The notes beneath the pieces were generated by a model that worked only from the letters and a program-made list of their open reading frames with translations, was not told the origin of the DNA and made no database searches. From Bradyrhizobium sp. AUGA SZCCT0283 (GTDB lineage: Bacteria > Pseudomonadota > Alphaproteobacteria > Rhizobiales > Xanthobacteraceae): DNA of 64,000 nt. The position numbers were made by a program, and so were the translations under genes. Positions 1 through 64,000 of the stretch are shown here, piece by piece (the stretch's first letter is position 1; each line of letters starts with the position of its first letter). The stretch spans positions 62,001 through 126,000 of the forward strand of contig NZ_JAFCLU010000012.1 of the NCBI RefSeq assembly GCF_018130385.1, given 5' to 3'.

Positions 1-404
1 GCGAATACGGCTTCGATTCCTCTTTCGAGGGGCTCGTCGCCGAGATCGCGGCGAAATTCCTCAGCTCATTCGACGCGTCGCGAGAGCGCTGCTGGATCGC
101 CGATATCGAAGGTGCGCAGGTCGGCTCGATATTCCTGGTGCGACACACCGATGACGTCGCCAAGCTGCGCCTGCTGCTGGTCGACCCGGCCGGGCGTGGC
201 CAGGGGCTGGGCCATCGGCTGGTCGCCGAATGCATCGCGTTCGCGAAGGCTTGCGGCTATCGCCGGATCACGCTGTGGACCCAGAGCATCCTCGTCGCCG
301 CCCGAAAGATCTATCAGGAAGCCGGGTTCAAGCTGGTCGCCACCGAGCCGCACCGCAGTTTCGGTCAAAGCCTGATCGGCGAAACCTGGGAACTGGAACT
401 GTGA
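1..404 (+). CDS. GNAT N-acetyltransferase domain protein, 5' end missing
   Basis: The reading frame is open from the left edge (codons from base 3) to a stop at 402-404, leaving about 133 residues. The core carries an acetyl-CoA loop, [10 protein letters not shown], followed by an IYQEAGF-type beta6/alpha4 segment, both diagnostic of GNAT acyltransferases. The entering segment [15 protein letters not shown] and RERCWIA resembles the linker and start of the acetyltransferase half of MarR-GNAT fusion proteins, so the lost N-terminus may hold a winged helix; that part is inference. The substrate cannot be read from the sequence. The stop codon overlaps the GTG of the next small frame. Confidence 0.85.
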
Positions 405-556
405 AGCCCGCGCGTCGCGATACGGCGCGGCGCGTCACGCCAGAACTCATCGCCTTCCATGTCAGGCGCGCACATCAGTTGCGCATCGAAGCCTGGCGCA
501 ACATGTGGCGCGCATTATGGGCATTGCTGGTCAGGCTGACGCGCCTTGTGCTTTAG
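401..556 (+). CDS. small basic protein, 51 aa, function unknown
   Basis: A GTG at 401 overlaps the GNAT stop codon (GTGA), which favours translational coupling. The 51-residue product is rich in Arg, Leu and Trp and has one amphipathic helix with the pattern [20 protein letters not shown]. This resembles small alphaproteobacterial proteins of the RSP_7527 type, which share an RRA-x-LR-x-EA core, but the match is by eye. The 3' end overlaps the convergent moaB gene by 26 bases. It could be a chance frame. The coupling and helix pattern are the only support. Confidence 0.4.
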
Positions 557-1094
557 GCCGCCGCAAATGCTCGTCCAGCCGCGGCATGATCTCGACGAAA
601 TTGCAGGGACGCGTGCGGTAATCGAGCTGGGCGGCGAGGATGCCGTCCCACGCATCGCGGCAGGCGCCCGGCGATCCCGGCAGACAGAAAATGAAGGTCG
701 CACCCGCTACTCCCGCGGTAGCGCGGCTCTGCACCGTCGAGGTGCCGATCTTGGCGTGGCTCAGCATGTGGAAGGCGATGGAAAAACCATCCATCCGCTT
801 TTCGAACAGCGGCTCGATCGCCTCCGGCGTTACGTCGCGGCCGGTAAAACCGGTGCCGCCGGTGGTGATAATCGCATCGACACCCGGATCGGCGATCCAT
901 CGCTTGATGATGACGCGGATCGCATCGATGTCGTCGACGATGATCTCGCGCGCGGCAAGGTGATGACCGGCCGCGGTCAGCCGTTCCGCCAGCGTGGCGC
1001 CTGATTTGTCATCGGCCAGCGTGCGGGTGTCGGAGACCGTCAGGACCGCGATGTTGAGCGGCACGAATTCTTTTGATTCATCGATGGAGGACAT
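531..1094 (-). CDS. moaB: MoaB/Mog-family molybdopterin biosynthesis protein
   Basis: The 187-residue product is a single MoaB/MogA domain. It has the early TVSD motif (residues 19-22), TTGGTGFTGRD (77-87) that forms the molybdopterin-binding loop, and LPGSPGA (138-144). Family members adenylylate molybdopterin before molybdenum insertion, or are MoaB paralogues whose role is less clear; the sequence alone does not separate MoaB from Mog. The length is normal. A functional link to the molybdenum enzyme AioA about 18 kb away is possible but only by pathway. A 9-bp hairpin lies just upstream of the start, in the gap to the metallopeptidase gene. Confidence 0.88.
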   Translation of the reverse strand: MSSIDESKEFVPLNIAVLTVSDTRTLADDKSGATLAERLTAAGHHLAAREIIVDDIDAIRVIIKRWIADPGVDAIITTGGTGFTGRDVTPEAIEPLFEKRMDGFSIAFHMLSHAKIGTSTVQSRATAGVAGATFIFCLPGSPGACRDAWDGILAAQLDYRTRPCNFVEIMPRLDEHLRRPKAQGASA

Positions 1095-1111
1095 GACTGC
1101 TTCTTCCCGTC

Positions 1112-1134
1112 ATGCCCGGCCTTGCGCCGGGCAT
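1112..1134. repeat. palindromic intergenic element
   Basis: A perfect 9-bp inverted repeat (ATGCCCGGC / GCCGGGCAT) with a 5-base loop fills the 54-base gap between two minus-strand genes. There is no T-tract on either side. The sequence looks like the short GC-rich palindromes scattered through Bradyrhizobium intergenic regions. It could also act as a transcript 3'-end stabiliser for the upstream metallopeptidase gene. Confidence 0.6.
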
Positions 1135-1148
1135 CCTCGTCTTTCAAG

Positions 1149-2084
1149 CTACAACGCGCCTTGGGCAAACGTGTTGCAAGCCTGCACCGTGCCCTGCTGG
1201 TAGCCGGTCATGAACCACTGCTTGCGCTGTGCAGCGGAGCCGTGGGTGAAACTGTCGGGCACCACCCTGCCCGTCGACTGCCGTTGCAGCGTGTCGTCGC
1301 CGATCGCGGTTGCCGTCTTCAATGCCGCGTCGATGTCGCCGGCCTCGAGGAAGCCGGGACGCTTCTTCTCCTCGCGGTTGACCCAGACGCCGGAAAGACA
1401 ATCCGCCTGCAGCTCGACCTTGACCTGCAGCGCATTGGCTTCCGCCTTGCTGCCGGCCTGCTGCTGCAGCCGGTTCACGCGCGGCAGGATGCCGAGCAGG
1501 TTCTGGATGTGATGCCCCGCTTCATGGGCGATGATATAGGCCGTCGTGAATTTGCAGGCACTGCCCGAGCAGCCGCGAAAGCGCGTTTCGACCTCGCGGA
1601 AGAAACTGGTGTCGAGGAAGATCTGCTTGTCCGGCGGACAGTAGAACGGCCCCATCGCCGACTGCGCCATGCCGCAGCGGCCGCCATTGGTGGCGTTGCG
1701 AAACAGCACGATGCGCGGGCCCGTATAATTTTGCCCGCTGGACTGGAAGATCTCGCTCCAGCGGTCGTCGATCTCGCCGAGAATGCCTGAAATCATGCTG
1801 CCGACTTCGTCCTTCGGCGCACCGGTCTTGACCGGTCCCGATCGGCGATCGGTCTGGTAGGTCGGCGCCTGGCCACCACCGGTCAGAATTTCGGCGCCGC
1901 CGATCAGGATGCGCGGATCGATTCCGAGGGCGTAGCCGACGAGGCCGAGCACAATGATGGTGCCGATGCCAAGCCCGCCGCCACCCATCGGCAGGCCAAA
2001 GCCGCCACCGCCGCCGCCCATTCCGCCGCCGTCGTCGCGACGGTCTTCAATGTCGTCGCTGCGGCGGAAATCATCATAACGCAT
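1149..2084 (-). CDS. YpfJ/KPN_02809-family neutral zinc metallopeptidase
   Basis: The 311-residue protein has an acidic/arginine N-terminus, a Gly-rich linker (residues 19-41), one membrane segment (about 39-55) and a large extracytoplasmic domain. The zinc motif HEAGH is at 187-191. Residues AHEAGHHIQN and a downstream region with ELQADC (the third ligand region) match the putative neutral zinc metallopeptidase family typified by E. coli YpfJ. Four cysteines (around 137, 149, 172 and 177) could form disulfides. The start follows the annotated family N-terminus MRYDDFR. The physiological substrate is unknown. Confidence 0.9.
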   Translation of the reverse strand: MRYDDFRRSDDIEDRRDDGGGMGGGGGGFGLPMGGGGLGIGTIIVLGLVGYALGIDPRILIGGAEILTGGGQAPTYQTDRRSGPVKTGAPKDEVGSMISGILGEIDDRWSEIFQSSGQNYTGPRIVLFRNATNGGRCGMAQSAMGPFYCPPDKQIFLDTSFFREVETRFRGCSGSACKFTTAYIIAHEAGHHIQNLLGILPRVNRLQQQAGSKAEANALQVKVELQADCLSGVWVNREEKKRPGFLEAGDIDAALKTATAIGDDTLQRQSTGRVVPDSFTHGSAAQRKQWFMTGYQQGTVQACNTFAQGAL

Positions 2085-2230
2085 GGCGGTATTTCCTCAT
2101 CCCGGCTGTCTGCTCAAATACCCAACGCGGCAATCACGTAAAATTTCCATTCCATTAATCAATAACCCGCCCGGCAAAAATTGCCTAGTGCGCGAGCGGT
2201 CCACAATCTCTGCTGGTATTGTAACCGGCA

Positions 2231-3497
<1,267 letters not shown>

Positions 3498-3527
3498 GCC
3501 TCGTTTCACATCATCACGGGACGTCCA

Positions 3528-3553
3528 GGCGCGGCCGATGACACGGCCGCGCC
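3528..3553 (+). terminator. GC-rich hairpin downstream of ccrM
   Basis: A perfect 9-bp stem, GGCGCGGCC / GGCCGCGCC, with an 8-base loop lies 31 bases after the ccrM stop. There is no T-run after it, so it may be a Rho-assisted end or an mRNA-stabilising structure rather than an intrinsic terminator. Confidence 0.4.
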
Positions 3554-3731
3554 AAAGCACCGTAGCGTGCGCATGGCCCGTGGCGAGAAATGCGGCTCTG
3601 CCCATCCCCCGCGCAACGGGCGTGATCCGCCGGCATGGCAGCCGTGTCATGTACGCGGGTGGCGATACGCCTTTTCGCTCCTATTTGCTGGGATAAGTGC
3701 TAACTTCATTTGCCCACAAGAGATTGCTCCC

Positions 3732-4058
3732 ATGCGCACGCGAGGCTCCGAGTCGTTCATCGTGCTGCCACTGCTGCCGATCTTCCTGATCGGCTTGTTT
3801 CCAATGCTGCTGTTGAGTTTGCTGGGCCCCGCCGGGTTGATCATCCTCGGCATCCTGGTCGCCAGCGCGGGCCTGACCGACATTCTGGACGCCAGCGGCA
3901 CCTTCAGCGAGCAGATCATCGTTCACGGTTATGCGAAAGGATCGGAGCGCACGGGGCAACGAACGGCGCTACGTTCGGAAATGCGCTTTGCATTGGTGAT
4001 GATTGCTTCCGGTGCCGCCCTTGCGGTCGCCGGCATAGGCGGTTTGGCGCTGTCGTAA
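3732..4058 (+). CDS. small integral membrane protein, 108 aa
   Basis: I do not recognise this protein. From the ATG at 3732 it has an N-terminal hydrophobic region that can hold two closely spaced helices (about residues 9-45). A short polar segment with DASGTFSEQIIVHGYAKGSER follows, then a C-terminal membrane helix (about 86-107). Longer in-frame starts exist upstream, but their added residues are Arg/Pro-rich and unlike protein N-termini. It stands alone between ccrM and a GST gene on the same strand. Confidence 0.6.
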   Translation: MRTRGSESFIVLPLLPIFLIGLFPMLLLSLLGPAGLIILGILVASAGLTDILDASGTFSEQIIVHGYAKGSERTGQRTALRSEMRFALVMIASGAALAVAGIGGLALS

Positions 4059-4213
4059 GAGGGAGTTTCGCTCGTCTCGAGGGCCCGGCCCGGTCACAAA
4101 CTCGTCGCTTGCGCATCCCGCAAAAATTTGAGCATGGACGTGACACAAGGCGGCAATGCCGCCGCGTGCCGCAGCAAGTTTCCATGACAAGAAGCAATGG
4201 GGGAAAATTCCAA

Positions 4214-4900
4214 ATGCTCAAATTCTACTTCAACGGATCGCCCAACCCGACCAAAGTCGCCCTCTTCCTGGAGGAAGCCGGCCTCGCCTACCAGCCTGTC
4301 GCCGTCGACACCCGCAAGGGCGACCAGTTCAAGCCGGAATATCTCGCCATCAATCCGAACGCCAAGGTGCCCGCCATCGACGATGACGGCGTCAAGGTGT
4401 TCGACTCTAACGCCATCCTGCTTTATCTCGCAGAAAAGACCGGCAAGTTTCTGCCCGCCAACACGCCGGCCAACCGCGGCGAATTGCTGTCATGGCTGAT
4501 GTTCGTCGCCACCGGCATCGGGCCTTTCTCCGGCCAGGCCGTCCACTTCAAGCACTTCGCGCCGGAAAAGATCGACTACGCCCATAACCGCTACCAGTTC
4601 GAGGCGCAGCGGCACTTCGGCATTCTCAACGATCATCTGGCCAAGCGTCGCTACATGGTCGGCGACACCTACACCATCGTCGACATGGACGTCTGGGGCT
4701 GGGCCCGCATGATCCCCTTCGTGATGGGCGAGGAGGCGGTCGCGAAATATCCCAACGTCAAGCGGCTGGTCGACGAGATTTCGGCCCGTCCGGCGGCAGC
4801 CAGGGCGATCGCGCTGAAGGATAGCTTCAAGTTCAAGGCCGAGATGGACGACGAGGCCCGCGGCAACATGTTCAAGCATATGTCGGTGAAGGCCGCCTGA
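4214..4900 (+). CDS. glutathione S-transferase family protein (YfcG-like)
   Basis: The 228-residue product has an N-terminal thioredoxin fold beginning MLKFYFNGSPNPTKVALFLEE, with NPNAKVPAI (the cis-Pro glutathione-binding loop) and FDSNAILLYL. An all-helical C-terminal domain follows. The N-P-T-K-V motif and the overall pattern resemble the Nu-class/YfcG group, which have disulfide-reductase activity with glutathione; the exact substrate is not deducible. The ATG at 4214 matches the conserved N-terminus. A longer in-frame extension upstream runs through the previous gene and is rejected. A strong intrinsic terminator follows directly. Confidence 0.9.
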   Translation: MLKFYFNGSPNPTKVALFLEEAGLAYQPVAVDTRKGDQFKPEYLAINPNAKVPAIDDDGVKVFDSNAILLYLAEKTGKFLPANTPANRGELLSWLMFVATGIGPFSGQAVHFKHFAPEKIDYAHNRYQFEAQRHFGILNDHLAKRRYMVGDTYTIVDMDVWGWARMIPFVMGEEAVAKYPNVKRLVDEISARPAAARAIALKDSFKFKAEMDDEARGNMFKHMSVKAA

Positions 4901-4915
4901 GCGCAACACCATCGG

Positions 4916-4944
4916 AAAACGGCGCCCTCACGGGCGCCGTTTTT
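4916..4944. terminator. bidirectional intrinsic terminator
   Basis: A perfect 12-bp stem (AAAACGGCGCCC / GGGCGCCGTTTT) with a TCAC loop has A- and T-rich flanks on both sides. It lies in the 57-base gap between the plus-strand GST gene and the convergent minus-strand NTF2-like gene, so it can terminate both transcripts. Confidence 0.9.
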
Positions 4945-4957
4945 GTTTCGGGGTGGG

Positions 4958-5404
4958 TCAACCCGCGACAGCGAGTTTCTGCTCCGCAGGGAACGGCCCG
5001 AGCACGCGCTCGACCAGTGCGGAATCGCAGTACTCCTTGATCTCCTTGATCTTGCCGTTCTCGATCCGCCACACCATGCAGTACTGATTGTCGTACCGCT
5101 CCCCCGATTTGGTGACGTTGTCGCCGCGGGCTTCGACCACGACATAATCGCCCTCCGCGATGAAGTTGAACGCCCGCGTGCGCGGCCGCCCGGCGGAAAG
5201 CAGCGACCGCAGGTGGCCCATCAGGCCGTTGTTGATGGCCTCACGGCCCTTGAATTCGCCCGACCAGGAATATTGGCCGGTGACGACCCAGGTGACATCC
5301 TCGGCGATATTGTCGGGGAAGGTCGTTCCGCTGCGGTTCGCTGAATCTGTGTAGATCTGCTGCACCAGTTTCTTGTTGTCGGCTGCACTCATGATTGTCT
5401 CCAT
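4958..5404 (-). CDS. SnoaL-like/NTF2-fold protein
   Basis: The 148-residue product has the cone-shaped NTF2 pattern: an N-terminal helix (NKKLVQQIYTD), DVTWVVTG, then FKGREAINNGLMGHL, and strands ending in MVWRIENGKIKEIKEYCDSA. The last segment is typical of ketosteroid-isomerase-like SnoaL proteins, which act as small isomerases, hydrolases or binding proteins. No specific substrate can be assigned. An ATG four codons downstream (at 5392) is an equally good start. It lies downstream of a CMD-family gene on the same strand, 45 bases away, and may be co-transcribed with it. Confidence 0.85.
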   Translation of the reverse strand: METIMSAADNKKLVQQIYTDSANRSGTTFPDNIAEDVTWVVTGQYSWSGEFKGREAINNGLMGHLRSLLSAGRPRTRAFNFIAEGDYVVVEARGDNVTKSGERYDNQYCMVWRIENGKIKEIKEYCDSALVERVLGPFPAEQKLAVAG

Positions 5405-5449
5405 TGTTGGATGATGGTGGGAGACCGCGTTGTCCGCGGTTGATGGACA

Positions 5450-6007
5450 TCAGGCCGCCGGAAACGGCCGGCTGACATCGGGTTCGAGCGGCAGGCGCAA
5501 GCCGTTGGCGAGATAGCCGACCGTTCGGTAGTAGCCGGCGAGCATCAACAGCTCGAGGATGGCCTCATCCTCGAATGCCGCCCGCAATGCGGGCCACAGC
5601 TCGTCGCTGATGTTGCAGGTGTCGTGCAGTTCGTCGGCGAGGCGGATCAGAAGCGCGTCGTTGGCTTCCCAGCAACCGCTGTCGGCATCTCCGTGCACCG
5701 TGGCGCTGACCTGCGCCGCGGTTAGCCCCGCCTCGCCGGCAAAGTAGTGCACGCGCATGCCCCATTCATATTCGCAGCCGCAGCGCGCGGTGACGCGATG
5801 CAGCAGAACCTCGCGCTGCCGGATGCTGAGCCGTGTTCCGGGCAGATAGCTCGGCGCGCCGCGAATGAAGCGCTCGAACAGATCGGGATGGCGCGCGAGC
5901 GTGGTGAACAGGCGGAAGGGCGGCATCCAGGATCGCGGCATGCGATCGAAGGCGGCCTGAACTTTGTCGGGATAAGGCGGTGTGGCCGGCTCCAGTCGTG
6001 CGGTCAT
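5450..6007 (-). CDS. carboxymuconolactone decarboxylase (CMD)-family protein
   Basis: From the ATG at 6007 the protein is 185 residues. It has the AhpD/CMD alpha-helical core with LSIRQREVLLHRVTARCGCEYEWGMRVHYFAGEAG, in which the Cys-x-Cys-Glu-Tyr-Glu-Trp...His stretch occupies the position of the catalytic CxxC/His region of AhpD-type proteins; the exact CxxC spacing is not present. Many such proteins are annotated only at family level. A longer start at 6061 would reach into the promoter region shared with the divergent LysR gene, so I prefer 6007. The divergent regulator suggests that it, and perhaps the NTF2-like gene behind it, is a regulated target. Confidence 0.82.
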   Translation of the reverse strand: MTARLEPATPPYPDKVQAAFDRMPRSWMPPFRLFTTLARHPDLFERFIRGAPSYLPGTRLSIRQREVLLHRVTARCGCEYEWGMRVHYFAGEAGLTAAQVSATVHGDADSGCWEANDALLIRLADELHDTCNISDELWPALRAAFEDEAILELLMLAGYYRTVGYLANGLRLPLEPDVSRPFPAA

Positions 6008-6082
6008 GCAGGCGGGTCTCGCTGTTTCGAATGCCCGCCATCCTCGGCCGTCGTCGCTCATTCTTCCAATCGATAGTAAGTA

Positions 6083-6095
6083 TGATATATATTCA
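6083..6095. promoter_or_regulatory. candidate LysR-type T-N11-A box
   Basis: TGATATATATTCA is an imperfect dyad of the T-N11-A form recognised by LysR-type regulators. It is the most AT-rich point in the space between the CMD gene and the divergent LysR gene and ends five bases before the LysR ATG, a position suited to autoregulation. This is pattern-based only. Confidence 0.4.
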
Positions 6096-6099
6096 CCGC

Positions 6100-7023
6100 A
6101 TGAATTTGAATTCGCTTGACCTCAATCTGCTGGTCGCGCTCGACGCCCTGCTCAGGGAAGCCAATGTCAGCCGCGCCGCGATGCGGATCGGGCTGTCGCA
6201 GCCGGCGGCGAGCCACGCGCTGCAGCGGCTGCGCGACCTGATCGGCGACCCCCTCCTGGTGCGGACCGGAGCGCGTATGGAGCTGACGCCGCGGGCGCAG
6301 GCGCTGCGAGCGCCGCTGGCGCAGACGCTCGATCAGGTGCGCTCCCTGTTCATCGCCGATGAGTTCGACGCCGCGAGCAGCGAGCGCCAGTTTCGCCTGA
6401 TGATGCCGGATCTGGCGGTCGAGCTTCTGATGCCGCCGCTGATGGAGAAGATCACGAAGGCGGCGCCGAACGTCCGGATCGACGTGGTGCCGTGGCGGGG
6501 TCCTGCGATCTTCACGGCGGAGTTCGCCCGCACGATCGACATGGTGATCTCGATCGGCAACGCCTTTACCGGATTTCACCGGCAACGGCTCTACACCGAC
6601 AGCGACGCGCTCGCGGTGCGGCGGGGCCACCCCATCGGCGCGCGGCTGAAGCGGCCGGACGTATTTCTCGACGCACGCCACGTCGCGGTCGTGATCCGCG
6701 GCCAGAGCGAGGACCTGATCGATATGTGGTTACGACCGAAGGGCATCGAGCGGCGGATCGCGCTGGTCGTGCCCGGCTATCTCGAGGCGCTGCATGTGGC
6801 GGCACGCACCGATCTCGTCGCCTTCGTGCCGCGCCGCCTGATCGGCGCGCTGTCGAAGCAATTGTCGCTGGCAACGGTCACCCCACCGCTCGATCCAGGG
6901 ATCGACGAGCAGTTCATGTTCTACCCGACCCGCGCCCAGATGGACCCCGGCTCGATCTGGCTGCGCAACATCATGCTCGGCATCGGCCGCGAGATGGAGC
7001 GCGCCACAAGGAAGGCTGCGTAG
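6100..7023 (+). CDS. LysR-family transcriptional regulator
   Basis: The 307-residue product begins MNLNSLDLNLLVALDALL. It carries the N-terminal winged helix-turn-helix of LysR regulators, with SRAAMRIGLSQPAASHALQRLRDLIGDPLLVR at about residues 24-55, followed by a periplasmic-binding-protein-like effector domain. The family pattern VALDALLxExxVSRAAxRxGLSQPAxS is close to NodD/LeuO-like or MexT/SyrM-type subgroups. The inducer is unknown. It is transcribed divergently from the CMD-family gene, the usual arrangement for a LysR regulator and its target. An ATG at 6082 would add six residues but would overlap the putative operator. Confidence 0.92.
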   Translation: MNLNSLDLNLLVALDALLREANVSRAAMRIGLSQPAASHALQRLRDLIGDPLLVRTGARMELTPRAQALRAPLAQTLDQVRSLFIADEFDAASSERQFRLMMPDLAVELLMPPLMEKITKAAPNVRIDVVPWRGPAIFTAEFARTIDMVISIGNAFTGFHRQRLYTDSDALAVRRGHPIGARLKRPDVFLDARHVAVVIRGQSEDLIDMWLRPKGIERRIALVVPGYLEALHVAARTDLVAFVPRRLIGALSKQLSLATVTPPLDPGIDEQFMFYPTRAQMDPGSIWLRNIMLGIGREMERATRKAA

Positions 7024-7035
7024 CAACTATTAAAC

Positions 7036-7132
7036 CCTCATGGTGAGGAGGCGCGCAGCGCCGTCTCGAACCATGAGGCCCAGCCAGTGCCATTCATCCT
7101 TCGAGACGCCGCTTCGCGGCTCCTCAGGATGA
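7036..7132. repeat. paired palindromic repeats (Bradyrhizobium-type)
   Basis: Two imperfect palindromes lie end to end in the gap between the LysR gene and the GST gene. The first (7036-7078) has arms CCTCATGGT / ACCATGAGG. The second (7094-7132) has arms TCATCCT / AGGATGA with an inner CGCCGCTTCGCGGC hairpin. Both look like dispersed intergenic repeats common in Bradyrhizobium. They lie between the ends of convergent genes and carry no coding potential. Confidence 0.75.
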
Positions 7133-7148
7133 GGTCTGAGATAAGATC

Positions 7149-7766
7149 TCAGGCTTTCTCCTCCGCCAGCACCTTCTGCACCGCCGGCCGTTCCGACATC
7201 CGCTTGCGGTGAGCGGCCACCTTCGGCAGCGCCGCAAGATCGACGCCGTCGCCTTCGAGCCAGAGTGCGATCGTAAACAGATAGGGGTCGCAGATCGTAT
7301 ACTGCTCACCCATCACCCACGGCCCCTTCAGCATGTCGCGCTCGATCAGCGCGAAGCTTGCGGCCATGGTTTCCGGCACCTTGCGCTTCATGTCGGCAAA
7401 CGAGGACTCCTCAACCGCCCAGCGATAGCCGCGCATCTTGTGGGCATGATTGATGTGCACGGTGGAGCAGAGGTAGCTGTTGAAGGACTGCGCCTGCGCG
7501 AATGCGAAGGGATCGTCGGGCATCAGCCTGGCCTGCGGAAAGCTCTGCGCGATGTAGGCGAGGATCGCCGGCGTTTCGGTCAGAGTGCCACGGTCCGTCA
7601 CCAGCGCCGGCACGCGCCCCTTCGGATTGATCGCAAGATATTGCGGGGTGGTCTGCTGGCTGTTCTTGAAGTCGAGCCGCTCCGCCGCATAAGGGGCGCC
7701 GGCCTCTTCCAAAGCGATATGCGAAGCCAGCGCGCAGGTGCCGGGGGCGTAATAGAGCTTGAACAT
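7149..7766 (-). CDS. glutathione S-transferase family protein (beta-class-like)
   Basis: The 205-residue protein starts MFKLYYAPGTCALASHIALEEAG. The Cys at position 11 in PGTCALASHI corresponds to the catalytic/glutathione-linked Cys of bacterial beta-class GSTs. NPKGRVPAL and LTETPAILAYIA complete the thioredoxin-fold half. The helical C-terminal domain contains NHAHKMRGYRW. A start further upstream would add a basic, low-complexity N-terminus and is rejected. It shares little sequence with the other GST in the window beyond the fold motifs. Confidence 0.92.
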   Translation of the reverse strand: MFKLYYAPGTCALASHIALEEAGAPYAAERLDFKNSQQTTPQYLAINPKGRVPALVTDRGTLTETPAILAYIAQSFPQARLMPDDPFAFAQAQSFNSYLCSTVHINHAHKMRGYRWAVEESSFADMKRKVPETMAASFALIERDMLKGPWVMGEQYTICDPYLFTIALWLEGDGVDLAALPKVAAHRKRMSERPAVQKVLAEEKA

Positions 7767-7896
7767 GGTGATCCTCTCGGTAGGAACCGAAGAGGTTAAC
7801 CGCGCGTCTGTCCGCCGTCCATCCCCGGAGCGTTGCAGCGCTCTGCGCCAATGCAACCCCTGGCGTGCAGTCCGCCTGCGCACGCCATGGAGGCGT

Positions 7897-8373
7897 TCAC
7901 GCCGCGAGCGGCTGACGCTTTCCCTTGATATAGACGCTTACGATCGTGTCGTCGGCGGGATAATGCTCTGGCGCGACCGCCGTGATCTGGGCCTGAATGC
8001 ATTTCCACGTGCCATTCTCGAACAGGTAGGTATCGGTATAAGTGGTCATGCCGGTGACTTCATTTCCTTCACGGCGGCGCGTGTATTTGTTGGTCGAACG
8101 CACCAGCGCAACGTCTCCGATGACGGTAATCAGTTCATCACGAACGTCCCAGTACACGATGACCTCAGGATCGAAGGCCGTTGCCCAGTATTTCAGATAT
8201 GTCGCGCGATCCCATCGCTGACCCGTGGGCCAGATATTGACAAAGCAGGGATGAAGAATGGCGTCGTGCGAAGCCACGTCGTTGGTCACGAAATTATGGA
8301 TGAAGCGGGCGTTCAACGCGCGCAATTCGTCCATGGTGTCGGCCGATTGTTGATCACGCACAGCAGGTTGCAT
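7897..8373 (-). CDS. NTF2-fold (DUF4440/SnoaL-like) protein
   Basis: The 158-residue product, starting MQPAVRDQQSADTMDELR, has the layout of DUF4440/SnoaL proteins: an N-terminal helix with FIHNFVTNDVASHDAIL, a central WPTGQRWDRATYLKYW, and strands VALVRSTNKYT and TYTDTYLFENGTWKCIQAQIT. No catalytic residue can be assigned. It lies 20 bases downstream of the XRE/MmyB regulator on the same strand and is probably co-transcribed with it. Confidence 0.82.
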   Translation of the reverse strand: MQPAVRDQQSADTMDELRALNARFIHNFVTNDVASHDAILHPCFVNIWPTGQRWDRATYLKYWATAFDPEVIVYWDVRDELITVIGDVALVRSTNKYTRRREGNEVTGMTTYTDTYLFENGTWKCIQAQITAVAPEHYPADDTIVSVYIKGKRQPLAA

Positions 8374-8393
8374 CTTTAGTCTCCCGGACCTTG

Positions 8394-9218
8394 TTAAAGT
8401 GCCAGTTGGCGCGCCTTCTCGGCGGTCGCACTGTCCGCCGGAAAGAAACATTCGATCTTGATCTGCTGCAGCGCCGCGTCCGTCGGCATCGCCAGCGTCG
8501 TGAAGGTGGAAAAGAAGGCAAGGCGATAGTCGCCCTTCGCGAGTTGCATCGTCATGACAGGCGAGGACGCCTGCGAGTGGCGTGGAAGCCGCCATTCGGC
8601 CGACAGCCCGGGATAGGTCATGATTTCATCGAGCAATTGCGCCGCCGCCCGGCTGCCTTGCGCGACATCGCGATGCAGGATCTGGATCAACTGCCGGGCG
8701 AACTCGTCCCAGTTCAACATGAACTGCCGCAGGCCTTTTGGATGAAAAACGACGTGCATGGCGTTGTCCGCAAGCCCGTTTTCCATCTCGTATGAATCGC
8801 GAAACGGCTTGAGCAGGCGCGCCGACGCCTGATTGCGGATACGAACGTCCCAGTGCCCGTCGATCACGATCCCCGGATAGGGCTCCTGCTGCCGGAGAAT
8901 GAAATCCAGTGCTTGCCGCACCGGCTGCAGATTTTCGGCCGCCAACCCCTTGTCGCCATAGGGCGGCACGAATCCTGCCGCGACATGCAGGGCATTGCGC
9001 TCCTCGAGCGGCAGGTCGAGCGCGCTGCCGAGCAACTGCACCATCTCGCGGCTCGGCTGCGACCGGCCGGTTTCCAGAAAGCATAGATGCCTGGCCGACA
9101 CGTTTGCGTCCGCCGCCAGTTCGATCTGGGTCAGCCGGCGAACGCTGCGCCAATGCTTCAGCAGCCGGCTGAAATGTCCGGCCGGGATTTCGTGCGAGTT
9201 CGTGTCCGAAGCACCCAT
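8394..9218 (-). CDS. XRE-family regulator with MmyB-like ligand-binding domain
   Basis: The 274-residue protein has an N-terminal helix-turn-helix (about residues 16-72: RLLKHWRSVRRLTQIELAADANVSARHLCFLETGRSQPS in essence). A C-terminal PAS-like MmyB ligand-binding domain follows, with PGIVIDGHWDVRIRNQASARLL and NAMHVVFHPKGLRQFMLNWDE. MmyB-type regulators are thought to bind fatty-acid-like ligands. Targets here are probably the downstream NTF2-like gene and the divergent NTF2-like gene at 9333. The Cys-Ala pattern and length are normal for the family. Confidence 0.92.
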   Translation of the reverse strand: MGASDTNSHEIPAGHFSRLLKHWRSVRRLTQIELAADANVSARHLCFLETGRSQPSREMVQLLGSALDLPLEERNALHVAAGFVPPYGDKGLAAENLQPVRQALDFILRQQEPYPGIVIDGHWDVRIRNQASARLLKPFRDSYEMENGLADNAMHVVFHPKGLRQFMLNWDEFARQLIQILHRDVAQGSRAAAQLLDEIMTYPGLSAEWRLPRHSQASSPVMTMQLAKGDYRLAFFSTFTTLAMPTDAALQQIKIECFFPADSATAEKARQLAL

Positions 9219-9332
9219 GCCGACAATCTAGACCATCGCATCAGGACGGCAATTACCTCCGATGTAAGTGACGAGCGCCGCAATCCCTTGCAGACTGAAC
9301 CCCGTAGCGACCGAAGTTCAAGGACAGCATGG

Positions 9333-9707
9333 ATGGACAAGAGCGCAATCACGAAAACCCTGACGCAATACATGGCGGCGTGGAACGAGCCTGACGATAC
9401 GGCCAGACGCGCCTTGCTCGCGCAATGCTGGAGCGACAGCGGGATCTATCTCGATCCGAACGTCTTGCTGGCCGGACGGGACGCACTGGCGACGAAGATC
9501 GGCGAGGTGCTGGCCAGCCGGCCCGGCGCGCGGCTCGAGTTCATGAGCGGTATCGATATCCATCACAATATGATCCGCTTCCTCTGGCGCCTGGTCCGCC
9601 CAGATGGAACCTGCGGCGACACATCGATCGATTTCGGCGAGATCGGTCCCGACGGCCGGCTGGTCAGGATCGTCGGTTTCTTCGGCCCGGCCCCGCCGCT
9701 CCCGTAA
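9333..9707 (+). CDS. NTF2-fold small protein, 124 aa
   Basis: From the ATG at 9333 the product reads MDKSAITKTLTQYMAAWNEPDDTARRALLAQCWSD in its N-terminal helix region, followed by DPNVLLAGRDALATKI and a C-terminal strand pattern typical of SnoaL/polyketide-cyclase-like proteins. It is divergent from the XRE/MmyB regulator, with a 114-base shared upstream region, so regulation by that protein is plausible. No substrate can be assigned. An overlapping ATG at 9329 is in another frame. Confidence 0.8.
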   Translation: MDKSAITKTLTQYMAAWNEPDDTARRALLAQCWSDSGIYLDPNVLLAGRDALATKIGEVLASRPGARLEFMSGIDIHHNMIRFLWRLVRPDGTCGDTSIDFGEIGPDGRLVRIVGFFGPAPPLP

Positions 9708-9800
9708 ACCACCGGGGCCGTGAAGGACTTGCCGGCCCTTCGCAGTTGCCCACTGCCGTCCCTCATGCGATGACGCCCCGGGAAGCAACAGGGGCGTAAC

Positions 9801-11087
9801 ATGACTGTTCTCATCGCGGGCGGCGGCATCGGCGGGCTGACGCTGGCACTCAGCCTGCACCAGATCGGCATTCCCGCCCGGGTCTTTGAAAGCGTGCCCG
9901 AGCTGCGGCCGCTCGGCGTCGGCATCAACGTGCTGCCGCATGCGGTGCGCGAATTGATCGAGCTCGGCCTGCTCAATGCGCTCGACGCGGCCGCGGTCCG
10001 CACCAAGGAGCTCGCGTATTTCTCCAAGCACGGCAAGCCGATCTGGAGCGAGCCGCGCGGCATCGAGGCCGGTTACAAATGGCCGCAGTTCTCGATCCAT
10101 CGCGGCACGCTGCAGCAGATCCTGCTCGATGCTGCGATCGAACGGCTGGGAAGAGAGAACATTCTCACCAGCCATCATCTCTCCGGCTGGACCGAGACGG
10201 AGAACGGCGTGCGCGCCGAATTCATCGACAAGGCAGCGGGCAAATCGCAAGGCAGTTTCGACGGCGCACTGCTGATTGCGGCCGACGGCATCCATTCCGC
10301 GGTCCGTGAAAAACTCTATCCCGGCGAAGGCCCGCCGATCTGGAACGGACGCATCCTCTGGCGCGGCATCACCGACAGCGACGCGTTCCTGTCCGGCCGC
10401 ACCATGATCATGGCCGGCCACGAGATCCTGAAATTCGTCTGCTACCCGATTTCGAAGCAGGCGGACAGCGCCGGCAAGTTCAGGATCAACTGGGTGGCCG
10501 AGCGGCACATGCCGCCGACCTATCAGTGGCGGCGCGAGGACTATAACCGCACCGCAAAACTCGAAGAGTTTCTGCCCTGGTTCAAGGACTGGAAATTCGA
10601 CTGGCTCGACGTGCCCGGCCTGATCGAGAACTGCCCGCACGCCTACGAATATCCGCTCGTCGATCGCGATCCCGTTGCACAATGGACATTCGGCCGGGTC
10701 ACGCTGATGGGCGATGCCGCGCACCCGATGTACCCGATCGGCTCCAACGGCGCGTCGCAGGCGATTTTGGACGCGCGCGTCATCACCCGCGAAATCCTGG
10801 CGAAGGGCACGACCAACGCCGCGCTGGTCGCTTATGAAGCCGAGCGCCGCCCGGCGACCACCGACCTCGTGATGCTCAACCGCCGCAACGGTCCCGAGCA
10901 GGTGATGCAGATGGTCGAGGAGCGCGCGCCCAACGGCTACAACGTCGTCACCGACGTGCTCTCGCTCAAAGAGCTGGAAGACATCGCCGCCAACTACAAG
11001 CGCGTCGCCGGCTTCCAGGTCGAGGGGCTCAACGCCAAGCCGCCGATCGTCCAGATCACGCGGGAAGCGCCGCGCGCTGCGAGCTAA
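9801..11087 (+). CDS. FAD-dependent aromatic-type monooxygenase
   Basis: The 428-residue flavoprotein begins with the dinucleotide-binding MTVLIAGGGIGGLTLALSLHQ (GxGxxG). It has the second FAD motif GDAAHPMYPIGSNGASQAILDA at about residues 305-326 and an intermediate DG-type ADGIHSAVR. These define the class A flavoprotein monooxygenases related to salicylate and 6-hydroxynicotinate hydroxylases. The product is expected to use NAD(P)H and O2 on an aromatic substrate that cannot be named. The 3' end overlaps the convergent thioesterase gene by 32 bases. Confidence 0.92.
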   Translation: MTVLIAGGGIGGLTLALSLHQIGIPARVFESVPELRPLGVGINVLPHAVRELIELGLLNALDAAAVRTKELAYFSKHGKPIWSEPRGIEAGYKWPQFSIHRGTLQQILLDAAIERLGRENILTSHHLSGWTETENGVRAEFIDKAAGKSQGSFDGALLIAADGIHSAVREKLYPGEGPPIWNGRILWRGITDSDAFLSGRTMIMAGHEILKFVCYPISKQADSAGKFRINWVAERHMPPTYQWRREDYNRTAKLEEFLPWFKDWKFDWLDVPGLIENCPHAYEYPLVDRDPVAQWTFGRVTLMGDAAHPMYPIGSNGASQAILDARVITREILAKGTTNAALVAYEAERRPATTDLVMLNRRNGPEQVMQMVEERAPNGYNVVTDVLSLKELEDIAANYKRVAGFQVEGLNAKPPIVQITREAPRAAS

Positions 11088-11511
11088 CCGAAGGATCGAT
11101 CACCTTCGCCGTCTCGACCAGCCGCGCGCTGGTCGTGGCCGTCGCCAGCAGCGTGCCATCCTCAGCCGTCAACCGCCCCTCCACAAAGGCGACGGTCTTG
11201 CCGAGCTGGGTGACTTTGGCCTCGCCGGTGATCGGCCCCGGCTTGGCCGGCGCCAGAAAATTCACCGTCATGGTGATGGTCGCTGTGTAGAGCTTTCCGT
11301 CCGTCATGGCGAACACCGCCGGCCCCATGGTGTCGTCGAGCATCGCCGAGAGAATGCCGCCCTGCACGAATCCGGCCGGGTTGCAGAAATCCCGTTTGCC
11401 GTCGAAGCCAATCCGGATCCAGCCATCCTTCGGCCGCGCATCGAGAAGATGCCACCCGAGCAGTCTTGAAGACGGCGGGGCGTTGAGATTGTCGAGAGCG
11501 GTGCTGACCAT
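11056..11511 (-). CDS. PaaI/hotdog-fold acyl-CoA thioesterase
   Basis: The 151-residue protein shows the hotdog-fold pattern NPAGFVQGGILSAMLDDTMGPAVFA, in which the Gly-Gly and Asp serve the active site of PaaI-type thioesterases. TITMTVNFLAPAKPGPITGEAKV and FVEGRLTAEDGTLLATATTSARLV follow. It is expected to hydrolyse short or aromatic acyl-CoA thioesters. It converges on the FAD monooxygenase gene with a 32-base overlap of coding ends. Confidence 0.9.
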   Translation of the reverse strand: MVSTALDNLNAPPSSRLLGWHLLDARPKDGWIRIGFDGKRDFCNPAGFVQGGILSAMLDDTMGPAVFAMTDGKLYTATITMTVNFLAPAKPGPITGEAKVTQLGKTVAFVEGRLTAEDGTLLATATTSARLVETAKVIDPSVSSQRAALPA

Positions 11512-11588
11512 GGGAACCTCCGTGAGGCTCCCTGTCTAACGCGGGCCTGCTGCCAGCATGGTGTCAGCAGGCTTCGGGCGCGTCGCGC

Positions 11589-12686
11589 CTAGAGGTCCAG
11601 CCCGTGCGCGATGGCCTTGCGCATCACATTGGGCAGCGCCTCCCCGGCGAGCGTTGCGATCGGCACCCAGCGCATGCCCTCCGGCGCCCGCGTGCGCGCA
11701 GCCAGTTTTGCGGTGTAGACCACGAGCTCCAGCGGAAAATGAGTGAAGACGTGGGTGACGACGCCCGCCTTGCGGTGCCAGCGCGCCACGCCCTTGAGCG
11801 CAGGCGCCTGCTTCAGCGCCGCCTCGTCGTCCTGTCCGGCCAGCCATTCCGAGCCCGGTACTTCGGTCATGCCGCCGAGCAGGCCTTTTTCCGCCCGCGT
11901 ACGCACGAGGAGTTCATCGTCGCGCGTGACAATGAAGGCGGCGCCGCGGCGCAGGGTACCCGCCTTCTTCGGCGCCTTGCGTGGAAAAATCTCCTGATCG
12001 CCGCGTGCACGCGCCACGCAATCGTCATTCAGCGGACACAGCGCGCAGGCCGGCTTCTTCGGCGTGCAGATCGAGGAGCCCAGATCCATCAGCGCCTGCG
12101 CACTATCGCCAGCGCGAGAGGGGCCGAGCAGCATCGATGCCAATTCCCCAATCAGCGGCTTGGCCTGCGGCAGCGGCTCTTCGACCGCGTAAAGCCGAGA
12201 CACCACGCGCTCGATATTGCCGTCCACCGGCATGGTTCTGATGTCGAAGGCGATCGCGCCGATCGCCGCCGCCGTATAGGGCCCGATCCCCGGCAATTTG
12301 CGCAGGCCTTCCTCGCTGTCGGGAAACACCCCGCCATGGTCACGCAGCACGGCGACCGCACAGGCATGCAGATTGCGCGCGCGCGAATAATAGCCGAGCC
12401 CGGCCCACATCCGCAGCACGTCGTCCTGCGAGGCGCGGCCGAGCGAGGCGACATCCGGCCAGCGCGCCAGAAACTTCTCGAAATACGGCCCGACCGTTTT
12501 GACGCCGGTCTGCTGCAGCATGATTTCGGACAGCCAGACCCGGTACGGATCGGCCCGCTCACCCGCCGGCGGCCGCCACGGCAGCCGGCGGCGATGGCGG
12601 TCATACCAGTCGAGCAGCTGCGCGGAGCGCGAGGCGCTGCTTTCGGTCACGGCTGCTTTCTTTTTCGTGGCAATCATTGAGGACAC
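11589..12686 (-). CDS. mutY: A/G-specific adenine glycosylase MutY
   Basis: The 365-residue enzyme removes adenine mispaired with 8-oxoguanine. It contains the catalytic Glu54 in [10 protein letters not shown], the helix-hairpin-helix LPGIGPYTA (131-139) and the catalytic Asp155 in PVDGNIERV. The [4Fe-4S] cluster cysteines are 207, 214, 217 and 223 (C-x6-C-x2-C-x5-C). A NUDIX-like C-terminal domain (about 240-365), which recognises oxoG, completes it. Length and domain order are normal. It is transcribed divergently from the hig locus. Confidence 0.97.
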
Positions 12687-12724
12687 ATCTCACTCTAGGA
12701 TTGGAAAGCCGCAATTGCCAGATC

Positions 12725-12753
12725 TTGCGAACTATAACGCGTTACGTTATAGT
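12725..12753 (+). promoter_or_regulatory. hig promoter with palindromic HigA operator
   Basis: ACTATAACG (12731-12739) and CGTTATAGT (12745-12753) are perfect 9-bp inverted repeats around a 5-base spacer. They contain a nested 10-bp palindrome, TAACGCGTTA. A promoter can be read as TTGCGA (12725-12730), 17 bases, TATAGT (12748-12753), so the dyad covers the whole spacer and the -10. The -10 ends six bases before the toxin ATG at 12759. This is the layout expected for HigA autorepression. Confidence 0.75.
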
Positions 12754-12758
12754 CACCC

Positions 12759-13039
12759 ATGATTCAAAGCTTCGCAGATCCCGAGGCGGAATTAATCTGG
12801 TCCGGTCAGCGCAGCAGCTGCCGGCCGATATTCAGAACGTGGCGCTCAGAAAGCTTCGTCTTTTGAATCAGGCCCGGGTACTCGGCGATCTCCGTCTTCC
12901 GCCTGGCAACCGACTGGAAGCTTTGAAGGCGAATCGTCACGGACAGCATTCAATCCGGATCAACGACCAGTGGCGCATCTGTTTCGTCTGGAATGAGGGA
13001 GGACCGACGCATGTCGAAATCGTCGACTACCACGGCTAA
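12759..13039 (+). pseudogene. higB: HigB-like RelE-superfamily toxin, frameshifted
   Basis: The family N-terminus [19 protein letters not shown] is encoded from the ATG at 12759. The rest of the toxin, [18 protein letters not shown] through [15 protein letters not shown] to VEIVDYHG, is in another frame. The break lies at about 12813-12820, in the GC-rich repeat GCGCAGCAGCTG; relative to homologues one base modulo three is missing, best explained by a four-base loss. The second frame is open upstream but has only an ATG at 12677, which would replace the first beta-strand with unrelated residues. So the toxin is probably inactive. A sequencing error or programmed slippage is the alternative. 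Confidence 0.8.
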
Positions 13040-13331
13040 GAGCGGGCCTCTTCAAAACCCGCATCCCGGCGAAATCCTTCTTGAGGAGTTCCTCAAGCCG
13101 ATGGGGCTCAGCCAGAACGGGCTGGCGCGTGCCGTTCACGTGCCACCGCGCCGCATCAACGAAATTGTTCTGGGCAAGCGAGACATCACCGCCGATACCG
13201 ACCTTCGGCTCGCGCGCTATTTCGGTCTCTCCGAAGGTTTCTTTCTTGGCCTGCAGATGGACTACGACCTGATGCAGCGGCGGCGCGAGATCGACCGCGA
13301 TCTGAAGGCGATTCGGCCGCGCGCGGCGTGA
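13011..13331 (+). CDS. higA: HigA-family antitoxin
   Basis: The 106-residue protein has an XRE helix-turn-helix in the HigA arrangement: [65 protein letters not shown]. It neutralises HigB and represses the hig promoter. The start at 13011 has a good ribosome site (GGGAGG) and overlaps the toxin's 3' end by 29 bases; an in-frame ATG at 12993 is less likely. The antitoxin is intact although the toxin is broken. Confidence 0.95.
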
Positions 13332-13362
13332 CCCGGGCCGCCGCCACGGTTATAAGGGGCCC

Positions 13363-13842
13363 ATGGCAAAACCCGGCTGGATCTCGGCAAAACCCCTCTC
13401 CGTCCTGCTCAGCGACGTGTTTTCGGACGCCTATGCCAAGCAGGGGTTTGCCGCACGCGAGCTGGTGACGCGCTGGGCTGATATCGCGGGAGCCGAAATC
13501 GCCGCCCATTCCGAACCGCTGAAGATGCAATGGCCGCGGCCGGTGGAGGGGCAACCGCAGGAACCGGCCACGCTGATATTGCGGGTCGAAGGCCCGATGG
13601 CGCTGGAGATCCAGCATTCCTCCGACGTGATCCTGCAACGGGTCAACCGCTTCTTCGGCTGGAGCGCGGTCGGCCGGCTGGCGCTGCGGCAGGCGCCGCT
13701 GTCGCGCCGGAAGGGCCCCGCGCCCAGCCGCGTGCCGGACCCGAAATCGGTGGCAAAGGTCGCCGAGACCCTGTCGGCGGTGGAGGACGAGGAACTGCGC
13801 GCCGCACTGGCGCGGCTCGGCGCCGCGATCAAGCGAAATTGA
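13363..13842 (+). CDS. DUF721/DciA-like protein
   Basis: The 159-residue protein carries the DUF721 domain, with SDVFSDAYAKQGFAARELVTRWADIAGAEIAAHSEPLKMQWP and a strand LILRVEGPMALEIQHSSDVILQRVNRFFGW. DUF721 includes DciA, the ancestral replicative-helicase loader, but not every member is known to load helicase. A basic linker and a C-terminal helix rich in Glu and Ala follow. The gene starts 31 bases after higA and 116 bases before the DsbA-like gene. Confidence 0.88.
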   Translation: MAKPGWISAKPLSVLLSDVFSDAYAKQGFAARELVTRWADIAGAEIAAHSEPLKMQWPRPVEGQPQEPATLILRVEGPMALEIQHSSDVILQRVNRFFGWSAVGRLALRQAPLSRRKGPAPSRVPDPKSVAKVAETLSAVEDEELRAALARLGAAIKRN

Positions 13843-13958
13843 GGCTTTTGCGCAGCTCGCCCGGCGCAACCCGCCATTGCCACAACTAGCGTTTCAAGCT
13901 AGCGAAGGCTTCTTTTCGTACTTCTTTCGGGCGTGAACGCGCCATTCGGGAGCAGACC

Positions 13959-14615
13959 TTGATGATCACGCGCCGCGCCTTCACCGCCGCCCTGTCGCTG
14001 ACCGGGCTGACCGCCCTCGCCGGCTTCTCGCCGCTGCGGCTGATCACGGACGCGATGGCGCAGGGCGCCGCCGACGTCGCCAAGCCGCAATCCTTGCCCG
14101 ACATGGCGCTTGGCCCCGCCAACGCTACGGTCACCATCACCGAATACGCCTCGATGACCTGCCCGCATTGCGCGGCGTTCACCGAAAAAGTGTTTCCGAA
14201 GATCAAGTCGGAATTCATCGACAGCGGCAAGATCCGTTTCGTGTTCCGCGAATTCCCGCTCGACATCAAGGCCGCCGCCGGCTCGATGCTGGCGCGGTGC
14301 ATCGCCAAGGACGACGCGCCGAAATTTTTTGCCGTGATCGACCTTCTGTTCAAGCAGCAAAATGACTGGGTGGTGAAGAACACCACGGAGACGCTGGCCC
14401 GGATCGGCAAGCAGGCCGGCCTCACCCAGGCGCAGGTCGAGGACTGCCTGAAGGATCAGGCGCTGCTCGACAAGATCGCGGCCGACCAGAAGTTCGCCGC
14501 CGAGGTGCTGAAGGTGCAGTCGACACCGACCTTCTTCATCAACGGCGAGATGCTCAAAGGCGAGCAGAGCTTCGAGGAGTTCTCAAAGCGCATCAATTCG
14601 CTGTTGAAGAGCTGA
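13959..14615 (+). CDS. DsbA-family thiol:disulfide protein
   Basis: The 218-residue protein has an N-terminal twin-arginine-like signal (ITRRAFTAALSLTG). A thioredoxin-fold domain follows, with the CPHC redox site at residues 68-71, preceded by VTITEYASMT. The cis-proline segment is STPTFFING. The pattern, including FREFPLDIKAAAGSMLARC, matches periplasmic DsbA/BdbD-like proteins (DSBA oxidoreductase, thioredoxin_4 family). A second ATG one codon in is possible. It lies 237 bases upstream of smc on the same strand. Confidence 0.93.
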   Translation: MMITRRAFTAALSLTGLTALAGFSPLRLITDAMAQGAADVAKPQSLPDMALGPANATVTITEYASMTCPHCAAFTEKVFPKIKSEFIDSGKIRFVFREFPLDIKAAAGSMLARCIAKDDAPKFFAVIDLLFKQQNDWVVKNTTETLARIGKQAGLTQAQVEDCLKDQALLDKIAADQKFAAEVLKVQSTPTFFINGEMLKGEQSFEEFSKRINSLLKS

Positions 14616-14852
14616 TTCGCGCCGCCAGATTCATATCCGGCCATAAGTCCAGAAAAAGGCTCGATAAAAGCGCCTCAAAAGGCTCCGTAAAACTCTTGGG
14701 AAAAGCCCGCAGGGCCGTTGCCCTCCGGCCCCAGCCTCGCCATTGTCGCGCTCCAGAAGAGCCGCAATGGGCTATCCATCCACACCGACATTGCCTTCTA
14801 TGGTATTGTCACGGCAGGGAGATTCGCGCCCGGCCAACAGAGATTTGTGTTC

Positions 14853-17800
14853 ATGAAACTCACGCGCCTCCGCCTCCACGGTTTCAAGTCGTTCGTTGAA
14901 GCCACTGATTTCATGATCGAACCCGGCCTCACCGGCGTGGTCGGACCGAACGGCTGCGGCAAGTCGAACCTCGTCGAGGCGCTGCGCTGGGCGATGGGCG
15001 AGACCTCGCACAAATCGCTGCGCGCCGCCGACATGGATGCGGTGATCTTCGCCGGTTCCGGCAACCGACCGGCGCGCAACCACGCCGAAGTGACCATGAC
15101 GATCGACAATTCCGATCGCTCGGCGCCGGCTGCCGTCAACGACAGCCAGGTGCTGGAAATCTCCCGCCGCATCGAGCGTGAGGCCGGTTCGGTCTATCGC
15201 ATCAACGGCCGCGACGTCCGCGCCCGCGACGTGCAGATCCTGTTTGCCGATGCCGCCACCGGCGCACGTTCGCCGGCGCTGGTTCACCAGGGCAAGATCG
15301 GCGAGATCATTCAGGCGAAACCAGAACAGCGCCGCCGCGTGCTGGAAGATGCCGCCGGCGTCGCCGGCCTGCACGCCCGCCGCCACGAAGCCGAGCTGCG
15401 GTTGAAGGCGGCCGAGACCAACCTCACCCGCGTCGAGGACGTGATCGGGCAATTGTCCGGTCAGATCGACGGATTGAAGAAGCAGGCGCGCCAGGCCATT
15501 CGCTTCCGCGAAGTCGCCGCCAAGGTGCGCAAGGCCGAGGCCACGCTGTTCCATCTGCGCTGGCTGGAGGCCAATGCCGACGTCGCGGAAGCCGGGCATA
15601 CCCACGACATCAACGTTCGCGAGATGGCCGAGCGCACCCGCGAGCAGGCCGAGGCCGCGCGCATCCAGGCGATCCGCGCCTCCGAACTGCCGGCGCTCCG
15701 CGAGGGCGAAGCCCGCGCCGCGGCGGGGCTGCAGCGGCTCACCAATGCGCGCGAGCAGCTCGACCGCGAGGAAGAGCGCGCCAAGGAGCGCGTCGCCGAG
15801 CTCGACCGGCGCCTGACGCAATTCGCCGCCGACATCGCGCGCGAACAGCAGCAGACCTCTGACGCCGAAGTGGCGCTGCAACGGCTCGACACCGAGGACG
15901 CCGAGTTAAAGGAAGAGATCAAGTCGCGCGTCGAAAAGCGCTCCGGCGTTGATGAACGCGTTTCCGAAGCGGAAGCGACGCTTTCCGCCGCCGAGCGCAT
16001 GTTTGGCGAGCTGACCACCGCGCTCGCTGACCTTACCGCCAAGCGCAACCAGCTCGAAGCCGGCGTGCGCACCCACCGCGACCGGCTGGCCCGCCTCGAT
16101 CAGGAGATCGCCAGCGTCCAGGCCGACGAGCAGAAACTCAGCGACGAGACCGGCAATCTCGGTGACCTCGACGCGCTCGCGGGCGCCATGGAGACCGCAC
16201 AGGAAACGCTGGCGGTATCCGAAGCCGCCGCACAGGCCAGCGAGACCGGCCACATCGCCGCGCGACAAAAGCTCGAGGCCTCCCGCGCCCCGCTTAACGA
16301 GGCCGACAAGCGCGTGCAGCGGCTCGAGACCGAAGCGCGGACGATTTCAAAACTCGTCAACGGCGAGACCAAGAATTTGTGGCCGCCGATCATCGACGGC
16401 GTCACCGTCACCAAGGGCTATGAGAAGGCGCTGGGCGCCGTGCTCGGCGACGATCTTGACGCCCCCGTCGACCCTTCCGCGCCGATGCGCTGGACCAATG
16501 CGGGTGCGAGCTTCGACGATCCGTCGCTGCCGGCCGGCGTCGACCCGCTTGCCGCCCATGTCGAGGCGCCGTCCGAGCTGGCGCGTCGTCTCGCGCAGAT
16601 CGGCGTCGTGCCGAAGGAGCGCGGCGCTGAACTGGTGTCGCAATTGAAGACCGGCCAGCGGCTGGTGTCGCTGGAAGGCGATGTCTGGCGCTGGGACGGT
16701 TTTGTCGCTTCTGCGCACGCGCCGACCGGCGCCGCACGGCGTCTCGCCGAGCGTGCGCGCCTCGTCGATATCGAACACGAGCTGGAGCAGGCCCGCACCG
16801 ACGCCGCCACGAGGCGTCAGGCGCTGGAAGACGCCGAGGCCGAACTGAAGGCGGCCTCGGCCGCCGAAACCGCCGCCCGCGAGGCCTGGCGTGCCGCGCA
16901 GCGCGAGGCCGATGCGGCGCGCGAGCGCCATGCCACGACCGAGCGTGAGATCAATCGCCACGCCGCGCGCAAATCCGCGCTGACCGAAGCCCATACCCGT
17001 CTCGCCGCCGATCGCAGCGAGGCTGAAGCCGCGCATGAGAGCGCCAACGCCGCGCTGGCCGAGTTGCCGCCGACCCTCGACACCGAGACGAGGCTTACCG
17101 CCGTTCGCTCCGAGATTGACGGGCACCGCCGCTTTGCCGCGCAAGTGCGGGCCGAAGCCCAGGCGCTGGCGCGCGAGGCCGAACTGGCCGACAAGCGCGT
17201 GCAGGCGATCACGGCCGAACGCACCGAATGGCAGAACCGCCGGCAAAGCTCGGCCTCCCAGGTCGCCACCGTCGAGGCGCGTATCACCGAAGTGACGGCC
17301 GAGCGCGCCGAGCTTGAAGATGCACCGGCGCTGTTTGCCGAAAAGCGCCGCGCGCTGATCAACGAAATCGAATCCGCCGAAAGCGCCCGCCGCGTCGCCG
17401 CCGACGCGCTCGCCGCCGCCGAGAGCGTGATGGCGCAGACCGACCGCGAAGCCAAAGCATCGCTCGAAGCGCTCTCCTCTGCCCGCGAGGCCTGCGCCCG
17501 CGCCGAAGAACGCATGGAAGGCACCAAGCGCAGGCTTTCCGACATCGAGCGGGAAATCCACGACATGCTCGAAGTCGAGCCGCATGCGGTGGCAGCGCTG
17601 GCCGAGATCGAGCCGGGCGCGGAACTGCCGCCGCTGGGCGAGATCGAGGAAAACCTCGAAAAGCTGCGCCGCGACCGCGAGCGCCTTGGCGCCGTCAATC
17701 TGCGCGCCGAGGAAGAACTCCGCGAGGTGGAAACCCAGCACACCGCGCTGACCACCGAGCGTGACGATCTGGTCGAGGCCATCAAGCGGCTGCGCCAGGG

Positions 17801-18317
17801 CATCCAGAGCCTCAACAAGGAAGCCCGCGAGCGGCTGTTGACCTCGTTCGAGACCGTCAACGAGCACTTCAAGCGGCTGTTCGTCGAACTGTTCGGCGGC
17901 GGCGAAGCGGCACTGCATCTGATCGAAAGCGACGACCCGCTGGAAGCAGGCCTCGAAATCATCGCCAAACCGCCCGGCAAGAAGCCGCAGACGCTGTCGC
18001 TGCTGTCGGGCGGCGAGCAGGCGCTGACGGCGCTGGCGCTGATCTTCGCGGTGTTCCTCACCAACCCGTCGCCGATCTGCGTGCTGGACGAAGTCGACGC
18101 GCCGCTCGACGACCACAACGTGGAGCGGTTCTGCAACCTGCTGCATGAGATGACCGCGTCCACCGAGACCCGCTTCATCATCATCACGCATAATCCGATC
18201 ACGATGGCGCGGATGAACCGGCTGTTCGGCGTCACCATGGCCGAACGCGGCGTTTCGCAACTGGTCTCGGTCGGCCTCGACGACGCCGTGAAAATCCTCG
18301 ACCAGAACGTGGCGTGA
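14853..18317 (+). CDS. smc: chromosome segregation protein SMC
   Basis: The 1154-residue protein has the SMC layout: an N-terminal ATPase half with Walker A GPNGCGKSN (31-39), a long coiled coil, a hinge region (about 500-620), a second coiled coil, and the C-terminal half with the ABC signature LSLLSGGEQALTALAL (about 1045-1060) and Walker B CVLDEVDAPLDD (about 1074-1085). SMC with ScpAB compacts and segregates the chromosome. The start at 14853 (MKLTRLRLHGFKSF) is the conserved one; a longer upstream start is rejected. The 237-base gap before it shows no other gene. Confidence 0.98.
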   Translation: MKLTRLRLHGFKSFVEATDFMIEPGLTGVVGPNGCGKSNLVEALRWAMGETSHKSLRAADMDAVIFAGSGNRPARNHAEVTMTIDNSDRSAPAAVNDSQVLEISRRIEREAGSVYRINGRDVRARDVQILFADAATGARSPALVHQGKIGEIIQAKPEQRRRVLEDAAGVAGLHARRHEAELRLKAAETNLTRVEDVIGQLSGQIDGLKKQARQAIRFREVAAKVRKAEATLFHLRWLEANADVAEAGHTHDINVREMAERTREQAEAARIQAIRASELPALREGEARAAAGLQRLTNAREQLDREEERAKERVAELDRRLTQFAADIAREQQQTSDAEVALQRLDTEDAELKEEIKSRVEKRSGVDERVSEAEATLSAAERMFGELTTALADLTAKRNQLEAGVRTHRDRLARLDQEIASVQADEQKLSDETGNLGDLDALAGAMETAQETLAVSEAAAQASETGHIAARQKLEASRAPLNEADKRVQRLETEARTISKLVNGETKNLWPPIIDGVTVTKGYEKALGAVLGDDLDAPVDPSAPMRWTNAGASFDDPSLPAGVDPLAAHVEAPSELARRLAQIGVVPKERGAELVSQLKTGQRLVSLEGDVWRWDGFVASAHAPTGAARRLAERARLVDIEHELEQARTDAATRRQALEDAEAELKAASAAETAAREAWRAAQREADAARERHATTEREINRHAARKSALTEAHTRLAADRSEAEAAHESANAALAELPPTLDTETRLTAVRSEIDGHRRFAAQVRAEAQALAREAELADKRVQAITAERTEWQNRRQSSASQVATVEARITEVTAERAELEDAPALFAEKRRALINEIESAESARRVAADALAAAESVMAQTDREAKASLEALSSAREACARAEERMEGTKRRLSDIEREIHDMLEVEPHAVAALAEIEPGAELPPLGEIEENLEKLRRDRERLGAVNLRAEEELREVETQHTALTTERDDLVEAIKRLRQGIQSLNKEARERLLTSFETVNEHFKRLFVELFGGGEAALHLIESDDPLEAGLEIIAKPPGKKPQTLSLLSGGEQALTALALIFAVFLTNPSPICVLDEVDAPLDDHNVERFCNLLHEMTASTETRFIIITHNPITMARMNRLFGVTMAERGVSQLVSVGLDDAVKILDQNVA

Positions 18318-18323
18318 GCTATC

Positions 18324-18908
18324 TCACGCCATCCTGTTGACGTCATCGTCCGCGCGAGCGGATGATCCGGTACGCCGCGATAGGTCAAATCCGTGCTGCA
18401 ACAGCCATTCGTGCAGGCGAGAGGAGCCAATTGGGCATTCCTCCGCCAAGCCTCCTGCAAAGCCGCGCCACTGTTCAATGTTACGATAGGGAACACCGAC
18501 GACAATCGGTACGCCGAGCTGCACTGCGTCGGAGAGCGTTTCGCGCAATCCCCGGCCCTCAGCCTCGAGTTTTCCGAATTTGTTGATGATCAAGAGATCT
18601 GGTTCGCTTTCGAGAGATGAAGAGAGCAGGCCAGCGGCCTCCAATAATGCCCCCCGATCCATTCGACACCCTCGCGCTTCCTTTCCGCGATCCTCAGAAA
18701 TTTGCAGGACAATTCCTGAGGCCAGCTCCTCAACCTCCATGTCACACCTTGTCCGGTCGCGGATGAATTTGTTGTGCTGAACTATCCCCGCCACAGCGAT
18801 ACCCGCGTCACGAATCTTGTAGCCGAGATCAGAAATTATTCGATCAGCGGCAAGGCCGTCAGAATAAACAATCGCGAGGATCGGATACGGTGTTGGCGCG
18901 ACGATCAT
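18324..18908 (-). CDS. DUF2478 protein next to arsenite oxidase
   Basis: The 194-residue protein begins MIVAPTPYPILAIVYSDG. It has the conserved DUF2478 block: GCRMDRGALLEAAGLLSSSLESEPDLLIINKFGKLEAEGRGLRETL and a C-terminal WRGFAGGLAEE. DUF2478 proteins are P-loop-NTPase-like and are often found with molybdenum transport or molybdoenzyme genes. Their biochemical role is unknown. Here it is the last gene of the aio cluster, 74 bases after aioA, suggesting a part in cofactor supply or maturation; that is inference. The end lies seven bases from the smc stop, convergent. Confidence 0.85.
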   Translation of the reverse strand: MIVAPTPYPILAIVYSDGLAADRIISDLGYKIRDAGIAVAGIVQHNKFIRDRTRCDMEVEELASGIVLQISEDRGKEARGCRMDRGALLEAAGLLSSSLESEPDLLIINKFGKLEAEGRGLRETLSDAVQLGVPIVVGVPYRNIEQWRGFAGGLAEECPIGSSRLHEWLLQHGFDLSRRTGSSARADDDVNRMA

Positions 18909-18935
18909 TTCAAGACCTCATCATCTGCTTCCGAC

Positions 18936-18964
18936 CCCACCGTGCGGCCATGCCGCCCGGTGGG
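18936..18964 (-). terminator. hairpin between aioA and the DUF2478 gene
   Basis: CCCACCG / CGGTGGG (7 bp), a single T·C mismatch, then GCGGC / GCCGC (5 bp) around a CAT loop make a stable hairpin in the 74-base gap. There is no T-run on the minus strand after it. It may attenuate or protect the aioBA message before the DUF2478 gene. Confidence 0.5.
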
Positions 18965-18982
18965 AATTTCGTATTGAGGCAA

Positions 18983-21511
18983 TCACGCCTTGTACTCTGG
19001 GGTCTTGAAAGATAGCCGTTTTGTCGTCTCCGATGCCGAGGCGATTTTCCGGATATCAGCCCATGTCTGCTTGTAGTTTGGGATGATGAGTTCGTTGACG
19101 CCGGCATTGACGACGTTGCCCTGAACCCCGGTCGGGAAAGCAAACAGCATGAACGTCTGGTTTCGCTTTGCCGAGGGGGTCGGCTGCACCATGGCCTGCG
19201 TCGAACCGGCATCGTTGAAGACTTCGACGATGTCCCCTGCGGCCAAACTCAAATCCTTCATGTCGGCAGGGTTCATTTCAATGAAGGGGTAGGGCATGCG
19301 ATCCATGACGAAGTCGTTGTACTGGTCCATGAACGCATTTTGCCAGACCAGGTTCGTTCGACCGTTATTGACGAGGAACCGGTGTTTGGCCTTCTGCTCC
19401 GCCTTGCCTGCCGCCTGCAGGCCGCGCCAGGGCGTCGCCATAAAGAACGCCTTGCCGTCCTTGGTGGAGAACTTGCCGTCGGTGTAGAGACGCTTCGTTC
19501 CGACGATCTTTCCATCCGTAAAGGCTGTCGCCGGCTCCTGGAAGCCATTGTTGCCCATAACCTTCAGCTTGGCGTAGGTGACGTGCTCGCCGCCCTTTTC
19601 GTGCTTGGCATAGCCGTCCATGAAGGCATCTTCTTCTGTTTTCCAGTCGAAGCCCTTGAACTGGTCGGCGTAAGCTGCCTTGCCCTGTTCGCGGAGAACA
19701 CGCTCCATGTTGTTGGCAAGGCGCGCGGCGATGAGGCAGTCGGGCATAGCGTTGCCGGGCGGGTCCATGTAACGCTCGGTGAGCCGCATGCGCCGCTCGC
19801 CGTTCATTGACGTCAGGTTCATTTCGCCCGAAACCGCCGCAGGCAGCCAGACGTGAGAAGCCTGACCGATCTGCGTCGGTACGATGTCGACGTCGACCGA
19901 GAACAGCCCGCCTTGCCTGATCGCGACCATGATGGCGTCGACCATCGCCTTGCGGTCGCCCCATGGCACAGTGTTCATGGCGTCTTTCACCATGTCCGTG
20001 CGGCGCTTGTAGATTTGCTTCAGCTTGAGGGCGTTCAAGGTCGTCTTGTAGTGATCGCAGGCCCAGATGTGATGAATGCCGCCGCGGCCTTCGATCAGGA
20101 GTTTGTCGACATAGGCAGCCGGACGCCCGACATGGGCATCCGATGGACGCGAGTAGCCCTCCTGGTGGCCTCCAAGCCGAACTACGCCGCCGCCGGGACG
20201 CCCGACGTTACCGGTCGCAAGCGCCAGATTCACGATCGCGCCATTGGTGCGGTAGTTGTCGTTGCCCCAGATGATGCCTTTCTCGTAGCCGAGCATGGTG
20301 CGACGGCGCTTGCCGCCGGCTTTGGGTTCGGCAATCCACTGGGCCGCCTTGACGATGTCCTCGGCCTTGAGCCCCGTGGTCTTGGCCGCGTCCTCGATCG
20401 ACGTCCGGTTCGCCGCCAGGGCCGATGCAAAGTCGGCAAGGGGTTGATCGCTCGGCACGCCACCCGGGCGCGAGATCAGCGCCGCACCCTGTGCAGCAGG
20501 CAGCGTGCTGGCTGCGATGAACGCGTTATCGATCCAGCCCTTGTCGGCAATGTAGGTCAGCAAAGCGTTGAACAGGACAAGATCCGTCCCCGGTTCGAGC
20601 GCGAGATGCAACACCTTCTCCTTGCCCGCTTCCGCTTCGCAGGCCGCAACGGTCACTGTCCGGCGCGGGTCGATGATGATGATTCGGCCGGCCTCGACCG
20701 ACTCGTCCGGGAACTCCTTTTTCTTCTTGTCGACTGACGTGCCACGAAGATTTGGTACCCAGTGGTTCAGGAAGTAGTTGGTCTGGGTCTCGAGCGGGTT
20801 AGTGCCGATGGCGACGATCGTATCGGCAAGCTCGGCGTCCTCGTAGCAGTTATTGAGTTCGCCAACACCCATGTCGCGAGTAGCATGCACTTCGGAGTTA
20901 TAGGCCGGACGGTTGTGGATGCGAACGTTCTTGACCTTCATCGCACCGAAATAGAGCTTTCCAGTGCCCCAGGTATTTTCATAGCCGCCGGCGGAGCCGC
21001 CGTGGTCGAACATCGAAACGAACAGGCCATCCTCGCCTTGCTCGTTGATCACTGCCGAAGTTACGCGGGCAACCAGATCCAGCGCGTCATCCCAGCTTGT
21101 CGGCTGCATTGAACCATAGCGCCAAACCATCGGGTCGGTAAGGCGTTGCAGCTGCGTGCCTCGTTGCTGCGAGGTGTGGTTCTCGGCCATGCGCGTGCCG
21201 CGGATCGAGCCGAGCCCGGAATTTACGACGCAATTGACGTCCGGTTTGATGACGAGTTGGACGTCCTCGCCGTTCTGCTTGACGATGTTGTACATCGATG
21301 GCGAATACCACGCAGGCGTCTCCGCACCTTGTTGCTTGGACAGATCGACACCGAACTTGTTCGACTTGGCATCGAATCCGCCTTGCTTGTTGATCGGCCA
21401 CGTATAAGCCTTGTAACCGCAGCCGACGATGCAGTAGTGGCATGTGACATTGTGTTCCTTCGCATCAGCCGGAACGATCGGCAGGCGATCGACTTGTCGC
21501 TTAAAGGTCAT
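18983..21511 (-). CDS. aioA: arsenite oxidase large (molybdenum) subunit AioA
   Basis: The 842-residue protein oxidises arsenite to arsenate at a bis-molybdopterin molybdenum centre. Near the N-terminus Cys24, Cys27 and Cys31 in NVTCHYCIVGCGY bind the [3Fe-4S] cluster, with Ser in NSGLGSIRG in place of a fourth Cys, as in known AioA. Active-site and cofactor stretches such as FDHGGSAGGYENTWGTGK, RIHNRPAYNSEVHATRDMG, MNLTSMNGERRMRLTERYMDPPG and GFDWKTEEDAF align along the full length with characterised AioA proteins. There is no signal peptide; export would use AioB's twin-arginine signal. The gene starts 12 bases after aioB. Confidence 0.97.
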   Translation of the reverse strand: MTFKRQVDRLPIVPADAKEHNVTCHYCIVGCGYKAYTWPINKQGGFDAKSNKFGVDLSKQQGAETPAWYSPSMYNIVKQNGEDVQLVIKPDVNCVVNSGLGSIRGTRMAENHTSQQRGTQLQRLTDPMVWRYGSMQPTSWDDALDLVARVTSAVINEQGEDGLFVSMFDHGGSAGGYENTWGTGKLYFGAMKVKNVRIHNRPAYNSEVHATRDMGVGELNNCYEDAELADTIVAIGTNPLETQTNYFLNHWVPNLRGTSVDKKKKEFPDESVEAGRIIIIDPRRTVTVAACEAEAGKEKVLHLALEPGTDLVLFNALLTYIADKGWIDNAFIAASTLPAAQGAALISRPGGVPSDQPLADFASALAANRTSIEDAAKTTGLKAEDIVKAAQWIAEPKAGGKRRRTMLGYEKGIIWGNDNYRTNGAIVNLALATGNVGRPGGGVVRLGGHQEGYSRPSDAHVGRPAAYVDKLLIEGRGGIHHIWACDHYKTTLNALKLKQIYKRRTDMVKDAMNTVPWGDRKAMVDAIMVAIRQGGLFSVDVDIVPTQIGQASHVWLPAAVSGEMNLTSMNGERRMRLTERYMDPPGNAMPDCLIAARLANNMERVLREQGKAAYADQFKGFDWKTEEDAFMDGYAKHEKGGEHVTYAKLKVMGNNGFQEPATAFTDGKIVGTKRLYTDGKFSTKDGKAFFMATPWRGLQAAGKAEQKAKHRFLVNNGRTNLVWQNAFMDQYNDFVMDRMPYPFIEMNPADMKDLSLAAGDIVEVFNDAGSTQAMVQPTPSAKRNQTFMLFAFPTGVQGNVVNAGVNELIIPNYKQTWADIRKIASASETTKRLSFKTPEYKA

Positions 21512-21523
21512 CGATTCCTCCCG

Positions 21524-22045
21524 TCAAAGCACATTGGACAGCCGGCCATAGAGAAGCTCATCGACGCCATCGGCGTAGATGTCTCCCTTGCCGTCGACAC
21601 GAAGCTGGTATTGCGCGAGGTTCTGGGTGGCGTGCCCCCAGATCTGCTGGCCGCCTTTCTCGCAGTCGTACCGGCCGTAATGCCCTGGACAATTCAGCGT
21701 TCTGTCCTCTTTCGAGTAGTTCAACGGAAATCCCTTGTGCGGACATACGGTTGAGAAGCCGACGATATCGCCGTCAGGACCTATGCCGCCCGGCACGCGC
21801 GTTCCGAGTTTGATCAGGACGCCCGGCGCGTCCTTGTCCGGATAGGTTACTTCGAGCGGCTCGTTGACCTTGAGCTGCGATACGCTTGCCAGCCGGTTCG
21901 ACGGATAATTGACCCGTGCGGTGGTGGGGGCGGCGTCGGCTTCGGTTGGCAGGATCGTCGTTGCTGCCGCGCCAGCTGCGGCGATTCCGGCTCCGCTCAG
22001 AAATCGGCGGCGGCCGGCGTCGACTAGGTTGCTACACCCCTTCAT
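21524..22045 (-). CDS. aioB: arsenite oxidase small (Rieske) subunit AioB
   Basis: The 173-residue protein has a twin-arginine signal, GRRRFLSGAGIAAAGAAATT, that would carry the folded AioAB complex to the periplasm. The Rieske [2Fe-2S] ligands are in CPHKGFPLNY and CPGHYGRYD. The extra cysteines that form a disulfide in bc1-type Rieske proteins are replaced by Phe and Gly. The start at 22045 has a purine-rich site and fits the signal peptide; a longer frame upstream crosses the promoter and is rejected. It passes electrons from AioA to a c-type cytochrome. Confidence 0.95.
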   Translation of the reverse strand: MKGCSNLVDAGRRRFLSGAGIAAAGAAATTILPTEADAAPTTARVNYPSNRLASVSQLKVNEPLEVTYPDKDAPGVLIKLGTRVPGGIGPDGDIVGFSTVCPHKGFPLNYSKEDRTLNCPGHYGRYDCEKGGQQIWGHATQNLAQYQLRVDGKGDIYADGVDELLYGRLSNVL

Positions 22046-22088
22046 ATGGTTTCCCTCCCGGAGATAATTATTTGACGCACGTTTCCTC

Positions 22089-22105
22089 TGCAGGAGGCGG
22101 GCCAA
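22089..22105 (-). promoter_or_regulatory. sigma-54 (-24/-12) promoter of aioBA
   Basis: Read on the minus strand the sequence is TTGGCCCGCCTCCTGCA. It has GG and GC exactly ten bases apart, as in the consensus TTGGCACG-N4-TTGCA, with only a few mismatches (A to C at the fifth conserved base). Transcription would start near 22078, giving a leader of about 33 bases to the aioB ATG. Known aioBA operons are sigma-54 dependent and AioR-activated. Confidence 0.75.
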
Positions 22106-22168
22106 TTTGAAAATGTGAGAGAAATCAGTGACTGCGTGCGCAATTGGCCGGTGCCGCTGCGCGAAGGT

Positions 22169-22217
22169 GTTCGGCAATCCGAACATGCTGCAACGCCGTT
22201 TGTTCGGAAGTCCGACG
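22169..22217 (-). promoter_or_regulatory. two tandem 16-bp dyads, candidate AioR activator sites
   Basis: GTTCGG-N4-CCGAAC is a perfect dyad at 22169-22184. A second copy, GTTCGG-N4-CCGACG, is at 22202-22217. Their centres are 33 bases apart, about three helical turns, and lie roughly 98 and 131 bases upstream of the predicted start. On the minus strand they share the core TCGGAYTKCCGAAC. Such paired dyads are typical sites for a sigma-54 enhancer-binding protein; AioR is encoded next door. Confidence 0.7.
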
Positions 22218-22317
22218 CGATTCTGTATTGGACGCTGCGCGACAAAGCACCGCTGGCTCCGAGGCGCCGACAAGATGTCAAGACGGACTGATTGATTTCT
22301 TCCGAACCCGGCGGGGC

Positions 22318-23637
22318 CTATGTTTCCGCGCTCAATCCGAGGCGGCGCATCTTCTCCCAAAGGGTCGTGCGCCCAATTCCAAGGAGTTTTGAGGCGGCCC
22401 CGACTTCGCCGCCAGTTGCTGCCAGCGCGCGGAGGATGTGGCGCTTCTCCGCGCTCTGGCGGATGTCCTCAAGAGATCCCATTTGCAAAGCCAAGGCGCT
22501 ATCGTCGCTCTGTTCCGGAAACAGATCGCCAGGCATTACCCATTGTCCCAGTCCGAGCACGACAGCTCGTTCCATCCTGTTGCGCAGCTCACGAATGTTA
22601 CCTGGCCAGCCGTAGGACAACGCAGCTTCTTCCGCCAGACTACTGATTCCCTTCAATGACGTTTCCACCCGGCTCGCACTTTCCGCGAAAAAGCGCTCCA
22701 TGAGCCAGGGAATATCCTGCAAACGCTCCCTGAGGGGCGGAGTTCTTACCGAAACAACATTGATGCGGTAGTAAAGGTCTTCACGAAACCGGCCGGCCGA
22801 TACCAGCTTGGGAAGATCCGCGTTCGTGGCGGCGACCAGGCGCCCCTTGAACGGGACCGGCCGCTCGCCGCCAATGCGAAAGAAGGACTTGTCTTCGATA
22901 AGGCGCAGCAGCTTGGCCTGAAGTTCGGACCTGAGTTCGCCGATTTCATCCAGGAAAAGAATGCCTTCTCCGGCCCGTTCGGCATAGCCGAGATGTCGCT
23001 GGGACGCCCCGGTGAATGCTCCCTTCTCATGGCCGAGCAGCTCGCTTTCCAGCAATTCTCCGGGAATCGCCGCGCAATTCACGGCCATGAAGGGCCGATC
23101 GCCGGTACTGGACATGGCATGGAGAAACCTGGCTGCAACTTCCTTTCCGCTCCCGGTTTCTCCGGTTATGAGCACCGTCGAATTCAGCTTGGCTATCCGC
23201 GTCAGAAGCCGCTCAAGGTCTTTTATGGCTGGCGCGAGTCCAAGAACGTGGCTTCCCGTCGCTAGCCTTGGGCTCATCAATTCGCCAAGACGGACAAGGA
23301 AGTCGTCAATCTCGAACGGCTTCGTAAAGTAGTCGGCTGCACCTGCGCGCATCAACCGTACAGCCTGATCGATATCACTGTAGCCTGTGATGAAAACGAA
23401 GGGAGGCGAGCCGGAGGAACGAGCCGCCTCGCGAAAGAGATCCTCACCGCTGACGTCGGGGAGCCGGATATCACAGACGATTGCGTCGAACTTGTTGGAT
23501 GACATTTCCCTGGCGGCATCTCTTCCGCGCTGCCACCATTTCACCGTCACGCCTTCAAGGGAGAGACGTTGGACGATGCTTTCGCCCATGATCTGATCGT
23601 CCTCAACGAGGCCTATCACACGTTCACTAAGCGACAT
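22318..23637 (-). CDS. aioR: sigma-54 response regulator AioR
   Basis: The 439-residue NtrC-type activator has a receiver domain with acidic VEDD (11-14), phosphoacceptor Asp56, Thr84 and Lys106. The AAA+ domain follows, with Walker A GETGSGKE (159-166), the sigma-54-contacting GAFTGA loop (206-211) and Walker B ILFLDE (226-231). A C-terminal Fis-type helix-turn-helix (about 415-439) completes it. Its position between aioS and aioB, and the sigma-54 promoter of aioB, identify it as AioR. The start overlaps the end of aioS by 11 bases. The 272-base gap to aioB carries the promoter and dyads. Confidence 0.94.
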
Positions 23638-25075
23638 TGGATAGCTCCTCTACCTGTGGGATCGGTATGTCGAGCTTCACGGCGGTGCCGCCGGAATCCG
23701 GATGTTCCACTACAATCTGGCCGTTAAGGTCGGCGATGAGTCGGCTGACGGTCCAAAGGCCCAACCCTCCACCGTCGAGCGGGGGACGCGCACCGGAGCG
23801 GCCTGTGAGAACCTCCACCTCGCGGGAGGGCAAACCAGGTCCGCGGTCAATGACGGCAATCGCCAGTCGCTTACCGATAGTTTCCGCTGATACGCGCACC
23901 TCCGATCCTTCGGGCGCCGCTGCGACGGCGTTGAGGATCAGATTCAGCACAGCCTGACGGATTGGCGTGCTCGGCAGGCGAATGTCGCCGGTCAAAATAT
24001 TGAAGATGATGATTTTCACGGATTTCCGTCTCGCTTCAGAGCCAATCAGCAAGCCCAAATCATCGATGTCCGCAGGTGAAAGGTCTCGCATGACGGCGTC
24101 TGTGCGATAGATCGTCAGCGTTGTCCGGACGACGTCACGGATGCCGACCAGGCCGCGCTCTAACAACCCTAAACTGCCGTCGCGAACGCTGCTCAAGTGC
24201 CCATGAGACCTGAGCGTGGCAAGCGCATTGAACAGTCCGCCGAGCGGGTTGTTGATCTCGTGCGCTAAGGCGGAAGCAAGTCGGCCGAGGCTACCGAGAC
24301 GCTTCTCTTCGGCGAGCCGCTTTCCCATCTCCTCCCGTTCCTTCATCGACCGGACCAAAGCATTGTAGCCCCGGAACAATCGTCCAAATTCGCCTCTGGT
24401 TGCTGACACCACCGCCTCGGGGATTGGCACCGCCAAGGTTTCGCGAGCGACGCCCAGATGCTCGGACAGAATGCGGACCGGTCGCATCATTCGCGCCACC
24501 AGGAACCAGCCGGCAGCCGCGAGCAAGATCGTCAGCGCTCCATTGGTCAATGCAAGCGCAATCACAACGTCGCGCCGCTCCGCGGCGAGATGGCTGGTAT
24601 CAAACGTCGCATAGATGATACCGGCGATTCGACCGGGATATGACAATACGCGCACCGCTTTCGCGCTATCCGCTCCGGCATTGAAGCGAAAGCTTGCCGA
24701 CTCCGAACTTATGCTGTGTTCGGGTGGAATGGTCGATGCAACAGGATGACGCTTTGGATCTGATGCTGCGATTACGGCGCCGTCGGCATTGGTCACGATC
24801 GTCTCTATCGGATGCAGACTCTTATTGGTCGTTTGCGCTCGTGCAATCGCATCGTAGATTTCCCAATTGTCCTCTCGCAGTATCGATGGAGCGATCGCCG
24901 ATGACAGACCGTCAAGGTAACTTTGCGACAATTCGATGAGGTGCCGCTCTTGGGACTCAGTAAGACGTGAAAGAACCCGCTCGGACAAAACGAGTCCCAC
25001 CAAAATCATCAACGCAGCGACGGCGAGGGGAACTTTCACTGTGATTGGCCAGGAGCGGTCGAGGAAAATGCTCAT
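23627..25075 (-). CDS. aioS: arsenite-responsive sensor histidine kinase AioS
   Basis: From the ATG at 25075 the kinase is 482 residues. Two membrane helices (about 12-30 and 171-195) flank a periplasmic sensor domain of about 140 residues. A HAMP-like linker follows, then the phosphoacceptor His272 in ALAHEINNPLGGL, and an HATPase domain with LNLILNAVAAA (N box), DRGPGLP and GGGLGLWTV. It is expected to phosphorylate AioR when AioX binds arsenite. The start lies five bases after the aioX stop; a longer frame overlaps aioX and is rejected. Confidence 0.93.
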   Translation of the reverse strand: MSIFLDRSWPITVKVPLAVAALMILVGLVLSERVLSRLTESQERHLIELSQSYLDGLSSAIAPSILREDNWEIYDAIARAQTTNKSLHPIETIVTNADGAVIAASDPKRHPVASTIPPEHSISSESASFRFNAGADSAKAVRVLSYPGRIAGIIYATFDTSHLAAERRDVVIALALTNGALTILLAAAGWFLVARMMRPVRILSEHLGVARETLAVPIPEAVVSATRGEFGRLFRGYNALVRSMKEREEMGKRLAEEKRLGSLGRLASALAHEINNPLGGLFNALATLRSHGHLSSVRDGSLGLLERGLVGIRDVVRTTLTIYRTDAVMRDLSPADIDDLGLLIGSEARRKSVKIIIFNILTGDIRLPSTPIRQAVLNLILNAVAAAPEGSEVRVSAETIGKRLAIAVIDRGPGLPSREVEVLTGRSGARPPLDGGGLGLWTVSRLIADLNGQIVVEHPDSGGTAVKLDIPIPQVEELSNVA

Positions 25076-25080
25076 GGAAA

Positions 25081-25968
25081 TCACCCAGCCGCCGTAACAA
25101 GCGCCGCCTTCGATGCAATTGCGTCGAATGAAGCAGGATCTTCCGCTCCGAAACCATCCAAACGGAGCATCCTCAAAACGGCGCGACCTTCGTCGTCCTT
25201 GTGCATTTCCCAAAGAGCTTTAGTGAGAGCTTCGAGGCGCATTTGATCGACCGGTACCCTTGGAGCTGCTATTGGCGGAAAGCCCAGCCATTCTGACGCT
25301 TTCAGAATTCGAGTACCCGCGGTCACCTTGGGCTCAAGCTCGGCAACGACCTCGTAAACGTAACCGTCGACGGATCCCGAGCCCGCAAGTCCCGACGCCA
25401 CCGCCCGGATCACATTGCGATGACCGTAGGTGAAAAACGTCTTCGCAAAGAACGTTTCTGGCCTAAGATGACGCTCGGCGAGAGCCGCCCGCGTGACGAG
25501 AAAACCTGAATTGGAGTCAGGGTCAGAAAACGCGTGAATATCACCGCGCAGGTCAAGAATTCCGCTGCCTTTCCGATCCCGGTCGACAATCAGATAAGAT
25601 TGATAGAGCGGCTTGTGATGCCAAAGCGGGACCGCGACAAGCTGAAGTTCTGCCCGGTGCGCGACATATGGAAATCCGCAAATCCAGGCCGCATCAAGTT
25701 GGCCCGAGGTAAGCAGGGCTGTGATTTCCTGATAGGTGCGTCGCGTAACGAGAGAAACGGGGTATCCAGTCGCCCGCAGCAGATAAGATTGCAGCCGCCC
25801 AAGGAGTTCGAGGTCGTTAGTGAGAAAAACAGGAGTGAGGCCAAACCGAAGGGGTCCGTTGGCCGCAGTTCTTGTTGCGGCGCCGCCAAACGCCGACGCA
25901 AGCACGGCAGATGCAGTTGCTCTGAGCAATTCACGTCTGTCCAGCCGATGGTTCAGACCAACGCCCAT
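25081..25968 (-). CDS. aioX: periplasmic arsenite-binding protein AioX
   Basis: The 295-residue protein has an N-terminal export signal (RRELLRATASAVLASAFGGAA, twin-arginine-like) and a PhnD/phosphonate-binding-type fold with GLTPVFLTNDLELLGRL, TRRTYQEITALLTSGQLDAAWICGFPYV and DPDSNSGFLVTRAAL. It has a single cysteine, Cys97 in AAWICGF, which corresponds in position to the cysteine that binds arsenite in characterised AioX proteins. AioX presents arsenite to AioS. The gene starts the aioXSR operon; the ATG has a GGGGAGG ribosome site. Confidence 0.93.
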   Translation of the reverse strand: MGVGLNHRLDRRELLRATASAVLASAFGGAATRTAANGPLRFGLTPVFLTNDLELLGRLQSYLLRATGYPVSLVTRRTYQEITALLTSGQLDAAWICGFPYVAHRAELQLVAVPLWHHKPLYQSYLIVDRDRKGSGILDLRGDIHAFSDPDSNSGFLVTRAALAERHLRPETFFAKTFFTYGHRNVIRAVASGLAGSGSVDGYVYEVVAELEPKVTAGTRILKASEWLGFPPIAAPRVPVDQMRLEALTKALWEMHKDDEGRAVLRMLRLDGFGAEDPASFDAIASKAALVTAAG

Positions 25969-26130
25969 GACCTCCCCATGTCGTTTGTTTGCATTTTTAC
26001 GATCTTAGCGCGGTTTCAAAGGTCGCGAAACAAGCGTATCTACGGCCCCGGCACAGAGCTGGTGGCGGGCCTGCCCTGTTCTCACGGCTTACCCGATGGC
26101 CCGTTTTCGCGACGGGCTAACAACGGATAG

Positions 26131-27099
26131 ATGATCTCGCCCGACCTCCCTGCCGAACTGAAAGCCGCGCTCGACGGCAAGCTGCGGGGCTTTTCGCGCA
26201 GCGACGCCGCCGGCCGCGCCGCGTCGATTTCGAAAACCTATCGCGACGGCGGCGGCTCCGGCGGCATCAGGTCGGAGACCGATGCACTGGCCTATGCGCT
26301 GGCGCGGATGCCCGCGACCTATGCCGCGGTCACGGCCAGCCTGAACGCGCTGGTCGAGATCAGGCCGGACTTTGCCCCGACAAACCTGCTCGATGTCGGC
26401 GCCGGGCCGGGCACGGCCACGTGGGCTGCGGCCGAAACCTTCCCGTCGCTGCAGGATTTTACGCTGCTCGACGCCAACGACGCCTTGCGCGCGCTGGCGC
26501 TCGGCCTCGTCGCCGACAGCTTTCGCCTGCGTGACCTCAACTACGAACGCGGAGAAGCGCGCGCTGCCCTGACCAGAGCGGATACGGCCGATCTTGTCGT
26601 GGCGAGCTACATGATCGGCGAAATCAGCGATGGCGAGCGACGCGCACTCACTGAGCTGATGTGGGAAAGGACCCGCGACACGCTGCTCGTGGTCGAACCC
26701 GGCACGCCTGCCGGCTATGCCCGGATCATCGCGTTGCGTGAGCGGCTGATCGCGTTGGGCGCACACGTCGCCGCCCCCTGCCCGCACGACGGCAAATGCC
26801 CGCTGCAGCCGCCGGACTGGTGCCATTTCACCCAGCGCCTGCAGCGCTCCCGTGCGCATAAGCAGGTCAAGGGCGCGGAGCTGCCCTTCGAGGATGAGAA
26901 GTTCACCTATGTCGCGCTGACGCGCGCGGCGGTTGCACAGCGTCCCGCGCGCGTGCTGACTCAACCGGCCGTCAGCAAGGTCGAAATAGCAGCGAAGCTC
27001 TGCACTCCGGAAGGTCTCGCCCTCACAAAGGTGCCTCGCCGCGCCAAGGCGGATTACGCCGCCGCCCGGCGTTGGCGGTGGGGCGATGCCGTTAATTGA
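26131..27099 (+). CDS. Rsm22-type small-ribosomal-subunit methyltransferase
   Basis: The 322-residue protein has a Rossmann methyltransferase core: LLDVGAGPGTATWAAAETFPSL (AdoMet loop), LLDANDALRALAL and LVVASYMIGEIS. A C-terminal Cys-rich signature CPHDGKCPLQPPDWCHF follows, characteristic of the Rsm22 family and able to bind an iron-sulfur cluster. The eukaryotic member works in mitochondrial small-subunit maturation; the bacterial role is not settled. It lies next to the aio island, which probably inserted between it and smc. Confidence 0.9.
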   Translation: MISPDLPAELKAALDGKLRGFSRSDAAGRAASISKTYRDGGGSGGIRSETDALAYALARMPATYAAVTASLNALVEIRPDFAPTNLLDVGAGPGTATWAAAETFPSLQDFTLLDANDALRALALGLVADSFRLRDLNYERGEARAALTRADTADLVVASYMIGEISDGERRALTELMWERTRDTLLVVEPGTPAGYARIIALRERLIALGAHVAAPCPHDGKCPLQPPDWCHFTQRLQRSRAHKQVKGAELPFEDEKFTYVALTRAAVAQRPARVLTQPAVSKVEIAAKLCTPEGLALTKVPRRAKADYAAARRWRWGDAVN

Positions 27100-27119
27100 C
27101 CCGGAATCTCAAGATTATC

Positions 27120-27139
27120 AGGGGCGCAAGGGCGCCCCT
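27120..27139 (+). terminator. hairpin downstream of the rsm22-like gene
   Basis: AGGGGCGC / GCGCCCCT (8 bp) with a 4-base loop lies 21 bases after the stop, followed by TTAGTT. Just beyond is a small hairpin CGATGC-TTT-GCATCG and CCCCGGACTGAC, which resembles the end of the CGTCATTCCGGG repeat found at 37149. It may be a decayed copy of that element acting as a terminator. Confidence 0.5.
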
Positions 27140-27304
27140 TAGTTCGATGCTTTGCATCGCCCCGGACTGACCGCGGAGCGTTGGCCTTGAACTTATCCCG
27201 CCTTACATCCGACTAAAGCCATGCCCCAAATCGCGGGCGGGCTGCCGCGCGCCCGGTTTTTCGTCTAGGTTCTCTGCCTCTTCGTCCCACAGGAGTTGTC
27301 CGTC

Positions 27305-27865
27305 ATGTCGACCGGCTGGATCGTTCTCGGCGTCATTGTCATCATCGCGTTGTTTGCCCTCGGTGCATATAACCGCCTGGTCGCGCTCAGCCAGCGCGTC
27401 AGTCAGGCCTTTGCCGACATCGACGTCCAGCTCAAGCAGCGCCACGATTTGATCCCGAACCTCGTGGAGACCGTGAAGGGCTACGCCAGCCACGAGCGCG
27501 GCACGCTCGACGACGTCATCAAGGCGCGCAATTCGGCGATGTCGGCGCAGGGGCCGGCGCAGGTGTCCGCCGCTGAGAACCAGCTGAGCGGCGCGCTCGG
27601 ACGCCTGATCGCGCTGTCGGAGGCCTACCCGGACCTCAAGGCCAACGCCAACTTCCAGCAGTTGGCGGGTGAACTCTCCGACCTCGAAAACAAGATCGCG
27701 GCCAGCCGCCGCTTCTTCAACAACGCGGTCCAGGAATACAACACCGGCATCCAGCAGCTTCCCGCGGCGCTGTTTGCCGGCATGTTCGGCTTCACCCGCA
27801 AGGAATTCTTCGACCTCGGCGCCAGCCGCACCGAAGTCGAGGTCGTGCCGACCGTGAAGTTCTGA
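27305..27865 (+). CDS. lemA: LemA family membrane protein
   Basis: The 186-residue protein has one N-terminal membrane helix (GWIVLGVIVIIALFALGAYNRLVAL) and a helical, coiled-coil-prone domain with the LemA signature QAFADIDVQLKQRHDLIPNLVETVKGYASHE and SRRFFNNAVQEYNTGIQQLP. LemA proteins are paired with M48 metallopeptidases in many bacteria, as here. Their exact role is uncertain. The ATG at 27305 is nine bases after AGGAG; an upstream TTG is not needed. Confidence 0.94.
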   Translation: MSTGWIVLGVIVIIALFALGAYNRLVALSQRVSQAFADIDVQLKQRHDLIPNLVETVKGYASHERGTLDDVIKARNSAMSAQGPAQVSAAENQLSGALGRLIALSEAYPDLKANANFQQLAGELSDLENKIAASRRFFNNAVQEYNTGIQQLPAALFAGMFGFTRKEFFDLGASRTEVEVVPTVKF

Positions 27866-27896
27866 CGCTTCAAACATCCGGCAGAGCAGCCTTATC

Positions 27897-29078
27897 ATGG
27901 CCGCGTATGGTCTCTACACGCATATCGCATCGAACAAGTTTCGTTCGATGCTGCTGCTCGCCGGCCTTTTTCTCCTGATCTACGTGCTGGTCTTTGCCGG
28001 CGCGCTGGTCGCGGAAGCGCTGATGCATAGTGACCAGTCGGTCGACTATTACCTGATGCGCGCATCGCGCGACCTGATCGCGGCCTTTCCCTACGCGACC
28101 GGTGTCGCCGCGCTGTGGATCGTGATCGCCTATTTCTTCCACCAGAACATGATCGACGCCGTGACCGGCGGCGAGAGCGTGACGCGGCAACAGCAGCCGC
28201 GGCTCTATAATCTCCTGGAAAATCTCTGCATCTCGCGCGGCATCCCGATGCCGAAGCTGAAGGTGATGGACAGCCCGGCCTTGAACGCCTTCGCGACCGG
28301 CCTCAACCGGCGGCAATATTCCATCACGGTGACATCGGGCCTTCTGCAGGCGCTCAACGACCAGGAGATCGAGGCCGTGCTCGGCCACGAGCTCACACAC
28401 ATCCGCAACGGCGACGTGCAGCTGATGGTAGTCGCCGTGATCATCGCCGGCGTCGTGGGCTTTTTCGGCGAATTGTTCTTCCGCATGTTCACCAACCTGT
28501 CGTGGAATTCGAGCGGCAGCGGCTGGTCGTCATCATCGTCTTCATCGTCCTCTTCGTCGTCGTCCGACCGCGACAGCAAAGGGGCCGGCGGCGCGATCAT
28601 TGCGGTCATCATCGCGGTGGTGCTGATCCTGCTGGCCTGGCTGTTGTCGCAAGTCGTCAAGCTGGCGCTGTCGCGGTCGCGCGAATTGCTGGCCGACGCC
28701 GGCTCGGTCGAACTGACCAAGAATCCCGATGCCATGATCACGGCGCTGCGCAAGATCGAGAACCGCGGCGAGCTTCCCGGCGCAACGTCCGCGGTCATGG
28801 AGCTCTGCGTCGACAATCCGCGCGAGGGATTTGCCGACCTGTTCGCGACCCACCCGTCGGTGGACAGCCGCGTCAAGGCGCTGGTGCAATTCGCCGGCGG
28901 TCATGACCCCGGCCCGCTCGCCCTGCCGTCGGATCCGGCGGACGAATCCGACGAGCCGGAGGAATCGGCCGCCGGGCAGCTCCAACCGCCGGTTCCCCGC
29001 GGTCCGTGGAGCGACTCAAGCGAGCCCGCAGGCACTCGCCCCGGCCGCTCAGAGGGCCCTTGGGGCCGGCACCGCTGA
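27897..29078 (+). CDS. M48-family membrane metallopeptidase (HtpX-like)
   Basis: The 393-residue protein has several membrane helices and the zinc motif HELTH in AVLGHELTHIRNGDV, with the third ligand Glu in SRSRELLADAGSVEL. These define the M48 peptidases that degrade or process membrane proteins. A run of 13 serines (about residues 210-222), encoded by TCN/AGC-like triplets, interrupts the region after the active site. A long acidic and proline-rich C-terminal tail (about 325-393) is unusual compared with HtpX. The gene follows lemA after 31 bases, forming an operon. Confidence 0.92.
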   Translation: MAAYGLYTHIASNKFRSMLLLAGLFLLIYVLVFAGALVAEALMHSDQSVDYYLMRASRDLIAAFPYATGVAALWIVIAYFFHQNMIDAVTGGESVTRQQQPRLYNLLENLCISRGIPMPKLKVMDSPALNAFATGLNRRQYSITVTSGLLQALNDQEIEAVLGHELTHIRNGDVQLMVVAVIIAGVVGFFGELFFRMFTNLSWNSSGSGWSSSSSSSSSSSSSDRDSKGAGGAIIAVIIAVVLILLAWLLSQVVKLALSRSRELLADAGSVELTKNPDAMITALRKIENRGELPGATSAVMELCVDNPREGFADLFATHPSVDSRVKALVQFAGGHDPGPLALPSDPADESDEPEESAAGQLQPPVPRGPWSDSSEPAGTRPGRSEGPWGRHR

Positions 29079-29090
29079 GCAGCCGGCCCC
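29062..29090 (+). terminator. GC-rich hairpin overlapping the M48 gene's stop
   Basis: GGGGCCGGC / GCCGGCCCC (9 bp) with an 11-base loop contains the stop codon at 29076-29078. No T-run follows. It could limit read-through into the ATPase genes downstream or stabilise the 3' end. Confidence 0.35.
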
Positions 29091-29234
29091 GGATTAACGA
29101 ATTCCGTACGAATAATGGCGGTGGCCGTCTAAGGAATTGAATTCTCCCTTGTTTCTGCCATGTTCGCGCCCAAAGCAGGGAATGGGACCTGCCGGGCCGC
29201 TCCCGCGGTCGCAGACGCTGTTCAAGGGAATTCC

Positions 29235-29987
29235 ATGGCAAAGCCAGTCGTGATTGTGGTGGGCGCGGACAAGGGCGGGGTCGGCAAGACGACCGTGTCG
29301 CGGACGCTCCTGGATTACTTCAGCGCCAACAACGTGCCGACCCGGGCGTTCGACACCGAGTCGCCGCGCGGCACCTTAATGCGCTTCCACCCTGACATCA
29401 CCGAGATCGTCGACATGACGACGACCTCGGACCAGATGAAGATCTTCGATACGCTGAACGCGGCCAGCCCCTCCGTCACCGTGATCGACGTCCGCGCCGG
29501 ACTGTTGTCTCCGGCGCTGGCCTCGCTGCGCGACATCGGCTTTCTCGATGCGGCGAAGGCCGGACAGATCACCTTTGCCGTGTTCCATATACTGGGACCC
29601 TCGATCGCCTCACTGGACGAAATCGCCGAGACCGCGAATTTCATGCAGGGCGCCAAATATTTCCTGGTGAAGAACTTCATCAACGACACCCAGTTCTTCC
29701 AGTGGGACCAGGCGACCTACAATTCCTATTTCCACCGCATCAAGGACGCCACCGAACTGACGATCCCCAAGCTCAACGAAATGGCCTATGAGCAGGTCGA
29801 GGTGTCCTCGGTGCCGTTCCTCAAATTCGTCGCCAACAAGGGCAAGGAAGACGAAGCCGCGAACTATTCGTTCGTGCTGCGCGGCTATGTCCGGCACTGG
29901 CTCGCCAACGTCTGGAGCGAGTTCGACCGCATCAAGCTGACCGATCTCGTCGGCGCCAAGCCTGGCGTGCGCGGCGGTGAAAAATAG
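29235..29987 (+). CDS. ParA/MinD-like P-loop ATPase
   Basis: The 250-residue protein has a deviant Walker A, VVGADKGGVGKTTVSRTLL (residues 8-26), of the ParA/MinD/SIMIBI class, and a Walker B-like VTVIDVRAG. Motifs AFDTESPRGTLMRFHPDITEIVDM and QMKIFDTL lie between. No ParB partner or partition site is visible. The start at 29235 (MAKPVVIVVG) fits the fold. The next gene encodes a similar protein with shared motifs, suggesting duplication. Function unknown. Confidence 0.8.
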   Translation: MAKPVVIVVGADKGGVGKTTVSRTLLDYFSANNVPTRAFDTESPRGTLMRFHPDITEIVDMTTTSDQMKIFDTLNAASPSVTVIDVRAGLLSPALASLRDIGFLDAAKAGQITFAVFHILGPSIASLDEIAETANFMQGAKYFLVKNFINDTQFFQWDQATYNSYFHRIKDATELTIPKLNEMAYEQVEVSSVPFLKFVANKGKEDEAANYSFVLRGYVRHWLANVWSEFDRIKLTDLVGAKPGVRGGEK

Positions 29988-30047
29988 TCGCGCATCCGCC
30001 GCGATGGGGGCTGGATTAGCCGAAAAATTCCTTTGATATAGCGGGTG

Positions 30048-30716
30048 ATGAGCCCCACGCCTGTCTACATCATCTGCTCGCCCCGGCCGCTGGTCGGCAA
30101 GACGCTGCTCGCGCGGCTCTTGAGCGAGTTCCTGCTGCTGAAAGACGGCGCAGTGTCCTCCTTCGACATCAACCTGAAGGAACCATCGCTGCTCGAATAT
30201 CTGCCGCGCCTGACCGAGACGGCCGACGTCATGGACACCTATGGCAAGATGCAGCTCATGGACCGCCTGATCGTCCATGACGGGGTCGCCAAGGTGGTCG
30301 ACCTCGGCTTTCACGCGTTCGACGAATTCTTCAAGATGACCCATGAAATCGGCTTTCTGAAGGAGGCCGCGCGGCGCAGCGTCGCGCCAATCATCCTGTT
30401 CGTGGCCGACACCGACCGCGTTTCCGCGCGCGCCTATCCGATGTTGCGGGAGCAGATCCCGCTGAACGCGCTGATCACGATCGACAACGAGTATGTGGTG
30501 CGAGGCGAACTGCCCAAGGATATGGGGCTGGGGCGGGTGCTGCGAATAACGGCCCTGCCCTCGTTCCTGAAGACCTATGTCGACCGGTTGACTTTCTCCT
30601 TCACCGACTACCTGCGCAACGAGCGGGATTCATCGACCGAGCTGCACCAGTGGATACGGAAGAACTACACCAGCTTTCGGGAGCTCGAGTTCAGCCTGCT
30701 CGCGCAGCGGTCGTGA
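30048..30716 (+). CDS. P-loop ATPase-like protein, paralogue of its neighbour
   Basis: The 222-residue protein begins MSPTPVYIICSPRPLVGKTLLARLLSEF. The Walker A is altered (SPRPLVGKT). Its middle, SFDINLKEPSLLEYLPRLTETADVM and QLMDRL, lines up with the preceding gene (AFDTESPRGTLMRFHPDITEIVDM, QMKIFDTL), as do V-D and IGFL-A. So the two are tandem, strongly diverged paralogues. A GTG one codon upstream (30045) is the alternative start. Function unknown; a paired role is inferred from synteny. Confidence 0.75.
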   Translation: MSPTPVYIICSPRPLVGKTLLARLLSEFLLLKDGAVSSFDINLKEPSLLEYLPRLTETADVMDTYGKMQLMDRLIVHDGVAKVVDLGFHAFDEFFKMTHEIGFLKEAARRSVAPIILFVADTDRVSARAYPMLREQIPLNALITIDNEYVVRGELPKDMGLGRVLRITALPSFLKTYVDRLTFSFTDYLRNERDSSTELHQWIRKNYTSFRELEFSLLAQRS

Positions 30717-30733
30717 GCTTCTGCACGGCAGAT

Positions 30734-30753
30734 AATATTACCCGGGTAATATT
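30734..30753. promoter_or_regulatory. perfect 20-bp palindrome, candidate operator
   Basis: AATATTACCCGGGTAATATT is a perfect palindrome in a GC-rich context. It lies between the stop of the P-loop gene (30716) and the GTG of the GIY-YIG gene (30815), about 62 bases before the latter. The size suits a TetR- or MarR-type dimer. It could also be a terminator-like stem, but no T-run follows. Confidence 0.55.
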
Positions 30754-30814
30754 GACGCCGAACGACCGGCCTGCTATTGGCTCGTCAGACCCAACCCACC
30801 CCGCGAGGCATTCC

Positions 30815-31147
30815 GTGACATCAGCGAGAAAGGCAGCCATCGCCGCCTACAAGGAGCGGAAAACGATCGCGGGTGTCTTCGTCATCCGCTGCAAGGCCTC
30901 GTCCGAGACATGGGTCGGCCAGACACCCAATCTGGAGAAGATCCAGAACCGGATCTGGTTCACGCTGCGCCAGGGCAGCCACACCTGCCGCACCCTGCAG
31001 GCGGCCTGGACCGCGCATGGACCTGACAGCCTGACGTTCGAGGAATGCGAACGGCTGGAAGAGGAAGAGACGCCCTATATCCGTGCTGCGCTGCTGAAGG
31101 AGCGCGCGCTGCACTGGCGGTCGCAGCTCGGCGCCGAGGCGGTCTGA
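30815..31147 (+). CDS. GIY-YIG nuclease-like protein
   Basis: The 110-residue protein carries a degenerate GIY-YIG core: GVFVIRCKASSETWVGQTPNLEKIQNRIWFTLRQGSHTCRTLQAAWTAHG, in which GVF and WVG stand for GIY and YIG. The later catalytic Arg region (RIWFTLRQGS) is present. A helix with ALLKERALHWRSQLGAE ends it. The GTG at 30815 is the best start; a longer frame runs back into the P-loop gene. Substrate unknown; family members include repair and homing nucleases. Confidence 0.82.
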   Translation: MTSARKAAIAAYKERKTIAGVFVIRCKASSETWVGQTPNLEKIQNRIWFTLRQGSHTCRTLQAAWTAHGPDSLTFEECERLEEEETPYIRAALLKERALHWRSQLGAEAV

Positions 31148-31154
31148 CGTTGTA

Positions 31155-31274
31155 GTCGTCCCTGCGAAAGCAGGGACCCATACCGCGTTGCTCTCTCGAT
31201 TGAGACGAGATGGCAATCGCCTTACACAACAACGACCGACGGTGGCTATGGGTCCCTGCGTTCGCAGGGACGAC
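31155..31274. repeat. inverted pair of palindromic repeats
   Basis: A left element (31155-31182), GTCGTCCCTGCGAAAGCAGG and on, and a right element (31247-31274), TATGGGTCCCTGCG and on, are near-perfect inverted copies; each contains its own CCCTGCG...CGCAGGG hairpin. They flank about 64 bases of unrelated sequence in the gap between convergent genes. This is a Bradyrhizobium-type intergenic repeat and could form a small mobile-element-like unit (MITE-like). Confidence 0.8.
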
Positions 31275-31301
31275 AAGCGGCGAGTTTCGAGAGATGAAAA
31301 C

Positions 31302-31841
31302 TTAATGCCCCTCGAACGCCATTAGCGTGCGCACCGGAACATCCATCGCGCGCAGCTTGGCGGCGCCGCCGAGATCGGGCAGATCGATGATGAAACAGGC
31401 CGCGACCACGTTGGCGCCGATCTGGCGCAGCAGCTTCACCGCGCCCTCCGCCGTGCCGCCGGTGGCGATGAGATCGTCGACCAGGATGACGCGCTCGCCG
31501 GGCTGGATCGCATCGACATGCATTTCCATTTCATCGAGGCCGTATTCCAGCGAATAGGCGATGCGCACGGTGGTGTGCGGCAGTTTGCCTTTCTTGCGGA
31601 TCGGCACGAAGCCGGCGGAGACCTGATGCGCCACCGCCCCGCCCAGAATGAACCCCCTCGCCTCGATGCCGGCGACCTTGTCGATCTTCAATCCCGCCCA
31701 GGGCTGCACCAGTTCGTCGACCGCGCGGCGGAAAGCGCGCGCATCCGCCAGCAGGGTGGTGATGTCGCGGAACAGGATGCCCTTTTTCGGGTAGTCCGGA
31801 ATGGTGCGGACGGTGGCCTTCAGGTCGTGATCGAATGTCAT
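31302..31841 (-). CDS. apt: adenine phosphoribosyltransferase
   Basis: The 179-residue enzyme salvages adenine to AMP with PRPP. It has [14 protein letters not shown] near the N-terminus, [27 protein letters not shown], and the PRPP motif [21 protein letters not shown] (about residues 119-139). Length and motifs are standard. It follows trpE(G) by 16 bases on the same strand and probably shares its transcript. Confidence 0.97.
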
Positions 31842-31857
31842 CGGTATCTCGCAATCC

Positions 31858-34020
31858 TCAATTGACTGGTACGTTCAGACGAAAGGCGTTTTCGACGATA
31901 CGCAGTCCCACCTCGCCGCCGAGCGACATCAGCGATTCCGGGTGAAACTGCACGCCGCCGACCGGCAGGGTCTTGTGTTCGATCGCCATCGCGACGCCGT
32001 CCTCGGTGGTCGCGGTGACCTCGAGAACTTCCGGCACGCTGTCGCGCTCGACATAGAGCGAATGATAGCGGCCAATCACGATTTCATTGGGCAGGTTCTG
32101 CATCAGCCGCCCGCCGCGCACCTGTACCCGCGACGGCCGCCCGTGCGCGGGGTGGGTGAGCTGGACGAGCTGGCCGCCGAAATATTCGCCGATCGCCTGC
32201 ACGCCGAGGCAGACGCCGAAGATCGGCAGTTTCCGGTCGAGCGCAGTGCCAATGGTTTTTGAAATCCCGAAATCCTCCGGCCGTCCCGGACCCGGCGACA
32301 GCACCAGGAGATCCCAGTTCTTCTTCAGCATCTCCTGGGCATGAACGTGCCGGACCACCGTCACGCTCGCGCCGACCTGGCGGAAATAATCCGCCAGCAT
32401 ATGCACAAAGCTGTCGTCGTGATCGATCAGCAGCACCTTGCGGCCCGAGCCGGTGGCGTCGGGCGCAAATGCCGACAGCGGTTTTGGCGCATCGCCGCGC
32501 AGTGCCTGGAACAGCGCCGCCGCCTTGACCTGGCACTCGCGGTCTTCCGCCGCGGGATCAGAGTCAAAGAGGCAGGTGGCGCCGACGCGCACCTCGGCGA
32601 GACCGTCCTTCATGCGGATGGTGCGGATGGTCAGCCCGGTATTGATGCTGCCGTCGAAATTCACGGCACCAATGGCACCTGCATACCAGCGCCGCGACGA
32701 CCGCTCATTGTCCTCGACGAACTGCATGGCCCACAATTTCGGTGCGCCGGTCACGGTGACCGCCCAGGCATGGGTCAGGAAGGCGTCGAGCGCATCGAAG
32801 CCGGGGCGCAGCATGCCTTCGACATGATCGACGGTATGGAACAGCTTTGAATAGGTCTCGATCTGCCGCCGTGCCAGCACCTTGATGGTGCCGGGCACGC
32901 AAACGCGCGCCTTGTCGTTGCGGTCGACATCGGTGCACATGTTGAGCTCGAACTCGTCCTTTTCCGAGTTCAACAGCTGCCGGATCTGCTCGGCATCGCC
33001 GATCGCATCGACGCCGCGCGCGATCGTGCCCGAGATCGGACAGGTCTCGACCCGCCGCCCGTCGGAGCGAACGAACATTTCCGGCGAGGCCGACACCAGA
33101 AATTCGCCGTCGCCGAGATTCATCAGCGCGCCATAGGGCGACGGGTTGATGCGGCACAGCCGCTGGAACACTTCGGCCGGCGAACGCTCGCAGGCCTCGG
33201 CGAACAACTGCCCGGGCACCGCCTCGAACAGGTCGCCGCGTGCGAATGCCGCGCGCGCGACCTCGACGGTGGCCTGATATTCGCCGGGCGCGTGATCGGC
33301 AAAGCCCTGCCGCGGCGTCCTGGCGTAAACGCTCTCGGCGGTGTCGCGCGGCAGGCCCTTGGTGGATTTTCCTTTCCAGGAAAAATCATAGCTCAGCACG
33401 ACGCCGCGGCCGGTGGCGCGGTCATAGGCCAGCAGGCGATCCGGCACATACAGCACGATGTCGCGCTGGTCGCTCTCCCGCGCCCGCTTCTGCACCAGGT
33501 CCTCGATCTGGAATACGAGGTCGTAGGCGAACGCGCCGAACAGGCCGAGCAGCGGGTCGTCATTGGCTGACAAGGCGGCGACGAGATCGCGCACCAGCGA
33601 CATCACGCTGGCGCGGCGCGTGCGCTGGTCCTCCTCGACCGGCGCCGCCCCACGGATGATGTGGCCGGCCAGGCGGGTCGGGCCACGCTCCGAAATGACC
33701 ACGCAGGGCTCGCGCAGCACATCGCCCAGAAATGCGATCAGCACCTCGCCGCGCGCATTCAGCGCCGAAAGCGAAAAGTTGGCGCCGACCGTTTCCAGCA
33801 CCAGCGGCGGATCGGCAAAGCCGAGGTCGAAACTCTCGTAGCGGCCCGGCACCGTGGTACCGGAAGACAGCACCACACCGCGGCGGCGGTCGAGCAGCTC
33901 GATCAGGTCGTCGAGGCGCTTGGCATTGCCGGTGAACTGCTCGACGGCGCGCGAAATCGCGAGGCCGCCGCTGGTCCGGTAGTCGCTGCGCTCGGGCAGT
34001 GAGAAGGCTGTCCTGTTCAT
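31858..34020 (-). CDS. trpE: fused anthranilate synthase TrpE(G)
   Basis: The 720-residue protein joins both halves of anthranilate synthase: the TrpE chorismate-binding part (residues 1 to about 500, with [32 protein letters not shown] and a [17 protein letters not shown] segment) and the TrpG amidotransferase (about 525-720, with [12 protein letters not shown] and the nucleophile Cys in [16 protein letters not shown]). The triad His-Glu is in [11 protein letters not shown]. Fusion is typical of rhizobia. It is the first step of tryptophan synthesis and is controlled by the TrpL attenuator just upstream. Confidence 0.96.
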
Positions 34021-34066
34021 GTGATCCTCTTACGAAACTTCGGGAGGGCGCGCCACACAGGACAAA

Positions 34067-34100
34067 CGAAGGGACCGTCGCACTGCGATGGCGACCTTCG
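34067..34100 (-). terminator. trpE attenuator terminator hairpin
   Basis: On the minus strand CGAAGG and CCTTCG pair at the base, with GTCGC / GCGAC inside, followed by TTTGT. It lies between trpL and trpE(G). Upstream, CACCTC (in the last TrpL codons) pairs with GAGGTG just after the stop, and GGTGCGAT can pair with ATCGCA in the left arm of this hairpin. This gives the alternative 1:2, 2:3 and 3:4 structures of an attenuator. Confidence 0.6.
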
Positions 34101-34134
34101 ACGATTGAAAAAATGAAATCGCACCGGTCACCTC

Positions 34135-34182
34135 TTAGGAGGTGCGCCACCAAAGACGGGATGGGCTGATAACGGTGCTCAT
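34135..34182 (-). CDS. trpL: TrpL leader peptide, 15 aa
   Basis: The short frame encodes MSTVISPSRLWWRTS with tandem Trp codons (34147-34152), stopping at 34135-34137. It is placed before an attenuator and trpE(G). Stalling of the ribosome at the Trp codons when tryptophan is scarce would favour the anti-terminator. In Sinorhizobium meliloti and relatives the trpL transcript is leaderless and also yields a regulatory sRNA and peptide. The predicted start here also falls on the ATG. Confidence 0.88.
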   Translation of the reverse strand: MSTVISPSRLWWRTS

Positions 34183-34188
34183 GGGAGC

Positions 34189-34217
34189 CTAATCACATCC
34201 GCCGCTGGCGATGTCAA
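34189..34217 (-). promoter_or_regulatory. trpL promoter, predicted leaderless start
   Basis: On the minus strand TTGACA (34217-34212), 17 bases, then GATTAG (34194-34189). The expected start, about seven bases after the -10, falls on the A of the trpL ATG at 34182. A leaderless trpL agrees with what is known in rhizobia. Confidence 0.7.
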
Positions 34218-34346
34218 GAGACGGACGGGCCAGGACGCCTCGTCCCGGGCCGATCCCGGGGTGTCGGAAAACGGAAAAATTGCGTAGGATTTGAGCAAGC
34301 AGCGGCGCTTCCAATGCGCAAAGATTGCAAACAAGGGAGGCAGGCG

Positions 34347-35351
34347 ATGGCATTGCTGGGTCTGGGATATGCCGGTTTCGGATCTGATAACCTTGAGGAC
34401 TGGCGGCAGTTCGGGACCGGCCTGGTCGGGCTGCAGGCGGTCGAGCGCGGCAACTCGCTGCTGGCGTTCCGGATGGACGACCGCAAGCAGCGCATCGTCA
34501 TCGACCGCGCAATGGGCGAAGGGGCGCGCTTCTTCGGCTGGGAGGTTGCCGACGGCGCGGCGCTGGATGCGCTGGCGGCGCGGCTGGAAAAAGCCGGCGT
34601 GCCCGTCACCGCCGAACCGCAGACGCTGGCCGACGCCAGGCGCGTCCGCAGCCTGATTTCGTTTCACGATCCGGCCGGCAACCGGCTGGAGGCGTTTTAC
34701 GGCCCCGAGATCGACGATACGCCCTTCACGCCGGGACGTTCGATCTCGGGTTTTCGCACCGGCCCGCTCGGGCTTGGACACGCCGTGTTGACGGTCGAGA
34801 GCATCGCTCCTGTGATGGCGTTCTATGTCGACGTGCTCGGCTTCGGGCTTTCCGACTACATCTCAAAACCGTTCCGCGCCTATTTCTTCCACGTCAACGC
34901 GCGGCATCACAGCCTGGCGCTGATCGAAACCGGCAGGAACGGCATGCATCATCTGATGGTGGAGCTGTTCTCGCTCGACGATGTCGGCCAGTGCTACGAC
35001 ATCGCGCTAACCCAGGAAGATCGTGTCAGCGTCACGCTCGGTCGGCACACCAACGATTTCATGACCTCGTTCTATGCCAAGACGCCGTCGTCCTTCATGA
35101 TCGAATGCGGCTGGGGTGGCCGCGAGATCGATCCCGCGACATGGCAGCCGGTCGAGATGCATGACGGCCCAAGCCTGTGGGGCCACGAGCGCGTCTGGCT
35201 GCCGCCCGAAGACCGCGCGGTCGCGCGCGAGATGCGCATGCGTGCGGCGGCTTCCGGACTGCGCGCGCCGGTGCAGGTGATGGAGGGCAATTACAAGCTG
35301 ATGTCGGGCACGTGCGCGTGGTGGGACGGGGTGCGCGGGAGCGGAGCGTGA
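34347..35351 (+). CDS. VOC-family extradiol dioxygenase-like protein
   Basis: The 334-residue protein has two vicinal-oxygen-chelate domains. In the second, metal ligands are visible: His in GLGHAVLTV, His in ARHHSLALIE and Glu in FMIECGWGG. These fit type I extradiol dioxygenases (2,3-dihydroxybiphenyl dioxygenase-like), which cleave catechols with Fe(II). The substrate is not known. The ATG at 34347 is preceded by GGGAGG; an upstream start adds a cysteine-basic stretch and is less likely. It stands alone between trpL and a minus-strand SDR gene. Confidence 0.9.
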   Translation: MALLGLGYAGFGSDNLEDWRQFGTGLVGLQAVERGNSLLAFRMDDRKQRIVIDRAMGEGARFFGWEVADGAALDALAARLEKAGVPVTAEPQTLADARRVRSLISFHDPAGNRLEAFYGPEIDDTPFTPGRSISGFRTGPLGLGHAVLTVESIAPVMAFYVDVLGFGLSDYISKPFRAYFFHVNARHHSLALIETGRNGMHHLMVELFSLDDVGQCYDIALTQEDRVSVTLGRHTNDFMTSFYAKTPSSFMIECGWGGREIDPATWQPVEMHDGPSLWGHERVWLPPEDRAVAREMRMRAAASGLRAPVQVMEGNYKLMSGTCAWWDGVRGSGA

Positions 35352-35386
35352 TTGTAGCTGTCGTCCTGCGAACGCGACAGTAAAAC

Positions 35387-36286
35387 CTACTGCCGGTAAC
35401 ACCCCTGCTCGATCTCCTCGATCAAGCCGCGCGCCTTGGGCTTCCAGCCAAGCTGCCGCGCGCGCTTCGCGCGCACGCGGCTGTTGGATGCCATCGTATC
35501 CTCCGTCGTGCCCTCGCCCCATTCGGCGGCAGCTTCTGCCATTGACATCGCCGTGGGCGGTCCCGCAAGATCCAGCATGCGGTTGATCGCCTCGCAGGCT
35601 TCGCGCATCGAATTCTCGCCGTTCTCGGCGAAATAGAAGCTGCCTGCCGGCGCCTTCTCGATGGCAAGCGCATAGAGGGTCACGAGATCGTCGATATGCA
35701 CGTTCGACCAGATATTCTCGCCGGGTCCGGCATGCGCCGCATTGCCGCGCTTTTTTGCCAGGCTGATCAGCAAAGGCACCTGCACGCTGTCAGGTCCGGC
35801 GCCAAGGCCGAGGCCGTAGATCAGGCTCGGACAGATAACGACCGGCCGGCAGTCCTTGTCGCGATGGGAGAGAATGAACTCGTTCAACGCGACCCGCGCT
35901 ACGCGCGCAGGCGATGGCGTGACGGCAGTGTCTTCGTCGAAAATGGCATCTGACCGCTCGCCCTTGGCGCGCGTGCCGACAATGCTTGAGCCCGATGTGT
36001 GGATGAACGGCTTGCCGGTTCCGGCGAGCGCGCCAAGCAGGCTCTCGACGGCGCCCTTGTGATCGGCGCTCGCCGCATTGACGACGACGTCGGCGGCCTG
36101 CGCCGCTTGCGCCAGAATTTTCCCGTCGTCGAGCGTTCCCAGCACAGGCTGGATGCCCCGCGCGCGAACCGCCGCGGCCTTCTCGGGCGAGCGCACCAGG
36201 CCCGTTACCTGATGTCCGGCGGCGATGAGATGAGCCGCAACCGATCCGCCGATATAGCCCGACGCGCCCGTGCAAAAGATTTTCAT
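35387..36286 (-). CDS. NAD-dependent epimerase/dehydratase-family protein
   Basis: The 299-residue protein is an extended short-chain dehydrogenase. It has the Rossmann motif MKIFCTGASGYIGGSVAAHL (TGASGYIGG), FIHTSGSSIVG, and a PSLIYGLG segment. The YxxxK motif is not clearly placed: the expected site reads ARVALNEF, so the classical Tyr-Lys pair is missing and the catalytic activity is uncertain. A palindromic repeat lies just upstream of the start. Convergent with the VOC gene. Confidence 0.85.
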   Translation of the reverse strand: MKIFCTGASGYIGGSVAAHLIAAGHQVTGLVRSPEKAAAVRARGIQPVLGTLDDGKILAQAAQAADVVVNAASADHKGAVESLLGALAGTGKPFIHTSGSSIVGTRAKGERSDAIFDEDTAVTPSPARVARVALNEFILSHRDKDCRPVVICPSLIYGLGLGAGPDSVQVPLLISLAKKRGNAAHAGPGENIWSNVHIDDLVTLYALAIEKAPAGSFYFAENGENSMREACEAINRMLDLAGPPTAMSMAEAAAEWGEGTTEDTMASNSRVRAKRARQLGWKPKARGLIEEIEQGCYRQ

Positions 36287-36299
36287 TCACGGTCTCCAC

Positions 36300-36383
36300 C
36301 GTCATTGCGAGGAGCGAAGCGACGAAGCAATCCATGTCGCCGCCTTCCTCACGATGGATTGCTTCGCTTCGCTCGCAATGACG
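36300..36383. repeat. palindromic repeat, CGTCATTGCGAGG type
   Basis: Left arm CGTCATTGCGAGGAGCGAAG and on to CAATCCAT; right arm ATGGATTGCTTCGCTTCGCT and on to AATGACG. The arms are inverted with an 18-base spacer. The same element recurs at 41789-41869. It lies upstream of the SDR gene and downstream of the dienelactone-hydrolase gene. Confidence 0.85.
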
Positions 36384-36396
36384 AGGAAGCGACCAG

Positions 36397-37071
36397 TTAT
36401 CCGAGATGCTTCCTGAAAAACTCCGTCGCCCTGCCCCAGGCGAGTTCCGCGGCCTGGCGGTCATGCACGGATTGCCGCTGCTCGTTGACGAAGGCGTGCT
36501 CGGCGTCATAACGGAACAGTTCGAGCGACTTGCCGGCGGCCTTCATGCCCTGCTCGAAGGCATCGACCACCTGCGGCGTGCACCAGTCGTCCTTGTTGGC
36601 GAAATGGGCCTGCAGCGGAATCTTCACATCCGCAGGCTTTGCCGCCTGCTCCGGCGGGATGCCGTAGAACACCACGCCGGCCGCAAGCTCCGGAATTTTG
36701 GCGGCGCCGATGATGGTCACCGCGCCGCCGAGGCAGAAGCCGGTCAACCCGACCTTGGCGCCGTTGCGCGACAGATATTGCACGGCGCCGCGCACGGTCT
36801 GCGTGGTGGCGTCCATGAAATCCAGCGAGTTCATCTCTTTTCCGGCCGCATCCGTGTCGTGATACGGCACCACCGTGCCCTTGTAGAGATCGGGCGCCAG
36901 CGCATCGAAGCCCGCCACCGCGAAACGGTCGCACAGGCCCTTGATCTGGTCCTGCAGGCCCCACCATTCCTGGATCACCACCACGCCCGGCGCATTGCCA
37001 CGCGCAGCGTTGGCGAGATAGCCGCTGGCATCCTTGCCGTCCGGCCGCTTGAAAGTGATGCTGGTACCCAT
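36397..37071 (-). CDS. dienelactone hydrolase family protein
   Basis: The 224-residue alpha/beta hydrolase has the nucleophile Cys in VGLTGFCLGGAVTII (GFCLGG, as in dienelactone hydrolase). VVIQEWWGLQDQIKGLCDRFA lies near the N-terminus, LAPDLYKG and an Asp/His pair (NKDDWC, YDAEHAF) complete the triad. Members hydrolyse dienelactones in chlorocatechol degradation, but many have other substrates. The start at 37071 gives the conserved MGTSITFKRPDG; a longer frame upstream crosses a palindromic repeat and is rejected. Confidence 0.93.
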   Translation of the reverse strand: MGTSITFKRPDGKDASGYLANAARGNAPGVVVIQEWWGLQDQIKGLCDRFAVAGFDALAPDLYKGTVVPYHDTDAAGKEMNSLDFMDATTQTVRGAVQYLSRNGAKVGLTGFCLGGAVTIIGAAKIPELAAGVVFYGIPPEQAAKPADVKIPLQAHFANKDDWCTPQVVDAFEQGMKAAGKSLELFRYDAEHAFVNEQRQSVHDRQAAELAWGRATEFFRKHLG

Positions 37072-37148
37072 GGGTTCCTCCGCGCTGATTTCTGAATGAT
37101 TGGCCGGCATTTTGTCCGCAGTGCGCTCCGGAAGCAATCGGGTTGCTC

Positions 37149-37251
37149 CGTCATTCCGGGATGGTCCGAAGGACCAGACCTCAGGTGTGCAATTGCACAC
37201 CGGGGAATCTCGAGATTCCGGGCTCGATGCTTCGCATCGCCCCGGAATGAC
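37149..37251. repeat. palindromic repeat, CGTCATTCCGGG type
   Basis: The ends CGTCATTCCGGG and CCCCGGAATGAC are inverted. Between them are four small perfect hairpins: GGTCC-GAA-GGACC, GGTGTGCAATTGCACACC, GGAATCTCGAGATTCC and CGATGC-TTC-GCATCG. This compound element fills the gap between fbcH and the dienelactone-hydrolase gene. A decayed relative may lie at 27120-27170. Confidence 0.85.
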
Positions 37252-37261
37252 ATTGCCCAAC

Positions 37262-37285
37262 AAAAAAGCCCCCGCAGGGGCTTTT
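37262..37285 (-). terminator. intrinsic terminator of fbcFH
   Basis: On the minus strand AAAAGCCCC-TGCG-GGGGCTTTT with a further run of T. It lies 26 bases beyond the fbcH stop (37311). A strong intrinsic terminator for the fbcFH operon. Confidence 0.9.
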
Positions 37286-37310
37286 CCGAAAATTCGCGAT
37301 GAAGAAGTGA

Positions 37311-39383
37311 TCAGTGGGCGTTGGCCCAGACCTTCTTCTTGGTGAAGTACAGCAGCACGGTGAGCAGGATCAGGAACACGAACACCTGCAGGCCGAGCTG
37401 CTTGCGCGCCTCCATATGCGGCTCCGCCGTCCACATCAGGAACGTGGTGACGTCCTTGGCGTATTGCGCGACCGTCGCCGGCGAGCCGTCGTCGTAGGTG
37501 ACCTGGCCGTCGTTCAGCGGCTTCGGCATCTTGATGGCGTGGCCGGGGAAATATTTGTTGTAGTAGGAGCCCTCAGGCAGGTTGAAACCGGCCGGGGCCT
37601 TGTCCTCATAGCCCTGCAGCAGCGCAGCCACGTAGTCCGGACCCTGCTCCTGGTATTGGGTAAAGAAGTCGATCAGGAACATCGGGAAGCCGCGCTTGTA
37701 GGAACGCGCCTTGGGAATCAGAGACAGATCGGGAGGTGCCGCGCCGCCATTGGCCACGCGGGCCGCTTGCTCGTTCGGGAACGGCGACGGGAAATAGTCC
37801 GCCGGCCGGCCCGGCCGCTCGAACATCTCGCCCTGATCGTTCGGGCCGTCCTTGATCTTGTATTCGGAGGCAAACGCCGCGGCCTGCGCCACGGAATATC
37901 CGGGACCGCCGGCATCGGCGAGGTTGCGGAACGCGACATAGGACAGGCCGTGGCAGGAGGAACAGACCTCCTTGTAGACCTTCAGGCCACGCTGCAATGC
38001 GCCGCGATCGAACTTGCCGAAGGGGCCGGAGAACGACCACTTCTGTCCGGGCGGCGAAGCGCCATGATCCTCGGCGCGCGCGTCCTGCACGCTGCCGGCG
38101 AACAATCCGCCCGCAACGAGCAGTGCAATCACCGCCGAAGCCATGGTCGCGCTCTTGCGGCCGGACTTTGCCAGCACGTCATCGGCGATCGAATTCGGTA
38201 CCGGACGCGGCTTCTCGATCCGGGAGAGCAGCGGCAGCAGGATCAGGAAATAGGCGAAGTAGCAGACCGTGAGGATGCGGCCGACGATCACATAGATGCC
38301 TTCCGGCGGCTGGGCGCCGAGATAGCCGAGCCCGATGCAGACGACGACGAACATCCAGAAGAACTGCTTGGCGAGCGGACGATATTTCGACGAGCGCGTC
38401 TTGGCGCTGTCGAGCCAGGGCAGGAACGCCAGGATGATGATCGCACCGAACATCGCGATCACGCCGGCCAGCTTGTTCGGGATCGAGCGCAGGATCGCGT
38501 AGAACGGCAGATAGTACCATTCCGGGACGATGTGCGCGGGCGTCACGCCGGGATTGGCAGGATTGTAGTTGTCGGCGTCGCCGAGGTAGTTCGGCATGTA
38601 GAAGATAAACCATGCGAAGAACAGCATGAAGCAGGAGACACCAAACATGTCCTTCATGGTCGCGTAGGGCGTGAACGGCACCGTGTCCTTTTCGGTCTTC
38701 GGCTCGACGCCGGCCGGATTGTTCTGGCCCGCGACATGCAACGCCCAGACGTGCAGCACCACCACGCCGGCGATCACGAACGGCAGCAGATAATGGAGCG
38801 AGAAGAAGCGGTTCAGCGTCGGGTTGCCGATGGAATAGCCGCCCCACAGCAGCGTCACGATGCTCTCGCCGAAATACGGCACGGCCGAGAACAGGTTGGT
38901 GATGACGGTCGCGCCCCAGAAGCTCATCTGGCCCCACGGCAGCACGTAGCCCATGAAGCCGGTCGCCATCATCAGGAGGTAGATGATGACGCCGAGGATC
39001 CACAGCACTTCACGCGGCTCCTTGTACGACCCGTAATAGAGACCGCGGAACATGTGAATGTAGACGGCGAAGAAGAACATCGACGCGCCGCTGGCGTGGA
39101 TATTGCGCAGCAGCCAGCCATAATTGACGTCGCGGACGATGAGCTCGACGGACTTGAAGGCGAGATCGGCATGCGGCGTGTAGTGCATCGCCAGGATCAC
39201 GCCGGTCAGGATCTGCACGCCCAGCATCAGCGACAAGATGGCGCCGAACGTCCACCAGTAGTTCAGGTTACGCGGCGTCGGATACGCCACGAACGACGAA
39301 TGCATGAGTCCCATGATCGGGAGGCGCCGTTCGATCCACTTCAAGGCGGGATTGGTCGGCTGGAAATCGGATGGTCCGCTCAT
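37311..39383 (-). CDS. fbcH: fused cytochrome b/c1 (bc1 complex)
   Basis: The 690-residue polyprotein holds cytochrome b (residues 1 to about 410, with the eight-helix core, [20 protein letters not shown] and [14 protein letters not shown]) and cytochrome c1 (about 430-690). The c1 part has an internal signal-like helix ([22 protein letters not shown]), the haem motif CSSCH at about residue 472, and a C-terminal membrane anchor. In Bradyrhizobium FbcH is cut into the two cytochromes. The bc1 complex passes electrons from quinol to cytochrome c. The gene follows fbcF. Confidence 0.97.
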
Positions 39384-39448
39384 TGATGCGATCCTGAGGA
39401 AGTAAAACGACGCGACGGGTTAAGGGGTCTCGGACAAGGTCCGAGCCC

Positions 39449-39979
39449 TTAGCCGATCTGGATTTTGGTGTCGGAAACGAATGTGTAGGGCGGCACGGGC
39501 AGGTTGCTCGGCGCGGGTCCCTGACGGATGCGGCCCGAGGTGTCGTAGACCGAACCGTGGCAGGGGCAGAAGAAGCCGTCGTAAGCGCCCTCATGGGCGA
39601 TCGGGATACAGCCGAGATGCGTGCAGATACCGATCACGACCAGCCACTGGTCATGACCGGCCTTGACGCGCTGCTCGTCGCTCTCCGGATCGGGCAGGCT
39701 CGATACAGCCACCTTGCGGGCCTCATCAATCTGCTTCTTGGTCCGGTGGCTGATGTAGATCGGCTTGCCGCGCCAGAACACCTTGATGTCCTGTCCTTCG
39801 GCGATCGGGGCCAGGTCGACCTCAATCGGCGCGCCGGCCGCGATCGTCGAGGCATCCGGGTTCATCTGGGAAACCAGCGGCCACACCGTGGCAGCCGCGC
39901 CTACGGCGGCGACGGCTCCCGTTGCAACAAAAAGGAAATCACGGCGTGTCGGATGGTCCGCCGAAGACGCTGTCGTCAC
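39449..39979 (-). CDS. fbcF: ubiquinol-cytochrome c reductase Rieske subunit
   Basis: From a GTG at 39979 the protein is 176 residues. It has an N-terminal twin-arginine-type anchor ([24 protein letters not shown]) and the Rieske cluster in CTHLGC and CPCHGS. Both cysteines of the bc1-type disulfide are present, unlike AioB in this window. A longer ATG frame adds an improbable basic N-terminus. It is the first gene of fbcFH. Confidence 0.95.
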
Positions 39980-40259
39980 GATTCCAAGCCCTTTCTTATC
40001 TGCAGCCAGCGGAACCGCCCCGGAGGCGCCAAAAGCGCGATCCGGAAGAGGCTGCCGGCGCCCGCGGCCCCCGCGGCGGCAGAAAAACCGCTTTTCCTCC
40101 CCCAATCCGGCGGAACAAGCAGTCCAGAATCGTTCTATTGGCACCCTTGCCGTAAGAGCGCAAGCCCGCTATCGGCTCGCAAGCGTGCAATGCACTAAAT
40201 CCGCGCCCGACCGTGATTTATTCAATACATTTCACCCGCGCTTCCGAAGTCTCGACACC

Positions 40260-40745
40260 ATGCAGATTGCGCTTTTCCAGCCCGATATCCCTCAGAACAC
40301 CGGGACGATCCTGCGCCTGTGTGCATGCCTGGGCGCGGCCGCCCATATCATCGAGCCGGCCGGATTTCCGACCTCGGACCGGCATTTCCGCCGGGCGGGA
40401 ATGGACTACCTCGATCACGTCGCGCTTACTCGTCACGACTCATGGCAAAAATTCGAGCAATGGCGTAACGAAGCGGGTTTCCGGCTGGTGCTGTTTACGA
40501 CCAAGGGAGCCGGTTCCTATCTGGATTTCAGCTACCGGCGGGACGATGTCCTGCTGTTCGGGCGGGAATCCGCAGGGGTCACGGCTGAAGTCGCCGCCGC
40601 TGCCGATGCGCGGCTGGTGATCCCGATCAGGCCGGACTTGCGTTCGCTCAATGTGGCCATGGCGGCCGCCATGGCACTGGGCGAGGCGCTGCGGCAGACG
40701 GATCACCCGATGGCGGGCGAGATCGGTTCCAGGGAGAAGGTGTGA
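40260..40745 (+). CDS. trmL: tRNA (cytidine/uridine-2'-O-)-methyltransferase TrmL
   Basis: The 161-residue SPOUT protein begins MQIALFQPDIPQNTGTILRLCACLG and has HIIEPAGFPTSDRHFRRAGMDYLDHV, LLFGRESAG and a C-terminal IPIRPDLRSLNVAMAAAMALGEALRQ (the trefoil knot with the AdoMet site). TrmL methylates the wobble base of tRNA-Leu. The stop overlaps queE's GTG (GTGA). The upstream sequence is not coding. Confidence 0.95.
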   Translation: MQIALFQPDIPQNTGTILRLCACLGAAAHIIEPAGFPTSDRHFRRAGMDYLDHVALTRHDSWQKFEQWRNEAGFRLVLFTTKGAGSYLDFSYRRDDVLLFGRESAGVTAEVAAAADARLVIPIRPDLRSLNVAMAAAMALGEALRQTDHPMAGEIGSREKV

Positions 40746-41374
40746 GCTACGCGGTCAAAGAGATATTCCTGACCTTGCAGGGCGAAGGCGCGCACGCCGG
40801 CCGCGCGGCGGTGTTTTGCCGTTTTTCCGGCTGCAACCTCTGGAGCGGCCGCGAACAGGACCGCGCCGGCGCCACCTGCAAGTTCTGCGATACCGACTTT
40901 GTCGGCACCGACGGTACGCTGGGCGGCCGCTATGCCACGGCGGACGAACTCGCCGACGTCATCGCCGGGCAATGGACCGGCGACAATACCAACCGCTATG
41001 TGGTCCTGACCGGCGGCGAGCCGCTGCTGCAGGTCGATAGCCCCTTCATCGATGCGCTGCATGCGCGCGGCTTCGCCATCGGCATCGAGACCAATGGGAC
41101 GATCGAACCGCCCGACGGGATGGACTGGGTCTGCGTCAGCCCGAAAGCCGGCGCCGACCTTGTGGTGCGCCGCGGCCACGAATTGAAGCTGGTCTATCCG
41201 CAGGCCGGCGCCGCGCCGGAAGATTTTGCGGAGCTCGATTTCGAACGCTTTTCGCTGCAGCCGATGGATGGGCCCGAATTGATCGAAAACACCGCGCGCA
41301 CGGTCGACTACTGCCTGCGCCATCCGCAATGGCGGCTCAGCCTGCAGACGCACAAGACACTCGGCATCAGATAA
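40742..41374 (+). CDS. queE: 7-carboxy-7-deazaguanine synthase QueE
   Basis: The 210-residue radical SAM enzyme makes CDG from carboxytetrahydropterin. The cluster motif is the expanded C-x14-C-x2-C form, CRFSGCNLWSGREQDRAGAT and CKFC, as in long-form QueE. EIFLTLQGEGAHAGRAAVF and VLTGGEPLLQ complete it. GTG start, overlapping trmL by four bases. The 3' end has a tandem 18-base duplication. Confidence 0.96.
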   Translation: MSYAVKEIFLTLQGEGAHAGRAAVFCRFSGCNLWSGREQDRAGATCKFCDTDFVGTDGTLGGRYATADELADVIAGQWTGDNTNRYVVLTGGEPLLQVDSPFIDALHARGFAIGIETNGTIEPPDGMDWVCVSPKAGADLVVRRGHELKLVYPQAGAAPEDFAELDFERFSLQPMDGPELIENTARTVDYCLRHPQWRLSLQTHKTLGIR

Positions 41375-41393
41375 GCACTTGGCATCAGATAGG
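41358..41393 (+). repeat. tandem 18-bp duplication at the queE stop
   Basis: CACTCGGCATCAGATAAG is followed directly by CACTTGGCATCAGATAGG, 16 of 18 bases the same. The first copy holds the queE stop TAA; in the second the same frame would read ALGIR and stop at TAG. It is a small slip-type duplication in the queE-queD gap. Confidence 0.85.
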
Positions 41394-41408
41394 ATTCAGA
41401 TTTTCAAG

Positions 41409-41774
41409 ATGTGGGAACTGACGAAATCATTTCGCTTCGAGGCCGCGCATTCGCTGAAGGGCACGACCTTCGGCGCGGCCAGCGAGGAAATTCACGGCCA
41501 CTCGTTTCGCGCCGAGGTGAGCGTGCGCGGCACGCCCGATCGGCAAACCGGCATGGTGCTGGATCTCGGCCTGCTCGAACGCAGTATGGAAGAGGTCCGC
41601 AAGACGCTCGACCACAAGCTCCTGAACAAGGTCGAGGCGCTGGGAACGCCGACGCTGGAGAACCTGTCGCGGTTCATCTGGGAACGGGTCCAGCACGCCG
41701 GCAAGATCACCCGTGTCAGCGTTCATCGCGACAGTTGCAACGAGAGCTGTACCTACTTTGGGCCGCAAGGCTAG
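41409..41774 (+). CDS. queD: 6-carboxytetrahydropterin synthase QueD
   Basis: The 121-residue enzyme converts dihydroneopterin triphosphate to carboxytetrahydropterin. It has FRFEAAHSL (zinc His), GHSFRAEVSVRG (two His), LDHKLLNKV and a C-terminal SVHRDSCNESCTYFG. Length standard. The ATG at 41409 gives the conserved MWELTKSFRFEAAHS. Adjacent queE makes the next step. Confidence 0.95.
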   Translation: MWELTKSFRFEAAHSLKGTTFGAASEEIHGHSFRAEVSVRGTPDRQTGMVLDLGLLERSMEEVRKTLDHKLLNKVEALGTPTLENLSRFIWERVQHAGKITRVSVHRDSCNESCTYFGPQG

Positions 41775-41788
41775 GAGATAGATTTTTC

Positions 41789-41869
41789 CGTCATTGCGAG
41801 CGGAGCGAAGCAATCCATCGTGCCGCGAAAAGAATGGATTGCTTCGTCGCTTCGCTCCTCGCAATGACG
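41789..41869. repeat. palindromic repeat, CGTCATTGCGAG type
   Basis: Left arm CGTCATTGCGAGCGGAGCGA and on to AATCCAT; right arm ATGGATTGCTTCGTCGCTTC and on to GCAATGACG. It is the same family as 36300-36383. It lies between queD and hemF. Confidence 0.85.
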
Positions 41870-41893
41870 TAGAGGAAGGTTAGGGAATTCCGA

Positions 41894-42781
41894 ATGGATG
41901 TGTCGCTGATTGAAGATCGCAAGACGCGCGCGAGAGCCTGGTTCGAAGCCTTGCGCAACGACATCTGCGCGGCCTTCGAGCGGCTGGAAGACGATGCGCC
42001 GGCTTCGCTCTATCCCGGCGACGCCGGACGCTTCGTGCGCACGCCCTGGGACCGCACCGACCACACCGGCAAGCCCGGCGGCGGCGGCGTGATGTCAATG
42101 ATGCACGGGCGGCTGTTCGAAAAGGTCGGCGTGCACTGTTCCACCGTGCACGGCGAGTTCGCGCCGGAATTCCGTGCACAGATTCCGGGCGCGGCCGACG
42201 ATCCCCGGTTCTGGGCGTCTGGCATTTCGCTGATCGCCCACATGCGGAACCCGCATGTGCCGGCCGTGCACATGAACACCCGCTTCGTGGTCACCACCAA
42301 GGCGTGGTTCGGCGGCGGGGCTGACCTGACGCCGGTGCTGGACCGGCGGCGCACCCAGGAGGACCCGGACACACTGGCCTTCCATCAGGCGATGAAGGAA
42401 GCCTGCGGGGGATCGAACGGTGTCGCCGACTACGGCAAATACAAAAAATGGTGCGACGAATATTTTTACTTGCCGCATCGCAAGGAAGCCCGCGGCATCG
42501 GCGGCATTTTCTACGACTGGCACGATTCCGGCGACTGGGACGCCGACCTCGCCTTCACGCAGGACGTCGGCCGCGCCTTTCTGAAGATCTATCCCGAACT
42601 CGTCCGACGCAATTTCGCCCTCCCCTGGAACGCCGCCGACCGCGAGGAACAGTTGATCCGGCGCGGGCGCTATGTCGAATTCAACCTGCTGTACGACCGC
42701 GGCACCATCTTCGGGCTGAAAACCGGCGGCAACGTGGATTCTATTCTCTCGTCGATGCCGCCGGAGGTAAAGTGGCCATGA
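41894..42781 (+). CDS. hemF: oxygen-dependent coproporphyrinogen III oxidase
   Basis: The 295-residue enzyme decarboxylates coproporphyrinogen III to protoporphyrinogen IX with O2. It contains [50 protein letters not shown] and [13 protein letters not shown], and ends [34 protein letters not shown]. All are highly conserved in HemF. A repeat precedes the gene. Confidence 0.97.
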
Positions 42782-42856
42782 TTGGACTGTCATGATCGGC
42801 TTGTCATGACCGATCGCTAGGGTGCGAATCGCGTCATGCATTACAAGGAGCAGATC

Positions 42857-43111
42857 ATGGATTTGAAACCGGGCGATGTCGTCATTCTGAAGTCCGGCGG
42901 CCATCCGCTTAGCGTGGTGGAAGTCAACGACGGCAATGTTGCGTGCGTGTGGATGGGCAACGAAGGCGATCTCTTTCGCGAGACGCTGCCATTGGCGGTG
43001 CTTGAACTCGCCGAGCACGATACGTCGGATGACGAAGAGGAAGACGACGAAGAAGACGATGACGACGAAGAGGAAGAGGACGAAGAGGACGAGCACAACA
43101 AGGTCGCCTGA
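42857..43111 (+). CDS. YodC-family (DUF2158) protein with acidic tail
   Basis: The 84-residue protein begins with the YodC/DUF2158 domain: MDLKPGDVVILKSGGHPLSVVEVNDGNVACVWMGNEGDLFRETLPLAVLEL. After residue 56 nearly every residue is Asp or Glu, about 22 acidic residues in the stretch DDEEEDDEEDDDDEEEEDEE. The ATG at 42857 starts the domain; one at 42836 is alternative. Function unknown. The tail is encoded by a purine-rich strand. Confidence 0.88.
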   Translation: MDLKPGDVVILKSGGHPLSVVEVNDGNVACVWMGNEGDLFRETLPLAVLELAEHDTSDDEEEDDEEDDDDEEEEDEEDEHNKVA

Positions 43112-43199
43112 GCGATTTCGGCGTCGTCCGGCATCCACAGCCCGGCGACGTCGTTTCCTGGAATTGGACCCCGTGCAGGGGATCTGATATTCGCGGCAA

Positions 43200-43225
43200 G
43201 TCGACCGCGGCTTCCCGCGGTCGAC
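43200..43225. terminator. perfect 11-bp hairpin
   Basis: GTCGACCGCGG / CCGCGGTCGAC with a CTTC loop lies in the 143-base gap between the YodC-like gene and the HAD gene. There is no T-run. The stem is very stable and could be a Rho-type end or processing site. Confidence 0.5.
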
Positions 43226-43254
43226 AGCGCTGGAAGCGAAATGGCCGTGAAACG

Positions 43255-43983
43255 ATGACCCACCTGCCCCGTGCCATGCTGATCGACATGGACGACACCA
43301 TCCTGTCAGCCTATGGCCGCCCCGAGATCGCCTGGCACAACGTCGCCGCGGAATTCGCCGCCGAGTTCGGGCCGTTGACCTCGCAGCAGGTTGCTACCGC
43401 CGTTCTGGATTCCGCGCGCAAATTCTGGGCGGTCGCGGGAGCCGAATGGCGGCTGAAGCTGGATGAGGCGCGGCGCGTGACCGTCACGCGCGGATTTGCC
43501 GCCCTTGCCGCAGGCGGCCACACGCTGCCCGAGGATCTTGCGGTACGGCTCGCCGACCGCTTCACCGCCTACCGCGAAGAGGAAATGTTCGTCTTCCCCG
43601 GCGCGCATGACGCCATCGACGGACTGAAGGCGCGCGGCGTCAAGCTGGCGCTGGTGACGAACGGCGCCGCCGGCGCCCAGCGCGCCAAGGTCGAACGTTT
43701 TGCGCTGTCCGACCGTTTCGATCACATCCAGATCGAGGGCGAGCACGGTTTCGGCAAGCCGGACGAGCGCGCCTATCTGCACGCCATGCAGACGCTCGGC
43801 GTCACCGCATCCGAAACCTGGATGATCGGCGACAATCTGGAATGGGAGGTCGAGGCGCCGCAGCGGCTCGGCATCTACGCCATCTGGATCGACGTGCATG
43901 GCGACGGCCTGCCGCCGGATTCCACCGTGAAGCCCGACCGCATCATCCGCTCGCTGACGGAACTGCTGCCCCGCGGGCGTTGA
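43255..43983 (+). CDS. HAD-family hydrolase
   Basis: The 242-residue protein has the HAD nucleophile DMDDTILS (motif I, about residues 11-18), LALVTNGAAGAQRAK (motif II), a Lys region GKPDERAY and WMIGDNLEWEVEAP (motif IV). The cap region is helical (C1). It resembles phosphoglycolate-phosphatase-like or YjjG-type HADs. The substrate is not deducible. The ATG at 43255 is used; convergent with the TSUP gene. Confidence 0.92.
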   Translation: MTHLPRAMLIDMDDTILSAYGRPEIAWHNVAAEFAAEFGPLTSQQVATAVLDSARKFWAVAGAEWRLKLDEARRVTVTRGFAALAAGGHTLPEDLAVRLADRFTAYREEEMFVFPGAHDAIDGLKARGVKLALVTNGAAGAQRAKVERFALSDRFDHIQIEGEHGFGKPDERAYLHAMQTLGVTASETWMIGDNLEWEVEAPQRLGIYAIWIDVHGDGLPPDSTVKPDRIIRSLTELLPRGR

Positions 43984-44015
43984 TAGAGCGGTTGAAGTTC
44001 CATTGTCGGTCTAGA

Positions 44016-44777
44016 TCAGTGCCGCAGCACCGCCGTGATCATGACGACGCCGCCGACCATCACGGCGGCATCGAGGATCGCCGTGTGGATATGCACCGGC
44101 ATGCGCTCGACGAAGGCTTTTGCGAGGAACGCGCCGGGAATCGCGATGGCGCCGATCAAGAGCGCAAAGGCCAGCACCTGCGCGGTGACGACGCCGGCCA
44201 GGCCGAATACCGAAATCTTGATGACGCTGGTCACCACCGAAATCATGGCGTCGGTGGCAATCACCGCCGCTCCCTCGAGCCCCGACGCCATCAACAGCGA
44301 CAGCAGGATCACACCGGAGCCTGAGGTGCCGCCGACCACCACGCCATAGCCCACCGCGCTCACACCGAGGCCGGTGTCGCCAATCCTGATCTCGCGCTTC
44401 TTGGCCAACCGGCGCAGCGGCACGCTCAGGATCAGCATGCTGCCGATCACCAGCGCCGCGCCCGCGCTGCTAAGCCGCGTGTAACCGTAGGCGCCGAGCG
44501 CGGTGGTCAGCGCGGCGGCCCCGATCACAATCAGGGCGCGCCTCCGGTCGGCGTAACGGAAATAGGCCACGAAGCGGCTGATATTGGTGATGATCGCCGA
44601 TATCGCGATGATCGGCACCACGGGCTCGGCCCCGATCAGCGGCACGAGCACCAGCGGCATCAAGGCGCCGGTGCCATAGCCAGCAAGGCCGCCGACGATG
44701 GAGGCCAGCAGCGCCGTGCCACCAACCAGCACGAGCTGGCCGAGCGAAATGTCGGCGAAGCCGGCGAGAATATTCAC
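44016..44777 (-). CDS. TauE/SafE-type (TSUP) membrane transporter
   Basis: The 253-residue protein has about eight membrane segments in two repeats, with GGLAGYGTGALMPLVLVPLIG and YGVVVGGTSGSGVILLSLLM typical of TSUP transporters that move sulfite or other anions. Substrate unknown. Its start overlaps the cca stop by four bases, last gene in a tightly packed group. Confidence 0.9.
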   Translation of the reverse strand: MNILAGFADISLGQLVLVGGTALLASIVGGLAGYGTGALMPLVLVPLIGAEPVVPIIAISAIITNISRFVAYFRYADRRRALIVIGAAALTTALGAYGYTRLSSAGAALVIGSMLILSVPLRRLAKKREIRIGDTGLGVSAVGYGVVVGGTSGSGVILLSLLMASGLEGAAVIATDAMISVVTSVIKISVFGLAGVVTAQVLAFALLIGAIAIPGAFLAKAFVERMPVHIHTAILDAAVMVGGVVMITAVLRH

Positions 44778-46033
44778 AGCCGGTGGTCGCGAGTGAAACG
44801 GGCGGCGGTCTGGTCGGCGATCGCGGCAAGCGCGGATGCATCCAGCGGAAAATCCGCGGCCAACCAGGCGTTCTCCGCAAGCGTCAGCACGTGACCGAGC
44901 GCGGGGCCCTCGGCAATACCGCGGGAGATGAAATCGGCCGCCCTCAGCGGAAATTTCGGCGCGCTCCAGCGCTGCGGCAAGGTTGCGAGGTGGTGCCAGC
45001 GCGCGCCGTCATTGCCGACGCCCCCTGCCCGCGCCCATGCCAGCATCAGCCGGTCGCGGTAGGGATCCTCGCCGAGCCGATAGAGCAGCTGCCGTGCCCG
45101 CGCGTCGTCCTTGCTGGCGAGCCGCCACCAGCGATGGCCCATCGAGTCCAGCGCCTTGGTTTCCGCGTTGGAAAGCCGAAGCCGCGCCGAAACGCGCCTG
45201 GCGTCCTCGGTGACGGCGACCGTGAGCGCGGCGAGCCGGCGCACGGCGTTCGGCGACAGCCCCAGCGCGCGTTCGGCCGCGATCATCGCCGCGAACGTCC
45301 CGGTGTAGGCGATGCCGCCGAAGATCGGCAGCAGCAGGCCAGCATCCGCCATCGCCTGCACCGCCACCGCGGCGCCTTCCGCGATCAACAGCTTCAACAT
45401 TTCCATGCGCACGCGCTCGGCGGAAAGGCTCGAAAGTCCCGCGCGCCCGTCGATGCAGGCGAGATATCCGGTACGGTCGGGCTCACCCGCCCCGTAGGCG
45501 GCATGCATGCGAAAGAAGCGCAGGATGCGCAAATAATCCTCGGCGATGCGCTGGTTGGCATCGCCGATGAAGCGCACGCGTTTGGCTTCGATATCGGCAA
45601 GCCCGCCGACATGGTCGTGCACGATGCCGTCGGCATCGACGGAGAGCCCGTTGATGGTGAAGTCGCGCCGTTCCGCATCGCGAACCCAGTCGCGCCCGAA
45701 CGCAACCTTGGCCTTGCGGCCGAAGGTCTCCATATCCTCGCGCAAGGTCGTAACCTCGAACGGATGCGATTCGACGACCAGCGTGACCGTGCCGTGGTCG
45801 ATGCCGGTCGGCACGCATTTGATGCCGGCTGCCTTGGCGCGGCGGGCGATCTCGTCGGGCAGCGCCGTGGTCGCGATGTCGATGTCGCCCAGGGGAATTT
45901 TCAAGAGCGCATTGCGCACGGCGCCGCCGACCACGCGGGCTTCCTCGCCATCGCCATTGAGCAATGCGAGCACGCGCGCGGCCGGACCGGATCTGATCCA
46001 GGGCGCGTCAGACAGCACGCGGACCTCGCTCAT
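44774..46033 (-). CDS. cca: CCA tRNA nucleotidyltransferase
   Basis: The 419-residue enzyme adds or repairs the tRNA 3' CCA end. It has ARVVGGAVRNALLKIPLGDIDIATTALPDEI with the catalytic DxD, and VRDAERRDFTINGLSVD, ADIEAKRVRFIGDANQRIAEDYLRILRFFRM. The C-terminal domain is helical. The start at 46033 (MSEVRVLSDAP) is chosen; a longer frame reads back into DUF6111. Four-base overlaps on both sides. Confidence 0.95.
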   Translation of the reverse strand: MSEVRVLSDAPWIRSGPAARVLALLNGDGEEARVVGGAVRNALLKIPLGDIDIATTALPDEIARRAKAAGIKCVPTGIDHGTVTLVVESHPFEVTTLREDMETFGRKAKVAFGRDWVRDAERRDFTINGLSVDADGIVHDHVGGLADIEAKRVRFIGDANQRIAEDYLRILRFFRMHAAYGAGEPDRTGYLACIDGRAGLSSLSAERVRMEMLKLLIAEGAAVAVQAMADAGLLLPIFGGIAYTGTFAAMIAAERALGLSPNAVRRLAALTVAVTEDARRVSARLRLSNAETKALDSMGHRWWRLASKDDARARQLLYRLGEDPYRDRLMLAWARAGGVGNDGARWHHLATLPQRWSAPKFPLRAADFISRGIAEGPALGHVLTLAENAWLAADFPLDASALAAIADQTAARFTRDHRL

Positions 46034-46293
46034 TTCTCGACTCCGGGAACCAGCTTGCCGTTTTCGAGATGCGCGGGAACGTAGGTCGAATCCGGCGGTG
46101 CGCCGGAGAATTGCGCGAGCATGACGAAGCTGATCACGACCAATAGCAACGATCCCAGCACCAGTTTGGCGATAAGGTGCGCCGGCCAGGAGGAGGACAC
46201 CAGCACTCCGGAACGGGTGGCGATCAGGAACAGCGCATAGGCCGCGAACGGGATCAGAAAAATCGCGACCTCGGTCAGGACCGGACGGATCAT
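46030..46293 (-). CDS. DUF6111-like small membrane protein
   Basis: The 87-residue protein has two membrane helices (about 5-25 and 40-62: LIAKLVLGSLLLVVISFVMLAQF), then a short polar tail PPDSTYVPAHLENGKLVPGVEK. It fits the DUF6111 pattern found between NUDIX and cca genes in rhizobia. Function unknown. Overlaps both neighbours by four bases. Confidence 0.8.
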   Translation of the reverse strand: MIRPVLTEVAIFLIPFAAYALFLIATRSGVLVSSSWPAHLIAKLVLGSLLLVVISFVMLAQFSGAPPDSTYVPAHLENGKLVPGVEK

Positions 46294-46964
46294 GCGAGAT
46301 AAATCCGCTCATACAACACGCGCAGAATTCCCGCCGTCGCGCCCCAGATGTAACGCTCGGCGAACGGCATGGCGTAATAGGAGCGCTCCATGCCGCGGAA
46401 TTCCTTGGAATGGATCTGATGGTTCTCGGGATTCATCAGGAACGCCAGCGGCACCTCGAAGGCGTCGACCACCTCGCCTTCGTTGATCGTCAGCTTGAAG
46501 CCGGGTTTCACGCGCGCCACCGTCGGCAGGATGCGAAACCCGAAGGCGGTTCCATAGAGGTCGAGATAGCCGATCGGCTCGATGAAGTCGCGCTTGAGGC
46601 CGACTTCCTCCTCCGCCTCGCGCAGGGCGGCGTCGAGAGGGGAAGCATCGGTTGCGTCGATCTTGCCGCCTGGAAAGGAAATCTGGCCGGCGTGGCTGGA
46701 CAGATGCGGCGAGCGCTGCGTCAGCAACACGGTCGGCTCGCGGTGATCGACCACCGGGATCAGCACGGCCGCCGGGCGCACCGGCTGCTCGCGCGCGACG
46801 ATCTCCAGCATGCGATCGTTGCCCTCATCGCCGGTTTTCGGAATGATATCGGGATCGATCAGGCCGGGAGGCACGTCGAAGTTCAGTCTGGCCTGGCTGC
46901 GCGCGAAAAATTCCGCCGAGTTGACCGGAGCCGCCTCCATCTTTTTCAGCATCGGCTCGTTCAA
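46290..46964 (-). CDS. NUDIX CoA pyrophosphatase-type hydrolase
   Basis: The 224-residue protein has the CoA-pyrophosphatase form of the NUDIX box: SFPGGKIDATDASPLDAALREAEEEVGL, with RSPHLSSHAGQISFPGG upstream (the UPF0035 signature). It would cleave CoA or related pyrophosphates. Length is typical. Four-base overlaps with the DUF1285 and DUF6111 genes. Confidence 0.93.
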   Translation of the reverse strand: MNEPMLKKMEAAPVNSAEFFARSQARLNFDVPPGLIDPDIIPKTGDEGNDRMLEIVAREQPVRPAAVLIPVVDHREPTVLLTQRSPHLSSHAGQISFPGGKIDATDASPLDAALREAEEEVGLKRDFIEPIGYLDLYGTAFGFRILPTVARVKPGFKLTINEGEVVDAFEVPLAFLMNPENHQIHSKEFRGMERSYYAMPFAERYIWGATAGILRVLYERIYLA

Positions 46965-47572
46965 ACCGCGTCCCTCACCTGCTTCGCGTCCGCCATCGTA
47001 AAGAACTCGCCGCCGGACTCGATGCCGAACATCGGCTGACCATCGACCACCCGCTCTTCCCCCATGTCAACCAGATCGTAATAGAGCGCGCGGGTCACTT
47101 TCGCCCACAGATCGGCGCGGACGTGAAGGTAGGGCGTCAGCCCGCCATCGGCCGCCATCTCGAATCGCAGGCGGTGTCCGGAATCGCATGGCACCCAATC
47201 GTCGACATTGGTACGAAAGCGCAATAGCCGCCCGCGATCAGCAGCCTCTTTTTGCATCTCCACCGCGAGGAAAGGCGCGTCGTCGACTCGAATGCCGACC
47301 TTCTCGACCGGGGTCACGAGAAAGTGCTTGCCGTCCTCGCGCTTCAGGATGGTCGAGAACAGGCGCACCAGCGCCGGCCGCCCGATCGGCGTGCCCATGT
47401 AGAACCAGGTACCGTCACCGGCGATTCGCATGTCGAGATCGCCGCAGAACGGCGGATTCCACAGATGCACCGGAGGCAGCCCTTCGCCGGCCGGAGTGGC
47501 ATTGGAGGCTTCGCGCGCCGCGACGGTTAGTCCTTCGAGGCCTTCGCCGCTGGTTTGCCCTTGCTTCGCCAT
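46961..47572 (-). CDS. DUF1285 protein
   Basis: The 203-residue protein has the conserved DUF1285 pattern: PPVHLWNPPFCGDLDMRIAGDGTWFYMGTPIGRPALVRLFSTILKREDG and YLVTPVEKVGI-type HFLVTPVEKVGIRVDDAPFL. The role is unknown. It is the first gene of a five-gene set DUF1285-NUDIX-DUF6111-cca-TSUP. The start at 47572 (MAKQGQ) is preferred; a longer frame enters the promoter region. Confidence 0.9.
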   Translation of the reverse strand: MAKQGQTSGEGLEGLTVAAREASNATPAGEGLPPVHLWNPPFCGDLDMRIAGDGTWFYMGTPIGRPALVRLFSTILKREDGKHFLVTPVEKVGIRVDDAPFLAVEMQKEAADRGRLLRFRTNVDDWVPCDSGHRLRFEMAADGGLTPYLHVRADLWAKVTRALYYDLVDMGEERVVDGQPMFGIESGGEFFTMADAKQVRDAV

Positions 47573-47600
47573 TGTTTGCCCTGAGTCTGAGCGTCTCGAT

Positions 47601-47617
47601 CTGGCACGATTGGTGCA
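47601..47617 (+). promoter_or_regulatory. near-consensus sigma-54 promoter facing the moxR operon
   Basis: CTGGCACGATTGGTGCA matches the consensus YTGGCACGRNNNTTGCW at all but one position, with GG and GC ten bases apart. Transcription would start near 47628, about 200 bases before the moxR ATG, and run away from DUF1285. No upstream activator site was identified. A regulator is not visible nearby. Confidence 0.5.
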
Positions 47618-47830
47618 CGTCTTTCGATATGTGTTCCTGACGATCTGGTCCGTATTATTGCGGATCAAGTCGCCATATCGTGATGCCGTTCATACCCCGA
47701 AATGCCGATAATGTGGGGATAGTTTAATTCAACGAATACATGGCCTTTGCACAGGATTAGCATGAGGTTCGTGGCATGACGACGCAACCAGCGGTGTCAT
47801 GGAGCGGTCAGACGGTTGAAGGAGAAAGAC

Positions 47831-48829
47831 ATGGCGAGTGCAGACGGTGTCGAGAAACTCGAGGATGCGATCGTCCGTTCGGCCGAACAGGTCGCCGGTC
47901 AGATTCGCGCCGCAAAGGAGGCAATCTCCACCGTCATCTTCGGCCAGGACCGGGTGATCGAAAACACCCTGGTGACGATCCTGTCCGGCGGTCATGCGCT
48001 GTTGATCGGGGTTCCCGGCCTCGCCAAGACCAAGCTCGTCGAAACGCTGGGCATCACGCTCGGACTGGACGCCAAACGCATCCAGTTCACGCCAGACCTG
48101 ATGCCGTCGGATATTCTGGGCGCCGAAGTGCTCGACGAGAGCAATTCCGGCAAGCGGTCGTTCCGCTTCATCTCCGGACCGGTGTTCGCCCAGCTCCTGA
48201 TGGCCGACGAAATCAACCGAGCCAGCCCGCGTACGCAATCGGCGCTGCTGCAAGCCATGCAGGAACAGCACATCACCGTTGCAGGCGCGCGGCATGATCT
48301 CCCAAAACCGTTCCACGTGCTCGCCACGCAAAACCCGCTGGAGCAGGAAGGCACCTATCCGCTCCCAGAAGCGCAGCTCGACCGCTTCCTGATGGAGATC
48401 GACGTCGATTATCCCGACCGCGACGCCGAACGCCGCATCCTGTTTGAAACGACAGGCGCGGACGAGACGCTCGCCAAGGCCTCGATGGACGCGGAAATCC
48501 TGATCGCGGCGCAGCGGCTGGTGCGGCGGCTGCCGGTCGGCGACAGCGTGGTCGAGGCGATCCTGTCGCTGGTGCGCGCCGCGCGGCCCGACCCGGACGG
48601 TGGCGACAAGCTGATCGCCTGGGGACCGGGCCCGCGCGCCAGCCAGTCGCTGATGCTGGCGGTCCGCGCCCGCGCGCTGCTCGACGGCCGCCTCGCACCC
48701 TCGATCGACGACGTGCTCGATCTGGCCGAACCCATTCTCAAGCACCGCATGGCGCTCACTTTCTCGGCGCGCGCGGAAGGCCGCACCATTCCCGACGTAA
48801 TCAGGCAATTGAAGACGCGGATCGGTTGA
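47831..48829 (+). CDS. MoxR-family AAA+ ATPase
   Basis: The 332-residue chaperone-like ATPase has Walker A GVPGLAKT (60-67), LLMADEINRASPRTQSALLQAMQE (Walker B and sensor), ATQNPLEQEGTYPLPEAQLDRFL. These mark the MoxR class. It usually acts with DUF58/VWA proteins, here downstream. The ATG at 47831 follows AGGAGA. First gene of a four-gene operon. Confidence 0.95.
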   Translation: MASADGVEKLEDAIVRSAEQVAGQIRAAKEAISTVIFGQDRVIENTLVTILSGGHALLIGVPGLAKTKLVETLGITLGLDAKRIQFTPDLMPSDILGAEVLDESNSGKRSFRFISGPVFAQLLMADEINRASPRTQSALLQAMQEQHITVAGARHDLPKPFHVLATQNPLEQEGTYPLPEAQLDRFLMEIDVDYPDRDAERRILFETTGADETLAKASMDAEILIAAQRLVRRLPVGDSVVEAILSLVRAARPDPDGGDKLIAWGPGPRASQSLMLAVRARALLDGRLAPSIDDVLDLAEPILKHRMALTFSARAEGRTIPDVIRQLKTRIG

Positions 48830-49773
48830 TGGCCGCAGAGACCAGCCACGAGACCAGGGAGATTCTAGCAATACGACGCGCCGATGGCGAAAGCCGAACG
48901 CTCGCCGCATCGCTGCCCCGTCTCGTGCTCGAAGCGCGCCGTATCGCCGCCAATGTCATCCATGGCCTGCATGGCAGGCGCCGCGCCGGCGCTGGCGAGA
49001 GCTTTTGGCAGTATCGCCGCTTCGTCTCCGGCGAGCCGTCGCAGAATGTCGACTGGCGGCGCTCGGCGCGCGACGATCATCTCTATGTCCGCGAGCAGGA
49101 GTGGGAGGCCGCCCATACCGTGTGGCTGTGGCCCGACCGTTCGTTGTCGATGGCATTTGCTTCCAAGGGTGCGCGCGACAGCAAGCTGGAGCGCGGGCTG
49201 ATCGTTACGTTTGCACTCGCCGAACTCTTGGTTTCGGGCGGCGAACGCGTCGGCATTCCCGGCCTGATGAACCCGACCGCAAGCCGCAACGTGATCGACA
49301 AGATGGCGCAGGCGATGCTGCACGACGATGCGGTGCGCGCGAGCCTGCCGCCGTCCTTTGTGCCGTCGGCGCTGGCCGAAATTGTCGTGCTGTCGGATTT
49401 TTGGTCGCCGATGAGCGAGATCAGGACGATGCTCGCAGGGCTTTCGGCCTCCGGCGCCCACGGCGCCCTGATCCAGGTCGTCGATCCCGCCGAAGAAACC
49501 TTTCCCTATGCCGGCCGGGTCGAATTCGTCGAGCCGGAAGGATTCGGCGTCATCACCGCCGGCCGCGCCGAGAGCTGGGCCAGCGACTATGTCGCGCGCG
49601 TCGCACTGCATCGCGACGAGATCCGCAGCGAGACCAACAAGCTCGATTGGTTATTCTCGACCCACACCACCAGCCGTTCCGCCGCCGAACTCCTGCTGTT
49701 CCTGCATTCGGGCATGATGGTAGCCAAGGGAACCGCGCGCGGCTCAACCGTCAAGGCGGGGCGTAGCGCATGA
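48829..49773 (+). CDS. DUF58 domain protein
   Basis: The 314-residue protein has the DUF58 signature GESFWQYRRFVSGEPSQNVDWRRSARDDHLYVREQEWE, followed by a VWA-like fold (VWLWPDRSLSMAF). DUF58 proteins act with MoxR ATPases in envelope functions. Its ATG overlaps the moxR stop (TGATG), so translation is coupled. The next gene overlaps by four. Confidence 0.93.
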   Translation: MAAETSHETREILAIRRADGESRTLAASLPRLVLEARRIAANVIHGLHGRRRAGAGESFWQYRRFVSGEPSQNVDWRRSARDDHLYVREQEWEAAHTVWLWPDRSLSMAFASKGARDSKLERGLIVTFALAELLVSGGERVGIPGLMNPTASRNVIDKMAQAMLHDDAVRASLPPSFVPSALAEIVVLSDFWSPMSEIRTMLAGLSASGAHGALIQVVDPAEETFPYAGRVEFVEPEGFGVITAGRAESWASDYVARVALHRDEIRSETNKLDWLFSTHTTSRSAAELLLFLHSGMMVAKGTARGSTVKAGRSA

Positions 49774-52583
49774 TCGCGGGGCTCCCCCTCACCTTTGCGC
49801 AACCGCTGCTTCTGCTGGGCCTGTTGAGCCTGCCGGTGCTGTGGTGGCTGTTGCGCGTCATGCCGCCGCGGCCGAGGCGGATCGAGTTTCCGCCGACGCG
49901 GCTCTTGTTCGACATCAAGCCGAAGGAAGAAACCCCGTCGCGGACCCCGTGGTGGCTGACGGCGCTGCGCCTCGCCGCCGCCGCACTGGTCATCCTTGCC
50001 GCCGCAGGCCCGATCTGGAATCCGCAGACCGGGGTCGGCGGCAGCAACGCGCCATTGGTAATTCTGCTCGACGACGGCTGGAGCGCGGCTGCAAGCTGGG
50101 ACACGCGGGTCAAGGCCGCGGACGAGCTGATCGCCAACGCCGATAATGACCGCCGCGGCGTTGCACTGGTTCCGCTCTCCGAGACCGCGCGCGACATCAC
50201 ACTGATGCCGGCCGGCACCGCGCGGGTCGCGCTGCGTCAGATTGCACCAAAACCCTATTCGGTCGACCGCGTCGACACGCTCGGCTCGCTCGAGCGTTTC
50301 CTGAAGAGCACCGGCGATGCCGAGATCGCATGGCTGTCCGACGGCGTCGACACCGGGCGCGGCGCCGAATTTGTTGAAAATCTCGGCAAGACCATCGGCG
50401 ACCGCAAGCTGACAGTGTTCGAGGGCGGCGCGGCCCCGGCGCAGGCGCTGGTCGCCGCCGAAAACGCCGCGGCGAAGATGACGGTCAAGGTGCTGCGCAC
50501 CACCGGCGGCGTCGCAGCCGGCGTGGTTCGCGCGATCGACGCCAAGGGCTCGCCGATCGGCGAGGCGCGCTATGCATTTGGCATGCAGGATCGCGAGAGC
50601 GAAGCGGCGTTCGATCTGCCCGTCGAACTGCGCAACGACATCTCGCGGCTGGAAATATCGGGCGAACGATCAGCCGGCGCGGTGCAACTGCTCGACAAGC
50701 GATGGCGGCGGCGCGCCGTCGGCGTCGTCACCGGCGCAACCAGCGATACCGCCCAGCCGCTATTGGCATCGACCTTCTACCTCACCCGCGCATTGTCGCC
50801 ATTCGCAGACGTGCGGCTGGGCGATCGCGGCGCGCCGCAACAGGTGATCGCGCAATTCCTCGATCAGCGGCTGCCGATGATCGTGCTCGCCGATGTCGGC
50901 ACACTGTCGCCGGAAATCCGCGAGCGGCTGAACGCTTGGATCGATCAGGGCGGCGTGCTGGTACGTTTCGCAGGTCCCCGTCTGGCGCAGGCCGATGACG
51001 ATTTGGTGCCGGTGAAACTGCGACGCGGCGGTCGCATCCTCGGCGGCAGCCTGACCTGGGAAAAGCCGCAGCATCTGGCTTCCTTCGCCGCCGACGCCCC
51101 GTTCGCTGGCCTCACCGTGCCCAAGGACGTCACCGTCAACCGGCAGGTGCTGGCCGAGCCGGATGCGGTGCTCGCAACTAAGACCTGGGCGTCGCTGGAA
51201 GACGGCACGCCGCTGGTGACGGGCGAGCATCGCGGCAAGGGCATTGTCAGCCTGTTCCATATCGGCGCCGACTCGCGCTGGTCGGACCTGCCGATGTCCG
51301 GCAGCTTCGTCGAGATGCTGCGGCGGATGGTCGATATGTCCGGCTACACCGCAAAGCCCGGTGCGGGCGTTTCAAGCGAGGTGACGAATGTCGAGACCGT
51401 GGCGCCGCTGCGCACCCTCGACGGTTTCGGCGCATTTGGACCGCCGCCCTCGACCGCCAAGCCGATGCCGGCGGATTATCGCGACCGCGCCACGGCCGAT
51501 CATCCGCCGGGCTTCTACGGCTCGGCCGATGGCCCGATCGCGGTCAACACGCTGGCCTCGGCCGATCGCATCGCGCCGCTCGATACATCCGCCTTGCGCG
51601 CGCAGCGCGCCAGCTACACCAATGCCGAACCGCGCGATTTGCGCGGCATTCTGCTGTCGTCGTCGCTGGTGCTGTTCCTGATTGACGCGATCGTGGTCGC
51701 GATGCTGGGCGCGGGCCTTGCCGCGTTGTGGCGTCGGCGCACGGCGCCTGCCGCCGTTCTGCTGGCCTTGATCCTGTCCGCAACCTCGATCGCGCCTTCG
51801 CCGACGCGCGCGCAGGGCAACGACGATTTCGCCATCAAGGCGGTGTCGCAGACGCGCCTTGCCTATGTCGTCACGGGAAATGCCGACGTCGATTCCATCG
51901 TCAAGGCCGGCATGGCCGGACTGACGCTGTTCCTCGCGCAGCGCACGGCGCTGGAGGCCGGCGATCCCGTCGGCGTCGATCCCGCGCGCGATGAACTGGC
52001 GTTCTTTCCGCTGATCTACTGGCCGGTGGTGCCGGGCGCGCCCAAGCCGCCGCAGGATGCCATCAACCGTATCGACGCTTACATGAAACAGGGCGGCACG
52101 GTGCTGTTCGATACCCGCGACGCCATCGAGGCGCCGCCGGGTGAGAACGGCGCGGCGCAGACGCCGGGCATGCGCACCTTGCGCGAAATTCTCTCCTCCC
52201 TCGACGTGCCTGAACTGGAACCGGTGCCGCGCGAGCACGTGCTGACCAAGACGTTTTACCTGCTGCGCGATTTCCCCGGCCGCTTCAACTCGGGCCAGAC
52301 CTGGGTCGAGACCCTGCCGCGCGAGGACGACGACGACGCAGCCTCGCGCCCGGCGCGCGGCGGCGACGGCGTCTCGCCCATCATCATCACTTCGAACGAT
52401 CTCGCCGGCGCCTGGGCGCACCGCCCGGATGGGCAGCCGATGCTGCCGCTGACGCCGGGCGAGCCGCGCCAGCGCGAATTCGCGTTCCGCTCCGGCGTCA
52501 ACATCGTGATGTACACCCTGACCGGTAACTACAAGGCCGATCAGGTCCACGCGCCGGCACTGATCGAGCGGTTGGGGCAATAG
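49770..52583 (+). CDS. DUF4159 membrane protein with BatA-like N-terminus
   Basis: The 937-residue protein starts with the BatA-type double-membrane segment LLLLGLLSLPVLWWLLRVMPPRPRRIEFPPTRLL and a second helix (WWLTALRLAAAALVILAAAGP). A large extracytoplasmic part with VWA-like strand LVILLDDGWSA follows, then more helices and the C-terminal DUF4159 domain (about 690-937, with ELAFFPLIYWPVVPGAPKPP and a PGRFNSGQTWVE segment). Role unknown. Part of the moxR operon. Confidence 0.9.
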   Translation: MIAGLPLTFAQPLLLLGLLSLPVLWWLLRVMPPRPRRIEFPPTRLLFDIKPKEETPSRTPWWLTALRLAAAALVILAAAGPIWNPQTGVGGSNAPLVILLDDGWSAAASWDTRVKAADELIANADNDRRGVALVPLSETARDITLMPAGTARVALRQIAPKPYSVDRVDTLGSLERFLKSTGDAEIAWLSDGVDTGRGAEFVENLGKTIGDRKLTVFEGGAAPAQALVAAENAAAKMTVKVLRTTGGVAAGVVRAIDAKGSPIGEARYAFGMQDRESEAAFDLPVELRNDISRLEISGERSAGAVQLLDKRWRRRAVGVVTGATSDTAQPLLASTFYLTRALSPFADVRLGDRGAPQQVIAQFLDQRLPMIVLADVGTLSPEIRERLNAWIDQGGVLVRFAGPRLAQADDDLVPVKLRRGGRILGGSLTWEKPQHLASFAADAPFAGLTVPKDVTVNRQVLAEPDAVLATKTWASLEDGTPLVTGEHRGKGIVSLFHIGADSRWSDLPMSGSFVEMLRRMVDMSGYTAKPGAGVSSEVTNVETVAPLRTLDGFGAFGPPPSTAKPMPADYRDRATADHPPGFYGSADGPIAVNTLASADRIAPLDTSALRAQRASYTNAEPRDLRGILLSSSLVLFLIDAIVVAMLGAGLAALWRRRTAPAAVLLALILSATSIAPSPTRAQGNDDFAIKAVSQTRLAYVVTGNADVDSIVKAGMAGLTLFLAQRTALEAGDPVGVDPARDELAFFPLIYWPVVPGAPKPPQDAINRIDAYMKQGGTVLFDTRDAIEAPPGENGAAQTPGMRTLREILSSLDVPELEPVPREHVLTKTFYLLRDFPGRFNSGQTWVETLPREDDDDAASRPARGGDGVSPIIITSNDLAGAWAHRPDGQPMLPLTPGEPRQREFAFRSGVNIVMYTLTGNYKADQVHAPALIERLGQ

Positions 52584-52586
52584 GCC

Positions 52587-54650
52587 ATGCAATACGGCAT
52601 CGCGTTCACCCCCCTCGTTCCGACCATCGTGCTGTGGATCGCGCTGGCCGCGATCGTCGCGATCTCGGCGCTGCTGCTGCTCGGGCGGTCGCGCGGGGCT
52701 GCCGTGCGCGTCGCGGCGCTGGCGCTGATCCTGCTGGCGCTCGCCAACCCCTCCTTCACCCGCGAGGACCGCGAGCCTCTCTCCTCGGTCGCCGCCGTCG
52801 TGATCGACAAGAGCCCGAGCCAGAACTTCGGCACGCGCAACCAGGAGACGGCCAAGGCGCAGGAGGCCCTCGTTGACACGCTGAAGAAGATCAAGGGGCT
52901 GGAAGTCCGCGTCGTCGAGGCCGGACAGGCCGACGGCGAAACCGACGGCACCAAACTGTTCGGCGCGCTGTCCTCGGCGCTGTCGGACGTTCCCGTCGAC
53001 CGCGTCGCTGGCGCGTTCCTGATTACGGATGGCCGGGTGCACGACATTCCCGCCAACGCCGCCGCCCTCGGCTTCCAGGCGCCGGTGCACGCGCTCGTCA
53101 CCGGGGCTAAGGACGAACGCGACCGCCGTATCGCGATTTCCGCCGCGCCGCGGTTCGGCATCGTCGGACAGCCCCAGACCATCACCTACCGGCTCGATGA
53201 TCAGGGCGTTAGCGGCCAGCGCGCCAGGATCGTGGTGCGCCGCGACGGCGAGGTGATCAGCGAGCGCACGCTCGTGAGCGGCCAGACCTCCAATGTCGAG
53301 GTCGATATCAAGCATGCCGGGTCGAACATCGTCGAGATCGAGGCCTCGCCACTCGAGAATGAGCTGACGCTGGTGAATAACCGCGCCGTGGTCGCGATCG
53401 AGGGCGTGCGCGACAAGCTGCGCGTGCTGCTGGTATCCGGCGAGCCGCATTCCGGCGAGCGCACCTGGCGCAACCTGCTGAAATCCGACGCCAGCATCGA
53501 CCTCGTGCATTTCACGATTCTGCGCCCGCCGGAGAAACAGGACGGCACGCCGATCAACGAATTGTCACTGATCGCGTTTCCGACGCGCGAATTGTTCCAG
53601 CAGAAGATCAACGAATTCCAGTTGATCATCTTCGACCGCTACGCCCGCCAGGGCGTGCTGCCGATCGCCTATTTCGACAATATCGCGCGCTATGTCCGCG
53701 CCGGCGGCGCGGTGCTGGTGTCGGCCGGCCCCGACTACGCCTCCACCACCAGCATCTGGCGCACGCCGCTGGACACGGTGCTGCCGGCCGAGCCGGTCGG
53801 CGTCACTGAAAAACCGTTCTATGCGCACTTAAGCGACGCCGGCAAACGCCATCCGGTGACGCGCGGCCTCGAAGGCTCCGCCAGCGAGCCGCCGCGCTGG
53901 AGCCGCTTCTTCCGCACCGTGGATACGCGCAATGCGATCGGCGCGCCGGTGATGACCGGCGCCGACGGCAAGCCGTTGCTGTTGCTGTCGCGCTTCGGCG
54001 AAGGCCGGGTCGCGCTGCTGCTGTCGGACCACATTTGGCTATGGGCGCGCGGCTATGAGGGCGGTGGACCACATCTGGATCTGCTGCGGCGGACCTCGCA
54101 CTGGCTGATGAAGCAGCCCGAGCTCGATGAGGAAGCATTGCGCCTGCAGATCCAGGGCAAGGATCTCGTGGTGCTGCGCCAGACCATGGCCGACAACGTG
54201 CCGCCGGTAACAGTGACGTCACCGAGTGGCGCCACGAAAGAACTCACGCTGACCGCAAGCGAGCCCGGCACCTGGCGCTCCACCCTTCCCGCCAACGAAC
54301 TCGGGCTGTGGCAGGCAACCGACGGCGCGCTGAAAGCCCTGATCAATGTCGGGCCGACCAACCCGAAGGAATTTTCGGAAGTCACGTCCACTACCGAGAT
54401 GCTGAAGCCGCTGGCGCAGGCGACCGGTGGCGATGCACGCCGCGTGGCCGATGGCGGCAGCATCGATCTTCCGCGCGTGGTCCCGGTGCGTGCCTCCGGC
54501 ATCTTCCACGGCGACGGCTGGATGGGCGTGAAGATGCGCGACGCCAGCGTCGTCAAGGGCGTCGGCGTGCTGCCGATGTTCGCGGGGCTTGTCGGGCTCT
54601 TGCTGCTGCTCGGCGCGTTCGCGGCGACCTGGGTGCGCGAGGGGCGCTGA
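52587..54650 (+). CDS. large membrane protein with GATase1-like domain
   Basis: The 687-residue protein has N-terminal helices (FTPLVPTIVLWIALAAIVAISALLLLG, ALALILLALANP) and a C-terminal one. Between are VWA-like (VAAVVIDKSPSQNFGT) and class-I glutamine-amidotransferase-like folds (FDRYARQGVLPIAYFDNIARYVRAGGAVLVSAGPDY). No Cys nucleophile is visible, so a scaffold or binding role is likely. It ends the moxR operon, three bases after the DUF4159 gene. Confidence 0.85.
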   Translation: MQYGIAFTPLVPTIVLWIALAAIVAISALLLLGRSRGAAVRVAALALILLALANPSFTREDREPLSSVAAVVIDKSPSQNFGTRNQETAKAQEALVDTLKKIKGLEVRVVEAGQADGETDGTKLFGALSSALSDVPVDRVAGAFLITDGRVHDIPANAAALGFQAPVHALVTGAKDERDRRIAISAAPRFGIVGQPQTITYRLDDQGVSGQRARIVVRRDGEVISERTLVSGQTSNVEVDIKHAGSNIVEIEASPLENELTLVNNRAVVAIEGVRDKLRVLLVSGEPHSGERTWRNLLKSDASIDLVHFTILRPPEKQDGTPINELSLIAFPTRELFQQKINEFQLIIFDRYARQGVLPIAYFDNIARYVRAGGAVLVSAGPDYASTTSIWRTPLDTVLPAEPVGVTEKPFYAHLSDAGKRHPVTRGLEGSASEPPRWSRFFRTVDTRNAIGAPVMTGADGKPLLLLSRFGEGRVALLLSDHIWLWARGYEGGGPHLDLLRRTSHWLMKQPELDEEALRLQIQGKDLVVLRQTMADNVPPVTVTSPSGATKELTLTASEPGTWRSTLPANELGLWQATDGALKALINVGPTNPKEFSEVTSTTEMLKPLAQATGGDARRVADGGSIDLPRVVPVRASGIFHGDGWMGVKMRDASVVKGVGVLPMFAGLVGLLLLLGAFAATWVREGR

Positions 54651-54727
54651 GCGCTAGCCTCGCAAGCCCGATCGTTGCATCAATCACACAACGCTCGCCG
54701 TTTCAGTGATGCCCACCTGCACTGCGG

Positions 54728-54766
54728 TTGACTTCGCGCTTCCCTTCCGATGTTATAATATAACAT
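54728..54766 (+). promoter_or_regulatory. promoter with Zur-like box
   Basis: TTGACT (54728-54733) is followed after 17 bases by TGTTAT, and after 20 by TATAAT, within the 17-bp palindrome ATGTTATAATATAACAT (54750-54766). The palindrome matches the core of known proteobacterial Zur boxes (ATGTTATAnTATAACAT). Zur bound here would cover the -10 and block transcription of the DUF2946 and TonB-receptor genes. Confidence 0.75.
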
Positions 54767-54779
54767 TGGGACGACCCGG

Positions 54780-55181
54780 ATGAACTGGTTCCGAAAACAC
54801 GTGAAAACCGGCTCGCGGCTGGCGCTGTTTGCGCTCGCGATCCAGTTTGCGCTGTCGTTCGGGCACTTCCATGGGGCGGCAGCGCAGACGGTTCGGCTCG
54901 GCCTGACGGATGGCGATCTCGCCATTGCCGCCACGCTCGCCACGCCGGGGGCGCACTCCGAAGCCGCACAGCTGCCGTCCAACCACGATACCGATCAGCA
55001 AACCTCCGACTGCGCGATCTGCGCCGTCCTCTCGCTGGCGAACAATTTCCTGTTCGCCACGCCGCCGCTACTGGAGCTGCCGCAGGCGGTCGAGCTGCTG
55101 CACCTGACCGCCGGCGCCGAGTTCACGCATCTCGGCTCGCTGCATCCCGCGTTCCAGTCCCGCGCGCCTCCCGTCTCCTGA
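54780..55181 (+). CDS. DUF2946-like small protein
   Basis: The 133-residue protein has an N-terminal signal/anchor (SRLALFALAIQFALSFGHFHG) and a DUF2946 pattern with SDCAICAVLSLANNFL, a Cys-x-x-Cys with nearby His residues (FGHFHG, SNHDTD) that could bind metal. DUF2946 genes are often next to metal-uptake receptors. It is 13 bases after the Zur-like box and 104 bases before the TonB receptor. Confidence 0.82.
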   Translation: MNWFRKHVKTGSRLALFALAIQFALSFGHFHGAAAQTVRLGLTDGDLAIAATLATPGAHSEAAQLPSNHDTDQQTSDCAICAVLSLANNFLFATPPLLELPQAVELLHLTAGAEFTHLGSLHPAFQSRAPPVS

Positions 55182-55285
55182 CCTCGATTGATTGATGCAC
55201 TCCCGAGGGATTGCCGCCTAGCGCGGTTTCCCGAGGGAAAATCGGAATCGATCCGTCGCACATCGACGGAATCAGGATCGGGACA

Positions 55286-57676
55286 ATGACATCAAAGAAG
55301 AAACGAGCGTTCCATTTCGGTGGAGCAAGCTGGCTGTTGCTGTGCGCGATGGCGGACGGCGCGATGGCGCAGGATGCGGCAGCGCCATCCGCCTCGACAC
55401 AACTGCCTGAAATCACCGTGACGGCGCCGAGCCCGATCGTGCGGCGCAAACCCGCGCCGTCGCGAACGCCGGCGCGCGTCGCCCGCACCGCGCCCGGCCA
55501 AAACCGGCAACCGGCGGCAGAGCCGCAGGCCGCACCGGTCGCCGCCGCGCCCCAACAGGGCGTGCTGCCCGTCGTCACTGATCAGTTCGCGACCGTCACG
55601 GTCGTGCCGAACGAGGAAATCCGCCGTTCCGGCGGCGCGACGCTCGGCGATCTCCTGTTTTCAAAACCCGGCATCACCGGCTCCAGCTTCGCGCCGGGCG
55701 CCTCCAGCCGGCCGATCATCCGGGGACTCGATGTCAACAGGGTAGGCATCGTCGAGAACGGCACCGGCGGCGGCGGCGTATCCGATCTCGGTGAGGATCA
55801 TTTTGTGCCGATCGATCCGCTCGCCACCAACCAGGTCGAGGTCGTGCGCGGGCCCGCAGCCTTGCGCTACGGCTCGACCTCGATCGGCGGCGTCGTCAGC
55901 GCCACCAACAACCGCATTCCGGAGGCCTTGCCCTCCTGCCCGGCCGCGCCGTTCCAGAGCTACGGGCTGCCAGCGAAAGCGCCGCTGGCGGATGCGCAAT
56001 CCGCATCATGCGCGACCGTCGAGACGCGCACCGCCGTCAGCTCGGTCGATCGCGGCGTCGAAGGCGGTATCCTGCTCGATGCAGGCGGCGGCAATTTTGC
56101 CGTCCACGCCGACGCCTACGGCCGCAAGGCCGGCGACTACAGCATTCCAGGCTATCCCTATTTGTTCGACCAGACGCGGCCCGTGAACGGAAAGCAACCG
56201 AACTCGGCCGCGCAAGCCGATGGCGCTTCGGTCGGCGGCTCCTACATCTTCCATGGCGGCTTCATCGGCGCCGCGATCACGCAGAACGATTCGCTCTACC
56301 GCATCCCCGGCATCGACGGCGCCGATCACCAGACCCGTATCGACGCGCACCAGACCAAGTTTTCGGCCAAGGGCGAATACCGGCCGGACGCGGCGGCGAT
56401 CGATGCCGTCAGGTTCTGGGCCAGCGCGACCGACTACAAGCACAACGAAATCGGCCTCGCCGATCCCGCCGATCTCTCGTCAACAGGCGTGCGCCAGACC
56501 TTCACCAACAAGGAACAGGAAGGCCGCGTCGAGCTGCAGATGGCGCCGTTCAACGCACGCTTTGCCGCCGTCACGACCGCGTTCGGCCTGCAGGCAAGCC
56601 ACCAGCAACTGACGGCGCCAAGTCCGGACGATCCCGGCAGTCCGCTCAACGGATTGTGGGATCCGAACAAAAACACCAAGGTCGCGGGCTATGCCTTCAA
56701 CGAACTCAAGTTCAGCGAGACCACCAAGGCGCAGATCGCCGGCCGCATCGAGCATGTCAGCCTCAGCGGGACGACGCCGTCGTTCATTCCTGATCTGTTC
56801 GACCTCAACGCCAATCCCGGCGATATCGGTCCGCCGATCGCACGCAGCCTGAACTTCACGCCGAAGAGCGCGAGCATCGGCCTGATCCAGAATTTGCCGG
56901 GCCAGCTGGTTGCCAGCATCACCGCTCAATATGTCGAGCGCGCGCCGAAGCCTGCGGAATTGTTCTCGCGCGGCGCGCACGACGCCACCGGCACGTTCGA
57001 TATCGGCAATCCCAACCTGGGTCTCGAAACCGCCAAGACAATCGAGATCGGCTTGCGACGGGCGACCGGGCCTTTCAGGTTCGAAGCGACGGCCTACTAC
57101 ACCAAGTTCAACGGCTTCATTTACCGTCGCCTCACCGGCAACACCTGCGAGGATGTCGCCTGTGTCGGGCCCGCCGATCCGGCTGCTCCGCTCGAGTTGA
57201 ATCAGGCGATCTATTCGCAGCGTGACGCCACCTTCCGCGGCGGCGAGTTCCAGAGCCAGTTGGACATCGGCCCGCTCAACGGCGGCATCTGGGGCATCGA
57301 GAACCAGTTCGACGTGGTGCGCGCGACCTTCAGCGACGGCACCAATGTCCCGCGTATCCCGCCGGTGCGCGTGGGTGGCGGCCTGTTCTGGCGCGATGCC
57401 AACTGGCTGACGCGGATCAACCTGCTGCATGCCTTCGCGCAGAACGACATCGCCCCGATCGGCGAGACACAGACCGCGGGCTATAATCTGTTGAAGGCGG
57501 AGGTCAGCTACAGGACGAAGCTCGATCCATCCTGGTTCGGCGCGCGGGAAATGACGGTCGGTCTCGTCGGCAACAACCTGCTGAACGAGAACATCCGCAA
57601 TTCGGTGTCCTACACCAAGGACCAGGTTCTCATGCCGGGCATCGGCGTGCGCGCGTTTGCCAATCTGAAGTTCTAG
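55286..57676 (+). CDS. TonB-dependent receptor, ZnuD-like (zinc)
   Basis: The 796-residue outer-membrane receptor has a signal (WLLLCAMADGAMAQ), a TonB box-like LPEITVTAP, a plug domain (SGGATLGDLLFSKPGITGSSFAPGASSRPIIRGLDVNRVGIVENG and VEVVRGPAALRYGS) and a beta-barrel ending in Phe. The ERAPKPAELFSRGAHDATGTFDIGNPNLGLETAKTIEIGLR segment matches ZnuD-type receptors. With the Zur-like box upstream, zinc uptake is likely. The ATG at 55286 gives the signal. Confidence 0.9.
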   Translation: MTSKKKRAFHFGGASWLLLCAMADGAMAQDAAAPSASTQLPEITVTAPSPIVRRKPAPSRTPARVARTAPGQNRQPAAEPQAAPVAAAPQQGVLPVVTDQFATVTVVPNEEIRRSGGATLGDLLFSKPGITGSSFAPGASSRPIIRGLDVNRVGIVENGTGGGGVSDLGEDHFVPIDPLATNQVEVVRGPAALRYGSTSIGGVVSATNNRIPEALPSCPAAPFQSYGLPAKAPLADAQSASCATVETRTAVSSVDRGVEGGILLDAGGGNFAVHADAYGRKAGDYSIPGYPYLFDQTRPVNGKQPNSAAQADGASVGGSYIFHGGFIGAAITQNDSLYRIPGIDGADHQTRIDAHQTKFSAKGEYRPDAAAIDAVRFWASATDYKHNEIGLADPADLSSTGVRQTFTNKEQEGRVELQMAPFNARFAAVTTAFGLQASHQQLTAPSPDDPGSPLNGLWDPNKNTKVAGYAFNELKFSETTKAQIAGRIEHVSLSGTTPSFIPDLFDLNANPGDIGPPIARSLNFTPKSASIGLIQNLPGQLVASITAQYVERAPKPAELFSRGAHDATGTFDIGNPNLGLETAKTIEIGLRRATGPFRFEATAYYTKFNGFIYRRLTGNTCEDVACVGPADPAAPLELNQAIYSQRDATFRGGEFQSQLDIGPLNGGIWGIENQFDVVRATFSDGTNVPRIPPVRVGGGLFWRDANWLTRINLLHAFAQNDIAPIGETQTAGYNLLKAEVSYRTKLDPSWFGAREMTVGLVGNNLLNENIRNSVSYTKDQVLMPGIGVRAFANLKF

Positions 57677-57695
57677 AGCAGGTGCTGACGGGTGG

Positions 57696-57720
57696 CGTTA
57701 GCTGGTGGTACCAGCTAACG
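57696..57720 (+). terminator. hairpin after the TonB-receptor gene
   Basis: CGTTAGCTGG / CCAGCTAACG (10 bp) with a TGGTA loop lies 19 bases after the stop. A T-run is missing, so termination may be Rho-aided. Confidence 0.55.
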
Positions 57721-57801
57721 TCGGCATGGATGATGTTGGATACCCGATATCGCACCGTTCAGGATATGCCTTGCCCGACGCGAGCTGACGAACACGGATA
57801 G

Positions 57802-59589
57802 ATGGCCTCGCCGATCAACATTCCCGTCTACAGCGATGCCCTCGTCCTGCTCGGCACCGCGGGCATCGTCATTCCGTTGGTGCGCCGGTTCGGCTTCAAT
57901 CCCGTCCTCGGCTATCTCGTAGCGGGCGCGATCCTCGGTCCCCTGGGACTCGGCTCGTTTATCGGCCAATTCCCGTTCCTGTACTGGTTCATCGTGGTTG
58001 ACGCCAAGAACGTCGCCGGTATCGCAGAACTCGGCATCGTGTTCCTGCTGTTCCTGATCGGCTTGGAACTGTCCTATGAGCGGTTGAAGACGATGCGCCG
58101 CCTGGTTTTCGGACTGGGCAGCCTGCAGATCGTGTTCTCCACAGCCGCAATCGGCGCCGCCGTGATCCTTGCGGGCGGCAAGCCGCCGGTGCCGCTCATC
58201 GTCGGTGCCTGCCTGGCGCTGTCGTCGACCGCCATCGTCGTCGAAGTGCTTTCCAGGCAGGGACGGCTGAACACGACCGCTGGCCGCGCCAGTTTCGCGA
58301 TCCTGCTGGCGCAGGACCTGGCGGTGGTGCCGCTCCTGCTGTTCATCTCGATTTTCGGCACCGGCGAATCCGGTTCGGTTGTTGGCACACTCCTGCTGGC
58401 GCTCGCTAACGCCGCTATCGCGCTCGGCGTGATCGTCGTCGTCGGCCGCGTGGTGATGCGGCCGCTGTTCCGTCTGGTCGCATCCGTGGGCATGAGCGAC
58501 CTGTTCGTGGCCACCACGCTGTTCGTGATCGTCGCAGCCGGGGTGGCCGCCGCCGCGGCCGGCTTCTCGATGGCGCTTGGCGCCTTCATAGCCGGCCTGC
58601 TGCTCGCCGAGACCGAATTCCGCAAGGCGATCGAGACCGCCATCGATCCTTTCAAGGGACTCCTGCTGGGCCTGTTCTTTTTTACGGTCGGCATGAACAT
58701 CGACTTCCGCGAGCTTGCCCGCGATCCCGTTTGGCTGCTTGGAAGCGCCGTCGGACTCGTTGCCGTAAAATCCATCATCCTCATCGCCCTCACCCGGCTG
58801 TTTCGCCTTTCCTGGCGAGCGTCCATCGAAACGGGCCTCCTGCTCGGCCCGGGCGGCGAGTTCGCCTTCGTCGGCATCGGCATGGCGACAACGCTCGGTC
58901 TGATCGATGCCAAGGTGTCGAGCTTCACGGTCGCGCTGACGTCGCTGACCATGCTGCTCATTCCTGCGCTTTCCCATGTGGCGCGGCGGCTCGCGCCAAT
59001 GATGCACGAAGACAGGCAACTCGACCCCGAGCTGACCGTTGCACCGAGCGGAGGCACCAACCATGCCATTGTCATCGGACATGGCCGGGTGGGACAGGTC
59101 GTCTGCTCTATGCTCGATCGGCACAAATTCCAGTACATTGCCGTCGATAATGACGCTGCGGCCGTTCCGGAGCAGCGAAGGCAGGGCCGCACCGTTTATT
59201 ATGGTGATGCGACAAATCCGGAGTTTTTGAAGAGCTGCGGCCTCATGGACGCGGCGGCGGTCATCGTCACCATCAGCGAAGCCAAGGGCATCGACGAAAT
59301 TGTCGCGCAGGTCCGCGCGCTCAGGCAAGACATGCTGATAGTGTCGCGCGCCCGCGACGCGGAGCATGCGCGGCATCTTTATCAGATCGGCGTTACCGAC
59401 GCGGTGCCCGAGACCATCGAAGCAAGCCTGTTGTTGTCCGAAGCGGCCCTGATCGGCCTCGGCGTGGCAATGGGACTGGTCGTCGCGTCCATCCACGAAA
59501 AGCGCGAGGAATTCCGGCACGAGTTGCAGCAGGCCGCGGGAGGTACCCGGCCTGTGGGAGAGACGACTGGCGTCAAAAGGAAACGCTGA
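57802..59589 (+). CDS. KefB-type monovalent cation:proton antiporter
   Basis: The 595-residue protein has about 12 membrane helices with the CPA2 pattern (GIAELGIVFLLFLIGLELSYERL, ALSSTAIVVEVLSRQGRLNTTAGRASFAILLAQDLAVVPLLL). A cytoplasmic TrkA-N domain follows (HAIVIGHGRVGQVVCSMLDRHKFQYIAVDND, with GxGxxG). Such proteins exchange K+ or Na+ for H+. Ligand not known. Confidence 0.93.
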   Translation: MASPINIPVYSDALVLLGTAGIVIPLVRRFGFNPVLGYLVAGAILGPLGLGSFIGQFPFLYWFIVVDAKNVAGIAELGIVFLLFLIGLELSYERLKTMRRLVFGLGSLQIVFSTAAIGAAVILAGGKPPVPLIVGACLALSSTAIVVEVLSRQGRLNTTAGRASFAILLAQDLAVVPLLLFISIFGTGESGSVVGTLLLALANAAIALGVIVVVGRVVMRPLFRLVASVGMSDLFVATTLFVIVAAGVAAAAAGFSMALGAFIAGLLLAETEFRKAIETAIDPFKGLLLGLFFFTVGMNIDFRELARDPVWLLGSAVGLVAVKSIILIALTRLFRLSWRASIETGLLLGPGGEFAFVGIGMATTLGLIDAKVSSFTVALTSLTMLLIPALSHVARRLAPMMHEDRQLDPELTVAPSGGTNHAIVIGHGRVGQVVCSMLDRHKFQYIAVDNDAAAVPEQRRQGRTVYYGDATNPEFLKSCGLMDAAAVIVTISEAKGIDEIVAQVRALRQDMLIVSRARDAEHARHLYQIGVTDAVPETIEASLLLSEAALIGLGVAMGLVVASIHEKREEFRHELQQAAGGTRPVGETTGVKRKR

Positions 59590-59637
59590 CCTGAGAACGA
59601 CGCCGGGCGGCTCGGCCGTCCCGGCCGACGCGCTACG

Positions 59638-60150
59638 CTACCGCGCCTTGCTCCAGTCCGGCCGGATATCGCCGGAGACGCCGTCGAAGGCGCCCTCGAC
59701 CAATTCGGCCACCAGCAAACGGCTGTAGTCGACGGGACCCGGCATGATCGCCCGTCCCTTCGGAATGACCTTGAAGCCGACGCGGCTGTAATAGGACTCG
59801 TCGCCGACCAGAATGACCAGGCGATGGCCCTTGGCCTTGGCATCCTGCAGCGAGCGGTCGAGCAGCATGCGACCAACGCCGCGCTTTCGGAACGGCGGCT
59901 CGACCGTCAACGGCCCGAGCATCAGGGCCGGCCTGTCGCCGATACAAATCGGCAACTGGCGCACGGAGCCGACCAGCAATGTGCCGATCCGCGCCGTGAA
60001 CGAGAGGTCGAGCAGGTGATCGACATGCTCGCGCAGGCGGTAGGCGCTCAGCACGAAACGGCCGGGACCGAACGTGCGCTCGTGCAGGCGTTCGATCGCC
60101 TGCGCGTCCTTTGGTGTTTCGGGCAGGATGGTGACGTCAAGTTCGCTCAT
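59638..60150 (-). CDS. GNAT N-acetyltransferase
   Basis: The 170-residue protein has the GNAT acetyl-CoA loop PPFRKRGVGRMLLDRSLQDAKAKGHRLVILVGDESYYSRVGF, and LMLGPLTVEP upstream. It resembles the YhbS-type group (predicted N-acetyltransferases). Substrate unknown. The start at 60150 fits MSELDVTILPE. Confidence 0.93.
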   Translation of the reverse strand: MSELDVTILPETPKDAQAIERLHERTFGPGRFVLSAYRLREHVDHLLDLSFTARIGTLLVGSVRQLPICIGDRPALMLGPLTVEPPFRKRGVGRMLLDRSLQDAKAKGHRLVILVGDESYYSRVGFKVIPKGRAIMPGPVDYSRLLVAELVEGAFDGVSGDIRPDWSKAR

Positions 60151-60218
60151 GATGGGGCGCGGGATAGCATCTGCCGGCGGCGCGGTCCATCGCCGGAGAC
60201 GGCAATCCCCGTATTGCC

Positions 60219-61154
60219 TTAATCCCTTTTGATGGCCGGCTGGGACAGATAGGCCAACAGCTTCATCTCGCGGCGGCCACGCGTCACCGTATCCAGCACC
60301 AGCCCCGAGGATACCGACAGCACCGCCACGATCATCAGGCCCATCGACAGTACCGCGGTCGGTAGCCGCGGCACGAGGCCTTCCTCGAGATAGGTGATGA
60401 TCACGGGGATCGCGAGGCCGATCGAGACCAGCATCAGGAACACGCCGATGACCATGAAGAATCGCAGCGGCTTTTCCGACCGATACAGCTTCAGGATGGT
60501 GCCGAGAATCCGGAAACCGTCGCGCCAGGTGTTGAGCTTGCTGAACGATCCCTCGGGGCGGGCATAATAAGGGGTCTCGATTTCCACCACCGGCAGCGCC
60601 AGTTCGAGCGCATGCACACTGAGCTCGGTTTCGATCTCGAAACCGTCCGACAGCACCGGAAAGGATTTGACGAAGCGGCGCGAGAACACGCGGTAGCCAG
60701 AAAGGATATCCTTGAACGCTTGGCCGAACACCGCGGACAGGAAGCTCGTCAGCATCCAGTTGCCGGTGCGATGGCCGGGCCGGTAGGCGGCGACCGACTG
60801 GTCGACGCGAAAGCCCACCACCATGTCGAGATGATCGTTGACCAGCGCATCGATCATGCGCGGGGCGCTCGGCGCGTCATAGGTCGCGTCGCCGTCGACC
60901 AGCACATAGACGTCGGCATCGATATCGGCGAACATGCGCCGCACCACGTGTCCCTTGCCCTGCCGACGCTCGCTGCGCACGATGGCGCCGGCCGCGCCCG
61001 CCACCGCGACGGTACCGTCCCTGGAATTATTATCATAGACGAAAATCTCGGCCGTCGGCAGCGCCTTGCGGAAGTCGGAGACCACGGTGGCGACCGCTGC
61101 TTCCTCATTGAAGCACGGCACCAGAACCGCAACCCGCAGCGCTGGTATGGTCAT
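60219..61154 (-). CDS. family 2 glycosyltransferase
   Basis: The 311-residue protein has the GT-A fold with AVLVPCFNEEAAVATVV, IFVYDNNSRDGT, VYVLVDGDATYD (DxD-like) and FKDILSGYRVFSRRFVKSFP. Two C-terminal helices anchor it. It resembles polyprenyl-phosphate or dolichol-phosphate glycosyltransferases. The next upstream gene is a membrane protein, likely a partner. Confidence 0.93.
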   Translation of the reverse strand: MTIPALRVAVLVPCFNEEAAVATVVSDFRKALPTAEIFVYDNNSRDGTVAVAGAAGAIVRSERRQGKGHVVRRMFADIDADVYVLVDGDATYDAPSAPRMIDALVNDHLDMVVGFRVDQSVAAYRPGHRTGNWMLTSFLSAVFGQAFKDILSGYRVFSRRFVKSFPVLSDGFEIETELSVHALELALPVVEIETPYYARPEGSFSKLNTWRDGFRILGTILKLYRSEKPLRFFMVIGVFLMLVSIGLAIPVIITYLEEGLVPRLPTAVLSMGLMIVAVLSVSSGLVLDTVTRGRREMKLLAYLSQPAIKRD

Positions 61155-61200
61155 CGCACGCTCACCGAATTAAGTCCGTCCATGGCGCGTCATACCGCAA

Positions 61201-62352
61201 TCAGGCGTTGGCCGGTTGAGGGAAGGCCGCACGGTCCGCGGCCCATTCGCCGCGCAGATCGAGCGTTGCGAACAGCAAAGTCCAGAGCGAGAGCATGTCG
61301 ATCGGAATGATATAATATGGCGTAAATATCGGATGGGTCATGAAGAAAATCAGGTTTACCGCGAGGTTCACGGCGACCAGAAGGGCGACCTGCCGCGCGC
61401 GGCCCCGATCGAAGCGCCAGAGCCAGGCGGTCCAGGCGACCGATATCGCCAGCAAGGTGAATTGAACGTCAACGAGATAGCTCCAGAGTACGGCCGGATT
61501 CAGCTCGGGCGGTGTGACGTCGACGCTGCCATAGGTGGTCGAGAACGGACCACCCGCATTGATCGCATTCGCGATCAATGTCGGCGCGATCCCGATAAGG
61601 AAGGCGATAGCGAATGACGCCCCCTGCAGGAAAGTCTCCTTGCTGCGCGCCAGCAGGAACGCGCCGGCAAGATACAGGCAATAGCCCGCGGCCAGAAACA
61701 GGTTCGGCAGACGGAAATTGACGGATAGGCCGATCAGCAAACCCATCAGCGCGATAACCAGCAGCCGTTGCCGCGGATGTCCTGCGAAGGACTTCACGGT
61801 GAGAAAGCCTGCGGCCGCGCAGACCATCATGGTCGGCGGCACCGAATAGCTCGCCTTGCTCGGGTTGATCATCAAGTAAAGCGCAGCAAGCCCGAATACC
61901 GCAGCCAGCGCGAGCGAAGCCGGGTCGCGTGCGCGGAACAAGGCAAGCAGCGCGAAGGCGAGGATCGTCAGGTTAGCCAGCACATAGAGCGGGATCACCT
62001 GAAACCCCTCGCGAAACAGCGCCAGCGCAAATCCGGTGCCCGGCGGGTATTGCATGACATATTTGTCGGCCGCCGGAATCAATGTGTGGCAGGGGATGCG
62101 CTTCACATTGTTCCATTCCGCATAGCCGATCGCCTTCAGCTTGTTCTTGAGATAGTCGTCGTCGTCGAAAACGATGTTGGTATCGATGCCGCCAAGGCCA
62201 TATTTCTGGAACAGATGCGCCTGCCGCAGATAGCAGACGTCGTCATAGACGCCGCGGCTTTCGCTCCAGCGCGACATCGTCCAGACATTGCTCGCCAGCA
62301 CCGCGAGCAGGCCGAAGCCGCAGAGGAGCCTGAAAATTTTTATCCTGCCCAT
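61201..62352 (-). CDS. polytopic membrane protein (GT-C-like)
   Basis: The 383-residue protein has about ten membrane helices. A large loop after the first helix has SRGVYDDVCYLRQAHLFQKYGLGGIDTN, an Asp/His-containing stretch like the first loop of GT-C (PMT/ArnT-like) transferases. No sure family match. Next to the GT2 gene, so a lipid-linked sugar path is possible. The start at 62352 (MGRIKIFRLL) is preferred to a longer one. Confidence 0.75.
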   Translation of the reverse strand: MGRIKIFRLLCGFGLLAVLASNVWTMSRWSESRGVYDDVCYLRQAHLFQKYGLGGIDTNIVFDDDDYLKNKLKAIGYAEWNNVKRIPCHTLIPAADKYVMQYPPGTGFALALFREGFQVIPLYVLANLTILAFALLALFRARDPASLALAAVFGLAALYLMINPSKASYSVPPTMMVCAAAGFLTVKSFAGHPRQRLLVIALMGLLIGLSVNFRLPNLFLAAGYCLYLAGAFLLARSKETFLQGASFAIAFLIGIAPTLIANAINAGGPFSTTYGSVDVTPPELNPAVLWSYLVDVQFTLLAISVAWTAWLWRFDRGRARQVALLVAVNLAVNLIFFMTHPIFTPYYIIPIDMLSLWTLLFATLDLRGEWAADRAAFPQPANA

Positions 62353-62412
62353 GCCGAACCCTGTTTGTCCGCTTCTAGGCGCTGCAAAGCCGCGGGGCAA
62401 CCGCGCCACGCG

Positions 62413-62901
62413 TCAGCGCCACGTCGCGATCGGCGCTGCTCCGTCCAGCACTTCCGCGATCCGCAGCCGTGTGCCCAGGGTCGTCTCCGCCGGCAGTGCG
62501 CCGGCATCATAGAACCCGCACTCGACGATCTCGTGGTTGGGCTTCGGCAGGCGGTCCTGCCGGAACTGCCTGACGACATAGACCGCGATATGGTCGCGGC
62601 GGGACACGTGGCCGTTGAGGAACAGGCCGTGCAGGACCGGCTCCCCGGTCAGTTCAATCCGCCCCTCTTCCACCAGTTCCCGCCGCAAGGCTTCGAGAAA
62701 GGTTTCGCCGACCTCGACCCCGCCGCCCGGCAGGTGCCAGCCGGCGACATAGCTGTGCCTGACCAGGAACACCTTGTCGTCACCATCGAGCACGACGCCA
62801 CGAACCCCCAGCGTCATGCCGCGGGCCATCCGCCAATAGAGGTGGAAGGCCCGCCGCAATTGCGGTTCGAGGCGTTTTCGCAAGTGCTGCAGCGCCGTCA
62901 C
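62413..62901 (-). CDS. NUDIX hydrolase
   Basis: The 162-residue protein has the NUDIX box GGGVEVGETFLEALRRELVEEGRIEL, after RGVVLDGDDKVFLVRHSYVAGWHLPGG. It resembles small NTP or sugar-nucleotide hydrolases. Substrate unknown. Divergent from the metallophosphoesterase gene. Confidence 0.93.
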   Translation of the reverse strand: MTALQHLRKRLEPQLRRAFHLYWRMARGMTLGVRGVVLDGDDKVFLVRHSYVAGWHLPGGGVEVGETFLEALRRELVEEGRIELTGEPVLHGLFLNGHVSRRDHIAVYVVRQFRQDRLPKPNHEIVECGFYDAGALPAETTLGTRLRIAEVLDGAAPIATWR

Positions 62902-62996
62902 GCAAACCTCGGATGGACAGCTATCACGTTTGATCCTTATATCGCCGCTATGATCGTGCGACGGCTCTATATCACGGAGAATGCGGCGGAGCGCGA

Positions 62997-63887
62997 ATGA
63001 CCGATACTTTCACGTTGGCGCATCTGTCCGATCCGCATCTGCCGCCATTGCCCGAGGCGCGGCTTCGGGATCTCGCGGGCAAGCGTGCGCTGGGCTATCT
63101 CAACTGGACTCGCAACCGCCACAAATATCACCGCCGCGAGGTGTTGGACGCGCTGGTCGCCGACATGCAGGCGCAGCGGCCGGACCATATCGCGGTGACC
63201 GGCGATCTCGTCAACCTGGCGCTGGAGGCGGAATTCACCCCGGCGCAGGCCTGGCTCGAAAGCGTCGGCACGCCGCAACGGGTCACGGTCGTTCCCGGCA
63301 ATCACGACGCCTATGTGCGGGCGACGCGGCATCGTTTCGCCGGCGCGTTCGAGAAATATCTGCGCGGCGATGCCGCGGCGGACGGCACGACGTTTCCGTT
63401 CGTGCGCCGGCGCGGGCCGCTGGCGCTGATCGGGGTGTCCTCGGCGGTGCCCACGCTGCCGCTGATGGCCACCGGCCGGCTTGGCCGCGCGCAACTTGAT
63501 GCGCTGGACCGCGATCTGGCGCAGATGTCCGCCGATGACGCCTTCCGGGTGCTGCTGGTGCATCATCCCCTGCATTCGCATTCGCGGATGAAGCGGCTCA
63601 CCGATTCGAAGGCGCTCCGCGCCGTGCTGAAGCGGCGCGGTGTGGAACTGGTCCTGCACGGCCACGACCACATCCATTCGACGATGTGGCTCGAAGGCGC
63701 CGACCGCCAGATCCCCGCGGTCGGCGTACCGTCGGCCTCGGCGCTGGCGCACCGGCACTATCCGGCCGCGGCGTACAATCTGTTTTCGATCGCGCGCGAG
63801 GGCGAAAAATGGCGCTGCGTGCAGACCGTGCGCGCCATCGACGCCGACTTCCGCGTCAAGGAGATTAAGCAGGCGACGCTGCTCTAG
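62997..63887 (+). CDS. metallophosphoesterase
   Basis: The 296-residue protein has the calcineurin-like motifs: LAHLSDPHLPP (D-x-H), HIAVTGDLVNLALEAEF (GD), VVPGNHDAYVR (GNHD), LLVHHPLH and LVLHGHDHIHST (GHxH). It would bind two metals and cleave phosphoesters; substrate unknown. Its stop overlaps the end of the convergent small protein. Confidence 0.95.
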   Translation: MTDTFTLAHLSDPHLPPLPEARLRDLAGKRALGYLNWTRNRHKYHRREVLDALVADMQAQRPDHIAVTGDLVNLALEAEFTPAQAWLESVGTPQRVTVVPGNHDAYVRATRHRFAGAFEKYLRGDAAADGTTFPFVRRRGPLALIGVSSAVPTLPLMATGRLGRAQLDALDRDLAQMSADDAFRVLLVHHPLHSHSRMKRLTDSKALRAVLKRRGVELVLHGHDHIHSTMWLEGADRQIPAVGVPSASALAHRHYPAAAYNLFSIAREGEKWRCVQTVRAIDADFRVKEIKQATLL

Positions 63888-64000
63888 AAGTTTTTCAGAC
63901 TCGCATACAGCGCCAATCCGAACAGCGCCACCGCGCCCAGCACGAAGCCGAGCACGAACATGCCGAAGCCGCGGCGGCGAGGCTTTTTTTCCACGGCCGG
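63884..64000 (-). CDS. small membrane protein, start may lie outside the window
   Basis: The frame runs from the right edge to a stop at 63884-63886. A GTG at 63994 would give 36 residues: a basic start (EKKPRRRGFG) and one helix (MFVLGFVLGAVALFGLALYAS). No family recognised. The frame stays open to the edge, so a longer protein is possible. The 3' end overlaps the metallophosphoesterase stop. Confidence 0.5.
   Translation of the reverse strand, partial: PAVEKKPRRRGFGMFVLGFVLGAVALFGLALYASLKNF

Follow-up and report, generated by a model that had tools for sequence, protein, structure and literature searches.

What role a small DUF2946 open reading frame plays between a Zur-like palindrome and a TonB-dependent receptor gene was examined at positions 54728-57676 of a 64,000-nucleotide stretch of Bradyrhizobium sp. 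AUGA SZCCT0283 (the window, to which coordinates refer; features are on the + strand unless stated). Judged from its sequence, the ORF appears to be a metal sensor that works through ribosome stalling and would set the amount of zinc-import receptor made, and the nearest studied relatives of this leader sense copper. The reading we favor, with a probability of about 0.7, is a zinc-uptake unit in which Zur acts on transcription and a stalling leader acts on translation.

The Zur-like operator ATGTTATAATATAACAT (54750-54766, no strand assigned) is a 17-bp palindrome with 8-bp arms and one central base, and overlaps TATAAT at 54754-54759. TTGACT at 54728-54733 is a possible −35 element, separated from TATAAT by 20 nt, a spacer longer than usual; a consensus promoter scan with spacers of 16–18 nt found none at the leader promoter. 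When up to 3 mismatches were allowed, ATGTTATANTATAACAT occurred at exactly two places in the whole 8.07-Mb genome (54750-54766 and C35:221359-221375) and its reversed control pattern at none; ATGTTATAATATAACAT itself is present twice, with no additional site within 3 mismatches. The second copy lies ~180 bp 5′ of the ORF that opens a zinc ABC transporter operon, which matched the AztA, AztB and AztC models at 216.0, 256.9 and 305.7 bits, each slightly under its own cut-off. The genome also contains a Zur gene (the L245 ORF), with 117 bits to PDB 7dh7, 104.3 bits to 4mtd ("zinc uptake regulation protein") and 122 bits to the NCBIfam Zur model, under the cut-off of 167. The box was present in 30/30 genus loci, and in 61 of 69 family rows (at least seven of them from the same genus, with L071 repeating L022) vs 1 of 30 class rows, a set of better-scoring PF11162 matches plus four others rather than a random sample, which includes one gene twice (L065/L098), second frames (L101, L114) and wrong frames (L099, L109). 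Among related named-record loci (the best 80 of 206), 77/80 contained the box vs 0/354 control segments. GTTGAC was invariant in 12/12 aligned upstream regions; because these were chosen and mostly have perfect boxes, box conservation within them is of little weight.

The receptor ORF (55286-57676, ATG at 55286) encodes 796 amino acids with Pfam Plug and barrel domains. Its top NCBIfam match was ZnuD (NF038289) at 214.6 bits, far under the cut-off of 950, and it is therefore named ZnuD-like rather than ZnuD; its top PDB match was ZnuD 4rdr, at 134.2 bits. In the alignment to 4rdr, all four high-affinity zinc ligands of ZnuD (D99, H100, E340, H499) were kept, as the conserved ligand candidates D171 and H172 (55796-55801), E388 (56447-56449) and H565 (56978-56980). 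D-H-E-H was kept by 36 of the 42 full-length proteins downstream of boxed leaders and absent from 6/42; the receptor of the genome's own copper operon is without it. An AlphaFold model of the receptor (28 rows) had a mean pLDDT of 41.8 and was not used. No intrinsic terminator was found in 57600-57850. The original prediction of a Zur-type box over the −10 element, controlling an outer-membrane zinc receptor, is well supported by the two genomic sites, the position of the second one, the Zur gene, the named-record counts and the four ligands. Zur control of the unit, with Zur binding deduced from the sequence, is judged highly probable, and Zur control of a zinc receptor, read in the same way, is well supported.

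The leader ORF (54780-55181, 133 amino acids, of the CruR type) narrowly passes Pfam DUF2946 (PF11162; 24.1 bits, cut-off 23.7) and scored 23.6 bits in a genome-wide PF11162 scan, or 23.8 with in-frame neighbours. Its signal-like N-terminal segment ends in GHFH (residues 28–31, 54861-54872), followed by CAIC, the proposed metal site (residues 78–81, 55011-55022), and RAPP, the proposed ribosome arrest motif (residues 128–131, 55161-55172); G28, H29, H31, C78, C81, R128, P130 and P131 were invariant, and A129 nearly so, in 29 rows. The order CXXC, 46 amino acids, RAPP, 2 amino acids, stop was found in 30/30 genus loci, save one with a 5-amino-acid tail. CXXC-RAPP spacing was 44–47 in 87/87 further profile rows, and the tail after RAPP was 2 amino acids in 112/117 rows. 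With its stop at 55181 and the receptor start at 55286, the leader is the first gene ahead of the TonB receptor; two relatives have tandem leader-receptor units, in which every receptor has its own leader. Since the ORF combines a CruR-type CXXC and C-terminal RAPP with an end complementary to the receptor Shine-Dalgarno (SD) site and with tandem-pair copies, it is read as an arrest leader acting in cis, which we consider very likely from these features.

The last Ser codon and stop of the leader, UCCUGA (55176-55181), is the exact reverse complement of the SD-like site of the receptor, UCAGGA (55272-55277), and the 104-nt spacer (55182-55285) is predicted by RNAfold to be structured; 55140-55330 folded at −69.2 kcal/mol (z −1.79). 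No known RNA family was recognised: 54650-57800 gave no Rfam match. At the locus studied here (row L012), the unpaired probability of the SD was 0.03 in free RNA, 0.24 when RAPP was covered by a ribosome footprint and 0.03 with control masks. Single-locus complementarity was significant in only 24/116 loci, and 0/29 in the genus, after 31/147 rows were dropped, mostly for unassignable starts, and with some of the retained starts wrong. Because per-locus complementarity was weak, permutation was carried out over 53 non-redundant loci, thinned from 97 kept of the 116. Leader ends scored 14.48 against their own SDs and 12.52 (sd 0.30) against permuted SDs, with 0/5000 permutations as high; the control window gave p = 0.16. 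The stall mask lifted SD accessibility by >0.2 in 27/53 loci, vs 1/53 and 3/53 for control masks, and in the broader set such a gain was seen in only 54/116 loci. By folding prediction, then, leader and spacer sequester the SD and a stall frees it, as in a CutF- or SecM-like switch, and release of the SD by a stalled ribosome is reasonably likely. A class-wide set of 15 loci, 13 of which the zinc-branch profile did not hit, showed the pair-specific fit as well, and SD release is suggested to be a wider mechanism in the DUF2946 leader family, beside Rho.

In the proposed mechanism, zinc-loaded Zur on the box would block transcription, and zinc shortage would lift the block. The leader would then act in cis: the ribosome would stall once RAPP reaches the peptidyl-transferase centre, and by covering UCCUGA would leave UCAGGA free for translation of the receptor. 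Metal bound to the nascent chain at CXXC, perhaps with His29 and His31, would relieve the stall, the leader would be completed, the SD would be sequestered and the receptor would be switched off; Rho may then end the transcript. The direction of the switch at the Zur-boxed leader, with metal relieving the stall, is inferred. For CutF, another relative, metal is reported to strengthen stalling rather than weaken it, contrary to the proposed switch (PMC9973294).

The DUF2946 protein had also been suggested to be a periplasmic zinc handler, which would act in trans. A signal-like N-terminus, HxH, CXXC and a Zur box would suit such a protein, but the invariant C-terminal RAPP with its fixed short tail, the pairing of the leader end with the receptor SD and the tandem units with one leader per receptor all argue against it, and CruR was undetected as a protein and is seemingly short-lived (PMC9426467). 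The suggestion was dropped because of RAPP, the fixed tail, the SD pairing and the tandem units; the protein probably does not handle zinc in the periplasm, and a role in trans is very improbable. We also consider it improbable that the leader gauges protein export, as SecM and ApdP do, slow export rather than metal leading to receptor synthesis: the RAPP-type leaders of secA and secDF operate in this way (PMC10987492) and the N-terminus here is signal-like, but H29, H31, C78 and C81, which never vary in the 29 rows, are not needed for export sensing, and the genes that follow boxed leaders serve metal uptake and are not sec genes. Termination by Rho between the leader and the receptor could instead be the main control, with SD pairing secondary, and both can coexist. 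A C>G region at 54880-55237 resembles that of cruR, and mean C>G skew was 0.157 in the second half of the leader plus 60 nt (117 loci) vs 0.080 in receptor windows; because 133/351 receptor windows also exceeded 0.1, this skew is only suggestive of Rho. Rho on its own gives no reason to expect pair-specific complementarity, and we regard Rho as the main control as unlikely.

Even if the leader stalls ribosomes in response to metal, it could be a copper sensor like CruR, so that Zur would read zinc, the leader copper, and the receptor would integrate two metals. Copper is the metal sensed by every DUF2946 leader for which experimental work was found (PMC9426467, PMC9973294), CXXC is established as a copper motif, and spacing and RAPP are identical in both leader types. 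Residues were compared between 85 boxed tree rows and 24 class or own-copper rows, with unboxed family and genus rows left out and all rows pre-filtered on R[AG]PP, which ends 26/30 class rows. GHxH was present in 79/85 boxed rows vs 1/24, and Cys before CXXC averaged 0.09 in the boxed branch vs 1.50 in class rows, both of which speak against a copper sensor; acidic residues before CXXC showed no group difference (p = 0.2) and His a slight one (p = 0.032). The 80/80 named-record loci with GHxH are so by construction, because GHxH was the search pattern. In the tree, boxed and unboxed leaders split with modest support (83/91; bootstrap not settled), about two thirds of the genus rows having been randomly omitted and the alignment having few columns and long branches. 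Boxed leaders stood ahead of TonB receptors in 98/105 rows, a tally in which three boxed rows in wrong frames (L052, L060, L147) were left unresolved and two receptor references were without Pfam confirmation above cut-off (L053 unscanned; L069, Plug 20.6 vs 23.9 bits). Leader and box can part, as in seven of 11 low-identity or family TonB-receptor cases with no box; of the rows that have no box, 6 family and 3 second-copy ones precede TonB receptors. Class-wide, DUF2946 leaders are mostly without the pattern of GHxH plus CXXC with no third Cys, and often stand before copper genes. The genome studied here has one leader of each type, the copper-type leader lying, with no box, before genes for a TonB receptor, PCuAC and DUF1775. 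This separate copper-type leader, and the ZnuD ligands in receptors encoded after boxed leaders, also argue against copper as the metal of the boxed leader, and the copper reading is doubtful. We place zinc as the leader's own ligand at even odds. Just short of that, and tentative, is the broader reading that one branch of DUF2946 leaders, found in Bradyrhizobium and its family, consists of arrest peptides that sense zinc by binding it through HxH and CXXC and are transcribed under Zur, a stall releasing the ribosome-binding sites of zinc receptors. This reading covers ExbB as a target in some relatives.

The zinc-branch protein was found in 143/146 genomes of the genus (single-protein search), 73/149 of the family, at least 5/289 of the class and at least 11/299 of the phylum, 9 of these last from the same family; because the class and phylum searches scored the best ≤14 candidates per genome, the branch may reach further outside the family than these counts show. 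If the branch reads zinc, zinc would have the same kind of sensor as copper, layered beneath Zur control, and the label of copper sensor should not be given to every DUF2946 leader that precedes a TonB receptor. Since one genome holds both leader types, metal choice by the arrest peptide is testable by a leader swap.

Known systems share parts of this arrangement. ZnuD of Neisseria meningitidis belongs to the same TonB receptor fold family and has the same four high-affinity zinc ligands (PMC4557270), although the receptor here reaches only 214.6 bits against the ZnuD cut-off of 950. The Caulobacter Zur regulon has Zur-controlled TonB receptors and, among Zur-affected genes, the DUF2946 genes CC1775 and CC2720; in contrast to the unit here, these DUF2946 genes are lower in a zur mutant, CC2720 is the first gene of an efflux operon, and no leader role is given for them in the available text (PMC4176598). 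In SecM, ApdA, ApdP and the RQH family, a small leader ORF whose product is exported has RAPP or RGPP at its C-terminus, and RAPP/RAGP arrest peptides stall when their third residue occupies the P-site (PMC10987492, PMC10951233, PMC12992588); unlike the proposed metal leader, the sec-linked RAPP/RAGP leaders watch protein export (PMC10987492). CruR arrests at RAPP in vitro, and TonB receptors are among the genes behind RAPP-type ORFs, in a report whose main text does not mention zinc (PMC12992588). CutF of Rhodobacter capsulatus, in cutFOG, is a DUF2946-like leader with a metal motif, a proline-rich end and a stem-loop shielding the SD site of the next gene, as here; it differs in having CXXXC and in that copper raises production of a copper oxidase, whereas the gene here is for uptake (PMC9973294). 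For two His-only clusters, nickel or cobalt was suggested in that paper, not zinc, and zinc and Zur have 0 mentions in its available text (PMC9973294). Neither copper nor zinc has a known riboswitch, as the CruR paper points to, and for copper a peptide leader takes that role (PMC9426467). That leader, CruR (bp2923) of Bordetella pertussis, heads the TonB-receptor operon cruR-bfrG-bp2921 and shares DUF2946, CXXC, C-terminal RAPP and the C>G region, with a CXXC-RAPP spacing of 45 there and 46 here; metal control through CXXC was shown in CruR, which responds to copper by a route explained by Rho termination, and the main text of that paper mentions neither zinc nor Zur (PMC9426467). Unlike CruR, the unit here has a Zur box, a ZnuD-like receptor, GHxH, no third Cys and pairing of the leader end with the receptor SD.

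The small leader gene (54780-55181, +) ahead of the ZnuD-like TonB-dependent receptor (55286-57676, +) is, on its sequence, better read as a putative arrest leader of the type of CruR, the copper-answering leader ORF of B. pertussis, in a Zur-linked branch of the DUF2946 family. Its 133-aa product, a marginal DUF2946 member, has the order CAIC, 46 residues, RAPP, two residues, stop. The same CXXC-46-RAPP layout was found in 30/30 genus loci, although in one the tail was five residues long; in 87 further rows from a profile search (genus and family) the spacing was 44-47, with a two-residue tail in 83/87. Arrest by RAPP, whose third residue then occupies the P-site, is established for other peptides and, in vitro, for CruR (PMC10987492, PMC12992588, PMC10951233).

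The leader ends in UCC-UGA (55176-55181). UCAGGA (55272-55277), its exact reverse complement, precedes the receptor start, and the minimum-energy fold of 55140-55330 paired the leader-end and Shine-Dalgarno (SD) regions. For the 116 loci whose start could be assigned, a stalled ribosome was modeled as a masked 27-nt footprint placed at the published stall site. From free to stalled, the SD hexamer became likelier to be unpaired, the probability going from 0.15 to 0.32 in the genus (n = 29), 0.18 to 0.40 in the family (n = 56), 0.30 to 0.43 in low-identity second copies of the genus (n = 12) and 0.21 to 0.38 in the class (n = 19); in the same order, control masks upstream in the leader gave 0.14, 0.17, 0.29 and 0.22, and those in the spacer 0.19, 0.23, 0.38 and 0.25. 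Gains >0.2 were obtained at 54/116 loci with the stall mask, 1 with upstream masks and 7 with spacer masks, and at 27/53 non-redundant loci vs 1/53 and 3/53 with control masks. The window locus gave 0.03 free, 0.24 stalled and 0.03 with controls. Leader ends fitted their own SD better than permuted partners (14.48 vs 12.52, sd 0.30; 0/5000; 53 non-redundant loci), also in the genus plus family (n = 38; p = 0.0002) and class (n = 15; 0/5000) subsets, as expected from base pairing kept by evolution; a control window showed no own-SD preference in the permutation test (p = 0.16; 53 loci). Locus by locus, complementarity was weak (p ≤ 0.05 in 24/116, 0/29 in the genus). CCTGA ended the leader in 77/80 named-record loci (best 80 of 206), and 50 of these 77 had TCAGG shortly before an ATG within the next 190 nt, vs 57/1600 random segments. 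In the class-wide loci L113, L120 and L065, the leader end was complementary to the next SD without the TCCTGA/TCAGGA letters, L113 pairing CTTATCTAA with TTAGATAAG. A C>G region at 54880-55237, as in cruR, is only suggestive of Rho given the controls.

The original prediction was that the DUF2946 protein may be a periplasmic zinc handler; the CXXC-RAPP layout, the SD pairing and tandem units make a putative arrest leader the better reading. In two loci (L125, L130), genes were arranged leader-receptor-leader-receptor, one leader per receptor, the second leader of L125 lacking a box. An own leader for each tandem receptor argues for cis action, since one copy of a soluble handler would be expected to suffice, and the fixed two-residue tail fits cis action because it would let a ribosome halted at RAPP cover UCCUGA.

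The predicted zinc response under Zur stands, carried by a second box before an Azt-like operon, a Zur-like gene, boxes in relatives and ZnuD ligands in the receptor. The palindrome ATGTTATAATATAACAT (54750-54766) had two sites in the 8.07-Mb genome at ≤3 mismatches, and the reversed control none. The second site lies ~180 bp 5′ of the first ORF of a zinc ABC transporter-like operon, whose products had AztA, AztB and AztC as top models (216.0, 256.9 and 305.7 bits; cut-offs 220, 280 and 350). A GTPase encoded 3′ of these genes, which we take to be COG0523, matched CobW-related models including ZigA (200.9 bits; cut-off 600). Of four FUR-family genes found, the one at C1:171864 matched two PDB entries, the Fur-family regulator 7dh7 at 117 bits and the zinc uptake regulation protein 4mtd at 104.3 bits; against NCBIfam Zur it scored 122 bits, below the cut-off of 167.

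Records of close relatives of the leader protein were mostly Bradyrhizobium (best 80 of 206). With up to 3 mismatches allowed and the 200 bp ahead of the leader considered, boxed rows numbered 30/30 in the genus, 14/18 among second copies, 61/69 in the family and 1/30 class-wide; the sole boxed class row (L062) also matched the zinc-branch profile. This locus (1903-3327, +), from another family, has a GHxH leader, a two-mismatch box and a next protein without Pfam match. Among the named-record loci (best 80 of 206), 77/80 had a box ≤150 bp away, vs 0/354 control segments. For the 105 boxed rows from genus and family, the downstream gene encoded a TonB receptor in 98 (called by similarity to reference receptors, examples checked with Pfam), ExbB in 2, DUF1007 in 1 and HlyD in 1, with 3 left unassigned, like the boxed class row; six family and three second-copy unboxed rows also preceded TonB receptors. 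Pfam assigned 20 class-locus downstream proteins to PCuAC (6), DUF1775, presumably the YcnI domain (2), SCO1 (1), TonB plug (4) and other or none (7). GHxH occurred in 79/85 boxed vs 1/24 class or own-copper rows; mean Cys before CXXC was 0.09 vs 1.50, and His within 20 residues before CXXC 1.98 vs 1.54 (p = 0.032). Acidic residues did not differ (p = 0.2; 85 vs 24 rows). A midpoint-rooted tree of 122 rows set 27 (26 unboxed) apart from 95 (84 boxed) with modest support (83/91), and the box label changed 10 times vs a mean of 32 in shuffles.

Profile matches L138, L140 and L142, ahead of CusB/HlyD-type efflux genes, grouped with the unboxed side. Boxed zinc-branch leaders also preceded ExbB genes, identified by Pfam in L045 and L046 and by eye, as similar frames, in L052 and L060. 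A TonB-like frame lies further 3′, so the same control may extend to what energizes TonB receptors. L145 (1473-2150, +) has a one-mismatch box and zinc-branch leader ahead of a DUF1007 gene. In many relatives (e.g. L013, L016, L036, L039), a GTPase gene diverges from the leader, with its own overlapping box pair ~220-260 bp 5′ of the leader.

The receptor has Plug and beta-barrel domains; ZnuD was its top NCBIfam model, scoring far under the cut-off, and its top PDB match (134.2 bits). The ZnuD zinc ligands given in the available text of PMC4557270 (Asp99, His100, Glu340, His499) fell on D171, H172, E388 and H565 along the PDB alignment, counted by hand with an offset of +14 from paper to chain numbering. 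When downstream proteins longer than 650 aa were aligned for second-copy and family loci, all four were present in 36/42 boxed vs 3/9 unboxed proteins. Of the six boxed proteins without the full set, Pfam identifies two (L129, L134) as TonB receptors, and one (L147) was read in the wrong frame. The genome also carries, as an internal contrast, a copper-type DUF2946 leader (C79, near 119260-119589; 4749-5117, −, in L042) ahead of TonB receptor, PCuAC and DUF1775 genes; no box lay within 500 bp of the own-genome copy, and its operon's receptor does not keep the four-ligand set. From Zur, the receptor ligands, the His/Cys set and this separate leader, we infer zinc as the metal of the window leader.

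Neither zinc nor Zur is mentioned in the main texts on CruR (PMC9426467) and CutF, the DUF2946-like leader of Rhodobacter capsulatus (PMC9973294), and zinc is absent from the main text of an EMBO J 2025 arrest-peptide survey (PMC12992588). The CutF paper proposes nickel and cobalt for some relatives (PMC9973294); in a 2026 paper about TonB receptors for copper, zinc occurs once, in a reference title; and a Caulobacter Zur paper reports two DUF2946 genes lower in a zur mutant (PMC4176598). Among the papers listed by literature searches, none had a title concerning a leader of this sort linked to zinc or Zur. In the literature so covered, with few subscription papers and no supplements, no DUF2946 leader under Zur control ahead of a zinc receptor has been described.

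Under the arrest reading, scarce metal would let the stall keep the receptor on, and metal would turn it off, the sensible direction for an uptake gene, as in CruR. CruR is a copper-responsive DUF2946 leader ORF that acts on a TonB receptor via Rho-dependent termination, and its CXXC and C-terminal RAPP are 45 residues apart (PMC9426467), compared with 46 in the window leader.
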